Below are positions 1-64,000 of a DNA stretch of 64,000 nt, in pieces (position 1 is the stretch's first letter; every line of letters begins with the position of its first letter). Below the pieces are notes generated by a model. That model saw nothing but the letters and a program-made list of their open reading frames with translations, was not told the origin of the DNA and searched no databases. Location: the NCBI GenBank assembly GCA_017434825.1, contig JAFSGC010000004.1, forward strand, positions 62,001-126,000, read 5' to 3'. This DNA is from Bacilli bacterium. Lineage in GTDB: Bacteria; Bacillota_I; Bacilli_A; RF39; UBA660. The translations under genes were made by a program, and so were the position numbers.

Positions 1-702
1 TTTATTAAAAGTGAATTTTCTTCCTGCAAAGTCAGAACCATCATCTATACATGCAGAAAGGCATTCAGTATATTTAACCACAATTTGAGCTGGATCAACC
101 TCAACTTCAACACTTGGAGATATACTTTCATTTGCAAATGTTACTTTAGGTACTTTATCATTCAATAAATCTATTACTTTGCCAGTTGAATCAATTAATA
201 AAGCATTCTCATTTGAACATTGATACATAGCCTTATTATATTTAATTACATAGTAGTTGCCTAATTTAGATATTTGAACTTCATCAGTATACATAATCGT
301 CTTTTCTACAAGAGTTTTGTTATTATAAACAAGTTTAAGTGATGTATTTTCTACATTACCTGTTTCATTTTTAACATATACTTGAATTGAATCTGTTTGA
401 TTTGCAAAATGCATTACATTTGTCTTATCGTCAACAAAATCAGTGTATTTAATACAATCTGTTCCGCAATCGATTTCTTGTGCAATCACTTCAGCATCTT
501 CATCAGTAGATGTTTCATTATTGGTATCACTCTCATCTGTTGTATTATTATTTACTACAGGAGTTTTATTTCCATCTACTTGTGGGTCCTTTCCAATAAA
601 TTGAACACCAATTAGAATTCCAAGTGGAATACATAATACTATACATATTATTGCTGTAATAAAAGCTACCTTTCCTGAAGAATTTGTTTTCTTCTCTTCC
701 AT
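1..702 (-). CDS. Membrane-anchored extracytoplasmic protein, C-terminus beyond window edge
   Basis: The frame is open from an ATG at 702 to base 1, giving 234 codons with no stop, so the 3' end of the gene lies outside the window. An RBS of type GAAAGGGTG sits just upstream. The N-terminus (MEEKKTNSSGK) is followed by one hydrophobic helix at about residues 11-31, then an Asn/Thr/Asp/Glu-rich linker, then a beta-rich region with four spaced Cys residues (CGTDC at about 79-83, later a lone Cys, then CLSAC near the cut). It looks like a single-pass protein with an exported domain, possibly disulfide-bonded. No family was recognised. It has its own promoter at 728-757, and a terminator separates it from the polysaccharide genes upstream. 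Confidence 0.8.
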   Translation of the reverse strand, partial: MEEKKTNSSGKVAFITAIICIVLCIPLGILIGVQFIGKDPQVDGNKTPVVNNNTTDESDTNNETSTDEDAEVIAQEIDCGTDCIKYTDFVDDKTNVMHFANQTDSIQVYVKNETGNVENTSLKLVYNNKTLVEKTIMYTDEVQISKLGNYYVIKYNKAMYQCSNENALLIDSTGKVIDLLNDKVPKVTFANESISPSVEVEVDPAQIVVKYTECLSACIDDGSDFAGRKFTFNK

Positions 703-727
703 TTTTTAACACCCTTTCTTTAAGAAA

Positions 728-757
728 ATTATACCATATTTTTAAGAATACAAACAA
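728..757 (-). promoter_or_regulatory. Promoter of the left-edge gene
   Basis: Reading the minus strand, a -35-like TTGTTT (757-752) is followed after 18 nt by TATAAT (733-728), preceded by TGG, which makes an extended -10. The expected transcription start is about 15-20 nt before the ATG at 702. Confidence 0.6.
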
Positions 758-790
758 AAAAACTAATTATGTTTTTCAATAATTAGTTTT
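753..790 (-). terminator. Terminator after gtrA-like gene
   Basis: Ten-bp arms at 761-770 and 779-788 enclose an 8-nt loop, and on the minus strand they are followed by a T7 run. The stop codon of the GtrA-like gene (763-765) lies within the 3' arm. It marks the end of the glycopolymer locus. Confidence 0.75.
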
Positions 791-1152
791 CTAGTTACAA
801 AGTTATATACCATTACTACTGCTGTTGCAAATAACTTAACTATAAGTTCATGAATATGAATTAAATCAACACCAATATATAGTAATATCGAATTAATTAC
901 TAATCCAATTACACTTAATACTACAAAAGTAATAGCTTCTTTTTTAGTTTGTTTTTTAGCATCAAATACCCATTTAATACTTGCAATATAATTAAAGATT
1001 AGCGAAATAGTAAATGATATTACTTGAGCAATTAAATAATGACAATCAATTGGAGTTTGAGTAAGAAGCGCAAAGATACCGTAATCAATTACAAATGCAG
1101 TTCCTCCTACTACTAAAAACTTTAAGATTTGTTTAATTAAATTCTTATTCAT
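763..1152 (-). CDS. GtrA-family membrane protein
   Basis: The 129-aa protein has four predicted transmembrane helices (about 10-30, 38-58, 70-90 and 97-118), with the GtrA-type start FLVVGGTAFVIDYG. GtrA-like proteins are thought to help move polyprenyl-phosphate-linked sugars across the membrane, usually with a DPM1-like transferase. The gene overlaps the end of exactly such a transferase gene (1145-2071) by 8 nt, so the two probably form a sugar-lipid synthesis and flipping pair that decorates the surface polymer. The family assignment is firm; the sugar is unknown. Confidence 0.85.
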   Translation of the reverse strand: MNKNLIKQILKFLVVGGTAFVIDYGIFALLTQTPIDCHYLIAQVISFTISLIFNYIASIKWVFDAKKQTKKEAITFVVLSVIGLVINSILLYIGVDLIHIHELIVKLFATAVVMVYNFVTRKLIIEKHN

Positions 1153-2071
1153 AGTCTCTATTCATCATATTCATAAGTATTTCATATAATTGCTTATGTT
1201 TTTTTACTATTACTTGTAATATAACTCCACTTACCCATAAAAGTAATGATATTACTAAGAATATTGAAGCTACAATTAAGCTAGGAAATCTTGGTACCAT
1301 ACTTGTTTTATAGAACTCTACTACTACAGGCACTCCTAGTATTAATGCCAAAACTAAGAAAATGAATGCAAAAATATTAAAGAATGCAGCAGGTTTATAT
1401 TCTTTGAATAATACCGCTATTGTTTTTAAAACTTTAGCTCCATCTTTGTATGTATTTAATTTTGATTCACTGCCTTCAGGACGATCTTTATAGTTAACAG
1501 GAACTTCTACTAAACGATAGTTTTTATCAACCGCATGAATAGTCATTTCAGTTTCAATTTCAAAGCCTTTAGATAAAACTGGGAACCCTTTTACAAATTC
1601 ATAACTAAATGCACGATATCCAGTCATAATATCTTTTACTTTATTTTTAAATAAAGTATTGATACAAAATCTAACTAACTTATTTCCTAAATTATGAAAT
1701 GGTCTTTTATTTTCAGTAAAATATGTTGAAGAAAGACGATCACCAATAACCATGTCAGCTTTTCTTTCCAAAATTAAATCACACATTTCACGCGCATTTT
1801 CTGCAGGGTATGTATCATCACCATCAATCATTAAATAACATTCAGCTTTAATTTGTCTGAACATACTTCTTACTACATTACCTTTTCCTTGTTTATATTC
1901 ATAACGAACTACTGCGCCTGCTTTTTTTGCAATTTCTGCAGTTTTATCACTTGAATTATTATCATAAACGTAGATTGTAGCCTCAGGTAAAGCTTTCTTA
2001 TAATCTTTTACTACCTTTCCTATTGTTTTTGCCTCGTTATAACAAGGTATTAATACTGCTATTTTATCCAT
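1145..2071 (-). CDS. DPM1/GtrB-like polyprenyl-phosphate glycosyltransferase (GT2)
   Basis: The 308-aa protein begins with a GT-A fold (IAVLIPCYNEAKTIG) and has the nucleotide-sugar and metal site IDGDD at about residues 82-86. Two C-terminal hydrophobic helices lie at about 233-255 and 268-292. This layout matches GtrB/CsbB/dolichyl-phosphate-mannose-synthase-like enzymes, which load a sugar from an NDP donor onto undecaprenyl phosphate at the cytoplasmic face. It is translationally coupled to the GtrA-like gene. The start is supported by AAGAGG a few bases upstream. The donor sugar cannot be told from sequence. Confidence 0.88.
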   Translation of the reverse strand: MDKIAVLIPCYNEAKTIGKVVKDYKKALPEATIYVYDNNSSDKTAEIAKKAGAVVRYEYKQGKGNVVRSMFRQIKAECYLMIDGDDTYPAENAREMCDLILERKADMVIGDRLSSTYFTENKRPFHNLGNKLVRFCINTLFKNKVKDIMTGYRAFSYEFVKGFPVLSKGFEIETEMTIHAVDKNYRLVEVPVNYKDRPEGSESKLNTYKDGAKVLKTIAVLFKEYKPAAFFNIFAFIFLVLALILGVPVVVEFYKTSMVPRFPSLIVASIFLVISLLLWVSGVILQVIVKKHKQLYEILMNMMNRDYE

Positions 2072-2083
2072 AAATCCTCTTTC

Positions 2084-2566
2084 TTATATATTATTTTGAA
2101 TAAAGTTATCAACCATAGCAACAAAATTATCGTTGTTGCTTACATATTTATTTGGTTTGAAACTTTTAACCTTCAAAATAGCATTACGTAAATCCTTCAC
2201 GTCCTTACATCCAATAATATATCTCTTTTTAGCAAATTCAGCAATAATTTGCTTTTGATGATCATTTGCAATTTCATCATATTTAGCTTCTCTTGGTACT
2301 GCAATTATTTTTTTACCAAGTTTCATAGCATCTAAAATTGAACCTACACCACCATGAGCAATTATGTAATCACTTTCATTCATATATTTTTGGAAATCGC
2401 TTACATCAATATAATCTAATATTTTTATTCGATTCGTATCAAGCTTTGTTACTCCCGCTTGTACAATTACTTCATCAGTAATTACTTTTTCTTTTACTAA
2501 TTTATCAACTTCTTTTACTAGTCTTAAAAACTGTTTATCTTGTGAACCTAATGTTACAAATACCAT
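2084..2566 (-). CDS. Alg13/PssE-like glycosyltransferase catalytic subunit
   Basis: The 160-aa protein begins MVFVTLGSQDKQFLRL and carries the GT28 C-terminal donor-site signature IAHGGVGSILDAM (about 90-102) followed by KKIIAVPR. It matches the Alg13/PssE/EpsF-type small subunit, which is catalytic only when bound to an Alg14/PssD membrane partner. That partner is the C-terminal domain of the preceding fusion gene, whose stop codon overlaps this ATG (TAATG). A longer in-frame start at 2623 would run inside the upstream coding sequence and lacks the family N-terminus, so 2566 is preferred. Confidence 0.88.
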   Translation of the reverse strand: MVFVTLGSQDKQFLRLVKEVDKLVKEKVITDEVIVQAGVTKLDTNRIKILDYIDVSDFQKYMNESDYIIAHGGVGSILDAMKLGKKIIAVPREAKYDEIANDHQKQIIAEFAKKRYIIGCKDVKDLRNAILKVKSFKPNKYVSNNDNFVAMVDNFIQNNI

Positions 2567-5550
2567 TAATAAATCCAACCTCCATATACTGCATTTGGAT
2601 AGCACTCTAACATGCTTTCCCATTGAACAATAAATAAATCCGCTACTTTATAAATAATCCGACCTGTTACTGATTTTGAATGAATATTCGCAAAACTTTC
2701 GATGAAAACTATTTTAGATCCGAATATTTTTCCAATTAAACACATTGGCCCTGCAGTATGAGCTCCGGTAGTAATAATACATTTCGGACGATACTTAATA
2801 AAATAATACAAACTAATAAATGCATTAGCTGGTAATATCCATAAGAAATATGATAATGGATGGTGTTTAGTCCCATATAACAAATAACCACAATGGCTAC
2901 CATGCTTATTCTTTAAACTCTTTGTTGTTTTAGTTTTTTCGGTAATTAAACTATAATCATATTTTTCAAAAAGTGATTGCAATTGACTTAGTTCATTTAA
3001 ATGACCACCCGAAGATGAAATAAACATTACTCTTTTTTCTTTATTTTTCTTTTGCTCTATTGCATCATTAATAAAACTAATAAATTTACTTTGGACGTTG
3101 TCGAAACTATATTCAAGACTTTTTTGATAACTAGCCTTTCCTAAGCTTTTTAGTTTTTCATTATTAGAAAACAATTCGATTATTTTTTTAACCATTTGTT
3201 TTTGATTACGTTTTTTAATAACTATACCTGTTTCCTTATTAACAAATTCCATTGGGCCCTTAGCATCATCAAACATAATACATGGAATACCAAATGACAT
3301 TGCCTCTAAAATAGCTAAACCAAACGATTCTTCATACGAAGGGCATAATACTATTGAATAGCCTTTCATTTCTTTTCTTAACTTATCTGGAGTTACAAAA
3401 CCTTTCAGTTTAACATTCTTGGACAAATTATACTCACTTATTAAATTTTCAATTTTATTTCTTTCTACTCCATCGCCATAAATATCTAACGTAATATTTT
3501 TATCTTTTTTTACTATTTCATTCATTACATCGATAAGATCAATGAAGCCTTTTTCTTTAGATAAGCGACCAATTGCAATTATTTTTTTATTATTTAATTC
3601 ATTTACTTTCCTAGGGTAATAGTTAAGACTATTTGGAATATAAGCTACATTTGCTTTTACTTTACCATCATAAAAGCTTGTTAATTCTTTTGATGTTGGT
3701 AATAGATAATCAACATTACGGTTACATTTTACTACCTTATAAATTATTTTTTTATCATTTTTATGATGATTATGTTCTTCAGAAATTGTAATGACACCAT
3801 CACGATGATATTTTCCTAATAGCTTAGAAAACTCTTTACGTGTGGATATTATAACTTTAGCATCACTATTTTGAATTGCATATTTTAATACTTTCGGTTT
3901 TAAATACAATATTTTAACTGATTTATATCCCTCTTTTAAGATATTAACAATATTAACTTTTTTGATAGCTAATTTTAGTTCTTCGCGATTTGAAATTGTA
4001 TCTAAAAGATAAGTAATCTTAACATTTTTATTAAGTTTAAACGGAATTTCATTATGACTATTATATAGACAAATTATTTCCACTTCATAATCATTAGATA
4101 ACATATTTGCTTGATTACATAAAACATTTTCAATCCCACCATAGTTTAAATGCATCGCTAAGATATTAACTTTTTTATCTACGATTGCTTTTTTATCAAA
4201 CTTACCCGTAGCATTTAATAAATAAATTAAATATAAAGCTAAATAGATTGAAACTGCAGGATAGAATAAAACGTGTCCTGCGATAGCAGCAGTACTTAAT
4301 GCCATACATATCACAAGAGAGTTATAAAATATAAAGCAAATATTATTCTTGTTAGGCTTTCCCTTAAACAAATATTTTAATATTAATAATGCAGTATATA
4401 TGTATGGCAATAAAACAATTACTAAGCCTAATGAACCTGTATGATAATAAAGGTCTAAGTAATCGATTTCAATTAATTTATCAATGTTAATATTATTTAT
4501 TTTTTCGGTATTAGAAAAACCCATCCCCAATACTGGATAAGTACTACGATAAGTAGCATTATAAATATCCTTAGTTTGTAAAAAGTAAATATCTCTACTA
4601 CTTAATAAGAACTTTGCCAGCTTATAAACAAAAGAATTTTCATCAAGCTTAGAATCATGATTATCATTTTCTGATGGACGGATCTCATTATTATCATCAT
4701 CTAATGCTGGGCTTTTGTCTATAACTGGAGTTTCTATAAAAGTAAAATCTTGTCTTTCAGCAAGAATAAGAACATTATTTATAGCAATATTATTTGAAAA
4801 ACAAAAGAAGAAAATTGTAAATGCAAAGATAAAAAATGTGCCAATTGTATAATTGTTTTTCTTAAAACCATATTTAATTAAAGTAAATAAAAGTCCTAAA
4901 GCAGTAACACAAATGGTACCAATAAAAGTAACTTTGGTACCAATTGAAGCTATAACATATAAAACGGGTAATGCTATAAAGAAGTTATATTTATTTTTAT
5001 TATTTAAAAAACTATAAATAAATGGTAATAAAATAATCATAATAACTGATATTTCATTCGCGGCATAAAACCATCCAACATAACCATGAAGTCCCGTTGA
5101 ATATGATTCAAATGCGATATTTAAAAGTAAAGGAACAATTAATAAAATAGTAAATTCAATAAGAACGAGTTTTAAAGTTTTTATAAATGTATTCTTATCA
5201 ACGCCATATTCATAAAAATAATTTAGTAAAAAAACAAACAAAATTGGCATATATAATATTCTAAATAAATATTTTATTTCTGTAGGAAAATATGCCATAT
5301 TTATAAGCTCTGGTTTAGTTGCAAAATAACTGATTACAAAAATGACAATTAACGCAAAGTATAAAAATGACAGTTTTCGGTATTTACTTGAACTACGAAA
5401 AAGAACATAAATAATTGCTCCTATAGTTAAAATGCCTTTTAAAAGCATCCCAATACTTATTCCTGAAATATCACTTCTTGTTTGTAATGATGTAATTAAA
5501 TCTATTATAGGAAGTAATATTATTATCCAATATAACCATTTCTTTTTCAT
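2566..5550 (-). CDS. Three-part fusion: O-antigen polymerase/ligase-like + GT4 + Alg14/PssD-like
   Basis: The 994-aa protein has three parts. Residues 1 to about 445 are a Wzy/WaaL-like polytopic domain with about 12 hydrophobic helices and an acidic extracytoplasmic loop near 280-305. Residues about 460-830 are a GT-B family 4 glycosyltransferase, with VNILAMHLNYGGIENV at its start, GRLSKEKG, and the E-x7-E motif EESFGLAILE. Residues about 841-994 match Alg14/PssD (MFISSSGGHLNELSQL, TTGAHTAGP, FIESFA). The three activities are normally separate genes. The start at 5550 has GGAG 6 nt upstream; an upstream ATG at 5562 overlaps that site. The Alg14-type part should anchor the Alg13 partner encoded next. 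It is one uninterrupted ORF with no sign of a frameshift artefact. Confidence 0.87.
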   Translation of the reverse strand: MKKKWLYWIIILLPIIDLITSLQTRSDISGISIGMLLKGILTIGAIIYVLFRSSSKYRKLSFLYFALIVIFVISYFATKPELINMAYFPTEIKYLFRILYMPILFVFLLNYFYEYGVDKNTFIKTLKLVLIEFTILLIVPLLLNIAFESYSTGLHGYVGWFYAANEISVIMIILLPFIYSFLNNKNKYNFFIALPVLYVIASIGTKVTFIGTICVTALGLLFTLIKYGFKKNNYTIGTFFIFAFTIFFFCFSNNIAINNVLILAERQDFTFIETPVIDKSPALDDDNNEIRPSENDNHDSKLDENSFVYKLAKFLLSSRDIYFLQTKDIYNATYRSTYPVLGMGFSNTEKINNINIDKLIEIDYLDLYYHTGSLGLVIVLLPYIYTALLILKYLFKGKPNKNNICFIFYNSLVICMALSTAAIAGHVLFYPAVSIYLALYLIYLLNATGKFDKKAIVDKKVNILAMHLNYGGIENVLCNQANMLSNDYEVEIICLYNSHNEIPFKLNKNVKITYLLDTISNREELKLAIKKVNIVNILKEGYKSVKILYLKPKVLKYAIQNSDAKVIISTRKEFSKLLGKYHRDGVITISEEHNHHKNDKKIIYKVVKCNRNVDYLLPTSKELTSFYDGKVKANVAYIPNSLNYYPRKVNELNNKKIIAIGRLSKEKGFIDLIDVMNEIVKKDKNITLDIYGDGVERNKIENLISEYNLSKNVKLKGFVTPDKLRKEMKGYSIVLCPSYEESFGLAILEAMSFGIPCIMFDDAKGPMEFVNKETGIVIKKRNQKQMVKKIIELFSNNEKLKSLGKASYQKSLEYSFDNVQSKFISFINDAIEQKKNKEKRVMFISSSGGHLNELSQLQSLFEKYDYSLITEKTKTTKSLKNKHGSHCGYLLYGTKHHPLSYFLWILPANAFISLYYFIKYRPKCIITTGAHTAGPMCLIGKIFGSKIVFIESFANIHSKSVTGRIIYKVADLFIVQWESMLECYPNAVYGGWIY

Positions 5551-5569
5551 ACATAACTCCATTTACATT

Positions 5570-5575
5570 ATTATA
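5570..5575 (-). promoter_or_regulatory. Possible internal promoter (-10) of fusion gene
   Basis: A perfect TATAAT lies 20 nt before the start of the polymerase fusion and directly downstream of a terminator hairpin, on the minus strand. No good -35 is visible, so this is only a candidate for separate expression of the last four genes of the locus. Confidence 0.3.
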
Positions 5576-5589
5576 AACTTTTATACAAA

Positions 5590-5622
5590 TAAAATAAAGC
5601 ATTTAGCTTAAAACTAAATGCT
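5590..5622 (-). terminator. Terminator within glycopolymer locus
   Basis: Arms AGCATTTAG (5598-5606) and CTAAATGCT (5614-5622) with a 7-nt loop are followed on the minus strand by TTTATTTTATTTG. The stop codon of the GT2 gene (5614-5616) is in the stem. The imperfect T-run may allow read-through into the fusion gene. Confidence 0.65.
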
Positions 5623-6555
5623 CTTTTGATAGTTATCACAATATTTTTTTACTAAATATCTAGATTTAAAAATATAATGCTTGAATTCTTTATCAGTTAT
5701 ATACTTAAACCACTTCTTATCAATGCTTTTTAAATATTTAAAACAAGCGTCTACAAAACTGTGTCTAACCTTTTTCTCTTTTATATATCTTGCTTGAATT
5801 ACATAATTAAGTACTGTATTAACCCTTAGCTTCTTTTCACTTTCAGAATATTTTTCGGCAAATAAATCTTTTACTATATCCATTATCTTTAAAATATCAA
5901 ATATTTTTTGATCTCGGACAGTAGTTTGACTACCTTCATGAATTGAAAAATAACAAAATGATTCATTTATTTTCCCAATCTTTTTAGCAAAATTTAATAC
6001 TGAACAAACAAATGGAACATCTTCATATTTTAAATTTTCTGCGAAAGATAGATTATTATCCTTGATTAATTTAGTTGAATATATTTTATTACAAGGGCCT
6101 AAATTTATCATATTCATTATTTCTGAATTTTTCTTTAAACTAGTATTTGAAAAAAATGGTAAATTCACTAATCTTTTTTCTGCAGTTTCTTCGATATAAT
6201 TAGTGTAATCTGATACTACAAAATCACATTTATTCTTTTTGGCGTAGTTATACATTTTCTTACAATAATTTTTATCTACAAAATCATCTGAATCAACAAA
6301 AACTAAGTACTCACCAGTACATTTAGAAATTCCTAAGTTACGAGTTTTACCTATGCCTTCGTTTTTCTTATTTATATAAACAATTCTTTTATCACTTAGA
6401 TAATCCTCTACTATTTTATTGCTATTATCCGTAGACCCATCATTAATTAAAATTATTTCAATGTCCTTTAATGTTTGATTAACTAAAGAATCAATACATC
6501 TTTTTAGATAATCTTCAGCATTATAAATTGGAACTACTATACTTACTTTTGCCAT
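5614..6555 (-). CDS. Family 2 glycosyltransferase
   Basis: The 313-aa soluble GT-A protein has SIVVPIYNAEDYL at residues 5-17, INDGSTDNS near 37-45, the metal/donor site DSDD at 88-91, and a KYEDVPF acceptor-side motif. It is a typical EpsJ/CpsI-like capsule or exopolysaccharide transferase adding one sugar at the cytoplasmic face. Its ATG overlaps the stop of the gene upstream as TAATG. The sugar specificity cannot be predicted. Confidence 0.88.
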   Translation of the reverse strand: MAKVSIVVPIYNAEDYLKRCIDSLVNQTLKDIEIILINDGSTDNSNKIVEDYLSDKRIVYINKKNEGIGKTRNLGISKCTGEYLVFVDSDDFVDKNYCKKMYNYAKKNKCDFVVSDYTNYIEETAEKRLVNLPFFSNTSLKKNSEIMNMINLGPCNKIYSTKLIKDNNLSFAENLKYEDVPFVCSVLNFAKKIGKINESFCYFSIHEGSQTTVRDQKIFDILKIMDIVKDLFAEKYSESEKKLRVNTVLNYVIQARYIKEKKVRHSFVDACFKYLKSIDKKWFKYITDKEFKHYIFKSRYLVKKYCDNYQKSI

Positions 6556-7484
6556 TATTTCACCACATAACGATAAAAAATATAAGAATTCATTTTTAGA
6601 ATTTTAATTTTTATCTTTCCTTTAAAATTTTCCCCTTTTAAATGTTCAAAACATCTTTTTTTCTTTAAAATTTTATTATATTTTCGATAATCTTTGTATT
6701 TTAAAGTTGTACTATAATAAATTAGTGAATTATTAAGAAATTCAATTAACTTTGGATTATACTCACCTTTTAATATTTCTTCTTTTTCATAATCAGATTG
6801 AAGCAACATATCATCCATCTTTTTTATTTTTTTATTATAGTCAGTATTAGTCATTAGACTATTTTCTCTTTGACGGTAATTATATCCGATATATGAAATA
6901 GACTTCAATGTCTTAGCTTTTGCAATAACTAATGGAGTAAGACCATAATCCTCTGCTATACAATTTTTCATAAACTTAAATTTATTTTTCTTCCAAAATT
7001 TATGACTATATACATAACACCAGGAATTTTCAATATAATGATATCTAAAAATATGATTAAAAGCTTCATTTCCTGTACAGATTTCAAATCCAATTTCCTC
7101 GTGTTTAATTATTTTATTATCCGCTATATCCTGAACTTGGAATCTTAATACGTCAATATTATCGGTTAGATGTTCATCTAAGTTTTTAAGTAAATCCTTT
7201 TCAAGATAGTCATCTGAATCTACGAACAAAAGATAATCGCCAGTTGCCACTTTAATTCCAATGTTCCTAGCTTCTCCTAAACCAGTATGTTCAGCATAAA
7301 TTTTAGAAAAGTTCTTATGTTTTTTGACATATTTATCAACAATTTGCTCACTATCATCTGAACACTTATCACACACAATAATAAGTTCATAATTGCTGTA
7401 AGTTTGATTTAAAAGAGAATTGAAACATTCTTCTAAGTATTGTTCAACATTATAAACTGGAACTATAATACTAAATTTAATCAT
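6555..7484 (-). CDS. Family 2 glycosyltransferase
   Basis: The 309-aa GT-A protein has FSIIVPVYNVEQYL at 4-17, DSDD at 89-92 and a later AEDYG motif. It resembles its downstream neighbour and probably arose by duplication within the locus. It starts inside the end of the GT8-GT2 gene (8-nt overlap) with AAGGGA as RBS. It is probably another single-sugar transferase of the repeat-unit assembly line. Confidence 0.87.
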   Translation of the reverse strand: MIKFSIIVPVYNVEQYLEECFNSLLNQTYSNYELIIVCDKCSDDSEQIVDKYVKKHKNFSKIYAEHTGLGEARNIGIKVATGDYLLFVDSDDYLEKDLLKNLDEHLTDNIDVLRFQVQDIADNKIIKHEEIGFEICTGNEAFNHIFRYHYIENSWCYVYSHKFWKKNKFKFMKNCIAEDYGLTPLVIAKAKTLKSISYIGYNYRQRENSLMTNTDYNKKIKKMDDMLLQSDYEKEEILKGEYNPKLIEFLNNSLIYYSTTLKYKDYRKYNKILKKKRCFEHLKGENFKGKIKIKILKMNSYIFYRYVVK

Positions 7485-9354
7485 TTTTTCCCTTAAGTTC
7501 TTTTTCTAACTTTTCAATTCGATAGTTAAGTTCACCCCTAATAGAGTTTGAACTTTGCATAATTCGATGGTCTACTTTAGCCATAAGTCGACCATACACT
7601 GGGCGAATCATTGTTTTTACAACTTTCTTAATAATTGATGTTTTATAATATGCGTCGTTAAATTGACTTACATAAAAAACATCTTCTAACATTTGTGGAT
7701 CATAAAATTCTTTTTTCTTATTTGCTTCAATAATCTTTTCTGACACTGTTTTCTTTAGTTTTATACTCTCATCAAAATTAAAGCAAACTTCAAAATTATT
7801 TTTTCTTCCTTGAAGGATTTCAATTTCATTTTCATTTAAATCTAAGTCCAAATATTTTTTAAATTGATTCTTCATTATTCTTTTATGAGACGTATGAATC
7901 TTTGTTTCATTACTACCGCTTGTTAAATTATCGTCTCCACATCTATATTTTAAAAGTATTTCATTAATGTTAGCAAATTTAAAACAAGATACAGCTCTAC
8001 TCCAAAGTTCATAATCTTCGGTAAAGTAGTCTTTATCATATCTAAGATTATACTTATTTATTAAATCAGCATTCATCATAACAGTCGGATGAATAAACGG
8101 TGTCCTGTATAATGTAATAACTTTTAATTCTTCCGCATTTGTTTTTACTCCGATTTCTGAATTGTATTTACCAAAGAAAACTGCATTTGTACCGCAAATG
8201 CCCACATCTGGATTTTCTTCTAAAAACTTAACTTGCTTTATAAATCTTTCTGGTAAAGATATATCATCATCATCCATTCGTGCAAGATATTTCCCTTTTG
8301 CAGCATCAATTCCCACGTTTAGAGAAAGTGGAAATCCTAATTTTTCTTTATTTTTTATAATTTTAATTCTAGCATCATTGTATTCTTTTAATATTTTTTC
8401 TATTTTTAATTGATTTTCACACTTTTCTAAAACAACTATTAATTCTATATTTTTGTATGTTTGATTAAGTATACTATCTACAGACTCTTTTAGGTGATCA
8501 TATCTATTATATGTAGACATTATACATGATACCAATGGTTCTTCTTTTAATTTTATAGCTTTTTCTTTAGATAAAGCTAGCCAACGAGAATTATTTTCTT
8601 CCCATTCAGGAAACTTCTTATTTAGATTAATGTCTGACCAAAACTTTGCATCTCCGTATGCATGTATTATAGATGCAGTTGGTATGAATGCATCTAGAGA
8701 AGGATGACAACAGTATTTGTTAATATCTATTAAATCAACTTTAATATCAAATTCTTGAATTAATAAATTTAATATTCCTTGATCCGGCCAACGCAAAATT
8801 GAACTATATTCAACGGTTTTATTAATGCACCAATCACACATTTCTTCATATCTTTTAAGTTTTTCATTGAGAACTAGTATTCCTGAGTTATATAATGGTG
8901 CGTACATATTATATTCCATTATTAGCTTAAAGAAATTTGCTTCATTATTAAAGCCTGTTGAACTTACTGTTGCTGCAAAACCAGTTTCTTGGGCATAATC
9001 GAGCAAACCGGAAATATCATCTTTGATTAAAATATCTACATCGTTCCAAATTACATTTTTATATTCTTTCAATAAATTAAAACATTCATATCTGTAAAAA
9101 CATGCTTCTGAATACTTCATTAAAGTTTCTTGAGGTATTGTCTTTAAATATTCTTTTTCCGAAAATTTTATAAAGGTACACTTTGTTATTGAATTCAAAT
9201 TTTCCTTATCATTATCGTTCATTGTATCATAATATACTATTATATCATCCCAGAATTTTTTGTTATGTTTTACTAAACCAATCAAAGTATTTGCTAATGC
9301 AAATACATAGTTTGATGTTATCCCAAACACCAAGGCAACATTTTTTTTCTTCAT
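7477..9354 (-). CDS. GT8-GT2 bifunctional glycosyltransferase
   Basis: The 625-aa protein joins two GT-A transferases. The N-terminal part (about 1-260) looks like family 8, with the DVD site in WNDVDILIKD at about 104-111 and DQGILN further on. The C-terminal part (about 273-500) is family 2, with SCIMSTYNRYD and the acidic site ARMDDDD near 355-361. A basic and coiled-coil tail ends RIEKLEKELK. The start at 9354 is chosen because GGGAGAAG precedes it; an ATG at 9378 lies upstream of that RBS. A single polypeptide could add two consecutive sugars. Confidence 0.82.
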   Translation of the reverse strand: MKKKNVALVFGITSNYVFALANTLIGLVKHNKKFWDDIIVYYDTMNDNDKENLNSITKCTFIKFSEKEYLKTIPQETLMKYSEACFYRYECFNLLKEYKNVIWNDVDILIKDDISGLLDYAQETGFAATVSSTGFNNEANFFKLIMEYNMYAPLYNSGILVLNEKLKRYEEMCDWCINKTVEYSSILRWPDQGILNLLIQEFDIKVDLIDINKYCCHPSLDAFIPTASIIHAYGDAKFWSDINLNKKFPEWEENNSRWLALSKEKAIKLKEEPLVSCIMSTYNRYDHLKESVDSILNQTYKNIELIVVLEKCENQLKIEKILKEYNDARIKIIKNKEKLGFPLSLNVGIDAAKGKYLARMDDDDISLPERFIKQVKFLEENPDVGICGTNAVFFGKYNSEIGVKTNAEELKVITLYRTPFIHPTVMMNADLINKYNLRYDKDYFTEDYELWSRAVSCFKFANINEILLKYRCGDDNLTSGSNETKIHTSHKRIMKNQFKKYLDLDLNENEIEILQGRKNNFEVCFNFDESIKLKKTVSEKIIEANKKKEFYDPQMLEDVFYVSQFNDAYYKTSIIKKVVKTMIRPVYGRLMAKVDHRIMQSSNSIRGELNYRIEKLEKELKGKND

Positions 9355-9389
9355 CTTTGCACTTCTCCCAACACACAATCATTCTATCA

Positions 9390-9415
9390 TAGAAAAAGCA
9401 CTATTTCTAGTGCTT
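9390..9415 (-). terminator. Terminator after gmhA
   Basis: Eight-bp arms (9396-9403 and 9408-9415) with the tetraloop TTTC are followed on the minus strand by a short T-run. The gmhA stop codon (9407-9409) straddles the loop and arm. It separates the heptose cassette from the glycosyltransferase block. Confidence 0.7.
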
Positions 9416-10012
9416 ATCATGTTCGTTACCGCCTGAAATTTCGCCACCTACTAAATAGTTGTGGAAAATTTTCATAATCATATGATCAAATGTCATATGA
9501 AGGTCTTCCGCAATTTGCATATCCATTTCATCAACATGCATTTTATAGTCTGCCATTTCTTTTAATTTACCGCCAGTATAACCTGTGATTCCAACAATCT
9601 TAACGCCATTTTCTTTAGCATATTCAGCAGCATTTAATACATTCTTTGAATTACCACTTCCCGAAATACCAATGAATAGATCATTTTCTTTTAATTTATT
9701 GCGAAGTTGAAATCTAAAAATTTCTTCATAGCCAATATCATTTGCAACTGCCATCATAGTAGCTACATTGTCATTTAAACAATGAAAATTAAATTTCTTT
9801 TCAACATATTCACTGATACCTTTGTTGAAATCATTTTGCATATGTGATGCAGTAGATGCGCTACCGCCATTACCACATACATAAATTGTTCCACCTTTTT
9901 CGTATGTATCATAAATAGCATTCATAGCTTCATTAATTTCATCTAAATTTAAGCGTTTAATACAATTTATTTCCCTTTCATAATATTCTTCAATTGCTTT
10001 TTTAAAATCCAT
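9407..10012 (-). CDS. gmhA: Sedoheptulose-7-phosphate isomerase (SIS domain)
   Basis: The 201-aa SIS-fold protein has the GmhA signature VCGNGGSASTASHMQNDF (about 45-62), GISGSGNSKN in the second phosphosugar loop, and AEDLHMTFDHMIMK near the C-terminus, which supplies catalytic Glu and His. GmhA converts sedoheptulose 7-phosphate to D-glycero-D-manno-heptose 7-phosphate. Here it sits with the kinase, phosphatase and nucleotidyltransferase of the same pathway, which makes this role much more likely than another SIS function. Confidence 0.88.
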   Translation of the reverse strand: MDFKKAIEEYYEREINCIKRLNLDEINEAMNAIYDTYEKGGTIYVCGNGGSASTASHMQNDFNKGISEYVEKKFNFHCLNDNVATMMAVANDIGYEEIFRFQLRNKLKENDLFIGISGSGNSKNVLNAAEYAKENGVKIVGITGYTGGKLKEMADYKMHVDEMDMQIAEDLHMTFDHMIMKIFHNYLVGGEISGGNEHDKH

Positions 10013-10018
10013 AATTCT

Positions 10019-10675
10019 TTACTCCTTTACCTTTATGTTATTTTCAAAATCAATTTTATCCATTGAAGTTGCTATACTCCAATTAATACCTTTTCTTTTA
10101 ACTTTAGCAGGGATTCCTGCAATTAACACATTGGACTTTGTATATTTTTTGTTTACTATACTTCCTAAAGCAACTACAGAAAAGTCTTTTATTTCTGCTC
10201 CGGATAAAATAGTAACATTTTGACAAATCCAGTTGCTATTACCAATAATTATATCTTGATCTTTATTAATCCGTGTTTTCGTTTTGTTATCATAAATGAT
10301 ATGATCATTTCTCCCCCAAATCGAAATATCACCTGCAAATAAATTACCATTTCCAATAGTCAACGATTTTTCCAAAGGAGAAATAAAATGGATATTTGCT
10401 CCGTTGAAAAAATTTTCATCTCCTATGGTTATCTCAACATTTTTTGGACTTACTGTACTCGTTTCCCAAAAATCAATTACTAACATGTTTCTTATGGTGT
10501 TGTTTTTACCTAATTTGAATACATTATTACTTCCATACATATTAATAACAATTTTTCCGGGACCAACGTAGTCATTTAAATAAAATGTATTATTCTCACC
10601 ATATATATTCAATTCAAATTTACTTGAATCAAGCGGATCTTTAAATAACCTATTGTTAAAATATATTTTATTCAT
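10019..10675 (-). CDS. Left-handed beta-helix (hexapeptide) acyltransferase-like protein
   Basis: The 218-aa protein is built of short beta-helix repeats (VEITIGDENFFNGANIHF, LTIGNGNLFAGDISIW, IIIGNSNWICQNVTIL) ending with VALGSIVNKKYTKSNVLIAGIPAKVKR. That ending is the usual close of sugar O-acetyltransferases. It probably acetylates a sugar nucleotide or glycan residue made by this locus. Its first 80 residues are Asn-rich (NNTFYL, SNNVFKL) and extend the coil. It lies 6 nt upstream of gmhA in the same operon. Confidence 0.75.
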   Translation of the reverse strand: MNKIYFNNRLFKDPLDSSKFELNIYGENNTFYLNDYVGPGKIVINMYGSNNVFKLGKNNTIRNMLVIDFWETSTVSPKNVEITIGDENFFNGANIHFISPLEKSLTIGNGNLFAGDISIWGRNDHIIYDNKTKTRINKDQDIIIGNSNWICQNVTILSGAEIKDFSVVALGSIVNKKYTKSNVLIAGIPAKVKRKGINWSIATSMDKIDFENNIKVKE

Positions 10676-10691
10676 AATTTTTCCTTCGTTA

Positions 10692-11990
10692 TTACAAATT
10701 TATAAAAGTTACTGCTTCTAACAAATTTTCAGATATAAAATTTGGTTTAACCTCAAACTTTTTATCTTCTCCAGCCTGCCCCGTTTTAACTAGGATACTT
10801 TTTATTCCTGCATTTTCTGCAGTTTTTATATCTAAAGTTGTATCTCCAATCATATAAGACTCATCTAAATCAATATTAAAGTCTTTTGCCGCTTTTTCAA
10901 TCATACCAATATTTGGTTTACGACATTCACATTTAAATTTAAGTTCAGGGATTTCTCCTTCAAAGCCTTTATCTGGATGATGTGGACAATAGTATAAACC
11001 ATCAATATATGCTCCATCATTTCCAAGTAAAGTTTCCATTTTCATGTGAATATCATTCAACTCTTCTACAGTTACTTCTCCTCTTGCTATTACAGGTTGA
11101 TTAGTAACTACTATACATAGGTATTCTGAGTTATTGATTTTCTTTATTGCTTCAGATACACCATTAATTAACTTAAAATCTTTTTTATCTCGTAAAAACC
11201 CAACATATTCATTAATTGTACCATCACGATCTAAAAAGATTGCTTTTTGTTTATTTGCTAAGTTTCTTTTATTGCACAAACCATTTTTATAGTCAGTACA
11301 TACTCTTTCAAATCTCTCTGGCGTTCCCATATCTTTAGCGTATTCACTAGATAAATATGAGTATACTTTTCCTTCATTAATTAATGGTACTACTATATCT
11401 TTTTCGTAATTATATTTTTTAGGTTCATTTATGAAATCTAATGTTTCTTTACCGAAAATCATTATTCCAGCATTAACTACATTTTTGTAATCATAGTCTC
11501 TAACATTATTCTTTGAATCTAATTTTGTTACTTTGCCGTCGTTATCACATACAAGTAAATCACTATCAAATGGATGTGAATTTGGATGTGTAAATAATGT
11601 AACTACAGCATTTTTATTATAGTGATAATCAATCATTCGATTAAAATCAATATCAATAAAAACATCTGCTAATAAAAAGATATAATCATCTTTTATTTTA
11701 TCTTTTAAATAATATAAAGCTCCAGCTGTTCCTAATGGTTCATCTGGATTTTCATCATAATAATCAATATTTAATCCAAACTCTTTACCATCTTTAAAAT
11801 ATTCTTTTATTACATGACCTAAATGACCTACAATAAGAAGAACATCTGTAATTCCACATTTTTTTAAATTCATTAGTTGATAATATATCATTGGATACCC
11901 ATCAACTTCTAACATTGGTTTTGGAATTACATCGCCAGTTAAAGAACTAACTCTAGTTCCTTTACCTCCTGCTTGAATAACCGCTTTCAT
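10692..11990 (-). CDS. Fused heptose-1-phosphate nucleotidyltransferase and heptose-bisphosphate phosphatase
   Basis: This 432-aa protein has two enzymes. Residues 1 to about 230 are a nucleotidyltransferase with AGGKGTRVSSLTGDVIPKPM and DVFIDIDF, like HddC/RmlA. Residues about 245-432 are a HAD-IIIA phosphatase with FLDRDGTINEY, VVTNQP, GDTTLDIKTAENAG and the Cys/His zinc cluster of GmhB (CPHHP...CECRKP). Together they would remove the 7-phosphate from heptose 1,7-bisphosphate and then activate heptose 1-phosphate, giving probably GDP-D-glycero-D-manno-heptose. HddC and GmhB are usually separate proteins. The stop/start overlap with the epimerase gene at 11990 indicates tight coupling. Confidence 0.85.
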   Translation of the reverse strand: MKAVIQAGGKGTRVSSLTGDVIPKPMLEVDGYPMIYYQLMNLKKCGITDVLLIVGHLGHVIKEYFKDGKEFGLNIDYYDENPDEPLGTAGALYYLKDKIKDDYIFLLADVFIDIDFNRMIDYHYNKNAVVTLFTHPNSHPFDSDLLVCDNDGKVTKLDSKNNVRDYDYKNVVNAGIMIFGKETLDFINEPKKYNYEKDIVVPLINEGKVYSYLSSEYAKDMGTPERFERVCTDYKNGLCNKRNLANKQKAIFLDRDGTINEYVGFLRDKKDFKLINGVSEAIKKINNSEYLCIVVTNQPVIARGEVTVEELNDIHMKMETLLGNDGAYIDGLYYCPHHPDKGFEGEIPELKFKCECRKPNIGMIEKAAKDFNIDLDESYMIGDTTLDIKTAENAGIKSILVKTGQAGEDKKFEVKPNFISENLLEAVTFINL

Positions 11991-12937
11991 TAAATGTGTT
12001 CCTTTATATATTTTACAGTTTCTCTTACAGATTCATCTGAAGTGTGTGATGCAGTCCATCCTGCATTATGAATTTTAGTTAAGTCATATTGGAATTTAGG
12101 AACATCACCTTTCCATCCAACGTTTCCGCCAGTATATTTATATTCTACATCTTCATATCCTAAAACTTCACAAACAATATCTGCTATAGTTGTAACGCTA
12201 GTAGCACTTTCTACACCAGCATTGTAGATTTCTACACCTTTTTCCATAGTTTTATCTAATGTAAATTGAACTATAGCATCTACTAAGTCTAATACATATA
12301 AATATGGTTTAGTTTGTGTTCCATCACCTAAGATTTCTAATTCTTTAGGATTGTTATTTAATTTACGAACAAAATCATAAATCACTCCATGAGTTAAATT
12401 TGGGCCTATAACGTTTGGAAATCTAAATACTACTGTATTAAAATCATTCATAAACGTATATGAAGAAATAAATCCTTCACTTGCATATTTTGCTCCACCA
12501 TAATATGAAATAGGTTTTAAATCTCCTGCTACTTCAGTTAAAGCTTCTTGTTTTTCACCATATATAGCAGATGTTGATGCAAAGAATAAATTCTTAATAT
12601 CACATCTTCTCATTAATTCTAATACACTATATGTAGTCATAAATGTATCGTTATAATCAACGCTTGGCATTCTTCCGCCTTTTTGAATATCAGAATTTGC
12701 TGCTAAGTGATAAACAATGTCAAAATTTTCATCTTTTAATTGTTCACAAAAATTTTCTGTTTCTTCGATATTGATATTGTAAAATTTATAATTTGCGTTA
12801 TCTTTAAAACAATCAACGTTATCTTGATGTCCTAAAGTAAAATTGTCTACACATACAACTTCTAATCCTCTTTCTAACAAAGATCTTACTAAATGTGTAC
12901 CAATAAATCCTGCTCCACCAGTTACTAATGCTTTCAT
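11990..12937 (-). CDS. NAD-dependent sugar epimerase/dehydratase (extended SDR)
   Basis: The 315-aa Rossmann protein has TGGAGFIGTHLV at 6-17, the active-site ASTSAIYGE and YGGAK (YxxxK) motifs, and RFPNVIGPNLTHG. It resembles GalE/WcaG-type epimerases acting on sugar nucleotides. In this cassette it most likely modifies the activated heptose, or makes a second donor for the same polymer. RBS AAGGAGG is 8 nt before the ATG, and the gene follows hddA by 13 nt. Substrate assignment is inference from context. Confidence 0.8.
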   Translation of the reverse strand: MKALVTGGAGFIGTHLVRSLLERGLEVVCVDNFTLGHQDNVDCFKDNANYKFYNINIEETENFCEQLKDENFDIVYHLAANSDIQKGGRMPSVDYNDTFMTTYSVLELMRRCDIKNLFFASTSAIYGEKQEALTEVAGDLKPISYYGGAKYASEGFISSYTFMNDFNTVVFRFPNVIGPNLTHGVIYDFVRKLNNNPKELEILGDGTQTKPYLYVLDLVDAIVQFTLDKTMEKGVEIYNAGVESATSVTTIADIVCEVLGYEDVEYKYTGGNVGWKGDVPKFQYDLTKIHNAGWTASHTSDESVRETVKYIKEHI

Positions 12938-12950
12938 TTTTATTTCCTCC

Positions 12951-13928
12951 TTAATTTACAAAAATTACTGTTGTTCCTTGATGATCAAATTTAAATTCCA
13001 TTTCTGGAAGTTCTTTCATCGCTTCTCTAAATTTCTCCTGTTTTTCTTCAGGTACATAGAATAAGAAGAATCCACTTCCTCCAGCACCTAGAATCTTACC
13101 GCCAGTTGCTCCATTTGCAAGTGCTTTATCATACCATTCATCAAATTTTGGATTACTAATTCCACTTGCTAAAGTTTTCTTAATAAGCCAGTTTTCATGT
13201 AATGTTGTTCCAACTGCATCAATATTACCATGCTCTAATTCATATTTTAATTGATGAGTAAGTTCAACAATTCTTTTTTGACCTTCTTCTTTTTCTTTAG
13301 CACTAACCATATTTTTAGATTGTTCTTTTAATATTGCTGATGCACTATGTTCTCCACCTACATATAACATAAGTAAATTCTTTTCTAATTGTTTGAATTT
13401 ATCATGATCAAGAAGTACAGGCTCTACATCAACAGTACCATTTTTATTGAATTGATAAAAATTAAGTCCACCAAATGCAGCTGCATATTGGTCTTGTTTT
13501 CCAATTGGATTACCTAAAATATTGATTTCCATATCACATGCAGCTTCTGCTACATCATGATCAGAAATATATTCTCTTTTATGACATTTTAAGTTCTTTA
13601 AAAGGCCTACTGTAAATGAACTAGAAGAACCTAATCCTGTTCCTTGAGGAACGTCGGCAACCGAAGTGATTTCTAATCCTTCTAAACCTTCTTTTCTTAA
13701 ACATTCTCTGAATATTGAATGTTCAATATCATTAATATTTTCTACACTTTCGGTTTTTGAATACTTTAAAACTGTTTTTTTGTTATCAAAAGATGGATGG
13801 GATGTAATGTACATATATTTATTAATTGTAGTACTAATAACACATCCTCCATTTTTTTCATAAAATGCAGGTAGGTCGCTTCCACCACCGCATAAGCTAA
13901 CTCTAAACGGAGTTCTTGTTATAATCAT
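12951..13928 (-). CDS. hddA: D-glycero-D-manno-heptose 7-phosphate kinase (GHMP family)
   Basis: The 325-aa GHMP kinase begins MIITRTPFRVSLCGGGSDLP, contains the ATP loop PQGTGLGSSSSF (94-105), GKQDQYAAAFGG, and the third motif KILGAGGSGFFLF near the C-terminus. These are hallmarks of HddA-type sugar kinases (versus galactokinase or FKP). HddA phosphorylates heptose 7-phosphate to the 1,7-bisphosphate. It is the first gene of the heptose operon, with the promoter at 13950-13978 just upstream. Confidence 0.88.
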   Translation of the reverse strand: MIITRTPFRVSLCGGGSDLPAFYEKNGGCVISTTINKYMYITSHPSFDNKKTVLKYSKTESVENINDIEHSIFRECLRKEGLEGLEITSVADVPQGTGLGSSSSFTVGLLKNLKCHKREYISDHDVAEAACDMEINILGNPIGKQDQYAAAFGGLNFYQFNKNGTVDVEPVLLDHDKFKQLEKNLLMLYVGGEHSASAILKEQSKNMVSAKEKEEGQKRIVELTHQLKYELEHGNIDAVGTTLHENWLIKKTLASGISNPKFDEWYDKALANGATGGKILGAGGSGFFLFYVPEEKQEKFREAMKELPEMEFKFDHQGTTVIFVN

Positions 13929-13949
13929 TTTTTACCTCTTTCTTTTTTT

Positions 13950-13992
13950 ATTATATCAACGCTCTAGTCAAATGTAAATTGATTTACATTTG
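13950..13992 (-). promoter_or_regulatory. Heptose-operon promoter overlapping a 24-bp palindrome
   Basis: On the minus strand TTTACA (13978-13973) and TGATATAAT (extended -10, TATAAT at 13955-13950) are 17 nt apart. The -35 lies inside a near-perfect 24-bp inverted repeat at 13969-13992 (arms CAAATGTAAAT / ATTTACATTTG). The repeat overlaps the stop codon of the upstream ABC gene. The geometry fits an operator for a dimeric repressor, though it could also act as a hairpin ending tagH transcription. Confidence 0.7.
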
Positions 13993-14721
13993 GCTTTTAT
14001 AGTAAGCATCACATACTTCATTAGTTTCACCAAACATTAATAATTTACCATGATCTAACCAAATAACTTTATTACATAAATCTCTTATTGAATCAAGAGA
14101 ATGAGATACATACATAACTGTTGTTCCTCCCTTAATCATAGAAAGCATTTTGTTTTTACTTTTTTCTTGAAATTTGATATCTCCAACAGATAGTATTTCA
14201 TCAACAATTAAAACCTCTGGATTAACAATTGTTGAAATGGAGAATGCTAATTTAGCAGTCATCCCTGAAGAAAAGTTTTTAACTGGAACGTCTAAAAAAT
14301 CTTTAAGTTCTGAAAACTCTACTATTTCTTCAAATTTTTCATCGATAAATTCTTTAGAATATCCTAGTATGGCACCATTTAAATATATATTTTCACGCGC
14401 TGTAAGTTCACCATCAAATCCTGCCCCGAGTTCAATCATCGGAGAAATATTTCCAACAACTTCAACGCTTCCTTTCGTAGGCTTGTAAACTCCAGAAACC
14501 ACTTTAAGTAAAGTACTTTTTCCTGCTCCATTGGAACCAACGATTCCTACAACGTCTCCTTTTTGAATATGTACATCAACATCTTTTAATGCCCAAAATT
14601 CATCTTTCTTTTTCTTTTTTCTTTTACCAAATTTAAACATGTTAATAAAGATTAATTTCAACGAATTTTCTTTTTCATTTCCTAAATTAAATCTCATTGA
14701 AACATTATTAATATCAATCAT
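13984..14721 (-). CDS. Polysaccharide/teichoic acid ABC exporter, ATP-binding subunit (TagH/Wzt-like)
   Basis: The 245-aa ATPase has Walker A GSNGAGKST (62-70), signature FSSGM, Walker B VLIVDEIL and H-loop YVSHSLD. Its N-terminus contains a basic insert (KRKKKKKDEF) before the ATPase core, as in TagH/KpsT/Wzt proteins. It would power export of an undecaprenyl-linked polymer through the permease encoded 11 nt upstream. It lacks the C-terminal carbohydrate-binding domain found in some Wzt proteins. Confidence 0.87.
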   Translation of the reverse strand: MIDINNVSMRFNLGNEKENSLKLIFINMFKFGKRKKKKKDEFWALKDVDVHIQKGDVVGIVGSNGAGKSTLLKVVSGVYKPTKGSVEVVGNISPMIELGAGFDGELTARENIYLNGAILGYSKEFIDEKFEEIVEFSELKDFLDVPVKNFSSGMTAKLAFSISTIVNPEVLIVDEILSVGDIKFQEKSKNKMLSMIKGGTTVMYVSHSLDSIRDLCNKVIWLDHGKLLMFGETNEVCDAYYKSQM

Positions 14722-14732
14722 TTTGTTGCCTC

Positions 14733-15539
14733 CTAAATATAATATACAAACTTATCTTGTTTCTTCCTAAAGATTAGCATTCCAACAAGCATCGTTCCAA
14801 CTCCAACAGCAAGCATGGCTAGCATATACGGAATTGTTAGACCATGACCAAATAATACAATTTCTCTAAGACTATTAATATAAATATATAATGGATTAAA
14901 TTTAAAAACTGTTTGAAGGTATACTGGTAAAATATCTAAAGAATAAAACACTGGAGTAAAATAGTTTAGAATAGTTAACATAATCCCCCAAATGTAGATA
15001 ACATCTCTTACAAAAACTGTGATGGTTGATAATATATATCCTACTCCTATTGTAAACATTAACATACAAGCAAAAACAAAAGGAATCAATAAGTAATATA
15101 TGTTAATTGAACACTTTGTTCCAGCAACTGGATCACCAGTCAACATTACAATTAGGAAAAATGGAATTAAAGTAAAAAGGAAGTTAATTCCTGCAAACAA
15201 ACACTTAGCTAGTGGAAAAATATATTTTGGAATATATACTTTATTTATTAAGCTGAAGTTTCCAACTACTGCAGTTAGCGTATTATTAGTAGCTTCACTA
15301 AAATAGTTAAAAATTAGTAACCCACTCATTAAATATACTAGATAATTTACACCTTCCATATTAAACTTAAACATATTTGAAAATACTAAAGCCATTACAG
15401 ACATCATTAAAAGTGGATACAAAATGCTCCATAATACGCCTAAAAAACTTCTCTTATATTTTACCTTAAAATCCCTTTTTATAAGTTCAGTAAGTAAGAA
15501 ACTGTATTTTTTAAAATTTAATAAAGTTCTCTTTATCAT
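14733..15539 (-). CDS. Polysaccharide/teichoic acid ABC exporter, permease subunit (TagG/Wzm-like)
   Basis: This ABC-2 permease of 268 aa has six predicted helices and the family N-terminus LIKRDFKVKYKRSFLGVLWS, followed by PLLMMSVMALVFSNMF. Together with the ATPase it would flip a lipid-linked glycan outward. The ATG at 15539 is preferred. A TTG start at 15572 would add 11 residues but lies inside the end of the upstream gene without an RBS. The GAAGGG upstream of 15539 is about 14 nt away, so the start is not certain. Confidence 0.83.
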   Translation of the reverse strand: MIKRTLLNFKKYSFLLTELIKRDFKVKYKRSFLGVLWSILYPLLMMSVMALVFSNMFKFNMEGVNYLVYLMSGLLIFNYFSEATNNTLTAVVGNFSLINKVYIPKYIFPLAKCLFAGINFLFTLIPFFLIVMLTGDPVAGTKCSINIYYLLIPFVFACMLMFTIGVGYILSTITVFVRDVIYIWGIMLTILNYFTPVFYSLDILPVYLQTVFKFNPLYIYINSLREIVLFGHGLTIPYMLAMLAVGVGTMLVGMLIFRKKQDKFVYYI

Positions 15540-15546
15540 AAAACTA

Positions 15547-16596
15547 TCATTTTCCCTTCTTTTTGTGTTCAAATAATATATCAGTATTCATAACAACATA
15601 CAATAATAAAACCATTAGGATAATATAAATTACCATAGCAACCTGATTATCTCCAAGTACGTAAAATATTGATACTGCTGAGAATAAAATGTTTATTCCA
15701 TAAATAATTAATATAGACTTTCTTGGTGAAAACTTCATTTTTAATAACTGATGATGGAAGTGTTGCTTATCTGGCTCACCAATCTTTTTGTGATTAATGA
15801 CTCTTCTTAAAATTGCAAGTGCAGTATCAAATATTGGAATTGCCAAAATAATAAGTGGAATAACCAACGATGTAATTGTAGTAACTTTAAATCCTAATAA
15901 TGCAATTACTGCTATCATAAAGCCTAAAAAAGTACTACCACAATCCCCTATAAAAGTTTTTGCAGGCGGAAAATTATGTGTTAAAAATCCTAGTGTTGAT
16001 CCTAACATAATTAAACATAAAACAACATCTAACCCTTGTTTTTGATTTAATATAAAAGCAATAATAGCTATTGTAGCAAAATAAATTGAACTAATACCTG
16101 AAGAAAGTCCATCAAGTCCATCAATTAAATTAATTGCATTAATAGCTCCTACTATAAAAAACATTGAAATTAGCTGGTTAATAATCGTCGGGAAAATTAA
16201 AGTCGTTCCTAAAATGGTTAACTCATCAAAGTATAGTTTTCCATAAAATACTACAATCGAAGCTACAATAAGTTGAACTAACAATTTATCCTTTGCTCGA
16301 AGAGGTTTAATATCATCAATAAATCCCAAGAATACAATAATAAATGATCCAATTAAAATTGATAGCATTTGAGTAGTTAAACTACCATACATAATGTACC
16401 CAAATAAAAACGCACTATAAACTGCTAAACCTCCAAGTCTTGGCATCGGCTGTTTATGTACCTTTCGATGATTTGGTATATCAATAGCGCCTATATGAAA
16501 CGCCAACTTTTTACTTACAAACACTAGTAAGAAACTTACAATGTATGTAACAATTAAAATCTCTATTATATTATGATCATTAACAACAAAATTCAT
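15547..16596 (-). CDS. tagO: Undecaprenyl-phosphate N-acetylaminosugar-1-phosphate transferase (TagO/WecA-like)
   Basis: The 349-aa polytopic MraY-superfamily enzyme has about 11 helices. Motifs include PNHRKVHKQPMPRLGG, the metal site FLGFIDDIKPL, NLIDGLDGLSSG, GDCGSTFLGF and the HHQLL loop. It starts lipid-linked glycopolymer synthesis by moving GlcNAc-1-P from UDP-GlcNAc to undecaprenyl phosphate. As the first gene of the locus, followed by a TagGH-type exporter, it points to a wall-teichoic-acid-like or linkage-unit-based polymer. RBS AAAGGAG and a TATAAT at 16616-16621 lie upstream. Confidence 0.88.
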   Translation of the reverse strand: MNFVVNDHNIIEILIVTYIVSFLLVFVSKKLAFHIGAIDIPNHRKVHKQPMPRLGGLAVYSAFLFGYIMYGSLTTQMLSILIGSFIIVFLGFIDDIKPLRAKDKLLVQLIVASIVVFYGKLYFDELTILGTTLIFPTIINQLISMFFIVGAINAINLIDGLDGLSSGISSIYFATIAIIAFILNQKQGLDVVLCLIMLGSTLGFLTHNFPPAKTFIGDCGSTFLGFMIAVIALLGFKVTTITSLVIPLIILAIPIFDTALAILRRVINHKKIGEPDKQHFHHQLLKMKFSPRKSILIIYGINILFSAVSIFYVLGDNQVAMVIYIILMVLLLYVVMNTDILFEHKKKGK

Positions 16597-16615
16597 ATTA
16601 ATTACTCCTTTTATT

Positions 16616-16621
16616 ATTATA
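16616..16621 (-). promoter_or_regulatory. -10 element upstream of tagO
   Basis: TATAAT preceded by AAGG on the minus strand lies 20 nt before the tagO ATG; the -35 (TTTAAT, about 18 nt upstream) is weak. It probably drives tagO and the exporter genes. Confidence 0.45.
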
Positions 16622-16648
16622 CCTTAATAAATGCAAAAATTAAAGATA

Positions 16649-17575
16649 TTATGGTCTTCGCGTCCTAATCTTTTGTGCTTCAAAAGGAACTACTTCAGGT
16701 ATAAAACGAATTATGTTTCCAAATTCATCAATTTCAATCGTTACAAAGAAACAACTTCTTTCTGTTCCAAATTTACTATGTTCTGCATATGGGGTTTGAT
16801 CTATTAATGCTGCATTTTGGAGTAAATATGTATCATTAAATACAGTAAATAAACTATGATGAAAATGACCCATTTGAATAATGTCTGGTTTATTTCCTTC
16901 GATACTATTGTAATATTTTTGCGCTCTTTCTAACATCGTCTTTTTACCACTTCCATATCCATGATAAACTCTAAGAGAAAGATCTCCTAAAGAAAGATCT
17001 GCTACATCCTGGCCTAAATAAATAATATCATCACGCCGATAAGCCACTTCTTCAATAATGTCTTTGTTTTCATATTTTTTAAAAGTAAAGTCATGATTAC
17101 CACCAATTGTATAAAACTTTATATATCTAGAATATGGATGAACATTTAAAATATATTCTAGCATTTTATCAAACCCCACAACTTTTTGATGTTTAGAATA
17201 TGTTTCACGATCGGGATAAAAGCCATCAGATAAATCTCCAGCACAAATAATCTTGTCAATACCCCTTCTTTCACATTCATTATATATAAAACGCATAATA
17301 TCCGGGCGATCGTATTCACTGCCATAATGAGGATCAGAAACAAAACAAGCCTTAATTAATCTAGTATTTCCTAAATATATTTGATGTTGATATACTTCAG
17401 GATCAGTTTTAACAGCTATTCCATTAACAATATCATAATCGCAACCAACACCCTTTAAATACTTAACATATTCATATAGTTCTGCCAATTGAAAACCCAA
17501 AGCTTCGCAGATTTCATCAGTACTCTTCTTCTTATTTATTAGATATTTTAGTTTATTAAGCTTATCTGTATCCAT
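16649..17575 (-). CDS. Calcineurin-like metallophosphoesterase with N-terminal helical domain
   Basis: The 308-aa protein has an N-terminal helical region (about 1-60, KKSTDEICEALGFQLAELY, possibly HTH-like) and then a metallophosphoesterase core. All metal motifs are present: SDPHYGS, CAGDLSDG, GGNHDF, a histidine in RVYHGYG and MGHFHHS. The substrate is unknown; related enzymes act on nucleic acids, cyclic nucleotides or phosphoproteins. The start at 17575 has GGGG a few bases upstream; ATGs at 17590 and 17587 have no RBS. It is divergent from typA. Confidence 0.78.
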   Translation of the reverse strand: MDTDKLNKLKYLINKKKSTDEICEALGFQLAELYEYVKYLKGVGCDYDIVNGIAVKTDPEVYQHQIYLGNTRLIKACFVSDPHYGSEYDRPDIMRFIYNECERRGIDKIICAGDLSDGFYPDRETYSKHQKVVGFDKMLEYILNVHPYSRYIKFYTIGGNHDFTFKKYENKDIIEEVAYRRDDIIYLGQDVADLSLGDLSLRVYHGYGSGKKTMLERAQKYYNSIEGNKPDIIQMGHFHHSLFTVFNDTYLLQNAALIDQTPYAEHSKFGTERSCFFVTIEIDEFGNIIRFIPEVVPFEAQKIRTRRP

Positions 17576-17640
17576 AAATCCCCACATCATGTATTAACTA
17601 TATAATATCAAATATAGATAAGTAAGACTAGAAAAAATAG

Positions 17641-17669
17641 TTCACATAATAAAAAAATGGTGCTATAAT
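17641..17669 (+). promoter_or_regulatory. Promoter of typA
   Basis: TTCACA (17641-17646), a 17-nt spacer and TATAAT (17664-17669) preceded by TGC, an extended -10, form one of the best promoter matches in the window. A transcript would start near 17676. Confidence 0.8.
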
Positions 17670-17697
17670 ACCAAAAGGAAAAAAACGGGTGATGTAT

Positions 17698-19506
17698 ATG
17701 AAAATTAAAAATGTTGCAATTATTGCACACGTAGACCATGGGAAAACTACTTTGGTAGATGAAATACTAAAATACTCTGGAACATTTAGAGAAAATGAAA
17801 ATGTTGCAGAACTTTCTATGGACTCAAACGATATCGAAAGAGAAAGAGGAATAACAATATTAGCTAAAACTACTGCGATATTTTATAACAATTATCGTAT
17901 AAATATTGTGGATACTCCAGGACACGCAGACTTTGGTGGCGAAGTTGAACGTATCATGAAAATGGTTGACGGTGTTCTTTTAGTAGTTGATGCCTATGAA
18001 GGACCAATGCCTCAAACAAAATTTGTTTTAAAGAAAGCTTTAGAATCTGGGTGTAAACCAATTGTTGTAATTAATAAAGTTGATAAACCTACTGCTAGAG
18101 TTAAACAAGTTGTTGATGAAGTGTTAGAACTATTTATGGATTTAGGAGCAACTGACGATCAATTAGACTTTAAGGTTGTTTATGCTTCTGCTGTAAATGG
18201 TACATCTTCTTTATCTGAAGATTTATCTACACAAGAAAAAAGCTTCCAAGGCTTACTTGATTTAATTCTTTCAGAAATCAAAGATCCTGAAGGAAATCCT
18301 GAAGCTCCATTACAATTCCAACCTGCTCTACTTGACTACAATGATTATGTGGGAAGAATTGCTATTGGTAAAGTATTTAATGGAACTATTAAAACTGGAC
18401 AAATGGTTAACTGCTTAAGATTAGATGGAACTGAAAAACAATTTAGAGTTCAAAAATTATTTGGTTATTCAGGACTTAAAAGATTAGAAATTGAAAGTGC
18501 TTCTGTTGGAGACATTATCGCAGTTGCAGGTCTTGAAGATATTTCTGTAGGAGAAACGCTTACAGCAGTTGGAGAACACGAAAGATTACCAATGTTACAT
18601 ATTGATGAACCTACATTACAAATGACATTCGGCGTTAATACTTCTCCATTCTCTGGACAAGATGGTAAAATTCTAACTTCAAGAAAAATTGGAGAAAGAT
18701 TATTTAAAGAAACTCAAAGAGATGTAAGTTTAAAAGTTGAACAAATAGATAGCGAAAACTTTATGGTACTTGGACGTGGCGAACTACATTTATCTATATT
18801 ATTAGAAAATATGCGTCGTGAAGGATTTGAACTTGAGGTTTCTAAGCCAAAAGTTATTATCAAAGAAATTGATGGCATTAAATGTGAACCATACGAAGAC
18901 TTACAAATCGAAATATCAGATGAATATATGGGTGGTGTTATCGAAGAACTATCTACTCGTGGAGCTGTAATGGATAATATGGTTCATTTAGATAATAATT
19001 TAAGAATTAATTACACTATTCCATCTCGTGGTTTAATTGGTTTTTCTACAAACTTTATGACATTAACTAAAGGGTATGGTATTATGAACCATACATTTAA
19101 AGACTATCGTCCTTGTGCTGATTTAAATATCGGCGAAAGAAAACTTGGAGTATTGGTTTCAAGTGAAACTGGTAAAGCTACAGCTTACTCTCTTGGTGGC
19201 CTTGAGGATCGTGGTATTATGTTCATTGAACCAAATACTGATGTTTATGAAGGTATGATTGTTGGTGAATGTAATAAAGATTTAGACCTTGCAATTAACG
19301 TAGTTAAAGGAAAACAATTAACTAACACTAGAGCTGCAGGTTCAGATCATACTGTTGTTTTAAAAAGACCAAGAATAATCACTTTAGAATATGCACTTGA
19401 TTATATTAACCAAGATGAACTTGTTGAAGTTACTCCAAATAATATAAGAATGCGTAAGAAAATTTTAAATACTGAAGCAAGAAAAAAATATGATGCTAGA
19501 AAATAG
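17698..19506 (+). CDS. typA: Ribosome-associated GTPase BipA/TypA
   Basis: The 602-aa translational GTPase has G1 [18 protein letters not shown]3 [11 protein letters not shown]4 NKVDKP, and the BipA-specific C-terminal domain ([19 protein letters not shown] and [14 protein letters not shown]). BipA acts on ribosome assembly and stress- or cold-related translation. The start at 17698 is preferred because GGTGAT lies 5 nt upstream; ATG at 17692 and GTG at 17689 overlap that RBS. Codon usage looks optimised, as expected for a well-expressed gene. Confidence 0.95.
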
Positions 19507-19520
19507 CATCATATTTTTTA
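19482..19520. terminator. Bidirectional terminator between typA and ABC exporter genes
   Basis: Perfect 11-bp arms (19488-19498 and 19504-19514) with loop GAAAA are flanked by A-run and T-run, so they can end transcription from both sides. The typA stop codon is the first triplet of the 3' arm. Confidence 0.9.
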
Positions 19521-19524
19521 TTTG

Positions 19525-21426
19525 TTAATCAAGTTCAAGTGCTCCCGTGTATAAATCATAATAAGTTCCTTTTAATTCTAAAAGTTCTTCATGATTTCCA
19601 CGTTCAATTATTTTTCCGTTTTCTAATACCATAATAGCTTTTGCATTTTGAATTGTTGATAGACGATGAGCGATAACAAAAACCGTTCTATCCTGCATTA
19701 GTTTATCCATCCCATCTTGAACTATTTTTTCAGTTCTAGTATCTATCGATGAAGTTGCTTCATCTAAAATCATTACTGGAGGATTTAAAAGTGCACAACG
19801 AGCTATTGATAATAACTGTCTTTGTCCTTGAGATAAATTAGCACCATTTGAGGTAATCATTGTTTTATAACCATCAGGTAAATTACGGATAAATGAATCT
19901 GCATTAGCAAGTTTGGCAGCCTCGATACATTCTTTATCGGTAGCTTTAGTATTACCATAACGGATATTATCCATAATTGTTCCTGTAAATAAATTAGTAT
20001 CTTGTAATACCATTCCAAAAGATTTTCTTAAATCACTTTTATTAATCTCTTTAATATCAATTCCATCATAAGTAATTGAACCCTCATTAACATCATAAAA
20101 TGCATTAATTAAATTCATTACTGTAGTTTTTCCTGCTCCTGTAGAACCTACAAAAGCAATTTTTTGACCAGGTTTGGCATATAAAGAAATATCATGTAAA
20201 ACTTCTTTATCTTCATTATATCCAAATGATACGTTATGAAATCTTACATCCCCTTTTAATTCAATTAATGTTCCATCATTTTTCTTCCATGCCCATATTC
20301 CTGTAGTATTATTTGTTTCTACCAATTTATCTTTGTTCTTTTTAACATTTACCAAACGAGTTGTTCCTTTGTTTTCTTCAGGCTTTTCATCCATTAAAGC
20401 AAAGATTCTTGAAGCACCAGAAAGGGCCATAATTATAAAGTTAATTTGTTGAGAAACTCTTGATATTGGATGAGTAAAATTCTTAGTCATTGTTAAAAAT
20501 GAAGCTATAGTTCCTAAAGTTAGGGTTTGACCCATTGGAGTAAATATAGCAAGTACTCCACCACAAATAGCTACAATTACATAAGTAATATTTCCTAAGT
20601 TAGCCATCATTGGCATCATCATATTGGCATACACATTAGCCTTTGTACTATTCTTACATAATTCATCATTAATCTTATCAAAATTTTGTTTTGCTTTTTC
20701 TTCATGAGTAAAAACTTTAATTACCTTTTGGCCATCTATCATTTCTTCAATATAACCATTTACTTTACCTAAGCTTTGTTGTTGAGCTACAAAATATTTA
20801 CCACTGATTTTAGCAAATTTTGATGATATAAATAACATTAAAATGATACACACCACCACTATTAAAGTTAATAACCAATTAAGCCATAGCATTGAAATAA
20901 AAATAGAAATTAAGGTAATAAGTGCTGCAAATACATTCGGGATACTTTGCGAAATCATTTGTCTTAATACATCTGTATCATTTGTATAGTGGCTCATAAT
21001 ATCACCATGAGAGTTTGTATCAAAATATCTAATTGGTAACTTTTGCATTTTTTCAAACATATCATCACGAATATCTTTTAAAACACCTTGAGATACATTT
21101 ACCATTAATCTATTATATAAATACATTGAAATAGTACCTACAACAAATACACCTGCAAGTCTGATTATTGCACCAATTAATGGAGCAAAATTTTTATCTA
21201 CACTATTAATAAGCGGAGTAATATAATCATCAATTAATGCTTTTAAAAATAATTGACTATATACATCTGTAAAAGATGAAAGTAAAATACAAACAGCAAC
21301 AATTAGAATAACTATTTTATGTTTACGAAATACATAACCCATTAAGCGTTTAACGGTATCTTTGCTAATTGGTTGTTTCTTCATACCTTGAGCCATTTTC
21401 ATATTGGCATTTCCCATTCTTGCCAT
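19525..21426 (-). CDS. Heterodimeric ABC exporter, catalytically competent subunit
   Basis: The 633-aa type IV exporter half has six helices in the first ~330 residues and then an ATPase domain. Walker A GSTGAGKTT, signature NLSQGQRQLL, Walker B VMILDEATSSID with catalytic Glu, and IAHRLSTI with the H-loop His are all intact. It pairs with the degenerate subunit encoded upstream, as in BmrCD, LmrCD or TM287/288. A basic, Met-rich N-terminal extension (MARMGNANMKMAQGMKK) precedes the first helix. TAATG coupling joins the genes. Substrates of such pumps include drugs and lipids. Confidence 0.88.
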   Translation of the reverse strand: MARMGNANMKMAQGMKKQPISKDTVKRLMGYVFRKHKIVILIVAVCILLSSFTDVYSQLFLKALIDDYITPLINSVDKNFAPLIGAIIRLAGVFVVGTISMYLYNRLMVNVSQGVLKDIRDDMFEKMQKLPIRYFDTNSHGDIMSHYTNDTDVLRQMISQSIPNVFAALITLISIFISMLWLNWLLTLIVVVCIILMLFISSKFAKISGKYFVAQQQSLGKVNGYIEEMIDGQKVIKVFTHEEKAKQNFDKINDELCKNSTKANVYANMMMPMMANLGNITYVIVAICGGVLAIFTPMGQTLTLGTIASFLTMTKNFTHPISRVSQQINFIIMALSGASRIFALMDEKPEENKGTTRLVNVKKNKDKLVETNNTTGIWAWKKNDGTLIELKGDVRFHNVSFGYNEDKEVLHDISLYAKPGQKIAFVGSTGAGKTTVMNLINAFYDVNEGSITYDGIDIKEINKSDLRKSFGMVLQDTNLFTGTIMDNIRYGNTKATDKECIEAAKLANADSFIRNLPDGYKTMITSNGANLSQGQRQLLSIARCALLNPPVMILDEATSSIDTRTEKIVQDGMDKLMQDRTVFVIAHRLSTIQNAKAIMVLENGKIIERGNHEELLELKGTYYDLYTGALELD

Positions 21427-23150
21427 TATTTCACTCCTTTCTTTTGTGAATTATAAATTTCCTTATAAATCTTTGATGTTTTAAGTAAATTTTTCGGAGT
21501 ATCAAAATCTAGTATACGACCTTCATCTATAATAATTACCTTATCAGCATCTTCGATTGATGCAATTCTTTGAGCAATAATTATTTTTGTTACATTAGGC
21601 ATCCATTCATTTAAACCCTCTCTAATCCTAGCATCAGTTACTGTATCACAAGCACTTGTTGAATCATCAAAAATAATTATTTTAGGATTTTTAAGCAAGG
21701 CTCTAGCGATACATAATCTTTGTTTTTGTCCACCAGATACATTTGTAGCACCTTGTTCAATAAAATAATCTAAACCTCCAGGTAATTTATTTATAAATTC
21801 TGTAGCTTGAGCTATTTCACAAGCTTTTTCAATTTCCTCATCTGTTGCATGTTCATTACCCCAAAGAAGATTTTCTTTAATAGTTCCTGAGAACAATACA
21901 TTCTTTTGAAGCACCATTGAAACTTCGTTACGTAAAACCTCTAAATCATAATCCTTAACATTTTTACCACCAACTAGCACTTCACCTAATGTTGTATCAT
22001 AAAGTCTTGGAATTAAGTTTACTAAGGTAGATTTACTAGATCCTGTAGCACCAATTATTCCAATTGTTTGTCCTGATTCAATCTTTAAATTAACATCTTT
22101 TAGACTTAGTTTATTTGGGTTTCCTACATAAGAAAAATCAACATCCTTAAATTCAATTGACCCGTCTTTAACCTTAGCTATTCCATTTTTAGGGCTTTGT
22201 AAATCTGGTTTTTCATCCAAAATTTCAACTACTCTTTTCATTGATGGTAATGAAATTATAATCATTACATAAATCATTGATAACATCATTAAACTAGATA
22301 AAATACTCATTGAATAAGTAAATAATGATGCTAGCTCTCCTGTTGTCATTGTTCCTGAAACAATTGATTTAGCTCCTAAAAAAGATATAATAATCATTGC
22401 ACTATACATTGAAATATCCATAAGGGCACTATTGGAACAAACCATTTTTTCTGCTTTAGTAAATAATCTGTAGATTTTCTCAGATACCTTAGAAAACTTT
22501 TCTACTTCGTGATTTTCTTGTACATAAGATTTAACTACTCTTACTCCATTAACATTCTCTTTTACTACATTGTTAATTTCATCATAAGTTTTAAATACTC
22601 TTTCAAAATATGGATGAGCTAACTTAGCAATTAATATTAATAACCCAAATAAAATTGGCACGATAATTAAAAACATTAATGAAATCTTACCATTAATTGT
22701 AAATGCCATTATTAATGAAAAGATAAACATAAGTGGCGCTCTTACTGCCATACGAATAGACATTTGATATGAATTTTGAACATTTGATACGTCAGTCGTT
22801 AATCTTGTTATAATACTTGATGTTGAATATTTATCAATATTCTTAAACGAATAATCTTGAACTTTATAATATAAGTCATGACGTAAATTTTTAGCAAAAC
22901 CATTTGAAGCTATTGATGCACTTCTCGCAGACATCATTCCAAAAATTAAAGAGAAAATTGCACATACTAAAAGACATACTCCATAGTATAAAATACTAGA
23001 CATATCTCCGAGCTCTATTCCCTTATCTAATAATTTTGCCATAAAAAATGGAATCAAAACTTCCATTAATACTTCTCCCAGCATAAACATTGGAGTTAGT
23101 ATTGAATGTTTCTTGTATTCTCTAACTGATTTTAATATTTTTTTGATCAT
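21426..23150 (-). CDS. Heterodimeric ABC exporter, degenerate-site subunit
   Basis: The 574-aa exporter half has six helices and an ATPase domain. The catalytic residues of its own site are altered: after Walker B the usual Glu is Asp (IIIFDDSTSACD), and the H-loop His is Gln (IIIAQRIASI), as known for the TM287/BmrC-type partner. In addition, the Walker A reads GATGSSKST, with Ser replacing the invariant Gly before Lys. The start at 23150 has AAAGGAG 9 nt upstream; the ATG at 23180 precedes that RBS and lies at the predicted transcription start. Confidence 0.88.
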   Translation of the reverse strand: MIKKILKSVREYKKHSILTPMFMLGEVLMEVLIPFFMAKLLDKGIELGDMSSILYYGVCLLVCAIFSLIFGMMSARSASIASNGFAKNLRHDLYYKVQDYSFKNIDKYSTSSIITRLTTDVSNVQNSYQMSIRMAVRAPLMFIFSLIMAFTINGKISLMFLIIVPILFGLLILIAKLAHPYFERVFKTYDEINNVVKENVNGVRVVKSYVQENHEVEKFSKVSEKIYRLFTKAEKMVCSNSALMDISMYSAMIIISFLGAKSIVSGTMTTGELASLFTYSMSILSSLMMLSMIYVMIIISLPSMKRVVEILDEKPDLQSPKNGIAKVKDGSIEFKDVDFSYVGNPNKLSLKDVNLKIESGQTIGIIGATGSSKSTLVNLIPRLYDTTLGEVLVGGKNVKDYDLEVLRNEVSMVLQKNVLFSGTIKENLLWGNEHATDEEIEKACEIAQATEFINKLPGGLDYFIEQGATNVSGGQKQRLCIARALLKNPKIIIFDDSTSACDTVTDARIREGLNEWMPNVTKIIIAQRIASIEDADKVIIIDEGRILDFDTPKNLLKTSKIYKEIYNSQKKGVK

Positions 23151-23186
23151 ATAACACACTCCTTTTTGTTTTTTCGGCATTATATA

Positions 23187-23215
23187 ATTATATGATAAAT
23201 AGCATGATAATTCAA
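23187..23215 (-). promoter_or_regulatory. Promoter of ABC exporter operon
   Basis: TTGAAT (23215-23210), a 17-nt spacer and TATAAT (23192-23187) on the minus strand; the transcript should start near 23180, 30 nt before the ATG at 23150. Confidence 0.75.
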
Positions 23216-23228
23216 TGAAATTAACATG

Positions 23229-23254
23229 AAAAAAGTAAGACCTAAGTCTTACTT
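23229..23254 (-). terminator. Terminator after small membrane protein gene
   Basis: Nine-bp arms (23233-23241 and 23246-23254) with loop CTAA, followed by a T6 run on the minus strand. The gene's stop codon (23253-23255) overlaps the arm. Confidence 0.85.
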
Positions 23255-23756
23255 ACATAACCACAATTTCGTAATCAACTTGACTATTATTATAATCATT
23301 AGTCCCCCACATACTAATAACATATTTTTGTGAACTAGCTACTATTGAAGCAGAATCAATTACATAATAGTAATTATTAACATCTTCATAGTAATTATAA
23401 TTATTTAAAAATTCAATATTATTATTCACATTTATTTTTATACTATCTAAATTAGCATTGCTATTCTTATTAACTTTTAATACTAAAGAATAATTATCTA
23501 TTGTATTTGAATCATTATAAACTAATATATCTTGAGTTTCACATTTTCGTAATGCTTCAAGATCATCATAAATATTAATTACTTTACTCGCACTATTTAA
23601 AAACTCATATTTTACATAATTATAGTTTTCATAATATTTAGCTTCTGATGCAACAACATCAAAGTTTAACCAAAGTGGAATTGATATAATAACCCAAAGA
23701 ATTGTATAGAAAATATCCTTATACAAGCGTCTTTTTAAACTACTAAAATTTTTCAC
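23253..23756 (-). CDS. Single-pass membrane protein of unknown function
   Basis: The 167-aa protein starts with a GTG preceded by GGGGGT at a good distance. A basic N-terminus (MKNFSSLKRRLYKD) is followed by one hydrophobic helix (about 16-36) and an exported, Asn/Tyr-rich domain of beta character ending in WGTNDYNNSQVDYEIVVM. No family was recognised. It stands alone between a terminator and the structured RNA region, and the topology suggests an anchored extracellular domain. Confidence 0.7.
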   Translation of the reverse strand: MKNFSSLKRRLYKDIFYTILWVIISIPLWLNFDVVASEAKYYENYNYVKYEFLNSASKVINIYDDLEALRKCETQDILVYNDSNTIDNYSLVLKVNKNSNANLDSIKINVNNNIEFLNNYNYYEDVNNYYYVIDSASIVASSQKYVISMWGTNDYNNSQVDYEIVVM

Positions 23757-23825
23757 CTTTTACCCCCTAAAAGATAATTTAATTATAGCACAAATTACCA
23801 CTTTTGTCAAATTGTGTAAACCTAC

Positions 23826-23854
23826 TTTGGCTTTTGCTTCTTATGTTTTATAAT
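23826..23854 (+). promoter_or_regulatory. Promoter of structured RNA
   Basis: TTTGGC (23826-23831), a 17-nt spacer and TATAAT (23849-23854). The expected start is at about 23861, exactly the first base of the 5' arm of the long-range stem, which supports a discrete transcript. Confidence 0.65.
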
Positions 23855-23860
23855 AACCGT

Positions 23861-24097
23861 AGAGATACCAAAGGTGCTTCCTCGCAGTCCAATTTGAAGA
23901 TTCGATATCAAAATGGAAAGTGAGGTGATGTCCTATGTACAAGGAATTTAATGGAAACAATTTTAGCGGTAATTATACTGCTATTAATACTCCGCGAAAA
24001 GAAAGACAACTAAAAATAAAAGCACCATATCATATTGATAAGGTGCCGCACCAAATATAATTGGACTAGAGGCACCGCATGGTATCTCTTTTTTTGT
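23861..24097 (+). ncRNA. Free-standing structured RNA with paired ends, enclosing a small ORF
   Basis: The first 34 nt pair with the end of the transcript in three blocks: 23861-23869 with 24081-24089 (9 bp), 23873-23877 with 24072-24076 (5 bp), and 23886-23894 with 24059-24067 (9 bp). The 3' arm runs into a T7-8 run, so the outer stem is also the intrinsic terminator. The enclosed region has a second hairpin (24022-24026/24042-24046 plus 24028-24032/24036-24040). A giant-loop hairpin whose 3' side is a terminator recalls the skipping-rope RNA class, from memory only. No plus-strand gene follows, so it probably acts in trans or is an mRNA for the small ORF. Confidence 0.7.
23935..24060 (+). 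CDS. 41-aa small ORF inside structured RNA
   Basis: The ORF starts ATG TAC AAG with a strong RBS (GTGAGGTGATG, 4-5 nt before the ATG) and stops at TAA 24058-24060. The peptide is basic and hydrophilic, starting MYKEFNGNNFSGNYTAINTP and ending DKVPHQI, with no transmembrane helix. The stop codon overlaps the first bases of the 3' arm of the long stem, so a ribosome finishing translation would block that stem. Whether it is translated is not known; the strong RBS is the main support. Confidence 0.5.
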   Translation: MYKEFNGNNFSGNYTAINTPRKERQLKIKAPYHIDKVPHQI

Positions 24098-24211
24098 CCA
24101 ACAAAGAATAGAAACAGAATAAATTAAATCTATTCATCAATATTATATACACATTTGATGCAAAAATGCAAATATATGAATTATTATATCAACTTATTTT
24201 AGTTACTAAAT
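24098..24211. other. Intergenic spacer, nothing recognised
   Basis: This AT-rich spacer between the structured RNA terminator and the tRNA-Glu terminator has no convincing ORF, hairpin or promoter. Confidence 0.4.
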
Positions 24212-24240
24212 AAAAAAACAAGAAAACTTGTTTCTTGTTT
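24212..24240 (-). terminator. Terminator downstream of tRNA-Glu
   Basis: Arms AAACAAGAAA and TTTCTTGTTT (with loop CAAG) are followed on the minus strand by a T7 run, 9-10 nt beyond the CCA end of the tRNA. Confidence 0.85.
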
Positions 24241-24249
24241 AATTCTTAA

Positions 24250-24326
24250 TGGTAACCCGTACGGGGTTCGAACCCGTGAATGCCACCTTGAGAAAGTGGT
24301 GTGTTAGGCCGCTTCACCAACGGGCT
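24250..24326 (-). tRNA. tRNA-Glu (anticodon CTC)
   Basis: On the minus strand, acceptor AGCCCGT (24326-24320) pairs with ACGGGTT (24260-24254), followed by A and an encoded CCA. The anticodon loop is TTCTCAA in a CCACT/GGTGG stem, and the T-loop is GGGTTCGAACCCC. Anticodon CTC reads GAG. A TATAAT at 24357-24352 could serve as its promoter. It lies between the aminopeptidase gene end and its own terminator. Confidence 0.92.
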
Positions 24327-24363
24327 AAGCCATTAATAAAATATCATAATTATTATAATTTGT

Positions 24364-25500
24364 CTATATAATAAATTTGCCATTTTCCATTATTGGAATT
24401 TCTTCATTGTCTTTTGTTCCTGTTACTTTTAAATCATCAGTACCAAACATAAAATCAACATGAATCTGCGATTTATTGATTTTAGTTCCATTACCGAATC
24501 CTCTGCCAAGAGCTAAATGACACGAAGCATTTTCATCTAACAAAGTTGTTTTAAAGACAATATTAGTTTTGCTAATTGGGCTATCACTTTCTACAAAAGC
24601 TAGTTCTCCCAAACGTGATGAGCCTTCATCATATTCAATAATGCTTTGTAAAATTTTCTTTCCTTTTTTTGCACCATATTTAATTACTTTTCCATCTTTA
24701 AATTCTAAATAGAAATCATCAATTACAGCGCCATTATAATAAAGTGGTCTTGAGCTATATACTGTCCCTTCCGCTTTAGTGCAGTCTGGACTAGTAAATA
24801 TTTCATAACTAGGCATATTAACTAATACTTCGGTTTCTCCGACTCCTTCGAATTTATAGTTTTTTGGCAAACCTAATTTAAGATTTGTACCTAAACCATT
24901 TTCTAAAACAATATAATCTAAGTTTAATTTATTAATTTTGTTAATAAAGGATTTACTTCTTTCTATTTGATCTGTCCAATTTAGTGAAGCTTTTTTGTCT
25001 ACCTTACAAATTTTATATAGTATGTCCTCTAGATTATTTATACCAAGTTCTTTTTCCCAATATTCATTATATAAAGGTAAAATTGACCAAGAAATTTTGT
25101 AGTTTGTTTCTAATTCTACAAAATACTTTTTAGTACTACTTTTTATTTTTGAAACTAAAGCTAATTTTTCATCATCGATATCATTCATAAGACCAGGAAT
25201 TGGACTTACAAACATTAAAAATGCAGCTTTCTTTTTCGCATATTCATCATAAATACTTGAATCAAAATACTTACTCTCTTCAATTTGTTCGCAAGTAGAA
25301 TTTGCTAGTAAATCATGCTCATAAAAAGGATCGATACACTCAAGATATATATCATTAATTTTAGTATTTTCTAGTTTTTTTAAGAGTTTCTGAATAAAAC
25401 CTTCATTATAAGAATTATATGATATGAATAGACTTTTACTATGTTTAAATGATACACACTTTTCTAAAATTAAATCAATATAATAATCCTCTTTTTTCAT
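24364..25500 (-). CDS. M29-family aminopeptidase (AmpS/PepS-like)
   Basis: The 378-aa protein has the M29 C-terminal catalytic half: NMPSYEIFTSPD, RLGELAFVES, ENASCHLALGRGF and QIHVDFMFGTDDL, which carry the Glu, His and Asp metal ligands. It cleaves N-terminal residues from peptides in the cytoplasm. It is slightly short for the family (about 400 aa). It is the last gene of an operon with two ABC proteins; its ATG overlaps the stop of the 807-aa ABC gene as TAATG. That linkage suggests a joint role in peptide handling, which is inference. Confidence 0.85.
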   Translation of the reverse strand: MKKEDYYIDLILEKCVSFKHSKSLFISYNSYNEGFIQKLLKKLENTKINDIYLECIDPFYEHDLLANSTCEQIEESKYFDSSIYDEYAKKKAAFLMFVSPIPGLMNDIDDEKLALVSKIKSSTKKYFVELETNYKISWSILPLYNEYWEKELGINNLEDILYKICKVDKKASLNWTDQIERSKSFINKINKLNLDYIVLENGLGTNLKLGLPKNYKFEGVGETEVLVNMPSYEIFTSPDCTKAEGTVYSSRPLYYNGAVIDDFYLEFKDGKVIKYGAKKGKKILQSIIEYDEGSSRLGELAFVESDSPISKTNIVFKTTLLDENASCHLALGRGFGNGTKINKSQIHVDFMFGTDDLKVTGTKDNEEIPIMENGKFII

Positions 25501-27923
25501 TAGTCTAAATCCTTTCTTGCTAATATTTCCGCAGGAGATTGTTTAATAACATTAGCTACAGGTAGTAATCCAACCATAAGATTAAAACCATACATCAATA
25601 TTATACTTAGTATGATTGTTCCAACATTTACAACATAGTTTTGAGCAAAGTATGAAATTGTTGTTAATGAATCTAAGCAATAACTTACAAATATAATTCC
25701 AGGAATACATGCAATTGTTGTAATTGCAAATATTTCCCCGAAGAACATTTTATAAATATCACTTTTCTTAACTCCAATAGCTCGATATATACCGATTTCT
25801 TTAATTCTTGATAAGAACGATGCTCTAATCATTAGATATATTTCGATAAATGAAATTACCAAAATAACTGCACTTACAATAATACCAGCTTTAACCATTC
25901 CTGCTCTTGATTCATTGTAAGATTTTAAACTAGCCTCATAAGAAGATATAATATTTAAATTTTGATTATTAAATTCTTCGATAACTCTACTTTCATCACT
26001 TGGCATTACAGTTAGGTTTCGAGCAGATTCAATTATCTTATATTTTAAAGTATTTCCATTTACATAGAAATTATAATTGTCACTTTCATAATAACCTACT
26101 ACAGTAAGCTTAGTATTATTTATCTTATCATCTATTTTTTTATTAAGTGGATACTCATACTCGCTATTAATATTAACTATTACTTCATAGTCATTTTTAG
26201 GAAGTCGTCCTTTTTTCAAATTAATGTTATAGAATGTATAGTCTTGATATGAATTAGTATCTTCATCCATTTCAATATCATATCCCCAATCATCAGATAC
26301 CGAATTGGCAAGCATACTAATAAACATTGTTCTATCTGCATAAATCGAAGGATCACTTTTATCAACTATACCTACGATTTTGAAAGCATCTAGATTTTTT
26401 AAGTATACATCCTTATTAAGAAGTTCTTCCACTTTCGTTATACCCACTTGTTTTGGTGTTATATCAATTTCAAACATGTTTTCAATCGCCATTTTATCAA
26501 CAACTATTTCATACTTACTTTGAGGCAGTCTACCGTAAATAAGATCGGTTTTAAGTAATAAATCAGTAGCTACTAGTGAGCCTGATAAAACTGAGGATGC
26601 ATCCTTTGTTTGATAAAAATATGGATATTTTACTGCAAAATTAATATTTCCACTTCCTGGTAAAATATAATCTACACTTTCAAGCTTTTCATATTTTAAA
26701 TAATTATCTACCAAAACATTTGGATAAGTAACATTATAATAGTAATGATTCTTTTCAATAAAATCCTCATCTTTAACATTCATAAGACCAGCAATATTAC
26801 TTACAGAATATGTAATAAAACATCCTGAACCTAAAAATCCCAATAAAAGAAGTTTTTTAATAAATGAATAATCAATTATTTTCTTAAATCCATTAACAAG
26901 CAAACTAACCGGATTAAATATAGAACTATAACGTAATTTCTGATTTTTATCAATTATTTCGTTAAAATTAAATTCATACTTCTCATAGACTGACTTATCA
27001 ATTTGTTTATAATGATCATTAATAAATTCGATATTTGAATCATTATCCACTACTTCAATCTTATCATTTTTACTTCCTTTGATATAAATATTATTATTCT
27101 TAACAACAATAGTTAGTTTAATATCATTTTTCTTATCATTATAGATAGTTATATTATTATCTTCGTTAGAGAGATTTGAAATATGCTTAAAGTCTTTTAA
27201 ATAAATCTTATTATCAATTCGATAATCTAAGTTGTTATTATGTTTGTTTTCATAATCATTTTTAATAGTTCCATCTTCGATTTCAATAATTCGATCCGAA
27301 TAAAACTTAGCTATGTCACTTTCATGAGTAACTAATAAAACCAATCTTGTTTTAGAAATCGATTTGATAATATTCATTATTTCAATAGTATTAGCACTAT
27401 CTAAATTCCCTGTGGGTTCATCTGCTATGATGATACTTGGATCTTTAACTATAGCTCTAGCTATGCCTACTCTTTGTCTTTCTCCACCAGAAAGCATACT
27501 CGCAAGGCGATTACGATAACGATATAATCCTAAAGTTTCTAAAACATAATTTACTCTTTTCTTTATTTCGTCTTTATCTTTAATCCCTATCATCTTAAGA
27601 GATATAGCAACATTATCAAAAACTGTTTTATTATCAATTAAATAATAATTTTGAAAGATATAACCAATGTTTAAGTTTCGAATTTTATCAATTTTACCAG
27701 AGCACTTTCTAGTTATTTTTTGGTTATTTACGTAGATATTTCCACTTTTAACTTTATCTAAACCCCCGATTGCATTAAGAAGTGTTGTTTTACCACAACC
27801 GGAAGGTCCTAATAAAGCGACTAAGCCACTATCAGGAAGCTCTAAACTAGTATTATTGATAACATGGATTTCATTTTTCTTATGATGATTAAAGTATTTA
27901 TTAACTTTTTCAAGTAATATCAT
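25500..27923 (-). CDS. Fused ATPase-permease ABC protein (MacB/FtsX-like), second of pair
   Basis: The 807-aa protein has an ATPase (1 to ~225: GPSGCGKTT, LSGGERQRVG, IIIADEPTGNLDS, VTHESD). A cytosolic insert follows (about 230-340), Asn/Asp/Lys-rich and beta-like (NNIYIKGSKNDKIEVVDND). After that come one helix (~355-375), a large extracytoplasmic region, and three helices near 680-790. The C-terminal SFIEIYLMIRASFLSRIKEIG and YRAIGVKKSDIYKMFFGEIF are typical FtsX/MacB permease features. It likely pairs with the 741-aa neighbour. RBS AGGAGGTG. The substrate is unknown. Confidence 0.84.
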   Translation of the reverse strand: MILLEKVNKYFNHHKKNEIHVINNTSLELPDSGLVALLGPSGCGKTTLLNAIGGLDKVKSGNIYVNNQKITRKCSGKIDKIRNLNIGYIFQNYYLIDNKTVFDNVAISLKMIGIKDKDEIKKRVNYVLETLGLYRYRNRLASMLSGGERQRVGIARAIVKDPSIIIADEPTGNLDSANTIEIMNIIKSISKTRLVLLVTHESDIAKFYSDRIIEIEDGTIKNDYENKHNNNLDYRIDNKIYLKDFKHISNLSNEDNNITIYNDKKNDIKLTIVVKNNNIYIKGSKNDKIEVVDNDSNIEFINDHYKQIDKSVYEKYEFNFNEIIDKNQKLRYSSIFNPVSLLVNGFKKIIDYSFIKKLLLLGFLGSGCFITYSVSNIAGLMNVKDEDFIEKNHYYYNVTYPNVLVDNYLKYEKLESVDYILPGSGNINFAVKYPYFYQTKDASSVLSGSLVATDLLLKTDLIYGRLPQSKYEIVVDKMAIENMFEIDITPKQVGITKVEELLNKDVYLKNLDAFKIVGIVDKSDPSIYADRTMFISMLANSVSDDWGYDIEMDEDTNSYQDYTFYNINLKKGRLPKNDYEVIVNINSEYEYPLNKKIDDKINNTKLTVVGYYESDNYNFYVNGNTLKYKIIESARNLTVMPSDESRVIEEFNNQNLNIISSYEASLKSYNESRAGMVKAGIIVSAVILVISFIEIYLMIRASFLSRIKEIGIYRAIGVKKSDIYKMFFGEIFAITTIACIPGIIFVSYCLDSLTTISYFAQNYVVNVGTIILSIILMYGFNLMVGLLPVANVIKQSPAEILARKDLD

Positions 27924-27926
27924 AAA

Positions 27927-30152
27927 TTACACCTCCTCACGATATGCGCGCATCGCAGATGATTTAAATAATTTTCTAGAATATGTCCAAGAAAGTAACA
28001 TACTCATTAACAGTAAAATTAGATAGATTACCACAAACTCACGAATGCCTAAATTCGAAGTAATCGCCGCAATAAAGCCATTAGATATAATATTTGTATT
28101 AACTAAAATGGTTAAGAGCATAAATAAGAAGAAAGTTAAGTGATATACAGTGTATAGCTCAATACTAATCAATTTTTTTATAACCTTTTTACTCCCGCCC
28201 AAGATTCTTACAGTAGAATAATATACATTTTTAGACTTTTGGATTAATTTAATTACAAAGTAAGTTATAAAGAATAACACTATAAATAGTACTATTGTAA
28301 CAATAATTTTAAAAATATTAATTATTTGAGCTATTCCTTCATTGTAGTTATATAAAGAATCTTTAATCTTTAATGTATAAAAGCCAAGATCTTCTAACTT
28401 TGTTGCAAGTTTATCAACATCAGATGCTTCATTTGCAAATACACTACTTTGGAAAGTATATTTATTATATAATTCATTATAATCATCATAAGAAATAAAA
28501 ATTGTTCCATAATAATCATCATAATTATCGAATTCTGTTAACTTTTTAAAATTATCCTTATTAAAAGTATTTTTAATATTTACTTCAAGGCTTTCTTCAT
28601 AATATAGGTTTTTAATTTTTATATCTACAAGATTATCATAGCAATTCATATTTTTGCATAAATGCGATAAGTCTGTATGAATTAATGCTGTTCCTTTTTC
28701 AACATTTTTACTTGGAATTAAACTCATATAAGAAGAATAACCATCAACTTTTTCGTAGTGTCCATTTATGCCAATTGTTAATTCTGCAAATCTTTTATTA
28801 GTTAATAAACGAGCCTGATTTAACACCTTGTCAGTCACATAAATTGTATCATCATCATAGTCATCATGATAAATAATACCTACTACTTTAAGTTTTTGAT
28901 TTGTGGCTATAATATCACCATAATCATCATAAATATTTAGTTCTTGATTAAATAGTTCCTCATAGTTAATTAAATAATAATCATATTCATAACCCTTTAC
29001 AACAACTTCATTATCATTTTCTGGCAGTCTACCAACATCAACACTATCTATAGAATTTACGTTTTCTAATTTTCCCCATACATAATATTCATTATTATTT
29101 AGGTCATATGATGTATCTAGTAAAATGTCATCTTTTTCAATTCTTTGAACTTCTTCAAGGGTTGTTATAGCATTAAAATCTTCATTCGTAAAATACGAAC
29201 CATTTGATTTTTTTATGACTATTCTAGTAGCAGATATATCTCTAAAGAAAGCACTATATCCACTTTTAGCTTCTTCCTCCGCTAAGTTTTTAAATACGGA
29301 ATATTCTCCTAAAAATGCTACAATTATAAATAAGAAAACTAGAAACATTAATACGAATTTAGGAACAATATTAAATGTGTTTCTTATTCCTAATAACACC
29401 TTATTAATAAATCTTATATCTTTATATTCATTAAGTGTTATATTACTTTTATTATATTCTTTTAAACTAATATCTTCGCGAACTTTACCATCATGCATTT
29501 CAATTTTACGAGTAGCATATTTTTCTACTTGATCATAATTGTGAGTAACAACTACAACCAGTTTATCTTTGGCAATTTCTGATAATAATTTAATAATACT
29601 CTTAGCACTTTTAGAATCCAAATTTCCTGTTGGTTCGTCTGCAATAATTATTGGTGTATCTTTAGCAAGAGCTCTAGCTATTGCCACTCTTTGTTTTTGT
29701 CCACCAGACAGTTTTGATACTCGTGTATTTTTAAACTTAGACAAATCAACCTTTTCAATTAAGTCAATTATCTTATCATGAACTTCGTGTTTTTTGAAAC
29801 CATTTAATAATAGAACCAATTCAATATTTTGATATACGGTATAACTACTTACAAGATTAAAAGTTTGAAAAATATTACCAATATAGGTTTTTCGATAATG
29901 TTCAAAATCACTTTCATTATAATGGCTAGTTTCTTCTCCATTAATATATAGTTCGCCTTCTTCATAAGAATCTAGTCCTGATAAGACATTTAAAAGAGTG
30001 GATTTTCCTGATCCACTCTCTCCTGTTATAACTACAAATTCTCCCAAATTAAAATCTAGGTTAACGCGAGTAAAACCTGTAGCAACTAATCCTTTATTGT
30101 AATAAAATTTACTAACATTTTTAAGTTTTAACAAAGGCATTTCTTTACCCAT
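27927..30152 (-). CDS. Fused ATPase-permease ABC protein (MacB/FtsX-like), first of pair
   Basis: The 741-aa protein has an ATPase (GESGSGKST, LSGGQKQRVA, IIIADEPTGNLDS, VVTHNYD), one helix near 262-282, a large exported region of about 330 residues and three C-terminal helices. The topology is mechanotransmission-type (MacB-like), coupling ATP use to work outside the membrane. The two genes are 3 nt apart and both ATPases look complete, so a heterodimer is likely. RBS AGGTGAT is 5 nt before the ATG; TATAAT at 30176-30171 is the likely -10. Confidence 0.84.
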   Translation of the reverse strand: MGKEMPLLKLKNVSKFYYNKGLVATGFTRVNLDFNLGEFVVITGESGSGKSTLLNVLSGLDSYEEGELYINGEETSHYNESDFEHYRKTYIGNIFQTFNLVSSYTVYQNIELVLLLNGFKKHEVHDKIIDLIEKVDLSKFKNTRVSKLSGGQKQRVAIARALAKDTPIIIADEPTGNLDSKSAKSIIKLLSEIAKDKLVVVVTHNYDQVEKYATRKIEMHDGKVREDISLKEYNKSNITLNEYKDIRFINKVLLGIRNTFNIVPKFVLMFLVFLFIIVAFLGEYSVFKNLAEEEAKSGYSAFFRDISATRIVIKKSNGSYFTNEDFNAITTLEEVQRIEKDDILLDTSYDLNNNEYYVWGKLENVNSIDSVDVGRLPENDNEVVVKGYEYDYYLINYEELFNQELNIYDDYGDIIATNQKLKVVGIIYHDDYDDDTIYVTDKVLNQARLLTNKRFAELTIGINGHYEKVDGYSSYMSLIPSKNVEKGTALIHTDLSHLCKNMNCYDNLVDIKIKNLYYEESLEVNIKNTFNKDNFKKLTEFDNYDDYYGTIFISYDDYNELYNKYTFQSSVFANEASDVDKLATKLEDLGFYTLKIKDSLYNYNEGIAQIINIFKIIVTIVLFIVLFFITYFVIKLIQKSKNVYYSTVRILGGSKKVIKKLISIELYTVYHLTFFLFMLLTILVNTNIISNGFIAAITSNLGIREFVVIYLILLLMSMLLSWTYSRKLFKSSAMRAYREEV

Positions 30153-30170
30153 AATTTATCACCTAAGATA

Positions 30171-30176
30171 ATTATA
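30171..30176 (-). promoter_or_regulatory. -10 element of ABC/aminopeptidase operon
   Basis: TATAAT preceded by CTG on the minus strand lies 18 nt before the start codon at 30152. No convincing -35 is seen, so expression may also come from read-through of the cohesin operon. Confidence 0.4.
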
Positions 30177-30200
30177 CAGCAAATTTATTACGCATACTAC

Positions 30201-30410
30201 TTATTTCTGGTTGCTTTTTCGGTTGCGCTTTTTCTTTTTATCATCTTCGAAGATGTTATAAGTTTGTGTTTTTGAATTATCAATAATTTCATTAGGGTTT
30301 TTCTCTTCTGAATTATCCTTTACTTTAACTTTTTTATCTTTTATTTCAATTTCTTTTGTTTCTTCAAGTTTGTTATCTACTACTTTAGGTTCTTCATTTA
30401 TTTTGTTTTT
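30201..30410 (-). pseudogene. In-frame continuation of the cohesin gene beyond an amber codon
   Basis: Immediately after the TAG at 30413-30411, 69 sense codons follow in the same frame before a TAA at 30203-30201. They encode a highly charged tail (KNKINEEPKVVDNKLEE..., ending KKKKRNRKSNQK). No start codon with an RBS is present. It looks like the cytoplasmic tail of the anchored protein cut off by a point change (for example AAG, CAG or GAG to TAG), or a read-through extension. Confidence 0.6.
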
Positions 30411-31685
30411 CTATTTACTTTTATTTCCCTTTTTAGATAAACCGATTATTCCAAATAACGCTAGAACGGTTGATACTACGAACGCTAATGTTGAATATGT
30501 AAGCATTGTATTTTTTTCTTCAAGCATTTTTATATATTCTTCATCATACTTCATAATTGTTTGATCTTTTGTATCATATAAGTATAATCCTTGTTCTTTT
30601 GTTTCAACATTTAATCCATATATTAATTTAAAACGTGAGTTTTCATTTAATGTTAATACTTCAATATCAGCTTCTTGAATTTTTATTGTTGTCCTTTCGT
30701 AACTTTCAAGACTTTCTTTCATTTCCATAGGATAGATACTTATACCACCAAAACTCAATTCAATATATTTTTTATATGTATCATTTTCATATATAAATAG
30801 TGATACATTACCTTCTTCATCTTTTAAACCTACTAGGTTAAATTCTGTTACTTCACTATAAAATCCTGGAATATCAAATTCTTGAATTACTAAATTTTTT
30901 TCAACATAACTCTCTGGTTTTGTTAAATTACTAGCAATTTTTACCACTGTGTATTTTTTACCATCAACTTCGACATTTATTGGATTTTTATCAATAACCT
31001 CTACATTTAATTTATAAGTTTTTTCACTACCATTTTGAGCAATTACTACGATATCAAAACTATTACTTCCGGCGGATACTTCAACTTCACCAGCTCCACT
31101 TATAGTGGCAGTCTTATCCTCTGCTGTTGCATTTATTTTTACTTTAGTTTCATCTTCATTTACTTTCACCGAATACTCTAAAACATCTTTACTAAATTCC
31201 GGGGTAATTTCATATCCTTCAACTGTTAGATTACTTAAATTATTATTTGATGATAAACTAGCTTGATATTCTGAATAAGTTAATGTTTTTATTGTTTTGG
31301 AACCATCATTTACTCCTAGAATTCTTTCATCCCAGTCAACTACCATTGATGAATCTATATAAAACTTGCTAGAACCACTTTTTAATGCCTTAAATACATA
31401 CTTATATTGAACTGATTTTGTATTACCATTACTAGCATATGCAGCATAGTGAACACCAACATCTGAGCTTTGTAACTTGAAAACTGAACTGTCATAATTT
31501 AAAGTATATTCCCAAGAGCCTAACGCCGCTGCTGATGATACAGTTACATAAACAGTTACATCCTTTCCTACTATTACTTGATTAGAACTGCTGCTAACAG
31601 ATATTGTAGCACTCGCAGCATTTACTACCGAAGTAAATGATAACGAAATAAATAACGTTAATAAAATATTTAATACTTTCTTCAT
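30411..31685 (-). CDS. Membrane-anchored cohesin-domain protein
   Basis: The 424-aa protein has a signal peptide (1 to ~23). A cohesin-type beta-sandwich follows at about 24-150 (TISVSSSSNQVIVGKDVTVY, GSWEYTLNYDSSVFKL, and a YKYVFKALKSGSSKF core). A cadherin-like sandwich lies at about 172-245 (NLSNLTVEGYEITPEF, ATISGAGEVEVSAGSN), then a beta-rich region, and one helix near 395-418 followed by SKKGNKSK. Cohesins bind dockerins, and the gene 9 nt upstream encodes a dockerin-bearing wall hydrolase, so this is probably its surface receptor. The frame continues past the amber stop. The cohesin call rests on pattern recognition and needs a profile search. Confidence 0.72.
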   Translation of the reverse strand: MKKVLNILLTLFISLSFTSVVNAASATISVSSSSNQVIVGKDVTVYVTVSSAAALGSWEYTLNYDSSVFKLQSSDVGVHYAAYASNGNTKSVQYKYVFKALKSGSSKFYIDSSMVVDWDERILGVNDGSKTIKTLTYSEYQASLSSNNNLSNLTVEGYEITPEFSKDVLEYSVKVNEDETKVKINATAEDKTATISGAGEVEVSAGSNSFDIVVIAQNGSEKTYKLNVEVIDKNPINVEVDGKKYTVVKIASNLTKPESYVEKNLVIQEFDIPGFYSEVTEFNLVGLKDEEGNVSLFIYENDTYKKYIELSFGGISIYPMEMKESLESYERTTIKIQEADIEVLTLNENSRFKLIYGLNVETKEQGLYLYDTKDQTIMKYDEEYIKMLEEKNTMLTYSTLAFVVSTVLALFGIIGLSKKGNKSK

Positions 31686-31694
31686 ATTTCTCCT

Positions 31695-33641
31695 TTAACT
31701 AATGGTTAAATAACCTAATATATGTTTTTGAATTCTTAATAAATCTACGATATCAACAATACCATCTTGATTAGTATCTCCAGCCTTTAAATAACTTCCA
31801 TTTAAATCAGTATATCCTAAAATAAATTTTTGAACTCTTAATAAGTCCTGAATATTTATATTACCATCACCTGTCGGATCTCCTTTAATGACAATATTAT
31901 ATGTTACAGTGTCTCCTCCATTAGTAATTGTAACAACATCACCAGTTGATAAATTCCCAGATGCTTTATTAGTAACGCTTACTTTTGCAGTTGCCGCAGT
32001 TTTTTGTGCTAATGACGTAATATTTTCAACTGTATTTCCTGCAGTAAGTAGCATATGATTTTCGCTTAATGGGACGTTCATATTATCTACAATGTCTTTT
32101 ACACTCATTTCAATTCCATCTGTTCTAACTACCTTGATAGTATATTTTTGAACTGATTTATTCTCTGCAGTTACAATGACTTCAATTTTGTTTTCAGTTT
32201 CTAAAAGTTTAATATTTCCTGTACCACTAATAGTAGCTTTAGAATTAATCGCAGTAGCTTCTACTCTTACTTCTTGAGCTCCAGAAGATACATAATGTGT
32301 ATATTCATAATTATCATGAGCAAAGCCTTTTATATCTTTACCATTTATTGTTAGTTTATTAAGATGATTATTAGGATTTCCCTTTTCAGGAAGACTATAT
32401 TTTTGATCACTCATATTACTATATACCGGGATAACAAAAGTAAACGCCGTGCTTTTAAGCAAATCCATATCTTGATATCCGTCATAAGCTATACTAGCTT
32501 CGCTATATGCAGCTTTTACATTTGTCATATATTGATGTGAATATGTAGAGTATTCAGAATAAGAACTGGTGTTATATTTTTGGAAATAACCTGTATCTTG
32601 TCCTTTAGCAATATATGTTACAGATATAACTTGAGCTCCACCGGTAATTGCATTTGGGATATTATCCCACGGTCTTAAATAAGTGGTACCTGCGACTGCC
32701 CAAACCAAACCATCATGAGCACCGGTATTTGCTCCAATGTTATATGGATTATATACATGATCGTATGTAATTCCATTGTATGTAACTGCATTACCTGCTA
32801 AAGAATAACTTGAATAATTTGCTCCTGTTTCTTGTCTGATTCTACTTGCTAAATAAATGGCATTGATATTATTATCTCTGGAAGCAGTATATATAGTTTC
32901 AGAATAAGGCGCCAAGTCTCTTCCATTAAGAACAGTTTGTACTGCTTCTACAGTTTGATACTCTTCATCAAATGATAATTTTTCAAACATAAAGATATAT
33001 CTTTCATCTAAAAAGTTTCTAGGGTCTAGATAATATGCAACCACATCAGGACTAGCAGAATACCAATTTTTTCCCTCTTTAACAACAAAAGTATCAGTTA
33101 AATAATCATAAGAATCAGTTGTAGTAGATAAATAACCTTGGTATGAAGTTTGAATTAAAGATTTCTTTCCAACAGCTTCTTTAGATACTGCAACTGCAAA
33201 GTCTAAACCATTAACATCAGCTTCGAAACTCCAGTTAGGATACTGACTCTTTAACGCACATAACTCAGGCCAATACGTTTTTGGAAAACCAGCATTTGCT
33301 AATTCCTTTTCACATTCAGTTGTTGGTGTATCATGAACTTCTTCGATAGTTATTAAAGTAACATATGAGGAGCATATATATCCAACTGATTCACCAGAAT
33401 AATATACTTTATACCATCCGTCAGCACAGCCTCTTTCAGTAGCCACTTTTTGATTGGAAACCATATCAAACGTTGCATTAACTGCAGCCTTACGTACATA
33501 ATCATAATTTGTCCCTGGGCCTTTACGAATATAAACATCACTATATGGTACTTTTGCTTTGACTGTTGCTGCGCTTACGTAAAAACTAGCACTAAAAAAA
33601 GAGGCAATAGAAATTAAAAGTATCAATAAGATTTTTTTCAT
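31695..33641 (-). CDS. Secreted N-acetylglucosaminidase with SH3b, cadherin-like and dockerin domains
   Basis: The 648-aa protein has a signal peptide (1 to ~24) and a bacterial SH3 domain (~27-95: VYIRKGPGTNYDYV, GWYKVYYSGESVGYI). A LytG/GH73-like glucosaminidase domain spans ~115-390, with the catalytic-Glu motif YLASRIRQETG and YNPYNIGA. A cadherin-like sandwich lies at ~405-500. A type I dockerin lies at ~587-648, with two calcium loops (DPTGDGNINIQD and DTNQDGIVDIVD), each followed by a LLR(V/I)QK helix. It should cleave peptidoglycan glycan strands and dock on a cohesin. The RBS is AAGGAGG. Confidence 0.85.
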   Translation of the reverse strand: MKKILLILLISIASFFSASFYVSAATVKAKVPYSDVYIRKGPGTNYDYVRKAAVNATFDMVSNQKVATERGCADGWYKVYYSGESVGYICSSYVTLITIEEVHDTPTTECEKELANAGFPKTYWPELCALKSQYPNWSFEADVNGLDFAVAVSKEAVGKKSLIQTSYQGYLSTTTDSYDYLTDTFVVKEGKNWYSASPDVVAYYLDPRNFLDERYIFMFEKLSFDEEYQTVEAVQTVLNGRDLAPYSETIYTASRDNNINAIYLASRIRQETGANYSSYSLAGNAVTYNGITYDHVYNPYNIGANTGAHDGLVWAVAGTTYLRPWDNIPNAITGGAQVISVTYIAKGQDTGYFQKYNTSSYSEYSTYSHQYMTNVKAAYSEASIAYDGYQDMDLLKSTAFTFVIPVYSNMSDQKYSLPEKGNPNNHLNKLTINGKDIKGFAHDNYEYTHYVSSGAQEVRVEATAINSKATISGTGNIKLLETENKIEVIVTAENKSVQKYTIKVVRTDGIEMSVKDIVDNMNVPLSENHMLLTAGNTVENITSLAQKTAATAKVSVTNKASGNLSTGDVVTITNGGDTVTYNIVIKGDPTGDGNINIQDLLRVQKFILGYTDLNGSYLKAGDTNQDGIVDIVDLLRIQKHILGYLTIS

Positions 33642-33659
33642 TACTACCGCCTCCTTCGT

Positions 33660-33677
33660 ATTCTCATAAGAATTATA
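33660..33677 (-). promoter_or_regulatory. -10 element and overlapping inverted repeat of glucosaminidase operon
   Basis: The extended -10 TGATATAAT (TATAAT at 33677-33672) overlaps the short inverted repeat ATTCT-CATA-AGAAT at 33660-33673, around the expected start site. The -35 is weak (about TGGAGT, 17 nt upstream), so an activator or a protein bound at the repeat may matter. Confidence 0.5.
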
Positions 33678-33739
33678 TCATTAATATCCCGAATACTCCA
33701 GGTCCCGTGGCTTTTTTTCGTAAAAATTTTGTCAATAAA

Positions 33740-34531
33740 TTAGCCTAAAGCTACATCTAGAATCATCATGATAGAAAAACCAATAATGGTAAACAACGCC
33801 ATTAGGTCTTTGCATTCATTTGATTGACTCTCAGGTATCAGTTCTTCGACTACAACATAAATCATAGCGCCGGCTGCAAAAGCCAACAAAAACGGTAAGA
33901 TAAATCTTACTTTTAAAACTAACAGAGCTCCTACTACTCCAGCAATTGGTTCTACTACTCCTGTCATTCCGCCAATAAGAAAAGCTTTTTTACGACTGAA
34001 GCCCTCTCTTCTTAATGGTAAACTTACTGCTGTTCCCTCAGGAAAATTTTGAATACCTATTCCTATGGCTAATATTAAGGCCGATATAGCAGTAGCTCCT
34101 TCAATACCATAAGCAATAGATCCAAACGCAACACCAATGGCTAACCCTTCAGGTATATTGTGAAGCGTAATTGATAAAACCAACATTAAGGTTCTCTTAG
34201 CTTTGCTATTTTCTTTATTTTTTATTAATTTTGGAAATATTTTGTCTCCAGAAAACAAAAGCATTCCGCCCGCAAAGAATCCTATAAAGGCCACTAGCCA
34301 AGGAATCATATTCAATTCTTCAGCTAGACTTAATGCTGGATTTAAAAGCGAAAAGAACGCAGCTGCTATCATTACTCCAGCAGCAAGCCCTAACATTCCA
34401 TCAAGAAGATTTTTATTTACTTTTTTGAAGAAAAATACTATTGCAGCACCCAAAGCCGTAATTCCCCAGGTAATCATACAAGCAATAAATGCTTGAACGA
34501 CATTATTTAATTCTAAAAAATATGATAACAT
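33740..34531 (-). CDS. ZIP-family metal transporter (ZupT/GufA-like)
   Basis: The 263-aa protein has eight predicted helices with the two metal-binding helix motifs HNIPEGLAIG and QNFPEGTAVS and a late VVEELIPES. ZIP proteins bring Zn or other divalent metals into the cytoplasm. An intracellular loop (KNKENSKAKRT) separates helices 3 and 4. It is divergent from pgeF, with a short shared upstream region. RBS GGGTGG precedes the ATG. Confidence 0.9.
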   Translation of the reverse strand: MLSYFLELNNVVQAFIACMITWGITALGAAIVFFFKKVNKNLLDGMLGLAAGVMIAAAFFSLLNPALSLAEELNMIPWLVAFIGFFAGGMLLFSGDKIFPKLIKNKENSKAKRTLMLVLSITLHNIPEGLAIGVAFGSIAYGIEGATAISALILAIGIGIQNFPEGTAVSLPLRREGFSRKKAFLIGGMTGVVEPIAGVVGALLVLKVRFILPFLLAFAAGAMIYVVVEELIPESQSNECKDLMALFTIIGFSIMMILDVALG

Positions 34532-34570
34532 TATTCCACCCTATTAATAATTTATAATTAATTCAACTTA

Positions 34571-34599
34571 TTGTGTGGGCACCACTTTTTTTGTATAAT
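34571..34599 (+). promoter_or_regulatory. Promoter of pgeF
   Basis: TTGTGT (34571-34576), a 17-nt spacer and TATAAT (34594-34599). The spacer contains the inverted repeat GTGG-GCA-CCAC (34576-34586), which could be an operator. Confidence 0.7.
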
Positions 34600-34617
34600 C
34601 TTTTTAGGTGATTTTAA

Positions 34618-35415
34618 ATGTTTACAAATGATACTATGCTTCACACAAATATTAATGGAGTTAATTATTTACAATTTAAAAAGTTGTTAGAGCTTAATAT
34701 TAAACATTGTTTTGTGTTAAACGAACTTAATTTTAGTTTTAAATTACAATCAGAAGAAAAAAATTTAGAAAGTTTTAAAACGGTTACAAAAGACTTTAAT
34801 TTCAATCTAGATAATCTATGTAGGCCTTGCCAAGAACATACAAACACCGTATTAATCGTAAAAGATAAAAAAGGGAGAAATATTCCGGAATTTAATGACT
34901 GCGATGGACTTATTACAAATCAAAAAGAAACGCCATTGGCTATCACAACGGCAGATTGTATCCCAATAATTATTTATGACCCAGTTAATAAAGTAATTGC
35001 TAATGTGCATTCCGGTTGGAAAGGTACCTTAAACACAATTATTATTAATGCGATAAACAAAATGCAAGATTCCTTTGATTCAAAATTTGAAGATTTGTTG
35101 TTCTTTTTTGGTCCATCAATTTGTACACAATGCTTTGAAGTTCAAACTGATGTTAGAGATTTATTTTATAATAAGTTTTCATATTTACCGAACATCAATC
35201 AAATTATTAAAATTGGTAAGATAGTTAACGGAATACAAAAATATAATATTGATACTTTATTACTAAACAAGACTTTATTAAATAATTTAAACATTTCAAA
35301 CAAAAACATGTACTTTTCTAATATTTGTACATGTTGTAATAGCAAATATATGCACTCTTATCGTGCTAGAAAGTCCAACATTTTTGGCCTTGGAGTAACT
35401 ATAGTTAGTTTATAG
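34618..35415 (+). CDS. pgeF: Peptidoglycan editing factor / purine nucleoside hydrolase family (YfiH, laccase domain)
   Basis: The 265-aa protein has the metal-binding set of this family: His in PCQEHTNTVLIV, Cys in TTADCIPI and His in ANVHSGWKGT. It also has FGPSICTQCFEV and the C-terminal CTCCNSKYMHSYRA. Family members cleave or phosphorolyse purine nucleosides, and in E. coli PgeF keeps L-Ser out of muropeptides. RBS TTTAGGTGAT lies 6 nt before the ATG. The gene ends in its terminator, with the stop codon in the hairpin. Confidence 0.88.
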   Translation: MFTNDTMLHTNINGVNYLQFKKLLELNIKHCFVLNELNFSFKLQSEEKNLESFKTVTKDFNFNLDNLCRPCQEHTNTVLIVKDKKGRNIPEFNDCDGLITNQKETPLAITTADCIPIIIYDPVNKVIANVHSGWKGTLNTIIINAINKMQDSFDSKFEDLLFFFGPSICTQCFEVQTDVRDLFYNKFSYLPNINQIIKIGKIVNGIQKYNIDTLLLNKTLLNNLNISNKNMYFSNICTCCNSKYMHSYRARKSNIFGLGVTIVSL

Positions 35416-35425
35416 TTACTTTTTT
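35395..35425 (+). terminator. Terminator of pgeF
   Basis: Arms GTAACTATA (35395-35403) and TATAGTTAC (35411-35419) with a 7-nt loop, then a T6 run. The pgeF stop (35413-35415) and the stop of the facing nuclease gene (35416-35418) are both in the 3' arm. Confidence 0.85.
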
Positions 35426-36138
35426 AATTGTTTAATTACTACAGTAACGACAGCAACACCAACAATTATATAATACATAATCCCCGTAACTTTTTCGCTA
35501 TTATCTGTAAATTTTGATATTTTATCAGTTACATTAGTAATATTATCAATTGTATCAAAAAGTTTTTTCTCTTCTTCAGTAAGTTCGCCATCATCAGCTA
35601 TGTCATCATAATTAATATTATCTTCAACATTAGTTAAATCAACAGTAGAGCAATATCCCTCTTCTTTTCCATCAACCCATAAGCCAAGCTTTGACTCTTT
35701 TGCAGTTTTTTGAGCTAAGCAAAGACTTTCAGTATAACGATAATTACCATATATATAAGCAACTTCACCATATCCAACGCTTACTAGTTCTTTTTGAAGT
35801 AATGATCCATCAATCCATATCCAAGCTAAAGATCTACCATATTTATCTGTTTTATTAGAATTTTCATATTCTACGATAATTTCTTTTGCTTCAGAAAGTT
35901 TATTACAAGTATATTCACTAGCATTTTTACCGTATGCTTCAACTTCTTTTGTTGGATGAACAGTTTCCGGCGTATCAATTGCTAAAAAACGAAATTTAAC
36001 TTCCTCTTGTGATATTTTAAAAACTGCTGTATCACCATCTACACATCTAACAAATTTTGCCTTTTCATACGATGTATCTGCATTAACATTAGATACTCCA
36101 ATTAAAAACATAACTATAATTATTACTACTTTTTTCAT
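35416..36138 (-). CDS. Membrane-anchored staphylococcal-nuclease-like thermonuclease
   Basis: The 240-aa protein has a signal peptide (1-20) and an SNase domain (~27-160). The active-site motifs are VRCVDGDTAVFK, RFLAIDTPE (Arg, Asp, Glu) and DKYGRSLAWIW (second Arg). An acidic linker (~165-205) and a C-terminal helix IMYYIIVGVAVVTVVI followed by KQLKK anchor it to the membrane. It would degrade DNA or RNA at the cell surface, for nutrition or defence. Most SNases are released, so the C-terminal anchor is notable. Confidence 0.87.
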   Translation of the reverse strand: MKKVVIIIVMFLIGVSNVNADTSYEKAKFVRCVDGDTAVFKISQEEVKFRFLAIDTPETVHPTKEVEAYGKNASEYTCNKLSEAKEIIVEYENSNKTDKYGRSLAWIWIDGSLLQKELVSVGYGEVAYIYGNYRYTESLCLAQKTAKESKLGLWVDGKEEGYCSTVDLTNVEDNINYDDIADDGELTEEEKKLFDTIDNITNVTDKISKFTDNSEKVTGIMYYIIVGVAVVTVVIKQLKK

Positions 36139-36163
36139 TCTACACCTTAGAAATATTTTAACA

Positions 36164-36193
36164 TAAAAAAAGAATTAGTTACACTAATTCTTC
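36164..36193 (-). terminator. Terminator after small acidic protein gene
   Basis: Eight-bp arms (36171-36178 and 36184-36191) with loop TTACA, then a T7 run on the minus strand; the stop codon at 36184-36186 is in the stem. Confidence 0.85.
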
Positions 36194-36438
36194 TTAGTAT
36201 TATAATAATTTCTTTCATCAAGCTCACGAGCTACTTGTTCTAGTTCTTCGTCCTCTTCTTCATCTAGGATATCGTTAATTTCAAATAATATTTCTTTAAT
36301 ACTACCATACTTCAAATAATCTATTCCATTTCTAGCTAAAACTTCTACATGATAATCACTTAATAACATACCATTTTCACGTGGTAATAGCCACGAATTC
36401 ATATTTGGTAAATATCCCTCGAAATCATCTTTTAACAT
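36184..36438 (-). CDS. Small acidic protein, unknown
   Basis: The 84-aa protein starts MLKDDFEGYLPNMNSWLLPR and has a central YHVEVLARNGIDYLKYGSI segment and an acidic helical end (DILDEEEDEELEQVARELDE). The RBS AAAGGAG lies just downstream of the DUF1292 terminator. No family was recognised. Good RBS, spacing and protein-like composition support a real gene. Confidence 0.7.
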   Translation of the reverse strand: MLKDDFEGYLPNMNSWLLPRENGMLLSDYHVEVLARNGIDYLKYGSIKEILFEINDILDEEEDEELEQVARELDERNYYNTKKN

Positions 36439-36450
36439 TTGTTTTCTCCT

Positions 36451-36482
36451 TTAAAAAAACCAACTAAATGTTGGCTTTTTAT
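36451..36482 (-). terminator. Terminator after DUF1292 genes
   Basis: The stem CCAAC/GTTGG, extended by A/T pairs, with loop TAAAT is followed by a T7 run on the minus strand. It lies just before the RBS of the small acidic protein gene, which may depend on read-through. Confidence 0.8.
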
Positions 36483-36736
36483 TAATCTTGTAAATCCATT
36501 GCGTCGTATTGAGCTTCTAAATCATCAATTAATCTTAATCTTAAAGCTTCATCTACAACTTCTTCAACAGATAATTCACCATTTTCAATTACTTCTTTAA
36601 AAAGTTCATAATTCTCTGTTGGCACTTCATTAACTGCCTCTACTGCTAAGAAGTACTTTTCACCATCTTGAATAGATTGAGTTAATAAAATATATTCTTT
36701 TCCATCTTCTAATGTAATAATTTCATCAATACCCAT
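36482..36736 (-). CDS. DUF1292-family protein
   Basis: The 84-aa protein begins MGIDEIITLEDGKEYILLTQ and contains GEKYFLAVE, matching the DUF1292/YrzB family of small acidic proteins in Firmicutes. Function is unknown. It is a tandem paralog of the next gene upstream (36746-36973) and has RBS AGGAGG. It carries an extra C-terminal helix (RLIDDLEAQYDAMDLQD). Confidence 0.82.
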   Translation of the reverse strand: MGIDEIITLEDGKEYILLTQSIQDGEKYFLAVEAVNEVPTENYELFKEVIENGELSVEEVVDEALRLRLIDDLEAQYDAMDLQD

Positions 36737-36745
36737 AGTATCCTC

Positions 36746-36973
36746 CTAATTTAAATTTTCCTCAATAAATTTGTCAATGAAATCTTTATCATCAACTTCT
36801 TCAACGTATTCTTCTCCGTCTTCAAAACTTTGAATCAATACAGTAAAATTAATAGGTATTTCTGCTTCAACATCAGGAGTAGCAATAAAATATCTATCAT
36901 CTTCTACCATTACTTCTTTTATTAATTTAAATTCATTACCATTGTCTAATGTAATAATTTCGTCAACACCCAT
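36746..36973 (-). CDS. DUF1292-family protein
   Basis: The 75-aa protein begins MGVDEIITLDNGNEFKLIKE and has DRYFIATPD, the same family as its downstream neighbour. The two genes are 9 nt apart and follow the 511-aa coiled-coil protein gene by 15 nt, forming one operon. The duplication is recent enough to leave the start nearly identical (MG(I/V)DEIITL). Confidence 0.82.
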   Translation of the reverse strand: MGVDEIITLDNGNEFKLIKEVMVEDDRYFIATPDVEAEIPINFTVLIQSFEDGEEYVEEVDDKDFIDKFIEENLN

Positions 36974-36988
36974 AACTCTATTCTCCTT

Positions 36989-38524
36989 TTATCTTGTTAA
37001 GCTTTCTTCTGCATTTAAACTATCAACTATCTTATTAGCTTCTTTTTGAGCTTTTGTTTGTTGAATACGATTATTTCTTTCAACTTGTTTTGCAAGTTTT
37101 CCTAACTTAACATATAATCTTTTCTTTTCTTCAATAGTTAATAATGTTGATGCTGCAATTTTAGCATCTAATGCTCTTAATTCATTATTATTTGTAGCAA
37201 TATCTCTTGATTTATATGCAGCACGATAGTGACCAATTGCTTCACAAATATTAATATAATCTTTGCTTCTTCCTTCCATAATTTCGCCAAATATAATCCC
37301 TTTTAATATTAAGGCGGTTTTACTTATGCCATTTATAATTGCGTTATTTTTCCAATCAAATTTCTTTCTCTTAGTCACTTTTCTTTTCTTACCTTTTTTC
37401 TTTTCTTCTTTTTTAGGTTCTTCTACTTTTTCTGGTGTTTCTTCAACCTTAGGATCTGATTCAGCAATCTTTTTCTTTGATGCTTCAATTTCTTCTGGTG
37501 TCATAGGTTTAGCTGCTGTTGCTTCTGGTGCTTCTTTTAATTTTTCTTGAGACTCAGCAATTTGTTCTGGAGTCATTGGAATATATGTATCAGACGCTTT
37601 CTTTTGAGCATCATATTCTGCTTTTCTTCTTTCGATTTCAGCTGCAATTGGATCTACTATTTTAGCAGGATCTGCAATTGGAATAGAATTTATTTTTTCT
37701 TGTGAAGCAGCAATTTCATCTGCAGTCATTCCTGGGTTTGTAAATACTTGTTCACTTTTATCTCTAATAGGTAAATCTTGGATTATTTGTCCTCTTTTAA
37801 ATCCATATGTGCTATCTAATCCTTCTGCTAAATTAACTGGAGACTCAATCTTTTCAGGGGCTTTTAATTCTGGTTCTTCTTTCTTTACTTCAATCCATTC
37901 CTTTTCAGGTATACGTTCCATTCCTATCACTGGTCTACCAGTTATAGGATTTACACGATCCACTTTTTGTTCAGGTTCATTTCCTGGAATTGGTTCAAAT
38001 ACTAAATTTGGATTTCTTAAATCAATAGCCGCTCTTTGTCTTCTTTCTGAAGCTCTTTTTCTATTAGTAACTCTTCTTTTTTGTTTTGTAGATGGTTTCT
38101 TTTTCTTTGGTGTAACTTTTTCTGGTTGCTTTTCCTCTACTTTATCAACAACTGGAACATCAATATGAATTTCTTCTTTTTTAGGTTCTACTACTGGAAC
38201 TTCTTCAATCGGAGTAATTACTGGTTCTACAACCTTATCAGCAGTTTGTTCTTCTACTACTGGAGCGGGTTCAGTAACCTTGTAAGCTCCTGGATAAGAA
38301 ACTCTATTTTTTCTTCTTTCATATTCTTCAATTACAGCTCTATGTTGTTCAACATATGCTTCGTAATGTCTTAATGCTTCTAAATCTTCTAATAAAGCTT
38401 TGTATGCATCAACTTCGTCTTTTAATATAAACTTATCACTTACTGGTACAAACATACCGCGATGTGCTTCTTCAGATCTTGTTTCAATGTCTTTTATTCT
38501 TTTTTCGATTTCGCTAATATTCAT
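36989..38524 (-). CDS. Repeat-containing basic/coiled-coil protein, unknown
   Basis: The 511-aa cytoplasmic protein has an N-terminal coiled coil (~1-70), a Pro/Glu/Val linker and a strongly basic patch (PKKKKPSTKQKRRVTNRKR). Three repeats of the form MTxxEIxxSxxK(I/L) follow in the 265-360 region (MTADEIAASQEKI, MTPEQIAESQEKL, MTPEEIEASKKKI), then a second basic patch (EKKKGKKRKVTKRKK). The C-terminal ~130 residues are helical (DYINICEAIGHYRAAYKSRD). No known family was recognised. Its basic patches might bind nucleic acid or membranes; this is only a guess. Confidence 0.75.
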   Translation of the reverse strand: MNISEIEKRIKDIETRSEEAHRGMFVPVSDKFILKDEVDAYKALLEDLEALRHYEAYVEQHRAVIEEYERRKNRVSYPGAYKVTEPAPVVEEQTADKVVEPVITPIEEVPVVEPKKEEIHIDVPVVDKVEEKQPEKVTPKKKKPSTKQKRRVTNRKRASERRQRAAIDLRNPNLVFEPIPGNEPEQKVDRVNPITGRPVIGMERIPEKEWIEVKKEEPELKAPEKIESPVNLAEGLDSTYGFKRGQIIQDLPIRDKSEQVFTNPGMTADEIAASQEKINSIPIADPAKIVDPIAAEIERRKAEYDAQKKASDTYIPMTPEQIAESQEKLKEAPEATAAKPMTPEEIEASKKKIAESDPKVEETPEKVEEPKKEEKKKGKKRKVTKRKKFDWKNNAIINGISKTALILKGIIFGEIMEGRSKDYINICEAIGHYRAAYKSRDIATNNNELRALDAKIAASTLLTIEEKKRLYVKLGKLAKQVERNNRIQQTKAQKEANKIVDSLNAEESLTR

Positions 38525-38547
38525 AAATTTCCACCCACTTAACTGAT

Positions 38548-38553
38548 ATTATA
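38548..38553 (-). promoter_or_regulatory. -10 of coiled-coil protein operon
   Basis: TATAAT on the minus strand lies 24 nt before the ATG at 38524. Upstream the sequence contains TTGCAATGCAA, a small palindrome overlapping possible -35 hexamers (CTTGCA at 16 nt or TTGACT at 20 nt). Confidence 0.5.
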
Positions 38554-38592
38554 GTACTACATTTTGCATTGCAAGTCAATGAAAATGCCACG

Positions 38593-38615
38593 AAAAAAGA
38601 GGCTTTTAACCTCTT
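38593..38615 (-). terminator. Terminator of valS operon
   Basis: Stem AAGAGG/CCTCTT (38597-38602 and 38610-38615) with a 7-nt loop, then a T6 run on the minus strand; the valS stop (38606-38608) lies in the loop. Confidence 0.85.
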
Positions 38616-41107
38616 AATTTTGCTAGTTTTTCCTTTTCTTCAGCAAGCTTATTTCTTTCAGCTTCTACAATATTTGCAGGTGCCTTATTTACATAACCTT
38701 CGTTAGCTAATAAAGTCTCTCTTCTTTTGATTGAATTTTCTAGCATTTCAATTTCTTTTTGTTTAGCTTCAGTATCTTCTTCCTTAACTTCAACATAGAA
38801 AACTAGTTTTGATAAATTCGATTCATAAGTAAGACCGTCTTTATCTTCTGAAGTAATATTTTTTAATCTTAGCATTCCTTTATAAATGTCTTCATCTGCA
38901 GTTTTTACAATTCTTACTTCATCATTATTTGTAATGTTATTTTCAGCTTTAAAGTTTCTAATCTTAATTATATCCTCTATTACATTTTCAAATTCTGCTA
39001 TATCAAATACTTCTTTTTTATTATATTTAGGATAAGAACTTTCCATAATTGATTCAGTTTCTTTGAATGGTAAGTTTTGATATATTTCTTCAGTTACAAA
39101 CGGAATAAACGGATGTAACATTTGAATGATACCAGTTAAAACTTTAATTAATACACTCTTTGTTGTATTTGTTTGATTAATTTTAGCAAGTTCAATATAC
39201 CAATCACAGAAATCTTCCCAAATGAATTTATATAAAACAGCATGAGCATTGTGGAATTCATATTTATCCATATACTTACTAACGGATTTAATTGTTTCAT
39301 TATATTTAGTTAAAATCCATTTATCCCGGTCTAATAGCTCTTCGAAAGTTAAAGTTTCCAAATCACTACAATTCATTAATACGAAACGAGATGCATTCCA
39401 TAATTTATTAATAAAATTCCATGATGCTTTAACTTTTTCTTCATCATAACGAAGATCCATTCCTGGAGCACTATTTGTTGTTAAGAATAATCTTAATGAA
39501 TCTGCACCTGTTTCTTTAATAACTTCGATTGGATCTACACCATTGCCAAGAGATTTACTCATTTTACGACCTTGTTTATCACGAATTAAACCATGAATTA
39601 AACAATCCTTAAATGGTCTTTGGCCAGTGAATTCTAAAGATTGGAATGTCATACGATTTACCCAGAATGGAATAATATCATATCCTGTAACAAGAACATT
39701 GTTAGGGAAATATCTTTCTAAATCTTCAGTTTTATCCGGCCAACCTAAAGTTGAGAATGGCCATAACGCTGAAGAAAACCATGTATCAAGAACATCTGTA
39801 TCTTGAACCCAGCCTTCCCCCTCAGGTGCATCTACTCCAACGTAAACTTCTTCTCCACGATACCAAGCTGGGATTCGGTGTCCCCACCACAATTGACGAG
39901 AAATACACCAATCGTAAGTTATTTCCATCCAGTGATTCATTATTTTTTCAAATCTACGAGGAACAAAATTTACTTTTGTTTCTTTGTTCTTTTGATTTTC
40001 TAATACGTGGTCTGCAAGTGGACGCATTTTAACAAACCATTGTTTTGATAAATACGGTTCTACCATTACTCCACTACGTTCACTATGACCTACGTTATGA
40101 GTTATTTCTTCAACGCTTATTAATAAATCTTCAGCTTTAAGATCTTCAAGCAATGCTTCACGACATTCTTCACGACTCATCCCTTGATATTTACCAGCTT
40201 TATCATTCATTGTAGCATCAGGATTCATACAAATAATTTGTTCTAAATTATGACGTAATCCTACTTCGTAATCGTTAGGGTCATGAGCAGGTGTAATTTT
40301 AACGCAACCAGTTCCAAATTCTGGATCAGCGTGCTCATCTCCAATTATTGGAATTAAACGATTAACAACTGGTAATATAACATTCTTACCAATTAAATCT
40401 TTATATCTTTCATCTTCAGGATTAACTGCTACAGCTGTATCTCCAAATAAAGTTTCAGGTCTTGTTGTAGCTACATCTAAGAATTTATCAGTTCCTTCAA
40501 TATAATATTTTAAGTGATAAAACGCTCCCTTAACATCTTTGTAAATAACTTCTTCATTTGAAAGAGCTGTCATTGCATAAGGATCCCAGTTAATAATACG
40601 ATATCCTTGGTAAATTAATCCTTTGTTATATAAATCAACAAAGACTTTTTTTACTGCATTTGAAAGACCTTCATCTAAAGTAAATCTTTCACGAGAATAA
40701 TCTAAAGCAAGCCCCATTTTTCCCCATTGACGGCGAATATTTTCAGAATATTCTTTTTTCCAATCCCAAGCATATTCTAACCACTTTTCACGAGAAAGTT
40801 CACGAGGATTAATTCCCATATCACGCAATTTTTTATCTACTTTAGCTTGAGTGGCAATACCAGCATGATCCATACCAGGAAGCCATAAAGCATCATATCC
40901 GCATAATTTTTTATATCGGATGATAATATCTTGAATTGTGGTATCCCATGCATGTCCGATATGTAGATTTCCTGTTACATTCGGAGGCGGTATTACAATT
41001 GCAAAAGGCTCTTTTCTTTTATCCTTCCCACTTTTAAATAGGTCTTTAGAAAGCCAATATTCATATTTGTTTTCTTCAACTTTTGTAAAATCATATTTTG
41101 GTTCCAT
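38606..41107 (-). CDS. valS: Valyl-tRNA synthetase
   Basis: The 833-aa class I synthetase has [16 protein letters not shown] (HIGH) near residue 46 and [12 protein letters not shown] (KMSKS) near 517. The editing domain has [13 protein letters not shown] and the C-terminal part includes the ValRS coiled coil ([18 protein letters not shown]). The length is slightly short of the typical ~880 but complete. It follows the HD hydrolase gene by 1 nt and is controlled by the T-box leader at 41822-42034. Confidence 0.96.
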
Positions 41108-41108
41108 A

Positions 41109-41810
41109 CTACTTCTCCTTTAAAAATTTATTTATTTCCTCAAAAAATTCATCATAGACACTATTATTTAATATCTTTTTGATTTTATCGTAATATTTAT
41201 TCTCTTTAATAATTTTATATGAACAATCAAAATTGATATCCCATATAAACGCTAGTGCTAGAACAACAGTTTCCCGTGAACAATCAGCAGTTTTTCTTTC
41301 AATAGATTTATGAGAATAGAAAACTTCTCTGATATCATCAGTAATTTCTCCTTCGCCATCCGCTATCATTCCCGGAACATTTGCATAAATATACATAATG
41401 TCTATCTTATCTGCATCACGAACAATATTTGTAAATAAAAGTTCTTCTTCATTTACGTTTTCAACCTTATGTTTATTATGATACTTAATACTTTTAGCAA
41501 TTATCATTTTATCTTTTTCTGATAAATCAAGTTTATCTGCAAATTCATTTAAAAATATTTCGTATCCTAAATCACCATGGTCAATTGTTGTGTAATCGTC
41601 AAAACTATCAAACCTTTTAACTTGTTCAAATCTTGCTATATCATGAAATACTCCACATAGACTAGCAAGTTTTATTTGCTCTTTATCTAAGCCTAAATCT
41701 TTAGCAATTAGTTCACATAATACTTTAACCCGTAAAGTATGTCTGTATTTAACCTCTATTTTTTTGTTACCAAAATCGTACCCTTTTACATATTCTTCAA
41801 AAAGATTCAT
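41109..41810 (-). CDS. HD-domain phosphohydrolase
   Basis: The 233-aa HD-superfamily protein has [12 protein letters not shown], the HD pair in [11 protein letters not shown], then [16 protein letters not shown] and the late Asp in [12 protein letters not shown] enzymes hydrolyse phosphate esters such as nucleotides or (p)ppGpp-like compounds. No synthetase domain is present. It is the first gene after the valine T-box and is joined to valS by a 1-nt gap, so it should be made when charged tRNA-Val is scarce. The substrate is unknown. Confidence 0.85.
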
Positions 41811-41820
41811 TTTTCCTCCA

Positions 41821-41866
41821 AAATAAAAGATGGTTACCTAAGGGCGAAAAACCGCGGTACCACCTT
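41821..41866 (-). terminator. T-box terminator hairpin
   Basis: On the minus strand AAGGTGGTACC can pair with GGTAACCATCTT, followed by TTTTATTTT. It is the OFF structure competing with the antiterminator that contains the T-box sequence. The hairpin ends directly before the HD gene RBS GGAGG. Confidence 0.8.
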
Positions 41867-42034
41867 AATTAAATCTCTTTATGTCTTAATGCGACTAACA
41901 GCAAATCCTATTTACTTAGAAATGCAACTCACAAGCTACCTTCATTTAATTACGTATTAAGAAAAGCTTTCAGCATATTACTTTTCATCTCTGTTAATCT
42001 AATTAAACTACTCCTCTTGGTCTTCGTTTTTACA
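41822..42034 (-). promoter_or_regulatory. T-box leader for HD hydrolase-valS operon
   Basis: The minus-strand leader contains the diagnostic T-box block AAGGTGGTACCGCGG (41869-41855) and the following CGCCCTT. Stem I features such as GACCAAGAGGAGTAG lie near its 5' end. T-box leaders bind a tRNA whose anticodon matches a specifier codon, and open transcription when it is uncharged. A candidate specifier is GTA (41939-41937) in GAAGGTAGC, fitting valine and valS; the exact register is inference. Confidence 0.9.
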
Positions 42035-42040
42035 AGTGTG

Positions 42041-42069
42041 ATTATAACATTATTTTTGATACTTTTCAA
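42041..42069 (-). promoter_or_regulatory. Promoter of T-box valS operon
   Basis: TTGAAA (42069-42064), a 17-nt spacer and TATAAT (42046-42041) on the minus strand, lying mostly inside the 3' end of the sufU coding region. The expected start is near 42034. Confidence 0.85.
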
Positions 42070-42475
42070 GAGCTTCTCTTATTCCTCGATAAGGTAAAAA
42101 AGCACAAGTTTTACGACTATTTTGTTTATATATTTCATCGTATACTAAAGCATTATTCAAAATGCTTGCATCATAGTTTTTTTCGTTAATCATATTTTCA
42201 AAATTAAGAATTATATTCTTAGCTTCTTCAACTGTTTTATTAATTAAATTTTCAATCATTATTGATGTTGAAGAAATACTAATAGCACACGCCTCACCAG
42301 TAAATGCTATATCTTTTATTAAATCACCCTCAATTTTAATATAAATATCCAAATTATCGATACACGACGCATTATTTGTATTTACTTTTATATAACTTTC
42401 ATCTTCAATAATATGTCTATTTAATGGATTTTGGTAATGTTCCATTATGATTTCTCTTTTTATAGTTTCATCCAT
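42050..42475 (-). CDS. sufU: SufU-like Fe-S cluster assembly protein
   Basis: The 141-aa protein begins with the family helix IIMEHYQNPLNRHI and has the three SufU cysteines in NASCIDNL (about 38), GEACAIS (about 62) and RKTCAFLP (about 123). SufU acts as Zn-dependent sulfur acceptor for SufS. The usual NPxCGD around the first Cys is changed to NASCID, keeping the Asp. Its start overlaps the sufS stop as TAATG. Confidence 0.88.
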   Translation of the reverse strand: MDETIKREIIMEHYQNPLNRHIIEDESYIKVNTNNASCIDNLDIYIKIEGDLIKDIAFTGEACAISISSTSIMIENLINKTVEEAKNIILNFENMINEKNYDASILNNALVYDEIYKQNSRKTCAFLPYRGIREALEKYQK

Positions 42476-43671
42476 TAGAACATCTCCTTTATTATCTTAT
42501 CTTTATTACTTAATAAATCTACTAAAGTATCTATTTCTGATTCTGTATTATAAAATGCTAAACTTACACGAAGTGTATTAGTTACTTTGGTAGCATTTTT
42601 TAAAATTTTAGCACAATGATTTCCTGCTCTTACACAAATTTGGTATTTGTTTAAATAGAAAGCTACATCTTGTGAAAAAACATCAGTTACATTAAACGTT
42701 ACAATTCCACTATCTGCCTCTAAATTTATGATGTCGATATGAGGAATCTTAACAAGTTTATCAATTAAGTACTTTCTTAAATGTAATTCTCGACGATTGA
42801 TATTATCAATACCAACTTTGTTAATGTAATCTATTGCTGGACCAAAAGCTATTACTGATGCGATATTCGGAGTTCCAGCTTCTAATCTCGTAGGAACTTC
42901 TTTAAGTAATATTTCTTGAGGAGAATCAAATGATTCGTTCATTCCTCCTCCTAAATTGATTGGTTCTAAATTGTTTAGAAGTTCTTTTTTTGCATAAAGA
43001 ATTCCTAAACCTGTTGGCCCGTACATCTTATGTGCAGAGAAAGCTAGGAAGTCGCAATCTAAATCTTGAACATCAACTTTCATATGAGGAAGACTTTGAG
43101 CTCCATCAACAACTACAAATATATCTCTTTCATGAGCAAATTTACAAATTTCTTTAATGGGTCTTACATCTCCCACTACATTAGTAACTTGAGCAAGTGC
43201 TATTACCTTTGTTTTCGGAGTTACAACCTTTTTGATATTATCTAATGTTACATGATAATTACTATCAAGAGGAATATAATTTACTTTGCAGCCATATTCA
43301 TTTTCTAATCTAAACCAAGGTAATACATTTGAGGCATGTTCTGATGTAGTAATTAAAATTTCATCGCCTTCTTCAATTAAATTAGCAAAAAATCCTGTAG
43401 CAATCATATTAAGAGACTCAGTTGTTCCACTTGTGAATACTATTTCTTCTTTATCTTTAGCATTAATGTATTCCGCAACTTTATCTCGAGTATTTTCGTA
43501 TTCTAAATCGACTTTATAAGAAATATCATAATCTCCACGATGAGCATTCGCAGAATAATTTTCATAATAATCCACAATTTTATCGATAACACATTTAGGT
43601 TTTAAACTAGTCGCACTATTATCCAAATAAATAATGTCATTATTAAGCATTGGGAAATCTTCTCTATTCAT
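42475..43671 (-). CDS. sufS: Cysteine desulfurase SufS
   Basis: The 398-aa PLP enzyme has YLDNSATSLKP at the start, NAHRGDYD, TSGTTESLN, the PLP-Lys motif DFLAFSAHKMYGPTGLGILY and the active-site Cys loop VRAGNHCAKIL. It takes sulfur from cysteine for Fe-S assembly. Group II (SufS) features fit its SUF neighbours. It starts within the end of the preceding scaffold gene (8-nt overlap). Confidence 0.93.
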   Translation of the reverse strand: MNREDFPMLNNDIIYLDNSATSLKPKCVIDKIVDYYENYSANAHRGDYDISYKVDLEYENTRDKVAEYINAKDKEEIVFTSGTTESLNMIATGFFANLIEEGDEILITTSEHASNVLPWFRLENEYGCKVNYIPLDSNYHVTLDNIKKVVTPKTKVIALAQVTNVVGDVRPIKEICKFAHERDIFVVVDGAQSLPHMKVDVQDLDCDFLAFSAHKMYGPTGLGILYAKKELLNNLEPINLGGGMNESFDSPQEILLKEVPTRLEAGTPNIASVIAFGPAIDYINKVGIDNINRRELHLRKYLIDKLVKIPHIDIINLEADSGIVTFNVTDVFSQDVAFYLNKYQICVRAGNHCAKILKNATKVTNTLRVSLAFYNTESEIDTLVDLLSNKDKIIKEMF

Positions 43672-44251
43672 CTTTATCCTCCCCTTTATTTATCATAGCC
43701 ATAAATTCGCTATTAAATAAACTATACATAAAACTTCTTTTCAAAAGTTCATATGCAGATTTTAAACTGATTCCTTTAGTTTGTAAATAAAAAAGTTCAT
43801 TTTCATCAAAACTTCCGATGGTAGCAAAGTGCTGTGCATCAACCTCATTTGTATCAACCTCTAGAACTGGAATAAATGCAATACTTCCATCTTCATTTAT
43901 ACCTTTTAGGTCCTCAATAATCTCATTATCTTTGGTTTCTTCACAAGCTTTAACACATACATTGAATGTTCCTATATTATTTTGAGCTAAGCATCTTACA
44001 TTTATTACACATCTATTGTCATTTCCAGAGATATTACCATTAATATTAATAGTACAGTCTTTCTTCACTATACAAGACATATTTAAAACAAAATAGCTAT
44101 TTTCAGTTTGACTTATTTTAATATTTGTACTTTCTTGATTATCACAATAATAATTAACTATTAACATTTCATTTTCTTTTAAAACGAAATTTAAATCTTT
44201 ACAATCATTAATAATATTTATAACTTTTTTATTCATTAGTAACTTATTCAT
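43664..44251 (-). CDS. Very short SufD/SufB-like scaffold protein
   Basis: The protein is about 195 aa, against 420-480 for normal SufB or SufD. It keeps a small beta-helix core and the C-terminal SufB/D signature EVDAQHFATIGSFDENELFYLQTKGIS, including the conserved His, followed by the terminal helices. It lies between sufC and sufS, so it is the SufC partner here. No second SufB/D gene is in the window. Possible starts are TTG 44266, ATG 44251 and ATG 44236; 44251 overlaps the sufC stop. Confidence 0.8.
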   Translation of the reverse strand: MNKLLMNKKVINIINDCKDLNFVLKENEMLIVNYYCDNQESTNIKISQTENSYFVLNMSCIVKKDCTININGNISGNDNRCVINVRCLAQNNIGTFNVCVKACEETKDNEIIEDLKGINEDGSIAFIPVLEVDTNEVDAQHFATIGSFDENELFYLQTKGISLKSAYELLKRSFMYSLFNSEFMAMINKGEDKDE

Positions 44252-44996
44252 TTCGATCATCTTCAACCATAATATTAGCCCCGAATCCAGAACTTTCTAT
44301 TTCATAAGCTAAGTGATAGTCTCCAGATTTTACTATCTTCCCATTTTCTAAAACATGAACATAATTTGGTTTAATATATTCAATAATATTAGGATGATGA
44401 GTAATAATTAATATACTGCAATCTGTTTTCTTATGATAATCATTAATAAAATTAGCTACCACTTTTAGGGCATCTACATCAAGACCAGAATCTATTTCAT
44501 CTAAAATAAGAAATTGTGGTTCTAATACAGCAGCATGTAAAAGTTCAATCTTTTTTCTTTCTCCTCCGGATGCACCTACATTTACTTCTTTATGAATAAA
44601 TTTTGGATCTAAATCTAAAGCTTTACACGCTTCTTCCATTTTTTTATTAAATTCAAAAATATTAATATTTTCATTCTTAATTTCACGAAGTGCTGTTCTT
44701 AATACTTCAGCATTTGTTACACCTTCGATTGAAATTGGATTTTGACTTATTAGCATAATCTTTTCTCGAGCAATTTCGTATGTCTCCAATTCTAATAAAT
44801 TTTTATTATTATAAGTTATACTTCCGCCCTTAACTTCATAATTTTTATCACGCATTATTAATTTACATAATGTAGATTTTCCAATCCCATTACGTCCCAT
44901 AATAACATGAACTTCTCCATCATTTATTTGTAAATCAAAGTTTTCTAATAATGTCTTATTTTCAATTTTTGCTGTTAAATTATTTACCTTAAACAT
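44244..44996 (-). CDS. sufC: Fe-S assembly ATPase SufC
   Basis: The 250-aa ABC ATPase has Walker A GRNGIGKST, signature VGASGGERKKIELLHAAV, Walker B FLILDEIDSGLD and H-loop ITHHPNIIEYIKP, all typical for SufC. It binds the SufB/D scaffold and drives cluster assembly. The ATG at 44996 has AGGTGA 5-6 nt upstream; a GTG at 45005 lies inside that RBS. It is the first gene of the SUF operon. Confidence 0.93.
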   Translation of the reverse strand: MFKVNNLTAKIENKTLLENFDLQINDGEVHVIMGRNGIGKSTLCKLIMRDKNYEVKGGSITYNNKNLLELETYEIAREKIMLISQNPISIEGVTNAEVLRTALREIKNENINIFEFNKKMEEACKALDLDPKFIHKEVNVGASGGERKKIELLHAAVLEPQFLILDEIDSGLDVDALKVVANFINDYHKKTDCSILIITHHPNIIEYIKPNYVHVLENGKIVKSGDYHLAYEIESSGFGANIMVEDDRNE

Positions 44997-45015
44997 AAAT
45001 GTCACCTAGGCATAT

Positions 45016-45071
45016 TTTATCATGATAAAGCCTTTTATTAAAGAATTATTTTATTGTTAATAATTTAACAA
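45016..45071. promoter_or_regulatory. Two inverted repeats in suf / Lys-rich protein upstream region
   Basis: A 14-bp perfect palindrome TTTATCATGATAAA (45016-45029) overlaps the probable suf -10 (TGATAAAAT on the minus strand). A second inverted repeat, TTGTTAA-TAAT-TTAACAA, lies at 45054-45071. Both are candidate operators for a regulator of the suf operon, and no regulator gene is adjacent. Confidence 0.45.
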
Positions 45072-45097
45072 TCATTAACATATTTTTTAACAAATAC

Positions 45098-45125
45098 TTG
45101 ACTAAACTTCAGTTTATAATAAAAT
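45098..45125 (+). promoter_or_regulatory. Promoter of Lys-rich membrane protein gene
   Basis: TTGACT is followed after 16 nt by TAAAAT on the plus strand, about 45 nt before the start codon at 45170. A nearby TATAAT has no matching -35. Confidence 0.55.
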
Positions 45126-45169
45126 AATATTAGAAAAGGAAAAACTTACAATTAGAAAGGGTTATGCTA

Positions 45170-45520
45170 ATGGAAAGAACGTTCGATACAATTGATATTA
45201 TATTTATTGTTTTAATCAGTATATATCTACTTACTCTATTTTGTATTGTACTAGTATTGGTATATGGTAAAAAAGATGTTAAACCAAATGCCAAATATAA
45301 AGTTGTTGAAGTCATAACACCGAAGAAGAAAAAGAGCAAGAAAAAGAATAATGTACAAGCTAAGAAAGATGCTCCTGCGAAAAAGAAAAATTCTAATAAA
45401 CCAAAGAAGAATACATCAAATAATACCCGTTATAAAGGAAAAGCTGCAACTAAGAAAAAGTCAGCACCAAGAAAGAAAAAGAAAAAAACAAACGGAGTCA
45501 ATAAAAAAAGGAAAAAATAA
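45170..45520 (+). CDS. Small membrane protein with long Lys-rich tail
   Basis: The 116-aa protein has one N-terminal helix (about 8-33, DIIFIVLISIYLLTLFCIVL) and then a mostly Lys/Asn/Ala tail (KKKKSKKKNN, KKKNSNKPKKN, PRKKKKKTNG). The tail should face the cytoplasm by the positive-inside rule and could bind nucleic acid or acidic lipids. The start at 45170 has AAAGGG 8 nt upstream; the ATG at 45164 is too close to it. No family was recognised. Confidence 0.7.
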   Translation: MERTFDTIDIIFIVLISIYLLTLFCIVLVLVYGKKDVKPNAKYKVVEVITPKKKKSKKKNNVQAKKDAPAKKKNSNKPKKNTSNNTRYKGKAATKKKSAPRKKKKKTNGVNKKRKK

Positions 45521-45546
45521 TAATTTATATTTTTTCCTTTTTTATT
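45504..45546. terminator. Bidirectional terminator between Lys-rich protein and LCP genes
   Basis: Long arms (about 45504-45519 and 45528-45543) of A/G-rich and T/C-rich sequence can form a hairpin on either strand and end in A- and T-runs. Confidence 0.8.
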
Positions 45547-45548
45547 GT

Positions 45549-47429
45549 TTATAACTCAGAGGTTGCACCATTAATATAGAATGTAATATCATGTATTCCA
45601 TTTAATAATTCGCCTTCATGAGGACTTTGAGCTACAATTAAATCTGACTCAATATCTGGATCATAATACTTACTATTTTCATCGACATATTTAAATGAAC
45701 ATTCAAATCCATTATCATTACAATATTTTTGAGCTTCAGCTTTAGTTTTTGATACAAAACCCTTTAATACTGCATTACTAGCTTCTGAGCGATATCCAGC
45801 ACCAGCAATTTTTGCTTGGTAATCTTCATTAACTGAATAACTAAATGTTTTAATATATTCTGGTTCTTCAAGTTCTAAATTAATCTTCATTGTTTTAATA
45901 ATGTCTTCTAAACTATCTTCATAATATCCTTCAGCCATTGTCGTAGTTCCATATGTTGGTAAATAAACATTCAAAGTATATGTTTCTAATTTGGCTTTTT
46001 GAATTGATACCAGTTCTTCATCGTTAATAAGGTTTCCAACCATCCCCTTTAATATCTCATATGAAGATAATATTTGGTTAACACTCATATTAGTTGCAAT
46101 ATTATTACTTACTGCATCAAGCAAATCTTTAAAATCATTATAACTTCCAAGCTTAATCACTTTCTTGGCAAGAGCAATTATCAAATCTTGTTGATGGCGG
46201 TTTCTAGCAAAATCACTATCTACATATAACCCTCGACATCTTGCATACGCCAAAGCTTCTTCTCCATTTAAAGTTTGAAGTCCAGGTTTTATGTAAATAG
46301 TATGTTGACCCCATTTACGATCTGAATTTTGTTCACATACCATACCTTTACAATCAACACCATGGTTAATTGCATAATCCGGTTTTTGAACTTCTACTTC
46401 GACACCACCAACAGCGTCTACTAGTTCAACAACACCTTTAAAATTAATCTTGGCATAATAGTCAATTTGAATGTCTAATAATTGTTCAATAGTATCAATT
46501 ACACATGACGTTCCACTTGCTGCTGAAGAATTAATCTTAGCATACTTGTTATTGCGACATGCAATCGGTACATACGTATCTCTTGGAATACTCAATAATG
46601 TAGCAGATAAAGTATGTGGATTAAATGTTGCTAATATCAAAGTATCTCCATTAAATGCAGCATTAGCATTTAATCCATTTGAATTAGAGTCAACTCCCAT
46701 AATAAGAGCTGTAAATGGTTCTGTTAAGGACTTGTCACTTTTAATAGAGGTATCTTTATTATTAAATTCACCACTTGTTTGATAAACAATCTTTGTATCA
46801 TTAGCAATATTTTCAAATCCTGCTTCACTGCTATATAAAGTTACATAATTACTTGATACAAAAATACCATCAATTTTCTTGTCATATAAGTCATATAACA
46901 TTTCTAAGTACGCATCGCTATTTTTATCATCGTAACTTTCAATGTCTTGTGTAAGCTTATGTTCTTTAATAATTTGATTTGCTAAAATATATCCTTCAAT
47001 ATCATCTTTATCATCAACCATTCCAAATACACTTTTAGCATTTAAGGTGGTATCATCCAATGTAATTAAATATGAAGTATACATAACTTTTTCTTTTTCA
47101 TTAAAGTCAGCTAGTTTGCCATATACCATATCTATAACATTAGAGCCAAAACAAAATACGATAATTAATATTACACTTATTAAGGACATTATATAAAATC
47201 CGATAAATTTTTTACTTATTAATTTAAAAAATCCATAGTATACGTATATACATAAGTAACCAAATAATAATATTAATACAAAATATCTAATTAAAGTTTC
47301 AATACCTACGAGTGAAATAATACTTTTAGCAAAAAAGATATAACTTATAAAATATGCAGCGATTAATAGAAAATATATTGTTCTAGAAAATTTATTTACT
47401 TTTTTTAATTTACGTATTATCTTTTTCAT
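45549..47429 (-). CDS. LytR-CpsA-Psr (LCP) glycopolymer ligase with C-terminal PASTA-like region
   Basis: The 626-aa protein has three N-terminal helices (about 15-105) and an LCP domain (~230-440): ALIMGVDSNSNG, SIPRDTYVPI, INFKGVVELVDAVGGVEV, and LNGEEALAYARCRG followed by DSDFARNRHQQ. The C-terminal ~95 residues (KTFSYSVNEDYQAKIAGAGY..., VAQSPHEGELL) resemble a PASTA-type domain. LCP enzymes transfer undecaprenyl-linked polymers such as teichoic acids to peptidoglycan. It shares an operon with an LtaS-like gene, and ATGA coupling joins it to the gene upstream. Confidence 0.9.
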   Translation of the reverse strand: MKKIIRKLKKVNKFSRTIYFLLIAAYFISYIFFAKSIISLVGIETLIRYFVLILLFGYLCIYVYYGFFKLISKKFIGFYIMSLISVILIIVFCFGSNVIDMVYGKLADFNEKEKVMYTSYLITLDDTTLNAKSVFGMVDDKDDIEGYILANQIIKEHKLTQDIESYDDKNSDAYLEMLYDLYDKKIDGIFVSSNYVTLYSSEAGFENIANDTKIVYQTSGEFNNKDTSIKSDKSLTEPFTALIMGVDSNSNGLNANAAFNGDTLILATFNPHTLSATLLSIPRDTYVPIACRNNKYAKINSSAASGTSCVIDTIEQLLDIQIDYYAKINFKGVVELVDAVGGVEVEVQKPDYAINHGVDCKGMVCEQNSDRKWGQHTIYIKPGLQTLNGEEALAYARCRGLYVDSDFARNRHQQDLIIALAKKVIKLGSYNDFKDLLDAVSNNIATNMSVNQILSSYEILKGMVGNLINDEELVSIQKAKLETYTLNVYLPTYGTTTMAEGYYEDSLEDIIKTMKINLELEEPEYIKTFSYSVNEDYQAKIAGAGYRSEASNAVLKGFVSKTKAEAQKYCNDNGFECSFKYVDENSKYYDPDIESDLIVAQSPHEGELLNGIHDITFYINGATSEL

Positions 47430-48040
47430 TCGCTCACCTCAGGTGTAAATTCTGCTATAAAAAGTTTATCCTCTACTTTAAATAGTACTACTTTAGCACT
47501 AGTATCATATCCTAAATCATTTTTATATTTCCAATCTACAACAATATTATAAGCCTCATATTCGTTCTCTTGATATTTAAAAGTGGTTTCTTCAATTTCA
47601 TTTACAGTTATTTCACTTACTTCTGGTAACTTTTGTTTACGGTCAGATTCATCTTCTAAATAACGATATAATGTATCTCCAACTTTTAATTTAAAATTAG
47701 CTTTATGATCTGGATAAATGTACTCAGCACCTCCAACATCATATTTGTTTAATTTGTTATCAAGTGTATATAAATCTATTATAAATAACTCGCTTAAATA
47801 TTCTGCGTATTTTTCATAATTAACATCTTCTTCATTTAATTCTTTTTTTAGTTTATTAAAAACATCTTGCATTAATTCAGTATCACGATTATCAAGTGTA
47901 TATCCATAAGATGCTATTTCATCAACTACTTTGCTTGAGGATTTACCTATATTAGCTATAATTAGATAAATAACCACACAAGCAACAATCATAATACATA
48001 ATAATGCTATTAACCCTTTTTTCTTCTTTCTTTTACTCAT
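47426..48040 (-). CDS. Single-pass membrane protein between ltaS-like and LCP genes
   Basis: The 204-aa protein has a basic start (MSKRKKKKG), one helix (~9-31) and an exported domain with alternating helix and strand (ELNEEDVNYEKYAEYLSEL, YEAYNIVVDWKYKN). No family was recognised. The start at 48040 has AAGGAG 8 nt upstream and overlaps the ltaS-like stop by 8 nt; the upstream ATG at 48076 lies deep in the previous gene. Its place between two wall-polymer enzymes suggests an accessory role. Confidence 0.75.
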   Translation of the reverse strand: MSKRKKKKGLIALLCIMIVACVVIYLIIANIGKSSSKVVDEIASYGYTLDNRDTELMQDVFNKLKKELNEEDVNYEKYAEYLSELFIIDLYTLDNKLNKYDVGGAEYIYPDHKANFKLKVGDTLYRYLEDESDRKQKLPEVSEITVNEIEETTFKYQENEYEAYNIVVDWKYKNDLGYDTSAKVVLFKVEDKLFIAEFTPEVSE

Positions 48041-50057
48041 CAGCGTTCTCCTTTGTATCAAGTAAATTATAAACAATTATCGCATTTGAAACATCTAATA
48101 AGTTTTCAACATAACTTTTACGTTCAGTAATATAGTTTTCGTCAATAATTGTATTTTCATTAATTATTTTATATTCTCCCGTAGAGTTATTGTAATACAT
48201 CATATTAGTGATAAAGCTTCCATCAGGAAAAGCAATAACATTTTCATCTCTAATATTAAATATATCGTGTCCTAGAGCATAATCATTTGAAAGTCCAAAC
48301 ATATTAAGAATTGTTGGAGCAACGTCTATCATACCCATATAATAGTCTACTTCACCACGGAAAGTATATTTTAATTCACTATTTTTGGTCCATATAATAA
48401 GTGGTGTTTTTTTATTTAAGTTATGTGCAAAAGAATCATATTCTACATATTCTTCGTCACCTTCTTCATATAATTCACCAGTTTTATAATCATAATTATA
48501 TAAATAGTTTAATTCTTTTCTAGTTAGTTTAGCATCATGGTCGCCATAAAATACAAACACAGTATTATCAAAATAATCTGATTCTTTTACATATTTTAAG
48601 AAATCGCCTAATGCTTGATCAGCATAATGAACGCTACTCATAAAATTACCAGCCGCAGTCCCACTTAAATAATCAGTGGTATGTTCTTCTACTAAACCAG
48701 TAGTTTTATTTAGCTCTTTATACGTAGTTGAAAAATCATATTCACCATATAAATCTTGGAAAGTAAATGGTGAATGATTTGATAGTGTTATAATTGTTCC
48801 CATATAATTTGGATAACTTTGTTCTACTCCTTCGATGATTGGAATTGCTTGTTCGAAGAACAACTTATCATTAATACCTAAGTTTATTATATCTTCTTCA
48901 TTATAATTGAAGGATTCTTCAAAATACATCCCTTGATAACCTAATGATGGATGCGCTTTATTACGATTCCACATTGACGCTAAATTACCATGCATACTAA
49001 ATGTATAGTAACCTTGTTCAGTTAACAGTTTTGCTATTGTATTATATTTACGGTCATAATAACTCGTAAATACTGGGCCTGATGCCGCAGGCATTAAACT
49101 AGATAATAATGTAAACTCTGTATCAGAGGATGTTCCTGTAGATACCTGAGGATAAAAATTAGAAAAGAACATTCCTTCTTTAGCTAATTTATTTAAATTC
49201 GGAGTCAATTCTACCCCGTTATATTCTTGGTCCATCAAGAATGTTTGCATACTTTCCATGTGTACAAACACAACATTTTTTCCTTCTAAAATACCAGTAT
49301 ATTTATTCTCACTCTTATATTGTCCAGCTTCTTCACTGCTAAAATATTGATTAAATAATTCTTTTGCTTCTTCTAACCCAAATAAGCTGCTAAGCTTTGG
49401 TCTTAACGTTTGAAATAAGTCATTTCCTTCATACATCAAGATTCCCCAACGCTCTACTATAAAATTACGATTCCATAGCTTAGCTAATCTTGAGTAATCC
49501 TGTTTTTGAGCAGTAATAAAACTTACTGATAAAAGCAAAAGACCCGCAACAAGAGTTGTTATACACATTGCCTTCCCATTTTCTACTTTTACTAGGAAAT
49601 TATAATACGAAGATTTATTTAATTTTTTATGAATTAGGTAAAAGATAGTTGGGAATATTAAATAAATAAAATATGATATGTTTAACTTCTCCCAAATTGA
49701 GCCGGTAACAGTTTCAGCTTGCGATAGAGTTGACAGTTCTCCAAAAGATGCAAAAGATGTATAGAAAACATAATAAATAGAGTTAACAATCTCTATTAAC
49801 GTAAAAATACATATCCAGGTAAAAAAGTACTTAAATTGATTTTTACCTTTAATAAAGTAACCCATTCCACCAATCAGTAATATAATACCTAGATCCGTAA
49901 TAAACGGATACAATGTATCTGCACCGGTCGTAAAATGTCTTACAAGTATCGTTCCAATCACAGATAATATTACATACGAAATAAATAATCTATTAGAGAT
50001 TACATATTCTATAATTTTTCTTTTACTCTTTTTATATACATCTGAAAACTTCTTCAA
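48033..50057 (-). CDS. LtaS-like sulfatase-fold membrane phosphotransferase
   Basis: The 674-aa protein has five N-terminal helices (to ~185) and an alkaline-phosphatase/sulfatase domain. The latter has VFVHMESMQTFL, STGTSSDTEFTLLSSLMP with the nucleophile Thr, SMHGNLASMWNR, TLSNHSPF and VFYGDHDAKL. LtaS polymerises glycerol phosphate from phosphatidylglycerol outside the membrane. It starts at TTG 50057 with AAGGGA upstream, and a good promoter lies at 50082-50110. It could also be a phosphoglycerol or phosphoethanolamine transferase. Confidence 0.87.
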   Translation of the reverse strand: MKKFSDVYKKSKRKIIEYVISNRLFISYVILSVIGTILVRHFTTGADTLYPFITDLGIILLIGGMGYFIKGKNQFKYFFTWICIFTLIEIVNSIYYVFYTSFASFGELSTLSQAETVTGSIWEKLNISYFIYLIFPTIFYLIHKKLNKSSYYNFLVKVENGKAMCITTLVAGLLLLSVSFITAQKQDYSRLAKLWNRNFIVERWGILMYEGNDLFQTLRPKLSSLFGLEEAKELFNQYFSSEEAGQYKSENKYTGILEGKNVVFVHMESMQTFLMDQEYNGVELTPNLNKLAKEGMFFSNFYPQVSTGTSSDTEFTLLSSLMPAASGPVFTSYYDRKYNTIAKLLTEQGYYTFSMHGNLASMWNRNKAHPSLGYQGMYFEESFNYNEEDIINLGINDKLFFEQAIPIIEGVEQSYPNYMGTIITLSNHSPFTFQDLYGEYDFSTTYKELNKTTGLVEEHTTDYLSGTAAGNFMSSVHYADQALGDFLKYVKESDYFDNTVFVFYGDHDAKLTRKELNYLYNYDYKTGELYEEGDEEYVEYDSFAHNLNKKTPLIIWTKNSELKYTFRGEVDYYMGMIDVAPTILNMFGLSNDYALGHDIFNIRDENVIAFPDGSFITNMMYYNNSTGEYKIINENTIIDENYITERKSYVENLLDVSNAIIVYNLLDTKENADE

Positions 50058-50081
50058 TTCTAATTCCCTTCTTACACAATT

Positions 50082-50110
50082 ATTATATCAATATATCATT
50101 TTTTTAGCAA
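50082..50110 (-). promoter_or_regulatory. Promoter of ltaS-like/LCP operon
   Basis: TTGCTA (50110-50105), a 17-nt spacer and TGATATAAT with TATAAT at 50087-50082, an extended -10 identical in form to those of the heptose and glucosaminidase operons. Confidence 0.75.
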
Positions 50111-50116
50111 TTATAG

Positions 50117-50146
50117 TTGCAAAATTAATATGATGTGTGTTAAAAT
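50117..50146 (+). promoter_or_regulatory. Promoter of tRNA-Gly
   Basis: TTGCAA (50117-50122), an 18-nt spacer and TAAAAT (50141-50146) preceded by TGT, an extended -10, just 10 nt before the mature tRNA. Confidence 0.6.
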
Positions 50147-50156
50147 GAATTCACGT

Positions 50157-50231
50157 GCAGGTGTAGTACAGCGGTTAGTATGCGGCCTTGCCAAGGCTGA
50201 GACGGCGGTTCGATTCCGCTCACTTGCTCCA
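50157..50231 (+). tRNA. tRNA-Gly (anticodon GCC)
   Basis: Acceptor GCAGGTG (50157-50163) pairs with CACTTGC (50221-50227), followed by T and an encoded CCA. The anticodon loop is TTGCCAA in a CGGCC/GGCTG stem, and the T-arm contains GCGGTTCGATTCCGC. Anticodon GCC reads GGC and GGU. Confidence 0.93.
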
Positions 50232-50269
50232 TAAGGTAAAATCGTCGCACCATTGTGACGTTAATGATT

Positions 50270-50298
50270 AAATCAATCTGAAAAGATTGATTTTTTTG
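50270..50298 (+). terminator. Terminator downstream of tRNA-Gly
   Basis: Nine-bp arms AAATCAATC and GATTGATTT with loop TGAAAA, then a T-run, 39 nt after the tRNA. Confidence 0.85.
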
Positions 50299-50351
50299 TT
50301 TCTTCCACGTTCAGCATGGAAGTCATACAAAGAAATCATCCTAAAGGAAGG

Positions 50352-50669
50352 ATGGTGTTTAAACTAAATATTATTAAACAAGAAATCGAAATAGAAAAAG
50401 ATTTAAAACAGAAGTTAAAATTTATACATGATTTTTGTAATACTACTCTTATTATAATAAATGGAAGTATTAGAAAATTAGATAAAACTATTTAACTTAT
50501 ATTGAACCTCATAAAGAAGTAATGATAGTTAAAAGTAACCCTTATTTCTCTTTTTTTTATTAGATAAAAGATGAAATATTAAAAAAAAGAATTTATGGAT
50601 TATATTTAAAAATTTCAACCAAGGATCATGCAAGTAGACCTTTTGATTGGGATAATTCAATGATTCAAT
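50352..50669 (+). pseudogene. Decayed small gene downstream of tRNA-Gly
   Basis: An ATG at 50352 with AAAGGAAGG opens a frame of 47 codons to a TAA at 50493-50495. From about 50486 another frame reads on: NYLTYIEPHKEVMIVKSNPY, then a TAG after a T8 run, then IKDEILKKRIYGLYLKIS and RPFDWDNSMIQ, ending in TAG at 50667-50669. This pattern suggests one coding sequence broken by a frameshift and a nonsense codon. The parent family was not recognised. A hairpin (TCATCCT/AGGATGG) overlaps the first start codon. Confidence 0.45.
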
Positions 50670-50687
50670 AGGTTATATAACAAAAGA

Positions 50688-50718
50688 AAAAGATGATTAC
50701 GTATTGTAGTCATCTTTT
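50688..50718 (-). terminator. Terminator after unknown 171-aa protein gene
   Basis: Arms at 50688-50700 and 50706-50718 (one mismatch) with loop GTATT, then TTTTTCTTTT on the minus strand. Confidence 0.75.
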
Positions 50719-50722
50719 ACAA

Positions 50723-51238
50723 TTATAATGTTTTATTGCTTGTCTCGTAAGGCACTCCTTCAAATTCATGAAGTATTACAGCACTCTTAAACCCAGAAAT
50801 ATATTGCCTAATACTATCTCCTAGATTATTTGAATTAATATTTGCAATTATTTCTGGTGTAATATTTATTAATGAAGAAGCATCAACAGACAATGGTATT
50901 TTTTTAAAAAAATCGAATTTTGCTTTTTTTTGTTGTTCATTATCAAAGGATAATAATCTTTCTTCATTAAAACTAGATAACACCCCATTTATGGGTGCTT
51001 GCTCTGTTGAAGAAAAACTTACGCATAAGACCGCATATTCACCTGAATAATATTCCTGAAATAAACCATTTCCTTTATAACTTACTAAAGTATAAACGTT
51101 ATTAAGACTTTCTCCAGTAATTAAATTATCATCCATATTATCTTCCATGTAAAATCTTACATCTGTAGGTGTAATATAACCTAAATTATTTAATGTAATA
51201 GCATATAAACCATCTTTTTGGGGAATAATTCTTTTCAT
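50723..51238 (-). CDS. Unknown soluble protein
   Basis: The 171-aa protein begins MKRIIPQKDGLYAITLNNLG, has no signal peptide or helix long enough to span a membrane, and shows a mixed alpha/beta pattern (TLVSYKGNGLFQEYYSGEYA, KSAVILHEFEGVPYE). It has a strong RBS (AGGAGG, 7-8 nt) and an upstream TGATATAAT (-10 at 51264-51259). No family was recognised. It is a single-gene unit next to the decayed gene. Confidence 0.7.
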   Translation of the reverse strand: MKRIIPQKDGLYAITLNNLGYITPTDVRFYMEDNMDDNLITGESLNNVYTLVSYKGNGLFQEYYSGEYAVLCVSFSSTEQAPINGVLSSFNEERLLSFDNEQQKKAKFDFFKKIPLSVDASSLINITPEIIANINSNNLGDSIRQYISGFKSAVILHEFEGVPYETSNKTL

Positions 51239-51350
51239 TCAGACAACCTCCTATGATTATTATATCATAATACATATCATTTTTATAATTTTTTTATATA
51301 TCAAATCGTTAAGATGTTAAAAGTTGTAGATATCTTCGACAAACGATTAT

Positions 51351-53027
51351 TTATTTTATTATTTCTTTGAAAACGACATTTAATTGCTTATCAAAATCAC
51401 TAGTATTTAGACTTGAGAATTCTTTATAGTTAGTTTTGCAATTCATTTTTTTATCTTTTAAAAGATTTGATATTTTTTCATTCTTATTCAAGACATAAGC
51501 AAATGGGTATAACTTATAAAAATAATCTTTATCTTGTTCTATCAATCGTTCTAATTGGTCATAAGTAGCATATTCCATAAAATTTTTAAAACTATGAACA
51601 TGAGAATATAAACTATAACCATTTTTATTACGTTTAGGCATTTTAATATATAAAATACTCATTAAAATCTCACATCCAATAATAAACAAGCTACCATAAA
51701 GGTATAATTTATGTGTTTTAATAGCAATTGATAACGGAAATTTATTAAAGATAAAACATAAAATTAATATAGTTATTGGAACTATTAATATAGAAAAACT
51801 TGTTGGTAAATCTCGATGTAATGCCATATATAGGATTATAGTTAAAGATAAAGTTAATAAAACACTAAATAAGGCTATTGCAACAAAATTAACCTCTAAT
51901 GTTGGTATATATACAAAAACTATTAAACTAGATATCATGAAAAACATAATTATCTTTGATATACCCCCTGTATTTTCACTATAAAATTTATTTTTGTTAA
52001 GAGAATTATTTTTGAATGATATAACTTGTTCAATTGCAAATCTTAATTCTGATGCTGAATTATTTAAATTGAAAGTTTTTTTTGTTTTTGGAAATAAATT
52101 TTCTAAAAATTTTTTTTCTGAGTAATCTATTCCATCATATTCTTTTAGTTTCTTAAGTGTAATTGATCCATTTTTCTTTTTAGAGTTATCTGTTATTTTA
52201 AGATAACCTTTATTTGCTAAATGTAAAATTAAGGAAACTACATCTCTTGCTTCAACATAATCTTTATCTATATAAGCTAAATCTACAGGATTAACATTCT
52301 CTGGAGGATAAAATTCGATTGTTTCTTTGATACTCTTATCACGTCCAAATAAGCTCCATAAAACAATGCTAATTATTAATCCCACAAACGGGATTCCCCA
52401 ATAAAATAGTTTCTCTATTAAATATGGATCTATTGCTTTACTAAAATATCCTTCTTCTAATGATAAGTTTATATCTACTCCTTCATATGTATTTATCATT
52501 TTGTTATAATTACCACTGATAATGTTTCCAAGTATATTATATTTTAAATTGTTATCATTTAAACCGGTAATATCTATTGGTTTAGGCATTGTAATTGTAA
52601 ATTTTATATTGTTTATTGGAAAATTATATCCTGATGCTAAACTAACTTTTAATTGATCAAAATCAACATTTTTATCTATCCCTAAATTATAACTATAATC
52701 AATGGAATATTTTGTATCTTCTTTTAAGTTTTTTAAATAAATATTTAAATATCCATTTTCCTTTTTTAATTTATATTTACTATTTATTTTCAAATTAGTT
52801 ACTTTATAATGATTGTCATCTGAAAATAATAGAATTGATTTTAAAAGTACATTATCGTTTACATCTTGCACATAAAATTGTTCTGTAATATGTAGAATGT
52901 TTTTTTCATCAACATTTACTTTAATATTGTAATCTTTTAGATATGAATCATTAATAGCAAAATATGCAAATACATTATTAGGTAGCAACAAAAAAATTAC
53001 TATTATCAATGTCTTTATATTCTTCAT
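51351..53027 (-). CDS. DUF2207-family membrane protein
   Basis: The 558-aa protein has a signal peptide (1-21) and an exported beta-domain of the DUF2207 type (YNIKVNVDEKNILHITEQFY). A helix (~205-225) comes next, then a cytosolic winged-like segment (ARDVVSLILHLANKGYLKIT), further helices near 355-455, and a cytosolic end. The function is unknown; such proteins are common in Firmicutes membranes. A TATAAT with -35-like TTTGGT lies upstream. A related, shorter protein is encoded at 55698-56744. Confidence 0.8.
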   Translation of the reverse strand: MKNIKTLIIVIFLLLPNNVFAYFAINDSYLKDYNIKVNVDEKNILHITEQFYVQDVNDNVLLKSILLFSDDNHYKVTNLKINSKYKLKKENGYLNIYLKNLKEDTKYSIDYSYNLGIDKNVDFDQLKVSLASGYNFPINNIKFTITMPKPIDITGLNDNNLKYNILGNIISGNYNKMINTYEGVDINLSLEEGYFSKAIDPYLIEKLFYWGIPFVGLIISIVLWSLFGRDKSIKETIEFYPPENVNPVDLAYIDKDYVEARDVVSLILHLANKGYLKITDNSKKKNGSITLKKLKEYDGIDYSEKKFLENLFPKTKKTFNLNNSASELRFAIEQVISFKNNSLNKNKFYSENTGGISKIIMFFMISSLIVFVYIPTLEVNFVAIALFSVLLTLSLTIILYMALHRDLPTSFSILIVPITILILCFIFNKFPLSIAIKTHKLYLYGSLFIIGCEILMSILYIKMPKRNKNGYSLYSHVHSFKNFMEYATYDQLERLIEQDKDYFYKLYPFAYVLNKNEKISNLLKDKKMNCKTNYKEFSSLNTSDFDKQLNVVFKEIIK

Positions 53028-53070
53028 TAGATCACTTCCTATTATAATTTTATCATAATTTTACCAAAGA

Positions 53071-53096
53071 AAAAACAATAGGTAATCTATTGTTTA
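53071..53096 (-). terminator. Terminator after helical-bundle protein gene
   Basis: Nine-bp arms AAACAATAG (53074-53082) and CTATTGTTT (53088-53096), then a T6 run on the minus strand; the stop codon (53094-53096) is in the stem. Confidence 0.85.
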
Positions 53097-53522
53097 TAAA
53101 TATTTTTTTAAAGCCTCAACAGCTTCTTCTTGCATATCTACATATTCTTGTAAAATATCTTTAACATCTTCATCTGTATTTTTTTGATTTAATAATCTTC
53201 TTCCCTCAATAATTCCCATGTTAGTTCCTTGCATTAACAATTCTGCTAATTTCGAAGTACTGTCATCCATCATTGTTTTCATTTCAATTCCATACCATGT
53301 CATAGCTTTGTTCATTGCGTTAGTTTCATGAGGTGTATCTTCACTATACTCCGGATACAATTTTGCTATTTTATTTGTTATGTCATTATATTTACCGTAT
53401 TGGATATCTAATTCCTTTTTTAAATTTTCATCTTGAACCTTATCCATAACAAAATGAATTGCATCTTTCCCCATACAGGCCCCTTTATTTAACTCATCTA
53501 ATACATTAATTTCGTTTTCCAT
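53094..53522 (-). CDS. Four-helix-bundle protein (ferritin-like/DUF2383-like)
   Basis: The 142-aa protein is almost wholly helical with an N-terminal DELNKGACMGKDAIHFVMDK and three further amphipathic helices. The pattern resembles DUF2383 or spore-coat-type ferritin-like proteins. The ExxH metal motif of true ferritins is not seen, so metal binding is doubtful. RBS GGAGG lies upstream. Confidence 0.6.
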   Translation of the reverse strand: MENEINVLDELNKGACMGKDAIHFVMDKVQDENLKKELDIQYGKYNDITNKIAKLYPEYSEDTPHETNAMNKAMTWYGIEMKTMMDDSTSKLAELLMQGTNMGIIEGRRLLNQKNTDEDVKDILQEYVDMQEEAVEALKKYL

Positions 53523-53578
53523 AATTCCTCCTGTTAATAGTTTGAGTATTTTTTAAAAAAATAAACATATAATTTAGT

Positions 53579-54085
53579 ATGTTAAAAAAATATGAAATAA
53601 TAAGCACTTTTGTAATAATGATATTGGGAACTCTCCTTCATTTTACCTATGAGTTGTCAAACGAAAATGTCTTAATATCTCTTTTTAGTAGTGTTAATGA
53701 AAGTGTTTGGGAACATTTAAAACTATTATACTTCCCATCATTATTAATGTCCTTAATTGGTTATTTCTATTTTAGGAAAAATCATTCTAACTATTTGTGC
53801 GCTAAAACAAAAGGAATACTTTTATCTTTTACTTTTATAATTACATTTTTTTATACTTATACTGGTATTTTAGGAAAAAGCATTGCATTTTTAGATATTA
53901 GTTCTTTCTTTATCGCAGTAATTATTGGACAAGTTTACTCTTTTAAAAAAATTGATAATCCCTGTAATCAGAAGCTTACTGTCATAACCATTATATTATT
54001 AACAATTGCATTTATCTTGTTTACATTTTATCCTCCGACTCTCGGTATATTTAACAAACCAGTTCCTTGCTTTTGGCACAAATAA
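53579..54085 (+). CDS. DUF6512-family integral membrane protein
   Basis: The 168-aa protein has five helices and the family motif SVNESVWEHLKLLYFPSLL near residues 38-57. Function is unknown. No RBS is present, and a TATAAT at 53568-53573 ends only 5 nt before the ATG, so the mRNA may be leaderless. The C-terminus ends PPTLGIFNKPVPCFWHK. It converges on the hydrolase gene and shares the terminator at 54081-54120. Confidence 0.72.
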   Translation: MLKKYEIISTFVIMILGTLLHFTYELSNENVLISLFSSVNESVWEHLKLLYFPSLLMSLIGYFYFRKNHSNYLCAKTKGILLSFTFIITFFYTYTGILGKSIAFLDISSFFIAVIIGQVYSFKKIDNPCNQKLTVITIILLTIAFILFTFYPPTLGIFNKPVPCFWHK

Positions 54086-54120
54086 AAAACTTATAAAAGA
54101 AAATTATAAGTTTTTTATTT
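54081..54120. terminator. Bidirectional terminator
   Basis: Sixteen-bp arms (54081-54096 and 54104-54119) with A- and T-runs on both sides, between convergent genes; it includes the stop codon of the hydrolase gene (54115-54117). Confidence 0.9.
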
Positions 54121-55038
54121 TAATACTGATTTAATAAAATCTTTAACTATCTTAGTATAAGTTTTTTCATCTGCTATATAACTTATGCCGTGTTCAGCGT
54201 TTTCAAACAAAGCTAAATCATAACAAGTTTTAGCAGCTTTTTTAATATCTTTACTCATGCTACATGGTACGAAAGTATCTTTCTTACCATGAATTAGCAA
54301 TATTGGAATATTAGTGTTTTTAACGCTTTCTATAGCACTACCATGTTTTAGATTTAACCCTCCAAATATGAGAGCAGAAATATAAATAAATGGATAAAAG
54401 ATTCTATTTGGGAATCCGCGATCATCTAAAACTTTTCTAATTATTTTTTCAGGAGAACTAAATGGTGAGTCAGCAACAATTCCCACAACATTCTTTGGTA
54501 AGTTTAAATTACTTGCCATTAAAATCGTAGCCCCTCCCATTGATACCCCATAAAGTAATATTTTATTATTTGGGAAACGATTTACAATATATTTAACCCA
54601 TTCTACACAATCATATCTTTCTCTAATACCAAATGAGATTGTTTTTCCTTCACTAAAACCATGAGCTCGTTGATCAACAACTAAAACGTTGTGTTTACAT
54701 TCAAAACAAATTTTAGCGCCACCACAGAAATCGCGAACTAAAGTACCACGATATCCGTGAAAGCAAATATCTATAGGAGCGTCATCACTACAATGATAAT
54801 AGCGTCCATGCAATTTCTTTCCGTCGTATGTTTTAATATAAACATTTTCATATGGTAAATTATTAAACTTATCTATTAATTCAATAAAATACTCTTTACT
54901 CTTTTGGTAGGCTTCTCCGTCTGGAATATTGTGAATATCATCATCCTTAGGATTACGATAAAAAGCTTCTTTAAATATATATAATCCAAAACTAATCATG
55001 GTAATTAATATCAAAAGTATAATTATTAAAAATATCAT
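54115..55038 (-). CDS. Membrane-anchored alpha/beta hydrolase
   Basis: The 307-aa protein has an N-terminal anchor helix (~1-23) and an alpha/beta-hydrolase fold with HGYRGTL (oxyanion region), the nucleophile elbow YGVSMGGATI, an Asp in HGKKDTFVPC and the catalytic His in AEHGISY. It resembles YqkD/BAAT-type hydrolases, with the active site outside the membrane or at its face. The start at 55038 has GAAGGTGTG upstream; 55074 would place extra residues before that RBS. The substrate is unknown. Confidence 0.85.
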   Translation of the reverse strand: MIFLIIILLILITMISFGLYIFKEAFYRNPKDDDIHNIPDGEAYQKSKEYFIELIDKFNNLPYENVYIKTYDGKKLHGRYYHCSDDAPIDICFHGYRGTLVRDFCGGAKICFECKHNVLVVDQRAHGFSEGKTISFGIRERYDCVEWVKYIVNRFPNNKILLYGVSMGGATILMASNLNLPKNVVGIVADSPFSSPEKIIRKVLDDRGFPNRIFYPFIYISALIFGGLNLKHGSAIESVKNTNIPILLIHGKKDTFVPCSMSKDIKKAAKTCYDLALFENAEHGISYIADEKTYTKIVKDFIKSVLK

Positions 55039-55087
55039 GTACTTCACACCTTCACTAACAATATAATAACACAATTTTAATTCAAAA

Positions 55088-55116
55088 TTGAAAAAATTTA
55101 TATATATTAGTATAAT
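55088..55116 (+). promoter_or_regulatory. Promoter of transglutaminase-like gene
   Basis: TTGAAA (55088-55093), a 17-nt spacer and TATAAT (55111-55116), about 25 nt before the ATG. Confidence 0.8.
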
Positions 55117-55140
55117 ATTTGGTATTGGATGTGATAATAA

Positions 55141-55689
55141 ATGTTAGAAAATATACAAAATTTATATAAAAAAATGCAAGAATTTGATTACGGATGGATT
55201 GATAAAACTGGTTACAAATATGTTAACAAAATTGTTTTAAAAAAATTTGTAACTGATTATTATCTACAAAATCCTAAAGATTTAGATTCTACTAAAATTG
55301 GAATTTGCTGGGATCAAGTTGAATATGAAAGAAAATTCTTTGAAAAAAACAAAATTCCATTTAAAACTATCTTTATCGTATATGAAGATGGAATACGTTT
55401 TCCTAATCATACATTCTTAATTTTTAAATTTAATAATAAGTACTACTGGTTTGAAAATACATATAAAGATGCCAAAGGAATATTAGAATTTAACTCTCTT
55501 GAAGAGTGCTTCACTAAAGTAAAAATTGAATTCATGAAAGAAAATGGTCTCGAAGAAATTGGTGAAAAACTATATTATTACGTGTACGATAAACCTAAAT
55601 ATGGATTATCTCCCGAAGAATTTATTCGTTACTGCCAAACTGGAATTAAAGCAGATCCTAATTTAAAAAATATTGATATTTGGTCATAA
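55141..55689 (+). CDS. Transglutaminase-like cysteine-protease-fold protein
   Basis: The 182-aa cytoplasmic protein has a Cys in IGICWDQVEYE, a His in FPNHTFLIFKF and an acidic position in YYWFENTY, spaced as the Cys-His-Asp/Glu triad of the transglutaminase-like superfamily. Its biological role is unknown; it may cleave or crosslink amide bonds. It is a single-gene unit with a weak RBS (GGATGTGAT). Confidence 0.65.
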   Translation: MLENIQNLYKKMQEFDYGWIDKTGYKYVNKIVLKKFVTDYYLQNPKDLDSTKIGICWDQVEYERKFFEKNKIPFKTIFIVYEDGIRFPNHTFLIFKFNNKYYWFENTYKDAKGILEFNSLEECFTKVKIEFMKENGLEEIGEKLYYYVYDKPKYGLSPEEFIRYCQTGIKADPNLKNIDIWS

Positions 55690-55721
55690 AAAAAGTTCTA
55701 ACATAAAATAGAACTTTTTTG
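55689..55721. terminator. Bidirectional terminator
   Basis: Twelve-bp arms (55689-55700 and 55709-55720) with an 8-nt loop between convergent genes, A- and T-runs on either side. Confidence 0.9.
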
Positions 55722-56744
55722 TTGCATTTGATTTTTTATTTTAGATAACACTTCATCGTCAATTGTGTCATTAATACCTAAAACAAGTGCATAAACTATA
55801 TAATATTCACGTAAAACCATTTCTTCCGAAGAACTATTTTTTAAATCTGAGAAATCAGTTAAGAAATTTTTAAGCCCCATTATTTGCTCTAGTAATGCGT
55901 TACCAGACTTAGTTCTTCTATAAGAGGCATCAACTGCAGACATAAATATATATATTATTATTCCAATTGGAACCCAGAAAATAAATATCGTATCAAACAA
56001 AGCAGACAATATTATTAAAATTACTGCTAATACGATATTCACATTTATTAAAACTGATGCGCCGAAGAATATAATAATAGTAAATATACTTATTAAAAAT
56101 GGAATTAAAAACATTTTTATAATAGTTTTTGATTTATCATTAACCTTTAAATACCCTAAATTCAAAGCATCATTAAACACAGATTTTTTATATGACTTTA
56201 ATAAAAATACATTTCGAAAATCTGATGCTACAAATTCTAGTAATTTTCGGTCCGATTCCAGTAAATTTGTTGAATCTTTGTTGGTTACCACATATCTATT
56301 ATCTTCTTCTTTAATATAGCCATCAAGCAACAATTTAAGTACGTGTGCTGATATATCAATATCATCATTTAATTCTAAGTCTACTAAAACAGATGCTATA
56401 GCAGGAGAAACCTCCGATAGATCATCACGAAAATACTCTATATTAAACTTTGGATGGGCCCTATTTTTAATTCGAGACATTTTCCTAGCACCTTTTACAA
56501 CGTAATAAATCATTAAGATTATGCTAAATGGATTAAATAGTAATATCGCTAATAATGTTCCCACTATTATTGCTACAGCAATAGGCTCTTTTTGAATTTC
56601 TGCAACAAAAGACGCAAAATCAGATACTTCACCAAAGTCCATCATTTCAACAAGGCTTATACAAGAAAAAAGAAAAATAGCTATTATTATAATAGCCATT
56701 ATCTTTGGAAATAAACTTTTCTTTTTTTTAAACACTTTTGTCAT
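55698..56744 (-). CDS. DUF2207-like membrane protein lacking the exported N-domain
   Basis: The 348-aa protein has two N-terminal helices (~15-35, 55-78), a cytosolic part with a winged-helix-like segment (PAIASVLVDLELNDDIDISA, LKLLLDGYIKE), two or three more helices (~208-268) and a cytosolic end (EMVLREYYIVYALVLGINDT). It looks like the membrane and cytosolic half of DUF2207 proteins such as the one at 51351-53027, without the secreted domain. Function is unknown. Confidence 0.7.
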   Translation of the reverse strand: MTKVFKKKKSLFPKIMAIIIIAIFLFSCISLVEMMDFGEVSDFASFVAEIQKEPIAVAIIVGTLLAILLFNPFSIILMIYYVVKGARKMSRIKNRAHPKFNIEYFRDDLSEVSPAIASVLVDLELNDDIDISAHVLKLLLDGYIKEEDNRYVVTNKDSTNLLESDRKLLEFVASDFRNVFLLKSYKKSVFNDALNLGYLKVNDKSKTIIKMFLIPFLISIFTIIIFFGASVLINVNIVLAVILIILSALFDTIFIFWVPIGIIIYIFMSAVDASYRRTKSGNALLEQIMGLKNFLTDFSDLKNSSSEEMVLREYYIVYALVLGINDTIDDEVLSKIKNQMQQKSSILC

Positions 56745-56745
56745 C

Positions 56746-57723
56746 TTAAACTCTTACGATTCTTGCTTTACCATCTTCATAAACAGAACGTTTAATTGAA
56801 GCTTTTAATTTAGCATAGAAATCATCTTCATTATCTAGTAAATAATCTGCATATATTACAAAATAATTATCACGGTCTTGATATATTAATGCATATCTGC
56901 CTTTATCTTTTTCTTCCTTATTTAGTGATTTAACTACTGTAAAATCATATCCATCAATATTCTCTTTTTTATCTGATACATATTTAAATTCATTTAAAGC
57001 TAAATCATTTTTTATTAAATCAACAAAATCTTTTAAATCTTTTGTACTTTCTTTGTAATACCCTTCAATATACTCCTTATGTTCTAAACTACGTGCAGAG
57101 AACAAATACTTACTATTTCTTAAATATGCTTTATTTTGATAAAATTCTCTAAACATCGTCTTAGGAAAATGAACAGTTATATTATATTTTGTTAAATAAA
57201 CGTGATTTTGATCACTAGGAATTCTTCCAGTTTTAAATTTTACATCATGTTTAATTAATGAATTATAAAACTTAAAGAAGTTTTCTGAATTAAATGATAC
57301 ATCAAAACCATCACGTTTTTTTAGTTTTACATCTAATTTAGCATTAGGTATATATGTTACTTTTGAAATATTATTAAAATTAGTCTTTAACTCTTTTCTA
57401 AATAATCTTTCAACTTTAATGTCCTCTCCGGTTACTGTAATTCCTTTATATTTACATAAAGAATAAATTACCACTAATAAGCACTCTAACACTAAAAGTG
57501 AGTATGCTAAAATATGATTAAGCTCGATTGCAAAATAGATACAAAATAGTGCCATAATGATAGTACACATATACACTACTGCTTTAATCCACTTTTGATA
57601 AAATACACAATAATTCTCTTTATCATTACGTGCATATGTAAATTCCGGTTTCAAAAATAATATTACTGTGTTTATTACAATAAAGAATACTGCACAAGTA
57701 ACACAAATTACACTTTTAATCAT
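56746..57723 (-). CDS. Membrane protein of unknown function
   Basis: The 325-aa protein has three N-terminal helices (~3-23, 48-67, 72-92) and then a ~230-residue cytosolic domain with a PH-like start (ITVTGEDIKVERLFRKELKT) and a C-terminal half rich in charged residues (NYFVIYADYLLDNEDDFYAK). No family was recognised. One nucleotide separates it from the DUF2207-like gene downstream, so the two may act together. Confidence 0.7.
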   Translation of the reverse strand: MIKSVICVTCAVFFIVINTVILFLKPEFTYARNDKENYCVFYQKWIKAVVYMCTIIMALFCIYFAIELNHILAYSLLVLECLLVVIYSLCKYKGITVTGEDIKVERLFRKELKTNFNNISKVTYIPNAKLDVKLKKRDGFDVSFNSENFFKFYNSLIKHDVKFKTGRIPSDQNHVYLTKYNITVHFPKTMFREFYQNKAYLRNSKYLFSARSLEHKEYIEGYYKESTKDLKDFVDLIKNDLALNEFKYVSDKKENIDGYDFTVVKSLNKEEKDKGRYALIYQDRDNYFVIYADYLLDNEDDFYAKLKASIKRSVYEDGKARIVRV

Positions 57724-57735
57724 AAGTACCCCTTC

Positions 57736-58080
57736 CTATAACAACTGCATTATAATACAATCATCTTCCGAAAAACAAACATCGGTTGCCTTATTTAAAT
57801 TAACTTCAATCTCTGTACTTTCTTTTCCATTAACTAACAGTGAATTACTAGAATTTAGTACAATTGATTTTCTTACTGTTGATACAACCCAAAAGCTTAC
57901 ATCTTTTACAACAATAACATCATCTACAGTTACTGTGTCATACTCATTCTTTTGATCTTTATAGGTAACAATTAATTTATCAAATGATACGTTATTTCTT
58001 TGATTATTGATTACAACTACAACTGCAACTATTGCTAGTACAGCTGCCGAAATGAGGGGAATTAATTTACCCTTTTCCAT
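57736..58080 (-). CDS. Small anchored protein
   Basis: The 114-aa protein has one N-terminal helix (about 6-25, LIPLISAAVLAIVAVVVVIN) and a short exported beta-rich domain with a Cys pair near the end (DVCFSEDDCIIMQLL). It is the first gene of an operon with the two membrane-protein genes downstream. No family was recognised. Confidence 0.65.
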   Translation of the reverse strand: MEKGKLIPLISAAVLAIVAVVVVINNQRNNVSFDKLIVTYKDQKNEYDTVTVDDVIVVKDVSFWVVSTVRKSIVLNSSNSLLVNGKESTEIEVNLNKATDVCFSEDDCIIMQLL

Positions 58081-58130
58081 CTAATCATACCCTTCCTAGT
58101 ATAATTATAGGATAAAAAAGAAAATTAGTA

Positions 58131-58158
58131 AAGAAAAAAGAACCCTATGTTAGGATTC
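58131..58158 (-). terminator. Terminator after lipoprotein gene
   Basis: Arms GAACCCTA and TAGGATTC (58140-58147 and 58151-58158; one G-T pair) with a 3-nt loop, then TTTTTTCTTT on the minus strand; the stop codon overlaps the stem. Confidence 0.8.
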
Positions 58159-58692
58159 ATAATTATATACACCATGTAGCTTTTCTAAGTCAGTTTTTGA
58201 TAATGAACTTACTGTCCAACCCTCTGAAGTTTTAACAACGTAAAAGTCAATTGTATAATCTACAGTTTGAGTAGCATTTTTCATTTGATCTAGTTTGTAT
58301 GATATATACTTTGTTACATCATATATACCATTGTCATCATTAAATTCATCAGGATTTTCCGCTAAATACATTGAAGCATCGTTTTGAACTTTATATAAGT
58401 CATATACTGTAATTTTTGTCTTTACAGTAGCTTCATCACCATTATATTCTTCTTCGATGATTTCATATTTTAAATCAGTATATTGCTTTTTGAAAATTGA
58501 TTCATATGTTGATTTGTCATTATCCGATAGATTTTCTTCCATAATGACATTATCCATATCCATTAGGACATCTTCATGTAATGAATTATATTTTGCTAAG
58601 TAATTTTCAACAGCCATACTTGCAGTATCCTTACATCCACTTAAAGTTAAAACCATAACCAAACAAATAAGTACGCTAAATAATTTTTTCAT
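58150..58692 (-). CDS. Lipoprotein of unknown function
   Basis: The 180-aa protein has a lipobox LSGCKD at residues 17-22 after a typical signal peptide, so it is anchored by the lipidated Cys outside the membrane. The mature part is helical with acidic stretches and a C-terminal VDYTIDFYVVKTSEGWTV that resembles the DUF4878/SnoaL-like fold. No firm family. RBS GGAGG. Confidence 0.78.
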   Translation of the reverse strand: MKKLFSVLICLVMVLTLSGCKDTASMAVENYLAKYNSLHEDVLMDMDNVIMEENLSDNDKSTYESIFKKQYTDLKYEIIEEEYNGDEATVKTKITVYDLYKVQNDASMYLAENPDEFNDDNGIYDVTKYISYKLDQMKNATQTVDYTIDFYVVKTSEGWTVSSLSKTDLEKLHGVYNYES

Positions 58693-58731
58693 ATATCCTC
58701 CGTACTATTAGTATTAGCTAATTAATTTATT

Positions 58732-59325
58732 TTATACAAACTTATAACTCTTTTTTATTAATCCATAAATGTATTTTTCTTTTTCTGTAACTGGTAAGTC
58801 GATTTTCTTAATCATGCAATGAAGCATTTTATCAAAATCGCTTTCATTTTTATTAAACCATTCATAATACAAATATTTTAGTTTATCTAAATCATTATTA
58901 CTTTTAATAGTATTAAGTTCCACTTTAATTGTTTTTCTAATTTCATCGTTAATTCTTAAATCAAAAATTCTTTTATCTTCACTAATGACTTCATACTCAC
59001 ACTTAATCTTTTTAATAGAGTCTATTTTTTTAGATAATCTGATTTCATCTGATAGTAACAAAGAGCTTTTATATAAACTTTTTCCATCTTTAGAAAATTC
59101 AATTGCAATATAGTTATATCCATCACTAAAAACCAAATAATTATTCTTGCTTAGTAAATCTAAATTTGTTAATTTAAATTTATAATTTATAAAATCACTA
59201 ATTACACTTCCGGAAACTTTGTATAACTTTAATCCAGTAACTATTTCTACTTTATCAGTTTCTAACCAATCATAAAACATACAATAATTATCTAAAAAAT
59301 TTAACTTAAGTTTATCTACCTTCAC
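58732..59325 (-). CDS. Unknown soluble protein
   Basis: The 197-aa protein starts at GTG with AAAGGGG upstream: MKVDKLKLNFLDNYCMFYDW. It has an alpha/beta pattern and a C-terminal YYEWFNKNESDFDKML...KEKYIYGLIKKSYKF. The end shares features with CarD/DUF-type transcription factor C-terminal helices, but not enough for a call. It follows the small two-helix membrane protein gene directly. Confidence 0.65.
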   Translation of the reverse strand: MKVDKLKLNFLDNYCMFYDWLETDKVEIVTGLKLYKVSGSVISDFINYKFKLTNLDLLSKNNYLVFSDGYNYIAIEFSKDGKSLYKSSLLLSDEIRLSKKIDSIKKIKCEYEVISEDKRIFDLRINDEIRKTIKVELNTIKSNNDLDKLKYLYYEWFNKNESDFDKMLHCMIKKIDLPVTEKEKYIYGLIKKSYKFV

Positions 59326-59327
59326 GT

Positions 59328-59522
59328 TTATCCCCTTTCATATACCACTATCAAAATAATTAAACCTATAAAAAATATTAGGCATTCAAAATTAGTAAGA
59401 ATGAATATTAAATATTTAAAAAAGCTATAACCAATTACTAATAAATTTAGATTTAAAATTATAAAAAATAAACCCACAATACAAAGTATAAGACCAAATA
59501 AATATCCGATAAATGTCATCAT
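59328..59522 (-). CDS. Small membrane protein (two to three helices)
   Basis: The 64-aa, almost fully hydrophobic protein starts MMTFIGYLFGLILCIVG and ends LIILIVVYERG, overlapping the RBS region of the next gene. No SD is visible before the ATG pair. Tight linkage to the next gene supports it being real; no family was recognised. Confidence 0.5.
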   Translation of the reverse strand: MMTFIGYLFGLILCIVGLFFIILNLNLLVIGYSFFKYLIFILTNFECLIFFIGLIILIVVYERG

Positions 59523-59556
59523 ATTTAATTTTATTTATAAAATGACTTTTTTATTA

Positions 59557-59562
59557 TATAAT
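59557..59562 (+). promoter_or_regulatory. -10 element upstream of uppP
   Basis: TATAAT lies 17 nt before the uppP start, with TTTATA 17 nt further upstream as a weak -35. Confidence 0.45.
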
Positions 59563-59579
59563 TAATTAGGTGATAAAAT

Positions 59580-60392
59580 ATGGACTTAATTAAATATATA
59601 ATAATTGCTATCATTCAAGGAATTACAGAACCACTTCCAGTTTCATCAAGTGGACACATGTATTTATTTAAGCAATTATTAAATACTAATATGTTTAATG
59701 ATTTAAACTATGAGATTGTTTGTAATTTTGGATCTTTCCTTGCTATATTTATTATATTTCGAAAAGATATTTTTAAACTCATAAATGACTTTTTTTCTTA
59801 TATTTTTAAGAAAGAAAACAGAACTAAAACCAAGAAAAGTTTTTGGTATTGTATATATTTAGTTATTAGTACAATTCCAGTTGCTATTACAGGACTCTTA
59901 TTTAAAGATTTTCTTGAAACTAAAATGAATCAGATATACTTTCTAGGTTTTGCTTTCTTAATTACAGCATTAGTTTTATATCTAGTAAGAAACATTAAAG
60001 GTAAAAAAGAAGATTTTGATATTACACTTAAGGATGCAATAATTATTGGACTATTTCAAGCTATTACAATATTCCCAGGAATATCTCGAAGTGGTACAGT
60101 CTTAGTTGCTTGTCTTCTTTGTAAATTAAGTCGTAGCGCAGCTTTAAAATACACATTTATTTTATACTTCCCTGTAAGTGTTGGTTCTATGATACTTGGA
60201 GTATCAGATTTAATTAATAATCCAAACTTAGCTTCACTAATTATGCCATATGCAATTGGAATGGTAATCGCTGGAGTAATAACTTACTTCTCGTATGAAT
60301 GGTTAAGTAATTGGGTAAAAAAAGGAAAGCTTGCATACTTTTCAGTTTATTGTCTTTTCTTAGCGGCCTTTATATTTATTTATTTCAGATAA
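59580..60392 (+). CDS. uppP: Undecaprenyl-diphosphatase (BacA/UppP)
   Basis: The 270-aa polytopic enzyme has EPLPVSSSGHMYLF (17-30) and PGISRSGTVLVACLL (about 163-177), the two active-site segments of UppP. It recycles undecaprenyl pyrophosphate to the monophosphate needed for peptidoglycan and the glycopolymers made elsewhere in this window, and gives bacitracin tolerance. RBS AGGTGAT. It converges on the sensor kinase gene. Confidence 0.93.
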   Translation: MDLIKYIIIAIIQGITEPLPVSSSGHMYLFKQLLNTNMFNDLNYEIVCNFGSFLAIFIIFRKDIFKLINDFFSYIFKKENRTKTKKSFWYCIYLVISTIPVAITGLLFKDFLETKMNQIYFLGFAFLITALVLYLVRNIKGKKEDFDITLKDAIIIGLFQAITIFPGISRSGTVLVACLLCKLSRSAALKYTFILYFPVSVGSMILGVSDLINNPNLASLIMPYAIGMVIAGVITYFSYEWLSNWVKKGKLAYFSVYCLFLAAFIFIYFR

Positions 60393-60424
60393 AAAAGATG
60401 TTATTTTCTAACATCTTTTTTTTG
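60391..60424. terminator. Bidirectional terminator between uppP and histidine kinase
   Basis: Thirteen-bp arms (60391-60403 and 60409-60421) with loop TTTTC and flanking A/T runs; contains the stop codons of both convergent genes. Confidence 0.9.
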
Positions 60425-61810
60425 TTTAACAGAATCAACTTTGAAATAAAATTCTGATCCTTTATTAATTTGACTTTTAACGCCATATTCAAAATTATGT
60501 TTCTCTAAGATAGTTTTTACTATACTAAGACCTAATCCAGAACTCACTACGTTTCTCTTATGATTCTTATCATTTTTATAATATTTAGTCCAAATGTTCT
60601 TTATTTCTTTTGGTTTAATTCCTTTACCAGTATCAATAATTTTAACTATATACTTTTTATTTTCTTCTTCGATGGCAACCGTTACTTTTTTATCGTCACC
60701 AGTGAAGTTAATTGCATTATTTATTAAATTATATATTACTTGATTTATTTTCTTTTTATCAGCCTTAATAATAGCCTTTTTAGGTAATTTGGTAATAAGC
60801 TGATAATCTTCCCTTTCACATATTATTTGATACTTATTAATAATATTTCTTATTTCTTCGACTAAATCATATTCCTCGATAAAGAAATTGTGTTCACTTT
60901 GATCAAGCGATGACATTTCTAAGATATCATTTACTAAAACAGTTAATCTATCTACTTCATCTACGATAACAGCTATATCTGAATCAAGTTTAATTTTATC
61001 TTTGTACGATATATCTTTTATTTTTTCAGCATACGCTTTAATCATTGTAAGCGGAGTTTTTAAATCATGAGTAACATTTGCCATCAAATCTTGTTGATAA
61101 GTTTGAACTTTTCCAAGTTCAGTTTGAACCATATCTAAAGTTTCACTTAGTTCATCAATTTCTTTAATACCAGTCTCTTCGAATGCATTTTCATAATTTT
61201 CTTTACCAATATTTGTTGCTTTTTTAGTTATACTTCGAATTGGTTCAGTAATTTTACGAGACACAAAACTAGCAACTGCACACGATATTATTATACATAC
61301 AAAAGTAACATATATTAACTGACTATGAAGCATCCGACTTACAACAGTATTTTCTTTTAAAGGAGCATAGATAAAAATATCTGTTCCTTCATTATTTAAA
61401 GCATATAAAAATCCAGGATTATCATTAATAGCATTTACATGATATGTCATTTCTGATTTAGTGCTTGTTATAAACTTGTATATAAGTTTTATCACATCAG
61501 GGTTTTTAATATTACATCCAAGCATTTTAGTATTATATTCTTTAATCTCTCCATATTCAGCATAAACTGATATGCACAAACTATTTTCATACGCTAAATT
61601 TTCAATTAATCCATTATTTTGGGGATTATCCAAATCCGAATCAATTATTATTTGGGCAACCTTCGAAGCATTTTCTTGTTGAAATTTACTATAGAAAATA
61701 CTAAAAAAAACTGTTTCAAATCCCCATACAAATAAAAGCATGATTACACTAAAACATATTAGATAAACTTGCGTTTTAAAAAAGATACTACTTTTCTTCT
61801 TGGTCTTCAA
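60401..61810 (-). CDS. Sensor histidine kinase
   Basis: The 469-aa protein has two helices (~10-35, 163-185) flanking an exported sensor domain of ~125 residues. A HAMP region (~185-235), HisKA (NVTHDLKTPLTMIKAYAEK, phosphorylated His) and HATPase_c (INKVIYNLINNAINFT, GKGIKPKEI, GLGLSIVKTIL) follow. It is a typical VicK/PhoR-like kinase. It overlaps the response regulator gene by 23 nt. The signal is unknown. Confidence 0.92.
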   Translation of the reverse strand: MKTKKKSSIFFKTQVYLICFSVIMLLFVWGFETVFFSIFYSKFQQENASKVAQIIIDSDLDNPQNNGLIENLAYENSLCISVYAEYGEIKEYNTKMLGCNIKNPDVIKLIYKFITSTKSEMTYHVNAINDNPGFLYALNNEGTDIFIYAPLKENTVVSRMLHSQLIYVTFVCIIISCAVASFVSRKITEPIRSITKKATNIGKENYENAFEETGIKEIDELSETLDMVQTELGKVQTYQQDLMANVTHDLKTPLTMIKAYAEKIKDISYKDKIKLDSDIAVIVDEVDRLTVLVNDILEMSSLDQSEHNFFIEEYDLVEEIRNIINKYQIICEREDYQLITKLPKKAIIKADKKKINQVIYNLINNAINFTGDDKKVTVAIEEENKKYIVKIIDTGKGIKPKEIKNIWTKYYKNDKNHKRNVVSSGLGLSIVKTILEKHNFEYGVKSQINKGSEFYFKVDSVKQKKDVRK

Positions 61811-62456
61811 ATTTATATCCCATTCCTCTTACCGTTTTAATTCTATCACGATATTGGCCTAAATGTCCTCTTAAGGTTTTAATGTGAGTATCAATTGTAC
61901 GATCATCACCATAAAAATCATATCCCCAGATATTATTTAAAAGATTTTCTCTTGAAAGAGCAATATTTTTATTTTGCATCAAATACTTTAATAAGTCATA
62001 TTCTTTTGGAGTAAGTTCTACTAAAGAACCATCAACACGTACTTCATGTGCTAAATTATCTATACAAATACCTTTGCACTCTATTTTATCATCATCAAAA
62101 TAAACTCTTTTAGTGACAGCTTTAATTCTAGCTATTAATTCTTTTGGACTAAATGGTTTAGTTATATAGTCATCTACACCTAATTCAAATCCAATTAATT
62201 TATCATATTCTTCATTACGTGCAGATAGCATAATACACGGAATATCTTTAATTTCTTTTATTTTTTTATAAGCAGAATATCCATCCATATGAGGCATCAT
62301 TATATCCATTATGATAATATTTATTTCATTATTACTAACTACATCAATAGCCTCTTTTCCATTAGCAGCCTCATAGACTTCCATTTTTTCTAATAATAAG
62401 TATTCTTTAATAACATCTCTAATAAGTTGTTCATCGTCTACGACTAAAACTTTCAT
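61788..62456 (-). CDS. OmpR/PhoB-family response regulator
   Basis: The 222-aa protein has a receiver domain with KVLVVDDEQLIRD, phospho-acceptor Asp in NIIIMDIMMPHMDGY and Lys in DDYITKPFSPKEL. The C-terminal winged helix ends DDRTIDTHIKTLRGHLGQYR and IKTVRGMGYKFE. RBS GGTGAT. Three 11-bp direct repeats upstream (62490-62522) look like a binding site for this class, suggesting autoregulation. Confidence 0.93.
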   Translation of the reverse strand: MKVLVVDDEQLIRDVIKEYLLLEKMEVYEAANGKEAIDVVSNNEINIIIMDIMMPHMDGYSAYKKIKEIKDIPCIMLSARNEEYDKLIGFELGVDDYITKPFSPKELIARIKAVTKRVYFDDDKIECKGICIDNLAHEVRVDGSLVELTPKEYDLLKYLMQNKNIALSRENLLNNIWGYDFYGDDRTIDTHIKTLRGHLGQYRDRIKTVRGMGYKFEDQEEK

Positions 62457-62489
62457 CTTATCACCACACTTGCATTTATATTAAAACAT

Positions 62490-62522
62490 AAATGTGTTAA
62501 CTATGTGAATAAAATGTTACAA
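62490..62522 (-). promoter_or_regulatory. Three 11-bp direct repeats upstream of response regulator
   Basis: The core ATGTG occurs at 62492 and 62503, and ATGTT at 62514 (plus-strand sequence), each exactly 11 nt apart: AAATGTGTTAA, CTATGTGAATA, AAATGTTACAA. OmpR/PhoB proteins bind head-to-tail to such helical-turn repeats. The site lies 34-66 nt upstream of the start codon. Confidence 0.6.
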
Positions 62523-62550
62523 AAAAAAAGATGCTTTATTCAGCATCTTT
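62519..62550 (-). terminator. Terminator after YtxH-like gene
   Basis: Nine-bp arms (62527-62535 and 62542-62550) with a 6-nt loop, then a T9 run on the minus strand; the stop codon is in the loop. Confidence 0.85.
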
Positions 62551-62964
62551 AGCTTTTTTAGTTTTTGTTTCTTTTGGTTCCTCTAATTTACTTGCTAAGT
62601 TCTTTAAAGTAGTTGCAGTTGCAGCTTTTACTTCTTTAGCGGCTTTTTGAACAGCAGGAGTTCCTTTTTCGATAGCAGCTTTAACAAGTTCATCAGCTTT
62701 AGCCTTAATAACTTCAGCTTTTTCAATAGCTATTTCTTTTACTTTTTCGCCATCTAATTCTTTAAGTTCATTTTGTAATTCCATTAGCTTTTCAGTAATA
62801 TTTTCTTTTACTTCTTCAGTATCTAATTCTTTTACTTTACAAAGTAATTCATTACATTTTTTCTTTAGGTCTTTTCTTGTTTCATCTCCACTTTTTGGTG
62901 CAAAAAGAATTCCAAGTCCAGTACCAATTCCTAATCCTAATAAAAACTTTGTTTTCTTTCCCAT
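62536..62964 (-). CDS. YtxH-like protein
   Basis: The 142-aa protein starts MGKKTKFLLGLGIGTGLGILFAPKSGDETRKDL, which is the YtxH signature: a Gly-rich helix, then FAPKSGxETR. A Lys/Glu/Ala-rich coiled-coil tail follows. YtxH proteins are small membrane-associated factors linked to envelope stress; the exact role is unknown. The gene lies 2 nt after the DUF948-like gene. Confidence 0.85.
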   Translation of the reverse strand: MGKKTKFLLGLGIGTGLGILFAPKSGDETRKDLKKKCNELLCKVKELDTEEVKENITEKLMELQNELKELDGEKVKEIAIEKAEVIKAKADELVKAAIEKGTPAVQKAAKEVKAATATTLKNLASKLEEPKETKTKKAKDAE

Positions 62965-62966
62965 AA

Positions 62967-63236
62967 TTAATTTCCCTTTCCTATAAATAGTCTATCGATT
63001 ATTCCACTGACGAAATCGATTACTCTTTCATATACTCCAGTAATTTTTCCTGAAGTAACTTCGATAATATTAAATAGCCCATTTAATGAATTAACTTTAT
63101 TTTCAACATTATCGACGATTCTTTCTACTTTATTCATAGTTATTATTAACTTAATCCCAATAATAATACCTATTATTAATAATGCAATAAGTAAAATGTA
63201 AATAAAAATTGGTAATACTTCTTTTAACATTTCCAT
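62967..63236 (-). CDS. DUF948/YtxG-like small membrane protein
   Basis: The 89-aa protein has one N-terminal helix (~7-33, IFIYILLIALLIIGIIIG) and an amphipathic coiled-coil part (MNKVERIVDNVENKVNSL), as in DUF948/YtxG proteins, which are often encoded next to YtxH. RBS overlaps the end of the upstream gene. Confidence 0.75.
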   Translation of the reverse strand: MEMLKEVLPIFIYILLIALLIIGIIIGIKLIITMNKVERIVDNVENKVNSLNGLFNIIEVTSGKITGVYERVIDFVSGIIDRLFIGKGN

Positions 63237-63238
63237 AA

Positions 63239-64000
63239 TTATTCACCCTCCTCTTTACTATCATACATTGAATCAATTAAATCAAATAAATCACTTTCAA
63301 GTGTATCCTCAACTTCAGGAACTTTAACTTCTTGTGTTACTTCAATTGGTTCTTGTTCAAGCATTGGTGCCTTCATTACATCATTGTTAATTTCAGGTAA
63401 TTCTATCTCATTTTCAAAGTCGCGATCAATATCTACTACTAAGTCTGATGTATCCTCTAAAAGTTCATCAATCGTTTTTACCTTTTTCTCTTTTTCTGCA
63501 GGTTCAGTAATTGTTACTGTTTCTGTTTCTTCGTAGAATGTTGTTCGAGGTTTAATTTCTACTTTTGGCATTTCTCTTTTTTCACCAAAAGCCTTATCTC
63601 TAACACTTTGAATATCCACTTTATCCGGATCTTTTCTTTTTAAAATATCACTCTTATCATAATTTTCATTTAAAATCCCGTAAACTGGTGAAATAATTGG
63701 AGATGGTTTAAATTTCTTGCGTTCAACAGTTTCTGTAATCTCTGTTTTTTCATATCTTCCGTAATCAGTTCTCTTTTCAATTTTCTTTTTACGTTCATAC
63801 TCAAAAACATTACTAGACCTTTTCTCAACTACAGGTTCTGGAGCTGCAGTTTTCATTGGCATTTGACTATCAAATTCCTCTTCATCAAAATCAAAGAAAG
63901 GAAATGTTGTATCGCTTTTAAATAATTCTCTTTCACTCATTTCAGCCTTAGGAGTTGGAGCGGGTGCCGGAGTCGGAGCTATCGGTTTAACCATCACTGG
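63239..64000 (-). CDS. Pro/Glu/Lys-rich protein, N-terminus beyond window edge
   Basis: The frame is open to base 64000 with no RBS inside the window, so the gene probably starts further right; in-frame GTG 63997 and ATG 63994 are possible but unsupported starts. The visible 253 codons give a Pro/Ala linker (PTPAPAPTPKAEM), DTTFPFFDFDEEEFDSQMP, a basic ERKKKIEKRTDYGRYE segment, SPIISPVYGILNENYDKSD, and an acidic C-terminus (EDTLESDLFDLIDSMYD). It looks like a disordered cytoplasmic protein of the YtxH operon. No family was recognised. Confidence 0.75.
   Translation of the reverse strand, partial: PVMVKPIAPTPAPAPTPKAEMSERELFKSDTTFPFFDFDEEEFDSQMPMKTAAPEPVVEKRSSNVFEYERKKKIEKRTDYGRYEKTEITETVERKKFKPSPIISPVYGILNENYDKSDILKRKDPDKVDIQSVRDKAFGEKREMPKVEIKPRTTFYEETETVTITEPAEKEKKVKTIDELLEDTSDLVVDIDRDFENEIELPEINNDVMKAPMLEQEPIEVTQEVKVPEVEDTLESDLFDLIDSMYDSKEEGE

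Follow-up and report, generated by a model that had tools for sequence, protein, structure and literature searches.

A probable new type I toxin–antitoxin family carried by phages and small-genome bacteria

We identified an element of 237 nucleotides in the genome of a bacterium of the class Bacilli that belongs, with a probability of roughly 0.82, to a new family of type I toxin–antitoxin (TA) systems borne by phages as well as by chromosomes. The element lies within a 64,000-nucleotide stretch of DNA that was analyzed as a whole and is referred to here as the window. A conserved hydrophobic open reading frame (ORF), covarying arms at the two ends of the element, antisense promoter and terminator signals, and the occurrence of copies in both phages and chromosomes all support this reading. 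The family of the putative toxin is outside Pfam, NCBIfam, PHROGs and Rfam, and the literature against which it was compared consisted of open-access papers. Type I systems are known from few phyla and are difficult to detect by sequence (PMC12390103). The features of the window element are collected in Table 1.

Table 1. Features of the element, with positions counted from the first nucleotide of the window.
Feature	Position	Strand	Remarks
Sense promoter TTGGCT-16-TATAAT	23827..23854	+	Predicted start ~23861, the first base of the 5' arm
5' arm: AGAGATACC, GGTGC, CCTC (anti-Shine-Dalgarno), AGTCCAATT	23861..23894	+	Covaries with 3' arm
Hairpin CCTC..GTCC/GGA..GAGG hiding the Shine-Dalgarno	23880..23925	+	Minimum free energy (MFE) structure, also of two relatives
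Shine-Dalgarno region GAGGTGATG	23922..23930	+	
Leader ORF, 41 codons, strong ribosome-binding site; overlaps toxin ORF in other frame	23935..24060	+	
Putative toxin ORF METILAVIILLLILREKKDN, 20 aa, one membrane helix, charged C-terminus	23951..24013	+	
Predicted antisense RNA (antitoxin), ~120 nt, own hairpin at start	24012..24135	-	Promoter and terminator signals
Predicted antisense terminator hairpin after toxin stop	24022..24046	-	Minus-strand U-tract is the complement of ~24010-24021
3' arm: AATTGGACT, GAGG/GGCACC, GGTATCTCT	24059..24089	+	Covaries with 5' arm
T-run, sense transcript end, directly 3' of the 3' arm	24089..24095	+	
Convergent antisense promoter TTGCAT-18-TATAAT	24142..24171	-	

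Relatives of the element and their conserved peptide

A copy of the element in another genome of the same genus (G007) is 74% identical to that of the window and adopts the same fold (z -7.5). The two sequences were used to build a covariance model (R1), which was run on 291 genomes from this family and at E ≤ 1 matched 58 of them, with weak and false matches included. Match sites of R1 were inspected singly, and searches were extended with a second model (R2) across the class and a third (R3) on the element's own genome. Model matches L097, L098, L102 and L104 were dropped, being apparent coding sequence without arms or peptide. The curated set, collected with models that derive from the structure of the element itself, holds 57 elements from 47 genomes, 46 of which belong to the same family; 41 of the elements are non-redundant. 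One clear element (L117) comes from outside the family but within the class. The genome of the window carries a second, divergent element, which belongs to group 2 (L108, G000:C20:17295-17508; toxin MSKKDCLIFFLILIIFLLILLLFIVLI), and its two copies represent different subfamilies. Tandem duplicates a few hundred bases apart were seen on G217:C30 (L059 and L081) and on G199:C32 (L089). Exact motif scans contributed no members, as their viral-contig matches were unrelated coding sequence and another scan was empty, and BLAST of the element against phages and plasmids gave no convincing match.

Each of the 57 curated elements encodes a hydrophobic ORF of 17-33 amino acids with one membrane helix. 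The peptides of group 1, which comprises most elements, are typically MEYLVILVVLLVL...KD, and those of group 2 resemble MSKKDFLIFSLIILIF.... Across 11 independent pairs, substitutions at the first, second and third codon positions of this ORF number 34, 13 and 50, a pattern that points to selection acting on the toxin frame; counted by leader codons, these substitutions would leave the third position most conserved. Because the ORF was selected partly for its hydrophobicity, the codon-position test is the more independent evidence. The initial annotation had singled out the 41-codon ORF, which does exist and has a strong ribosome-binding site, but judging from the sequences the conserved product is the 20-residue hydrophobic ORF in another frame. 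Type I toxins are shorter than 60 amino acids, with a membrane helix and a charged C-terminus (PMC6563280), and the putative toxin is likewise a small hydrophobic peptide with a single membrane helix. It has no sequence match to a described toxin family in Pfam or NCBIfam: neither NCBIfam nor PHROGs holds a matching family, and Pfam returned sub-threshold matches only, among them Ibs_toxin at E 0.48, far below the cut-off.

The relatives occur in two settings. Six contigs of IMG/VR have strong matches (E<1e-21; L132, L143, L147, L149, L154 and L155), the elements of L149 and L154 being identical. An integrase, HNH-like proteins or an endolysin are found near the phage copies that were examined (names from reading translations), and the G007 copy adjoins prophage lysis genes. 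L132, L143, L154 and L155 have a recurrent phage neighborhood of small HNH-like proteins, with an integrase or endolysin in some. Chromosomal copies are found among housekeeping genes and have no common neighbor. A tRNA gene is present within 1 kb of the element at 8 of 41 loci, where ~2 would be expected from the 30 tRNAs of the element's own genome, and in six of these eight the tRNA 3' end points toward the element. The window is among the six: the 3' end of a tRNA-Glu gene (24250-24326) faces the element at a distance of 160 nt. This excess is consistent with arrival via integrases at tRNA genes.

Some further features were noted. On the minus strand of the window, a perfect TTGACA-17-TATAAT promoter with TG (23810-23782) is directed away from the element and toward an ORF of 167 aa that has no above-cut-off match in Pfam, and a T-box leader (RF00230) is found at 41837-42033, also on the minus strand. 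In a small-genome bacterium, the end of an OLE RNA (RF01071, E 1.2e-17; L062:1-125) is located ~1.4 kb from an element.

The endolysin or HNH genes that adjoin the phage copies would also suit an antisense-controlled small hydrophobic peptide that is not a toxin, for instance a phage lysis regulator or a membrane-stress peptide. We consider such a role improbable, given that the entire layout, described below, matches type I loci and that many copies sit amid unrelated housekeeping genes.

Sense transcript and overlapping reading frames

The initial annotation placed the start of transcription exactly at the 5' arm and proposed that this arm pairs over a long range with the end of the transcript. 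Both proposals hold. The predicted start is the first base of the arm, and promoters occur at the corresponding place in 26 of the 41 non-redundant elements at p ≤ 0.1, against 4.1 expected. In the window, the arm blocks AGAGATACC/GGTATCTCT (9 bp), GGTGC/GCACC, CCTC/GAGG and AGTCCAATT/AATTGGACT are able to pair, and the 237-nt RNA folds with an MFE of -73.8 kcal/mol (z -7.13), which 0 of 200 shuffles equaled. The two outer blocks are joined end to end in the MFE structure, whereas the local hairpin that covers the Shine-Dalgarno takes up CCTC and GTCC from the 5' arm.

Comparison of relatives revealed that the arms covary almost completely, and the anticipated compensatory changes are present. 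Among the 41 non-redundant elements, the arm duplex energy is -36.4 kcal/mol for own arms and -18.2 kcal/mol for swapped arms (0 of 5000 permutations), with element boundaries having been fixed partly via arm pairing. The named structure in alignment A7 has 94.5% standard pairs and 81 double-change cells, with a covariation score of 0.437 against 0.263 when shuffled and at most 0.12 when slid; as that structure was derived from the same sequences, the swap test is the cleaner evidence.

Skipping-rope RNA has a long end stem, and the layout had initially been likened to it. This likeness did not survive comparison with Rfam: covariance models gave no match to the element above threshold, and searching the local stretch to E ≤ 10 yielded low-scoring chance matches only, so skipping-rope and the other Rfam families were rejected. 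ARAGORN found no tmRNA.

In group 1, the best Shine-Dalgarno belongs to an upstream start, usually 16 nt before that of the toxin. The frame relation between leader and toxin is identical in 19 of the 23 group 1 elements with a leader call, giving this group a leader ORF and an overlapping toxin ORF in different frames, as in hok. Group 2 elements keep the hydrophobic ORF and have no leader ORF. Across the membrane segment an open leader frame is to be expected, because the hydrophobic NTN codons there are read as T-ending codons, which are never stops. Past the toxin stop, the leader frame extends up to the 3' arm, with a median open length of 21 codons compared with 8 for other frames (p=0.003, 0.0005), which makes translation of the leader plausible, as for mok/hok. 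The GGAC motif and the leader stop showed no fixed register. We read the 41-codon ORF, from its position and frame, as a mok-like overlapping leader. Its strong ribosome-binding site and start, together with its openness past the toxin stop, could instead suggest a dual-function or structured non-coding RNA with the 41-codon peptide as its product. This is very unlikely, since substitutions in the overlap fall at sites that a conserved leader protein would forbid, group 2 has the hydrophobic ORF without any leader, and NNT codons account for part of the ORF's length.

The Shine-Dalgarno of the putative leader tends to be concealed, with an unpaired value of 0.24 against 0.41 in controls, and is less accessible than controls in 31 of 37 elements. 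Folding with or without the 3' arm leaves it hidden either way, with a small effect only, and no strong antisense-driven switch is therefore predicted. For the same reason, we rejected the idea that the 3' arm acts as a strict switch to release the Shine-Dalgarno.

At the other end of the transcript, at least five of seven nucleotides after the 3' arm are T in 39 of 41 elements. In 21 of 41 elements no local hairpin at or below -6 kcal/mol stands before the T-run, for which reason we suggest that the end-to-end helix itself may be the terminator stem. The window element has a weak local hairpin (-7.6 kcal/mol) ahead of its T-run; the end-to-end helix is thus not necessarily the sole terminator stem there. 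The terminator first assigned to the 3' arm is in keeping with the T-run directly after the arm, with this hairpin as a possible other stem. A MITE-like mobile element, whose arms would be transposase sites, could account for the inverted repeat, for the scattering of copies and for the presence of several in some genomes, but its likelihood is negligible, as the arms change jointly rather than being conserved as sites, a promoter marks their start and a T-run their end, and the two copies in the window's genome come from different subfamilies.

Signals for an antisense RNA

Downstream of the element a convergent promoter is found on the minus strand, and the G007 copy has an antisense promoter of the same TTGCAT-18-TATAAT layout. 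At p ≤ 0.1, minus-strand promoters are present downstream of 31 of the 41 elements, whereas 4.1 would be expected and a plus-strand control gave 2 of 41. In 37 of 41 elements an A-tract precedes the stem of the hairpin after the toxin stop, and in 2 of 41 a T-tract follows it, a pattern suggesting termination of minus-strand transcripts alone. Coevolution links the stem of this hairpin to the 5' arm (0 of 5000 permutations). The antisense RNA predicted from these signals would face the 3' untranslated part and the 3' arm of the mRNA, not the toxin ORF. The arm-derived part of this RNA carries an anti-Shine-Dalgarno stretch, as follows from the mirror relation between the two arms. Predicted pairing of the antisense RNA to the Shine-Dalgarno is no better for own than for swapped pairs, and a specific interaction of this kind was rejected.

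Three features missed by the initial annotation, namely the convergent promoter, the terminator confined to the antisense strand and the hairpin over the Shine-Dalgarno, together favor a type I TA locus over a generic dual-function RNA. Of the early suggestion that this may be a new RNA or dual-function RNA family, the parts that stand are a covarying RNA with long-range end pairing, the lack of an Rfam family and coding capacity inside the RNA; the generic dual-function RNA gives way to type I TA signals.

Proposed mechanism and relation to known systems

We propose that the sense RNA is the mRNA for a 20-residue hydrophobic membrane peptide. New full-length mRNA would be largely inert, with its ends paired and the local hairpin over its Shine-Dalgarno. 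Ribosomes probably load at the strong ribosome-binding site of the leader ORF, and the toxin start, ~16 nt beyond the leader start and in another frame, would be reached via coupling or reinitiation, comparable to mok/hok. The convergent antisense RNA would pair with the 3' arm and 3' untranslated region of the mRNA, and likely keeps it silent or triggers its decay. Toxin would be released upon loss of the locus, through which the system may play a role in maintenance, or upon processing of the mRNA 3' end.

Several described systems offer parallels. The ends of the toxin mRNA are paired with each other in hok and aapA (PMC6733600), and mok is the leader ORF of hok (PMC4147584). The element resembles hok/mok/Sok of plasmid R1 in its predicted folded, inert mRNA with paired ends, its leader overlapping a small putative membrane toxin and its predicted antisense control (PMC4147584, PMC6733600). 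It differs in that the putative toxin is much shorter and unrelated, the predicted antisense RNA is at the 3' end and not over the leader start, and the bacterial lineage is another. With aapA/IsoA of Helicobacter, in which a 5'-3' long-distance interaction renders the primary toxin mRNA inert (PMC6733600), it shares a predicted interaction of this kind, whereas toxin, phylum and antisense position are all different.

Antisense overlap at the 3' side is known from par and txpA, in par outside the toxin ORF (PMC4147584), and SR4 acts on the 3' part of the bsrG RNA (PMC6562991). The Bacillus subtilis pairs txpA/RatA and bsrG/SR4 have an antisense RNA on the 3' part of the toxin mRNA, a membrane peptide and a prophage location (PMC4147584, PMC6562991, PMC6563280), similar to what is predicted here, but the toxins have no homology in NCBIfam or Pfam, and the element described here has a 5' arm at its predicted transcription start and an overlapping leader ORF. 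The par RNAI/RNAII system (Fst, Enterococcus pAD1) has convergent RNAs that overlap outside the coding region, a hidden Shine-Dalgarno and a short hydrophobic toxin (PMC4147584, PMC8309996), as predicted for the element; unlike the element, par has direct repeats in place of inverted arms and a shared terminator, and neither Pfam nor NCBIfam matches the putative toxin to Fst. The Ibs toxins of Escherichia coli, at ~19 residues and nearly all hydrophobic, are of similar size and composition (PMC8309996), but the Pfam match to them is the sub-threshold one given above, and Sib antisense RNA spans the whole ibs gene (PMC4147584).

By comparison with these systems, each feature of the element has a precedent in a different type I system, and it is their combination that is new. 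A fuller description, which we offer tentatively and at slightly less than even odds, is of an uncatalogued, phage-spread TA family with a sealed mRNA whose 5' end is half of its terminator stem, a leader of the mok type, an antisense RNA that overlaps the mRNA at its 3' side and imitates its 5' arm, and four coevolving segments that can swap partners.

The structure-based search exposes a large TA-like family in small-genome bacteria and their phages, whose putative toxins go down to 17 residues in length. The search supplies dozens of natural variants for studying the interplay of end pairing, leader translation and antisense RNA, as well as a candidate RNA family and a candidate peptide family overlooked by annotation pipelines.

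Follow-up and report, generated by a model that had tools for sequence, protein, structure and literature searches.

Cohesin-dockerin pairing is known mainly from cellulosomes, in which one scaffold carries many enzymes. Single-cohesin transmembrane proteins and non-cellulosomal cohesins are also known. The nonSLH-anchoring scaffoldins include single-cohesin proteins with a C-terminal transmembrane (TM) helix, for example in Lachnoclostridium sp. MSJ-17, and a few such scaffoldins could dock as many as 39 dockerin proteins (PMC11557425). In Clostridium perfringens, non-cellulosomal cohesins (PDB 2jh2, 2vo8, 2w1n) belong to a surface-enzyme setting outside cellulose degradation, and the cohesin sits within the enzyme (GH84C, family 33 according to the PDB titles). 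A partner protein can also keep a glucosaminidase at the membrane. The SagB of Staphylococcus aureus is already membrane-associated, and it is scaffolded to cut nascent strands by SpdC, an integral membrane protein of CAAX-protease-like type (PMC10581084).

We analysed a 64,000-nt stretch of DNA (the window) from an RF39 Bacilli bacterium. It contains a gene for a predicted secreted peptidoglycan hydrolase with a dockerin, which precedes the gene of a membrane-anchored cohesin receptor on the minus strand with 9 nt between them. The coordinates and the gene order agree with those of an earlier, sequence-only reading. The dockerin shares its sequence type, duplicated calcium loops and recognition positions with cellulosomal type I cohesin-dockerin pairs (PDB 1ohz, 2vn6). 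Unlike in cellulosomes, no multi-cohesin scaffoldin is found in the genome, and the enzyme is not for plant polysaccharide. The receptor cohesin is most similar in fold to those of C. perfringens, but it is placed on a dedicated membrane receptor encoded beside the dockerin enzyme. The receptor also resembles the nonSLH-anchoring scaffoldins in having one cohesin and a C-terminal TM helix, and would likewise be a surface dock; here, in contrast, the genes are adjacent and about one to one, and the dockerin is mostly on a peptidoglycan hydrolase. As in SagB-SpdC, a second protein would keep a related glucosaminidase at the membrane, but here the enzyme is predicted to be soluble and a cohesin receptor takes the place of SpdC. 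The features of the locus are as follows.

31695..33641, minus strand: hydrolase gene; 648 aa, predicted secreted peptidoglycan glucosaminidase with a type I dockerin at its end
33570..33641, minus strand: hydrolase signal peptide; residues 1-24, VSA/AT, probably of signal peptidase I type from its motif
33360..33542, minus strand: hydrolase SH3_3 domain; residues 34-94, Pfam 29.0 bits, cut-off 27
32460..33098, minus strand: SagB/Atl-type glucosaminidase core; residues 182-394
32829-32831, minus strand: aligned catalytic Glu271 of the hydrolase
32124..32363, minus strand: hydrolase Cadherin-like domain; residues 427-506, 32.9 bits
31716..31886, minus strand: hydrolase type I dockerin; residues 586-642, two intact Ca2+ loops
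31686..31694, minus strand: spacer AGGAGAAAT; 9 nt, with a Shine-Dalgarno-like AGGAG
30411..31685, minus strand: membrane-anchored cohesin receptor gene; 424 aa to the first stop
31260..31613, minus strand: receptor cohesin domain; residues 25-142, by Pfam and fold
30999..31238, minus strand: receptor Cadherin-like domain; residues 150-229, 42.1 bits
30516..30998, minus strand: receptor region without Pfam match; residues 230-390, conserved among receptors
30438..30506, minus strand: receptor TM helix, predicted from sequence, followed by the positively charged KKGNKSK
30201..30413, minus strand: in-frame TAG, then about 70 open codons after the receptor, encoding a genus-conserved cytoplasmic tail (...YNIFEDDKKKK...)

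The pair is flanked downstream by two large FtsX-type ABC transporter genes (25500-30152, minus strand) and upstream by a ZIP transporter gene (33740-34531); these transporter genes adjoin the pair only in close relatives. The short spacer with its AGGAG suggests that hydrolase and receptor may be on one transcript. Since neighbouring genes hardly ever stay with the pair beyond the genus, while the pair itself is kept much more widely, the pair is the conserved unit.

The hydrolase C-terminus matched the Pfam profile Dockerin_1 (PF00404) over its full length (1-57) with 37.6 bits, which is about 15 bits above the cut-off of 22.9. Its Ca2+ ligands are D588-T590-D592-N596-D599 in loop 1 and D622-N624-D626-D630-D633 in loop 2, and the ligand positions of both repeats are conserved in an alignment of 175 sequences. 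The recognition-type residues are I597/Q598/R602 and I631/V632/R636. The catalytic region matched SagB (NCBIfam, E 1e-16), but its 60.7 bits are under that family's cut-off of 425, so the hydrolase is not SagB itself. It also matched the SagB/Atl structures PDB 6u0o, 6fxp and 6fxo (E 2e-11 to 4e-9, with 2e-11 for 6u0o and 6fxp), and Glu271 is invariant in the 145 aligned sequences covering that position. Together with the signal peptide, these results bear out the sequence-only reading of a secreted glucosaminidase ending in a two-loop dockerin. Membership of Pfam Glucosaminidase (PF01832) was dropped, because the whole genome gave zero matches to this family even at E 1. No TM helix other than the signal peptide was seen in the hydrolase sequence, so the enzyme is predicted to be soluble after signal-peptide cleavage.

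The receptor has the domain order signal peptide, cohesin, Cadherin-like domain, uncharacterised region and TM helix. Its match to PF00963 Cohesin was marginal (25.7 bits, 1.6 bits over the cut-off of 24.1), and the orthologue in a genus relative (G001) scored 34.7 bits. Because the receptor score was near the threshold, the fold was tested by an AlphaFold2 model. The modelled cohesin domain had pLDDT values mostly of 92-98, and its best PDB fold match was the C. perfringens cohesin 2jh2 (E 2e-8, TM by target 0.66). The C. perfringens cohesins came first in the match list, followed by cellulosomal and archaeal cohesins; other beta-sandwich proteins were also among the matches, mostly weaker. 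Profile match, fold match and TM helix together sustain the earlier description of a cohesin-like sandwich on a membrane-anchored neighbour, and the Cadherin-like domain claimed to be common to both proteins was recovered in each. The absence of a cohesin profile or fold match, a confident alternative fold, or broken calcium loops in the dockerin had been named as grounds for giving up that description; none of these occurred, as both matches were obtained and the loops are intact.

The receptor gene itself looks truncated in the assembly, because the roughly 70 open codons past the TAG encode a tail like that of genus relatives. This tail is rich in lysine, and its ...Y(N/D)IFED..KKKK motif is conserved among the relatives. 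The TAG is probably a truncating variant or an assembly error.

Whole-genome Pfam searches of the 1.07-Mb assembly gave one PF00963 match and three PF00404 matches, so a cellulosome, which would need a multi-cohesin scaffoldin and several enzymes for plant polysaccharides that bear dockerins, was rejected. The dockerin census proposed with the sequence-only reading thus counted exactly three proteins, and each gene is followed by a receptor gene. By eye, one of the other two dockerin proteins is leucine-rich-repeat-like and one has Ig-like repeats. The receptor-type genes behind them, at -4 and +10 nt, encode a signal peptide, an N-domain, a Cadherin-like domain and a TM helix. Consistently, a receptor profile had exactly three full-length matches in the genome (on C10, C11 and C5), each adjoining a dockerin gene. 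With three dockerins and three receptors, all adjacent, the genome holds three pairs and no spare parts, and the three pairs belong to three different dockerin/receptor classes. The earlier idea of a one-enzyme docking system stands in that each enzyme has one receptor, but three such systems are present in the genome rather than a single one.

Instead of being a dedicated partner, the receptor cohesin could accept every dockerin protein of the cell, as a minimal cellulosome. Two dockerin proteins of relatives fit this reading: in G003, a class C protein (L095) has no adjoining receptor, although another locus of that genome has a class C pair, and in G016 an adjoining receptor is likewise absent from a papain-like class B protein (L086). 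We consider this very unlikely, as the genome of the window has one receptor per dockerin, each of another class, most receptors have a single N-domain, and class matching is near complete.

Across the uncultured gut family, dockerins were present in 220/291 genomes and 120/150 genera, and in 3/23 genomes from other families of the same class. A dockerin search alone, in which the partner was not used, gathered 140 distinct C-terminal dockerin genes. For 122 of the 140, a signal-peptide partner lies directly downstream and starts within -30 to +60 nt, mostly at +8 to +14. Five of the 140 are class B M6-like peptidases with a class B receptor directly upstream. An adjacent receptor on either side was therefore found for 127/140 dockerin genes; the other 13 are mostly tandem dockerins or unusual ones from a single genome (G028). 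The partners are uniform, with a Cadherin-like domain in 175/178 and a C-terminal TM helix in 156 of the 157 complete ones. The cargo enzyme is of the same type as the window hydrolase in 157/175 pairs; papain-like and M6-like peptidases and leucine-rich-repeat proteins are also carried in this genome or in relatives.

Several loci showed other arrangements. The reversed-order pairs are the M6-like peptidases L068, L206, L219, L175 and L198 with the receptors L305-L309. The unusual dockerins of G028 (L109, L115-L118; GDWNGNG...) have no adjoining receptor and occur in this one genome. In L121 (G026:C82:6000-9901), a dockerin (a partial match), a cohesin, a Cadherin-like domain and a TM helix are found in one ORF, as if the two genes were fused. 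Dockerins are internal in ORFs of about 2400-3100 aa (L083, L085, L107 and L119 in G018, G020 and G025), and the long internal-dockerin ORFs in G018:C8, G020:C43 and G025:C1 also match cohesin. ORFs of 1893-3029 aa with many Cadherin-like matches were observed in G258:C22, G258:C24 and G251:C23.

The dockerins were sorted by recognition helix into the classes A (DLLxxQK), B (DYVxxKN) and C (DLLxxRQ), and the partner N-domains were clustered independently. Each dockerin class corresponded to one N-domain cluster, in 118/118 cases for A, 23/24 for B and 10/14 for C; these counts come from the unfiltered table, because one outlier of class B and four of class C had been dropped from the leave-one-out class test. 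In a mirror-tree comparison of 157 hydrolase pairs, the dockerin correlated with the partner N-domain at r 0.77, with its own catalytic domain at r 0.39, and the N-domain correlated with its own Cadherin-like domain at r 0.47; the partial r for dockerin and N-domain was 0.69 versus at most 0.17 for controls, in sequences that are phylogenetically related, so that permutation values should not be read as exact probabilities. For class A alone, the partial correlation was modest (0.38, versus 0.33 for dockerin and own enzyme). The class A dockerin columns with most covariation were I597, R636, R602 and I631, which are the same two positions in both repeats, and the top single covarying pair was cohesin Y96 with dockerin I597. 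I597 and I631 fall on a position classically linked to specificity in type I dockerins. The pairing, which the sequence-only reading had drawn from adjacency, now gains the adjacency of 127/140 genes, a mirror-tree signal well above controls and covariation at dockerin recognition positions.

The main confounder is DNA linkage or cassette exchange of the dockerin and N-domain coding regions, which are about 100 nt apart in most loci and could add to the correlation. In its strongest form, the pair would be kept for a shared place of need with no mutual binding at all, and the correlation would come from linkage and cassette exchange. The complex model leaves room for this. When dockerin and cohesin were modelled with AlphaFold2 by reading through the stop (31 sequences, intervening signal peptide included), each domain was confident (pLDDT 90), but the pTM of 0.56 means that their relative placement was not, so the structure modelling proposed earlier gave the domains and not the complex. 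However, the equally close Cadherin-like domain tracks less and the five reversed-order M6 pairs retain the class match, which argues that linkage is not the whole cause, and covariation concentrates at the dockerin recognition positions. Pairing without binding is highly improbable in our view. Since the dockerin and receptor halves change together across many related genera, our results suggest that a cellulosome-type fastener pins single enzymes to their own cell surface.

The receptors of the other classes are less easily named. Among the Pfam families shown, class B N-domains (e.g. L080) had no cohesin match, and in the genome-wide search the class C N-domain of this genome had no PF00963 match. 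The class B N-domain of this genome scores as Big_2. A model of a class B N-domain with its Cadherin-like domain had S-layer/Ig-like folds first among the PDB matches. As these best matches are not cohesins, we do not call class B a cohesin without qualification. Profile-profile comparison linked the N-domains of all classes at 92-98% (98% for class B versus class A), versus about 5% or less for the Cadherin-like domain and a small Big_2-like control. The class B and C N-domains are either cohesins that have diverged greatly and become shorter, or an Ig-like domain in their place. That several mutually exclusive classes serve as plug-in anchoring pairs in one small genome, with Ig-like or strongly shortened B and C receptors as a new kind of dockerin receptor, has in our estimate slightly less than an even chance.

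Taken together, the hydrolase and its receptor very probably form a dedicated docking pair, whose predicted binding would hold the enzyme at the outer face of the membrane. The hydrolase would be exported, its signal peptide cleaved and the enzyme left soluble, with no membrane anchor of its own. The C-terminal dockerin would fold on two calcium ions and dock on the receptor's outermost domain, the cohesin, while the C-terminal helix of the receptor would sit in the membrane; on present sequence data, this binding is the simplest reading of how a membrane tether may be supplied. The Cadherin-like domains may be spacers. The SagB-like glucosaminidase would be kept near the outer face, where new glycan strands emerge, instead of diffusing. 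Pairs of other classes would serve other surface proteins in the same genome and in relatives, and such parallel classes would let each enzyme find its own receptor. We infer physical binding, calcium dependence, membrane-proximal action and lack of cross-talk. Anchoring at a chosen envelope site, as the sequence-only reading suggested, would go beyond the sequence, which supports no more than the outer face of the membrane.

The target of the docked enzyme was also considered. The pair may bind as proposed but the docked hydrolase be used against other bacteria, or to scavenge wall fragments, and not to remodel the wall of its own cell. For uncultured Bacilli of the orders RF39 and ML615J-28, it has been predicted that steps of peptidoglycan precursor synthesis are missing and that scavenged muropeptides are needed (PMC10868615), and the module also carries peptidase-like proteins. 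Five penicillin-binding transpeptidases are encoded in the genome, however, so the cell probably has a wall and a wall-less cell was judged unlikely, and the catalytic domain is similar to those of SagB and Atl, which act on the wall of their own cell. We regard a foreign target as unlikely, at perhaps one chance among several. Replacement of a missing sortase anchoring, which could be imagined as some related orders (RFN20, ML615J-28) have no sortases (PMC10868615), was rejected as extremely improbable, because this genome has three sortase matches and at least one was found in 36/37 family genomes searched.

In the open-access literature, most subscription journals being outside this scope, we found neither this two-gene layout nor a wall hydrolase tethered by a dockerin to a receptor of its own described before, nor any account of such pairs in these gut Bacilli, and no paper with 'dockerin' together with 'RF39'. 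The use of cohesin-dockerin in a conserved two-gene unit that serves a peptidoglycan hydrolase, with several pair classes in one genome, appears to be new. We conclude that the pairs are putative cognate one-enzyme/one-receptor units, which would mostly tether a predicted wall hydrolase to the membrane. If the binding is true, the about 180 cognate pairs already sampled would be a natural set from which to decipher how specificity is encoded, and they might be used as orthogonal fasteners in surface display. In these bacteria, the two-gene unit seems to attach individual enzymes, in most cases a wall glucosaminidase, to the membrane of the producing cell. Again if the binding is true, this would be a way of anchoring that differs from lipidation, sortases and S-layer domains.
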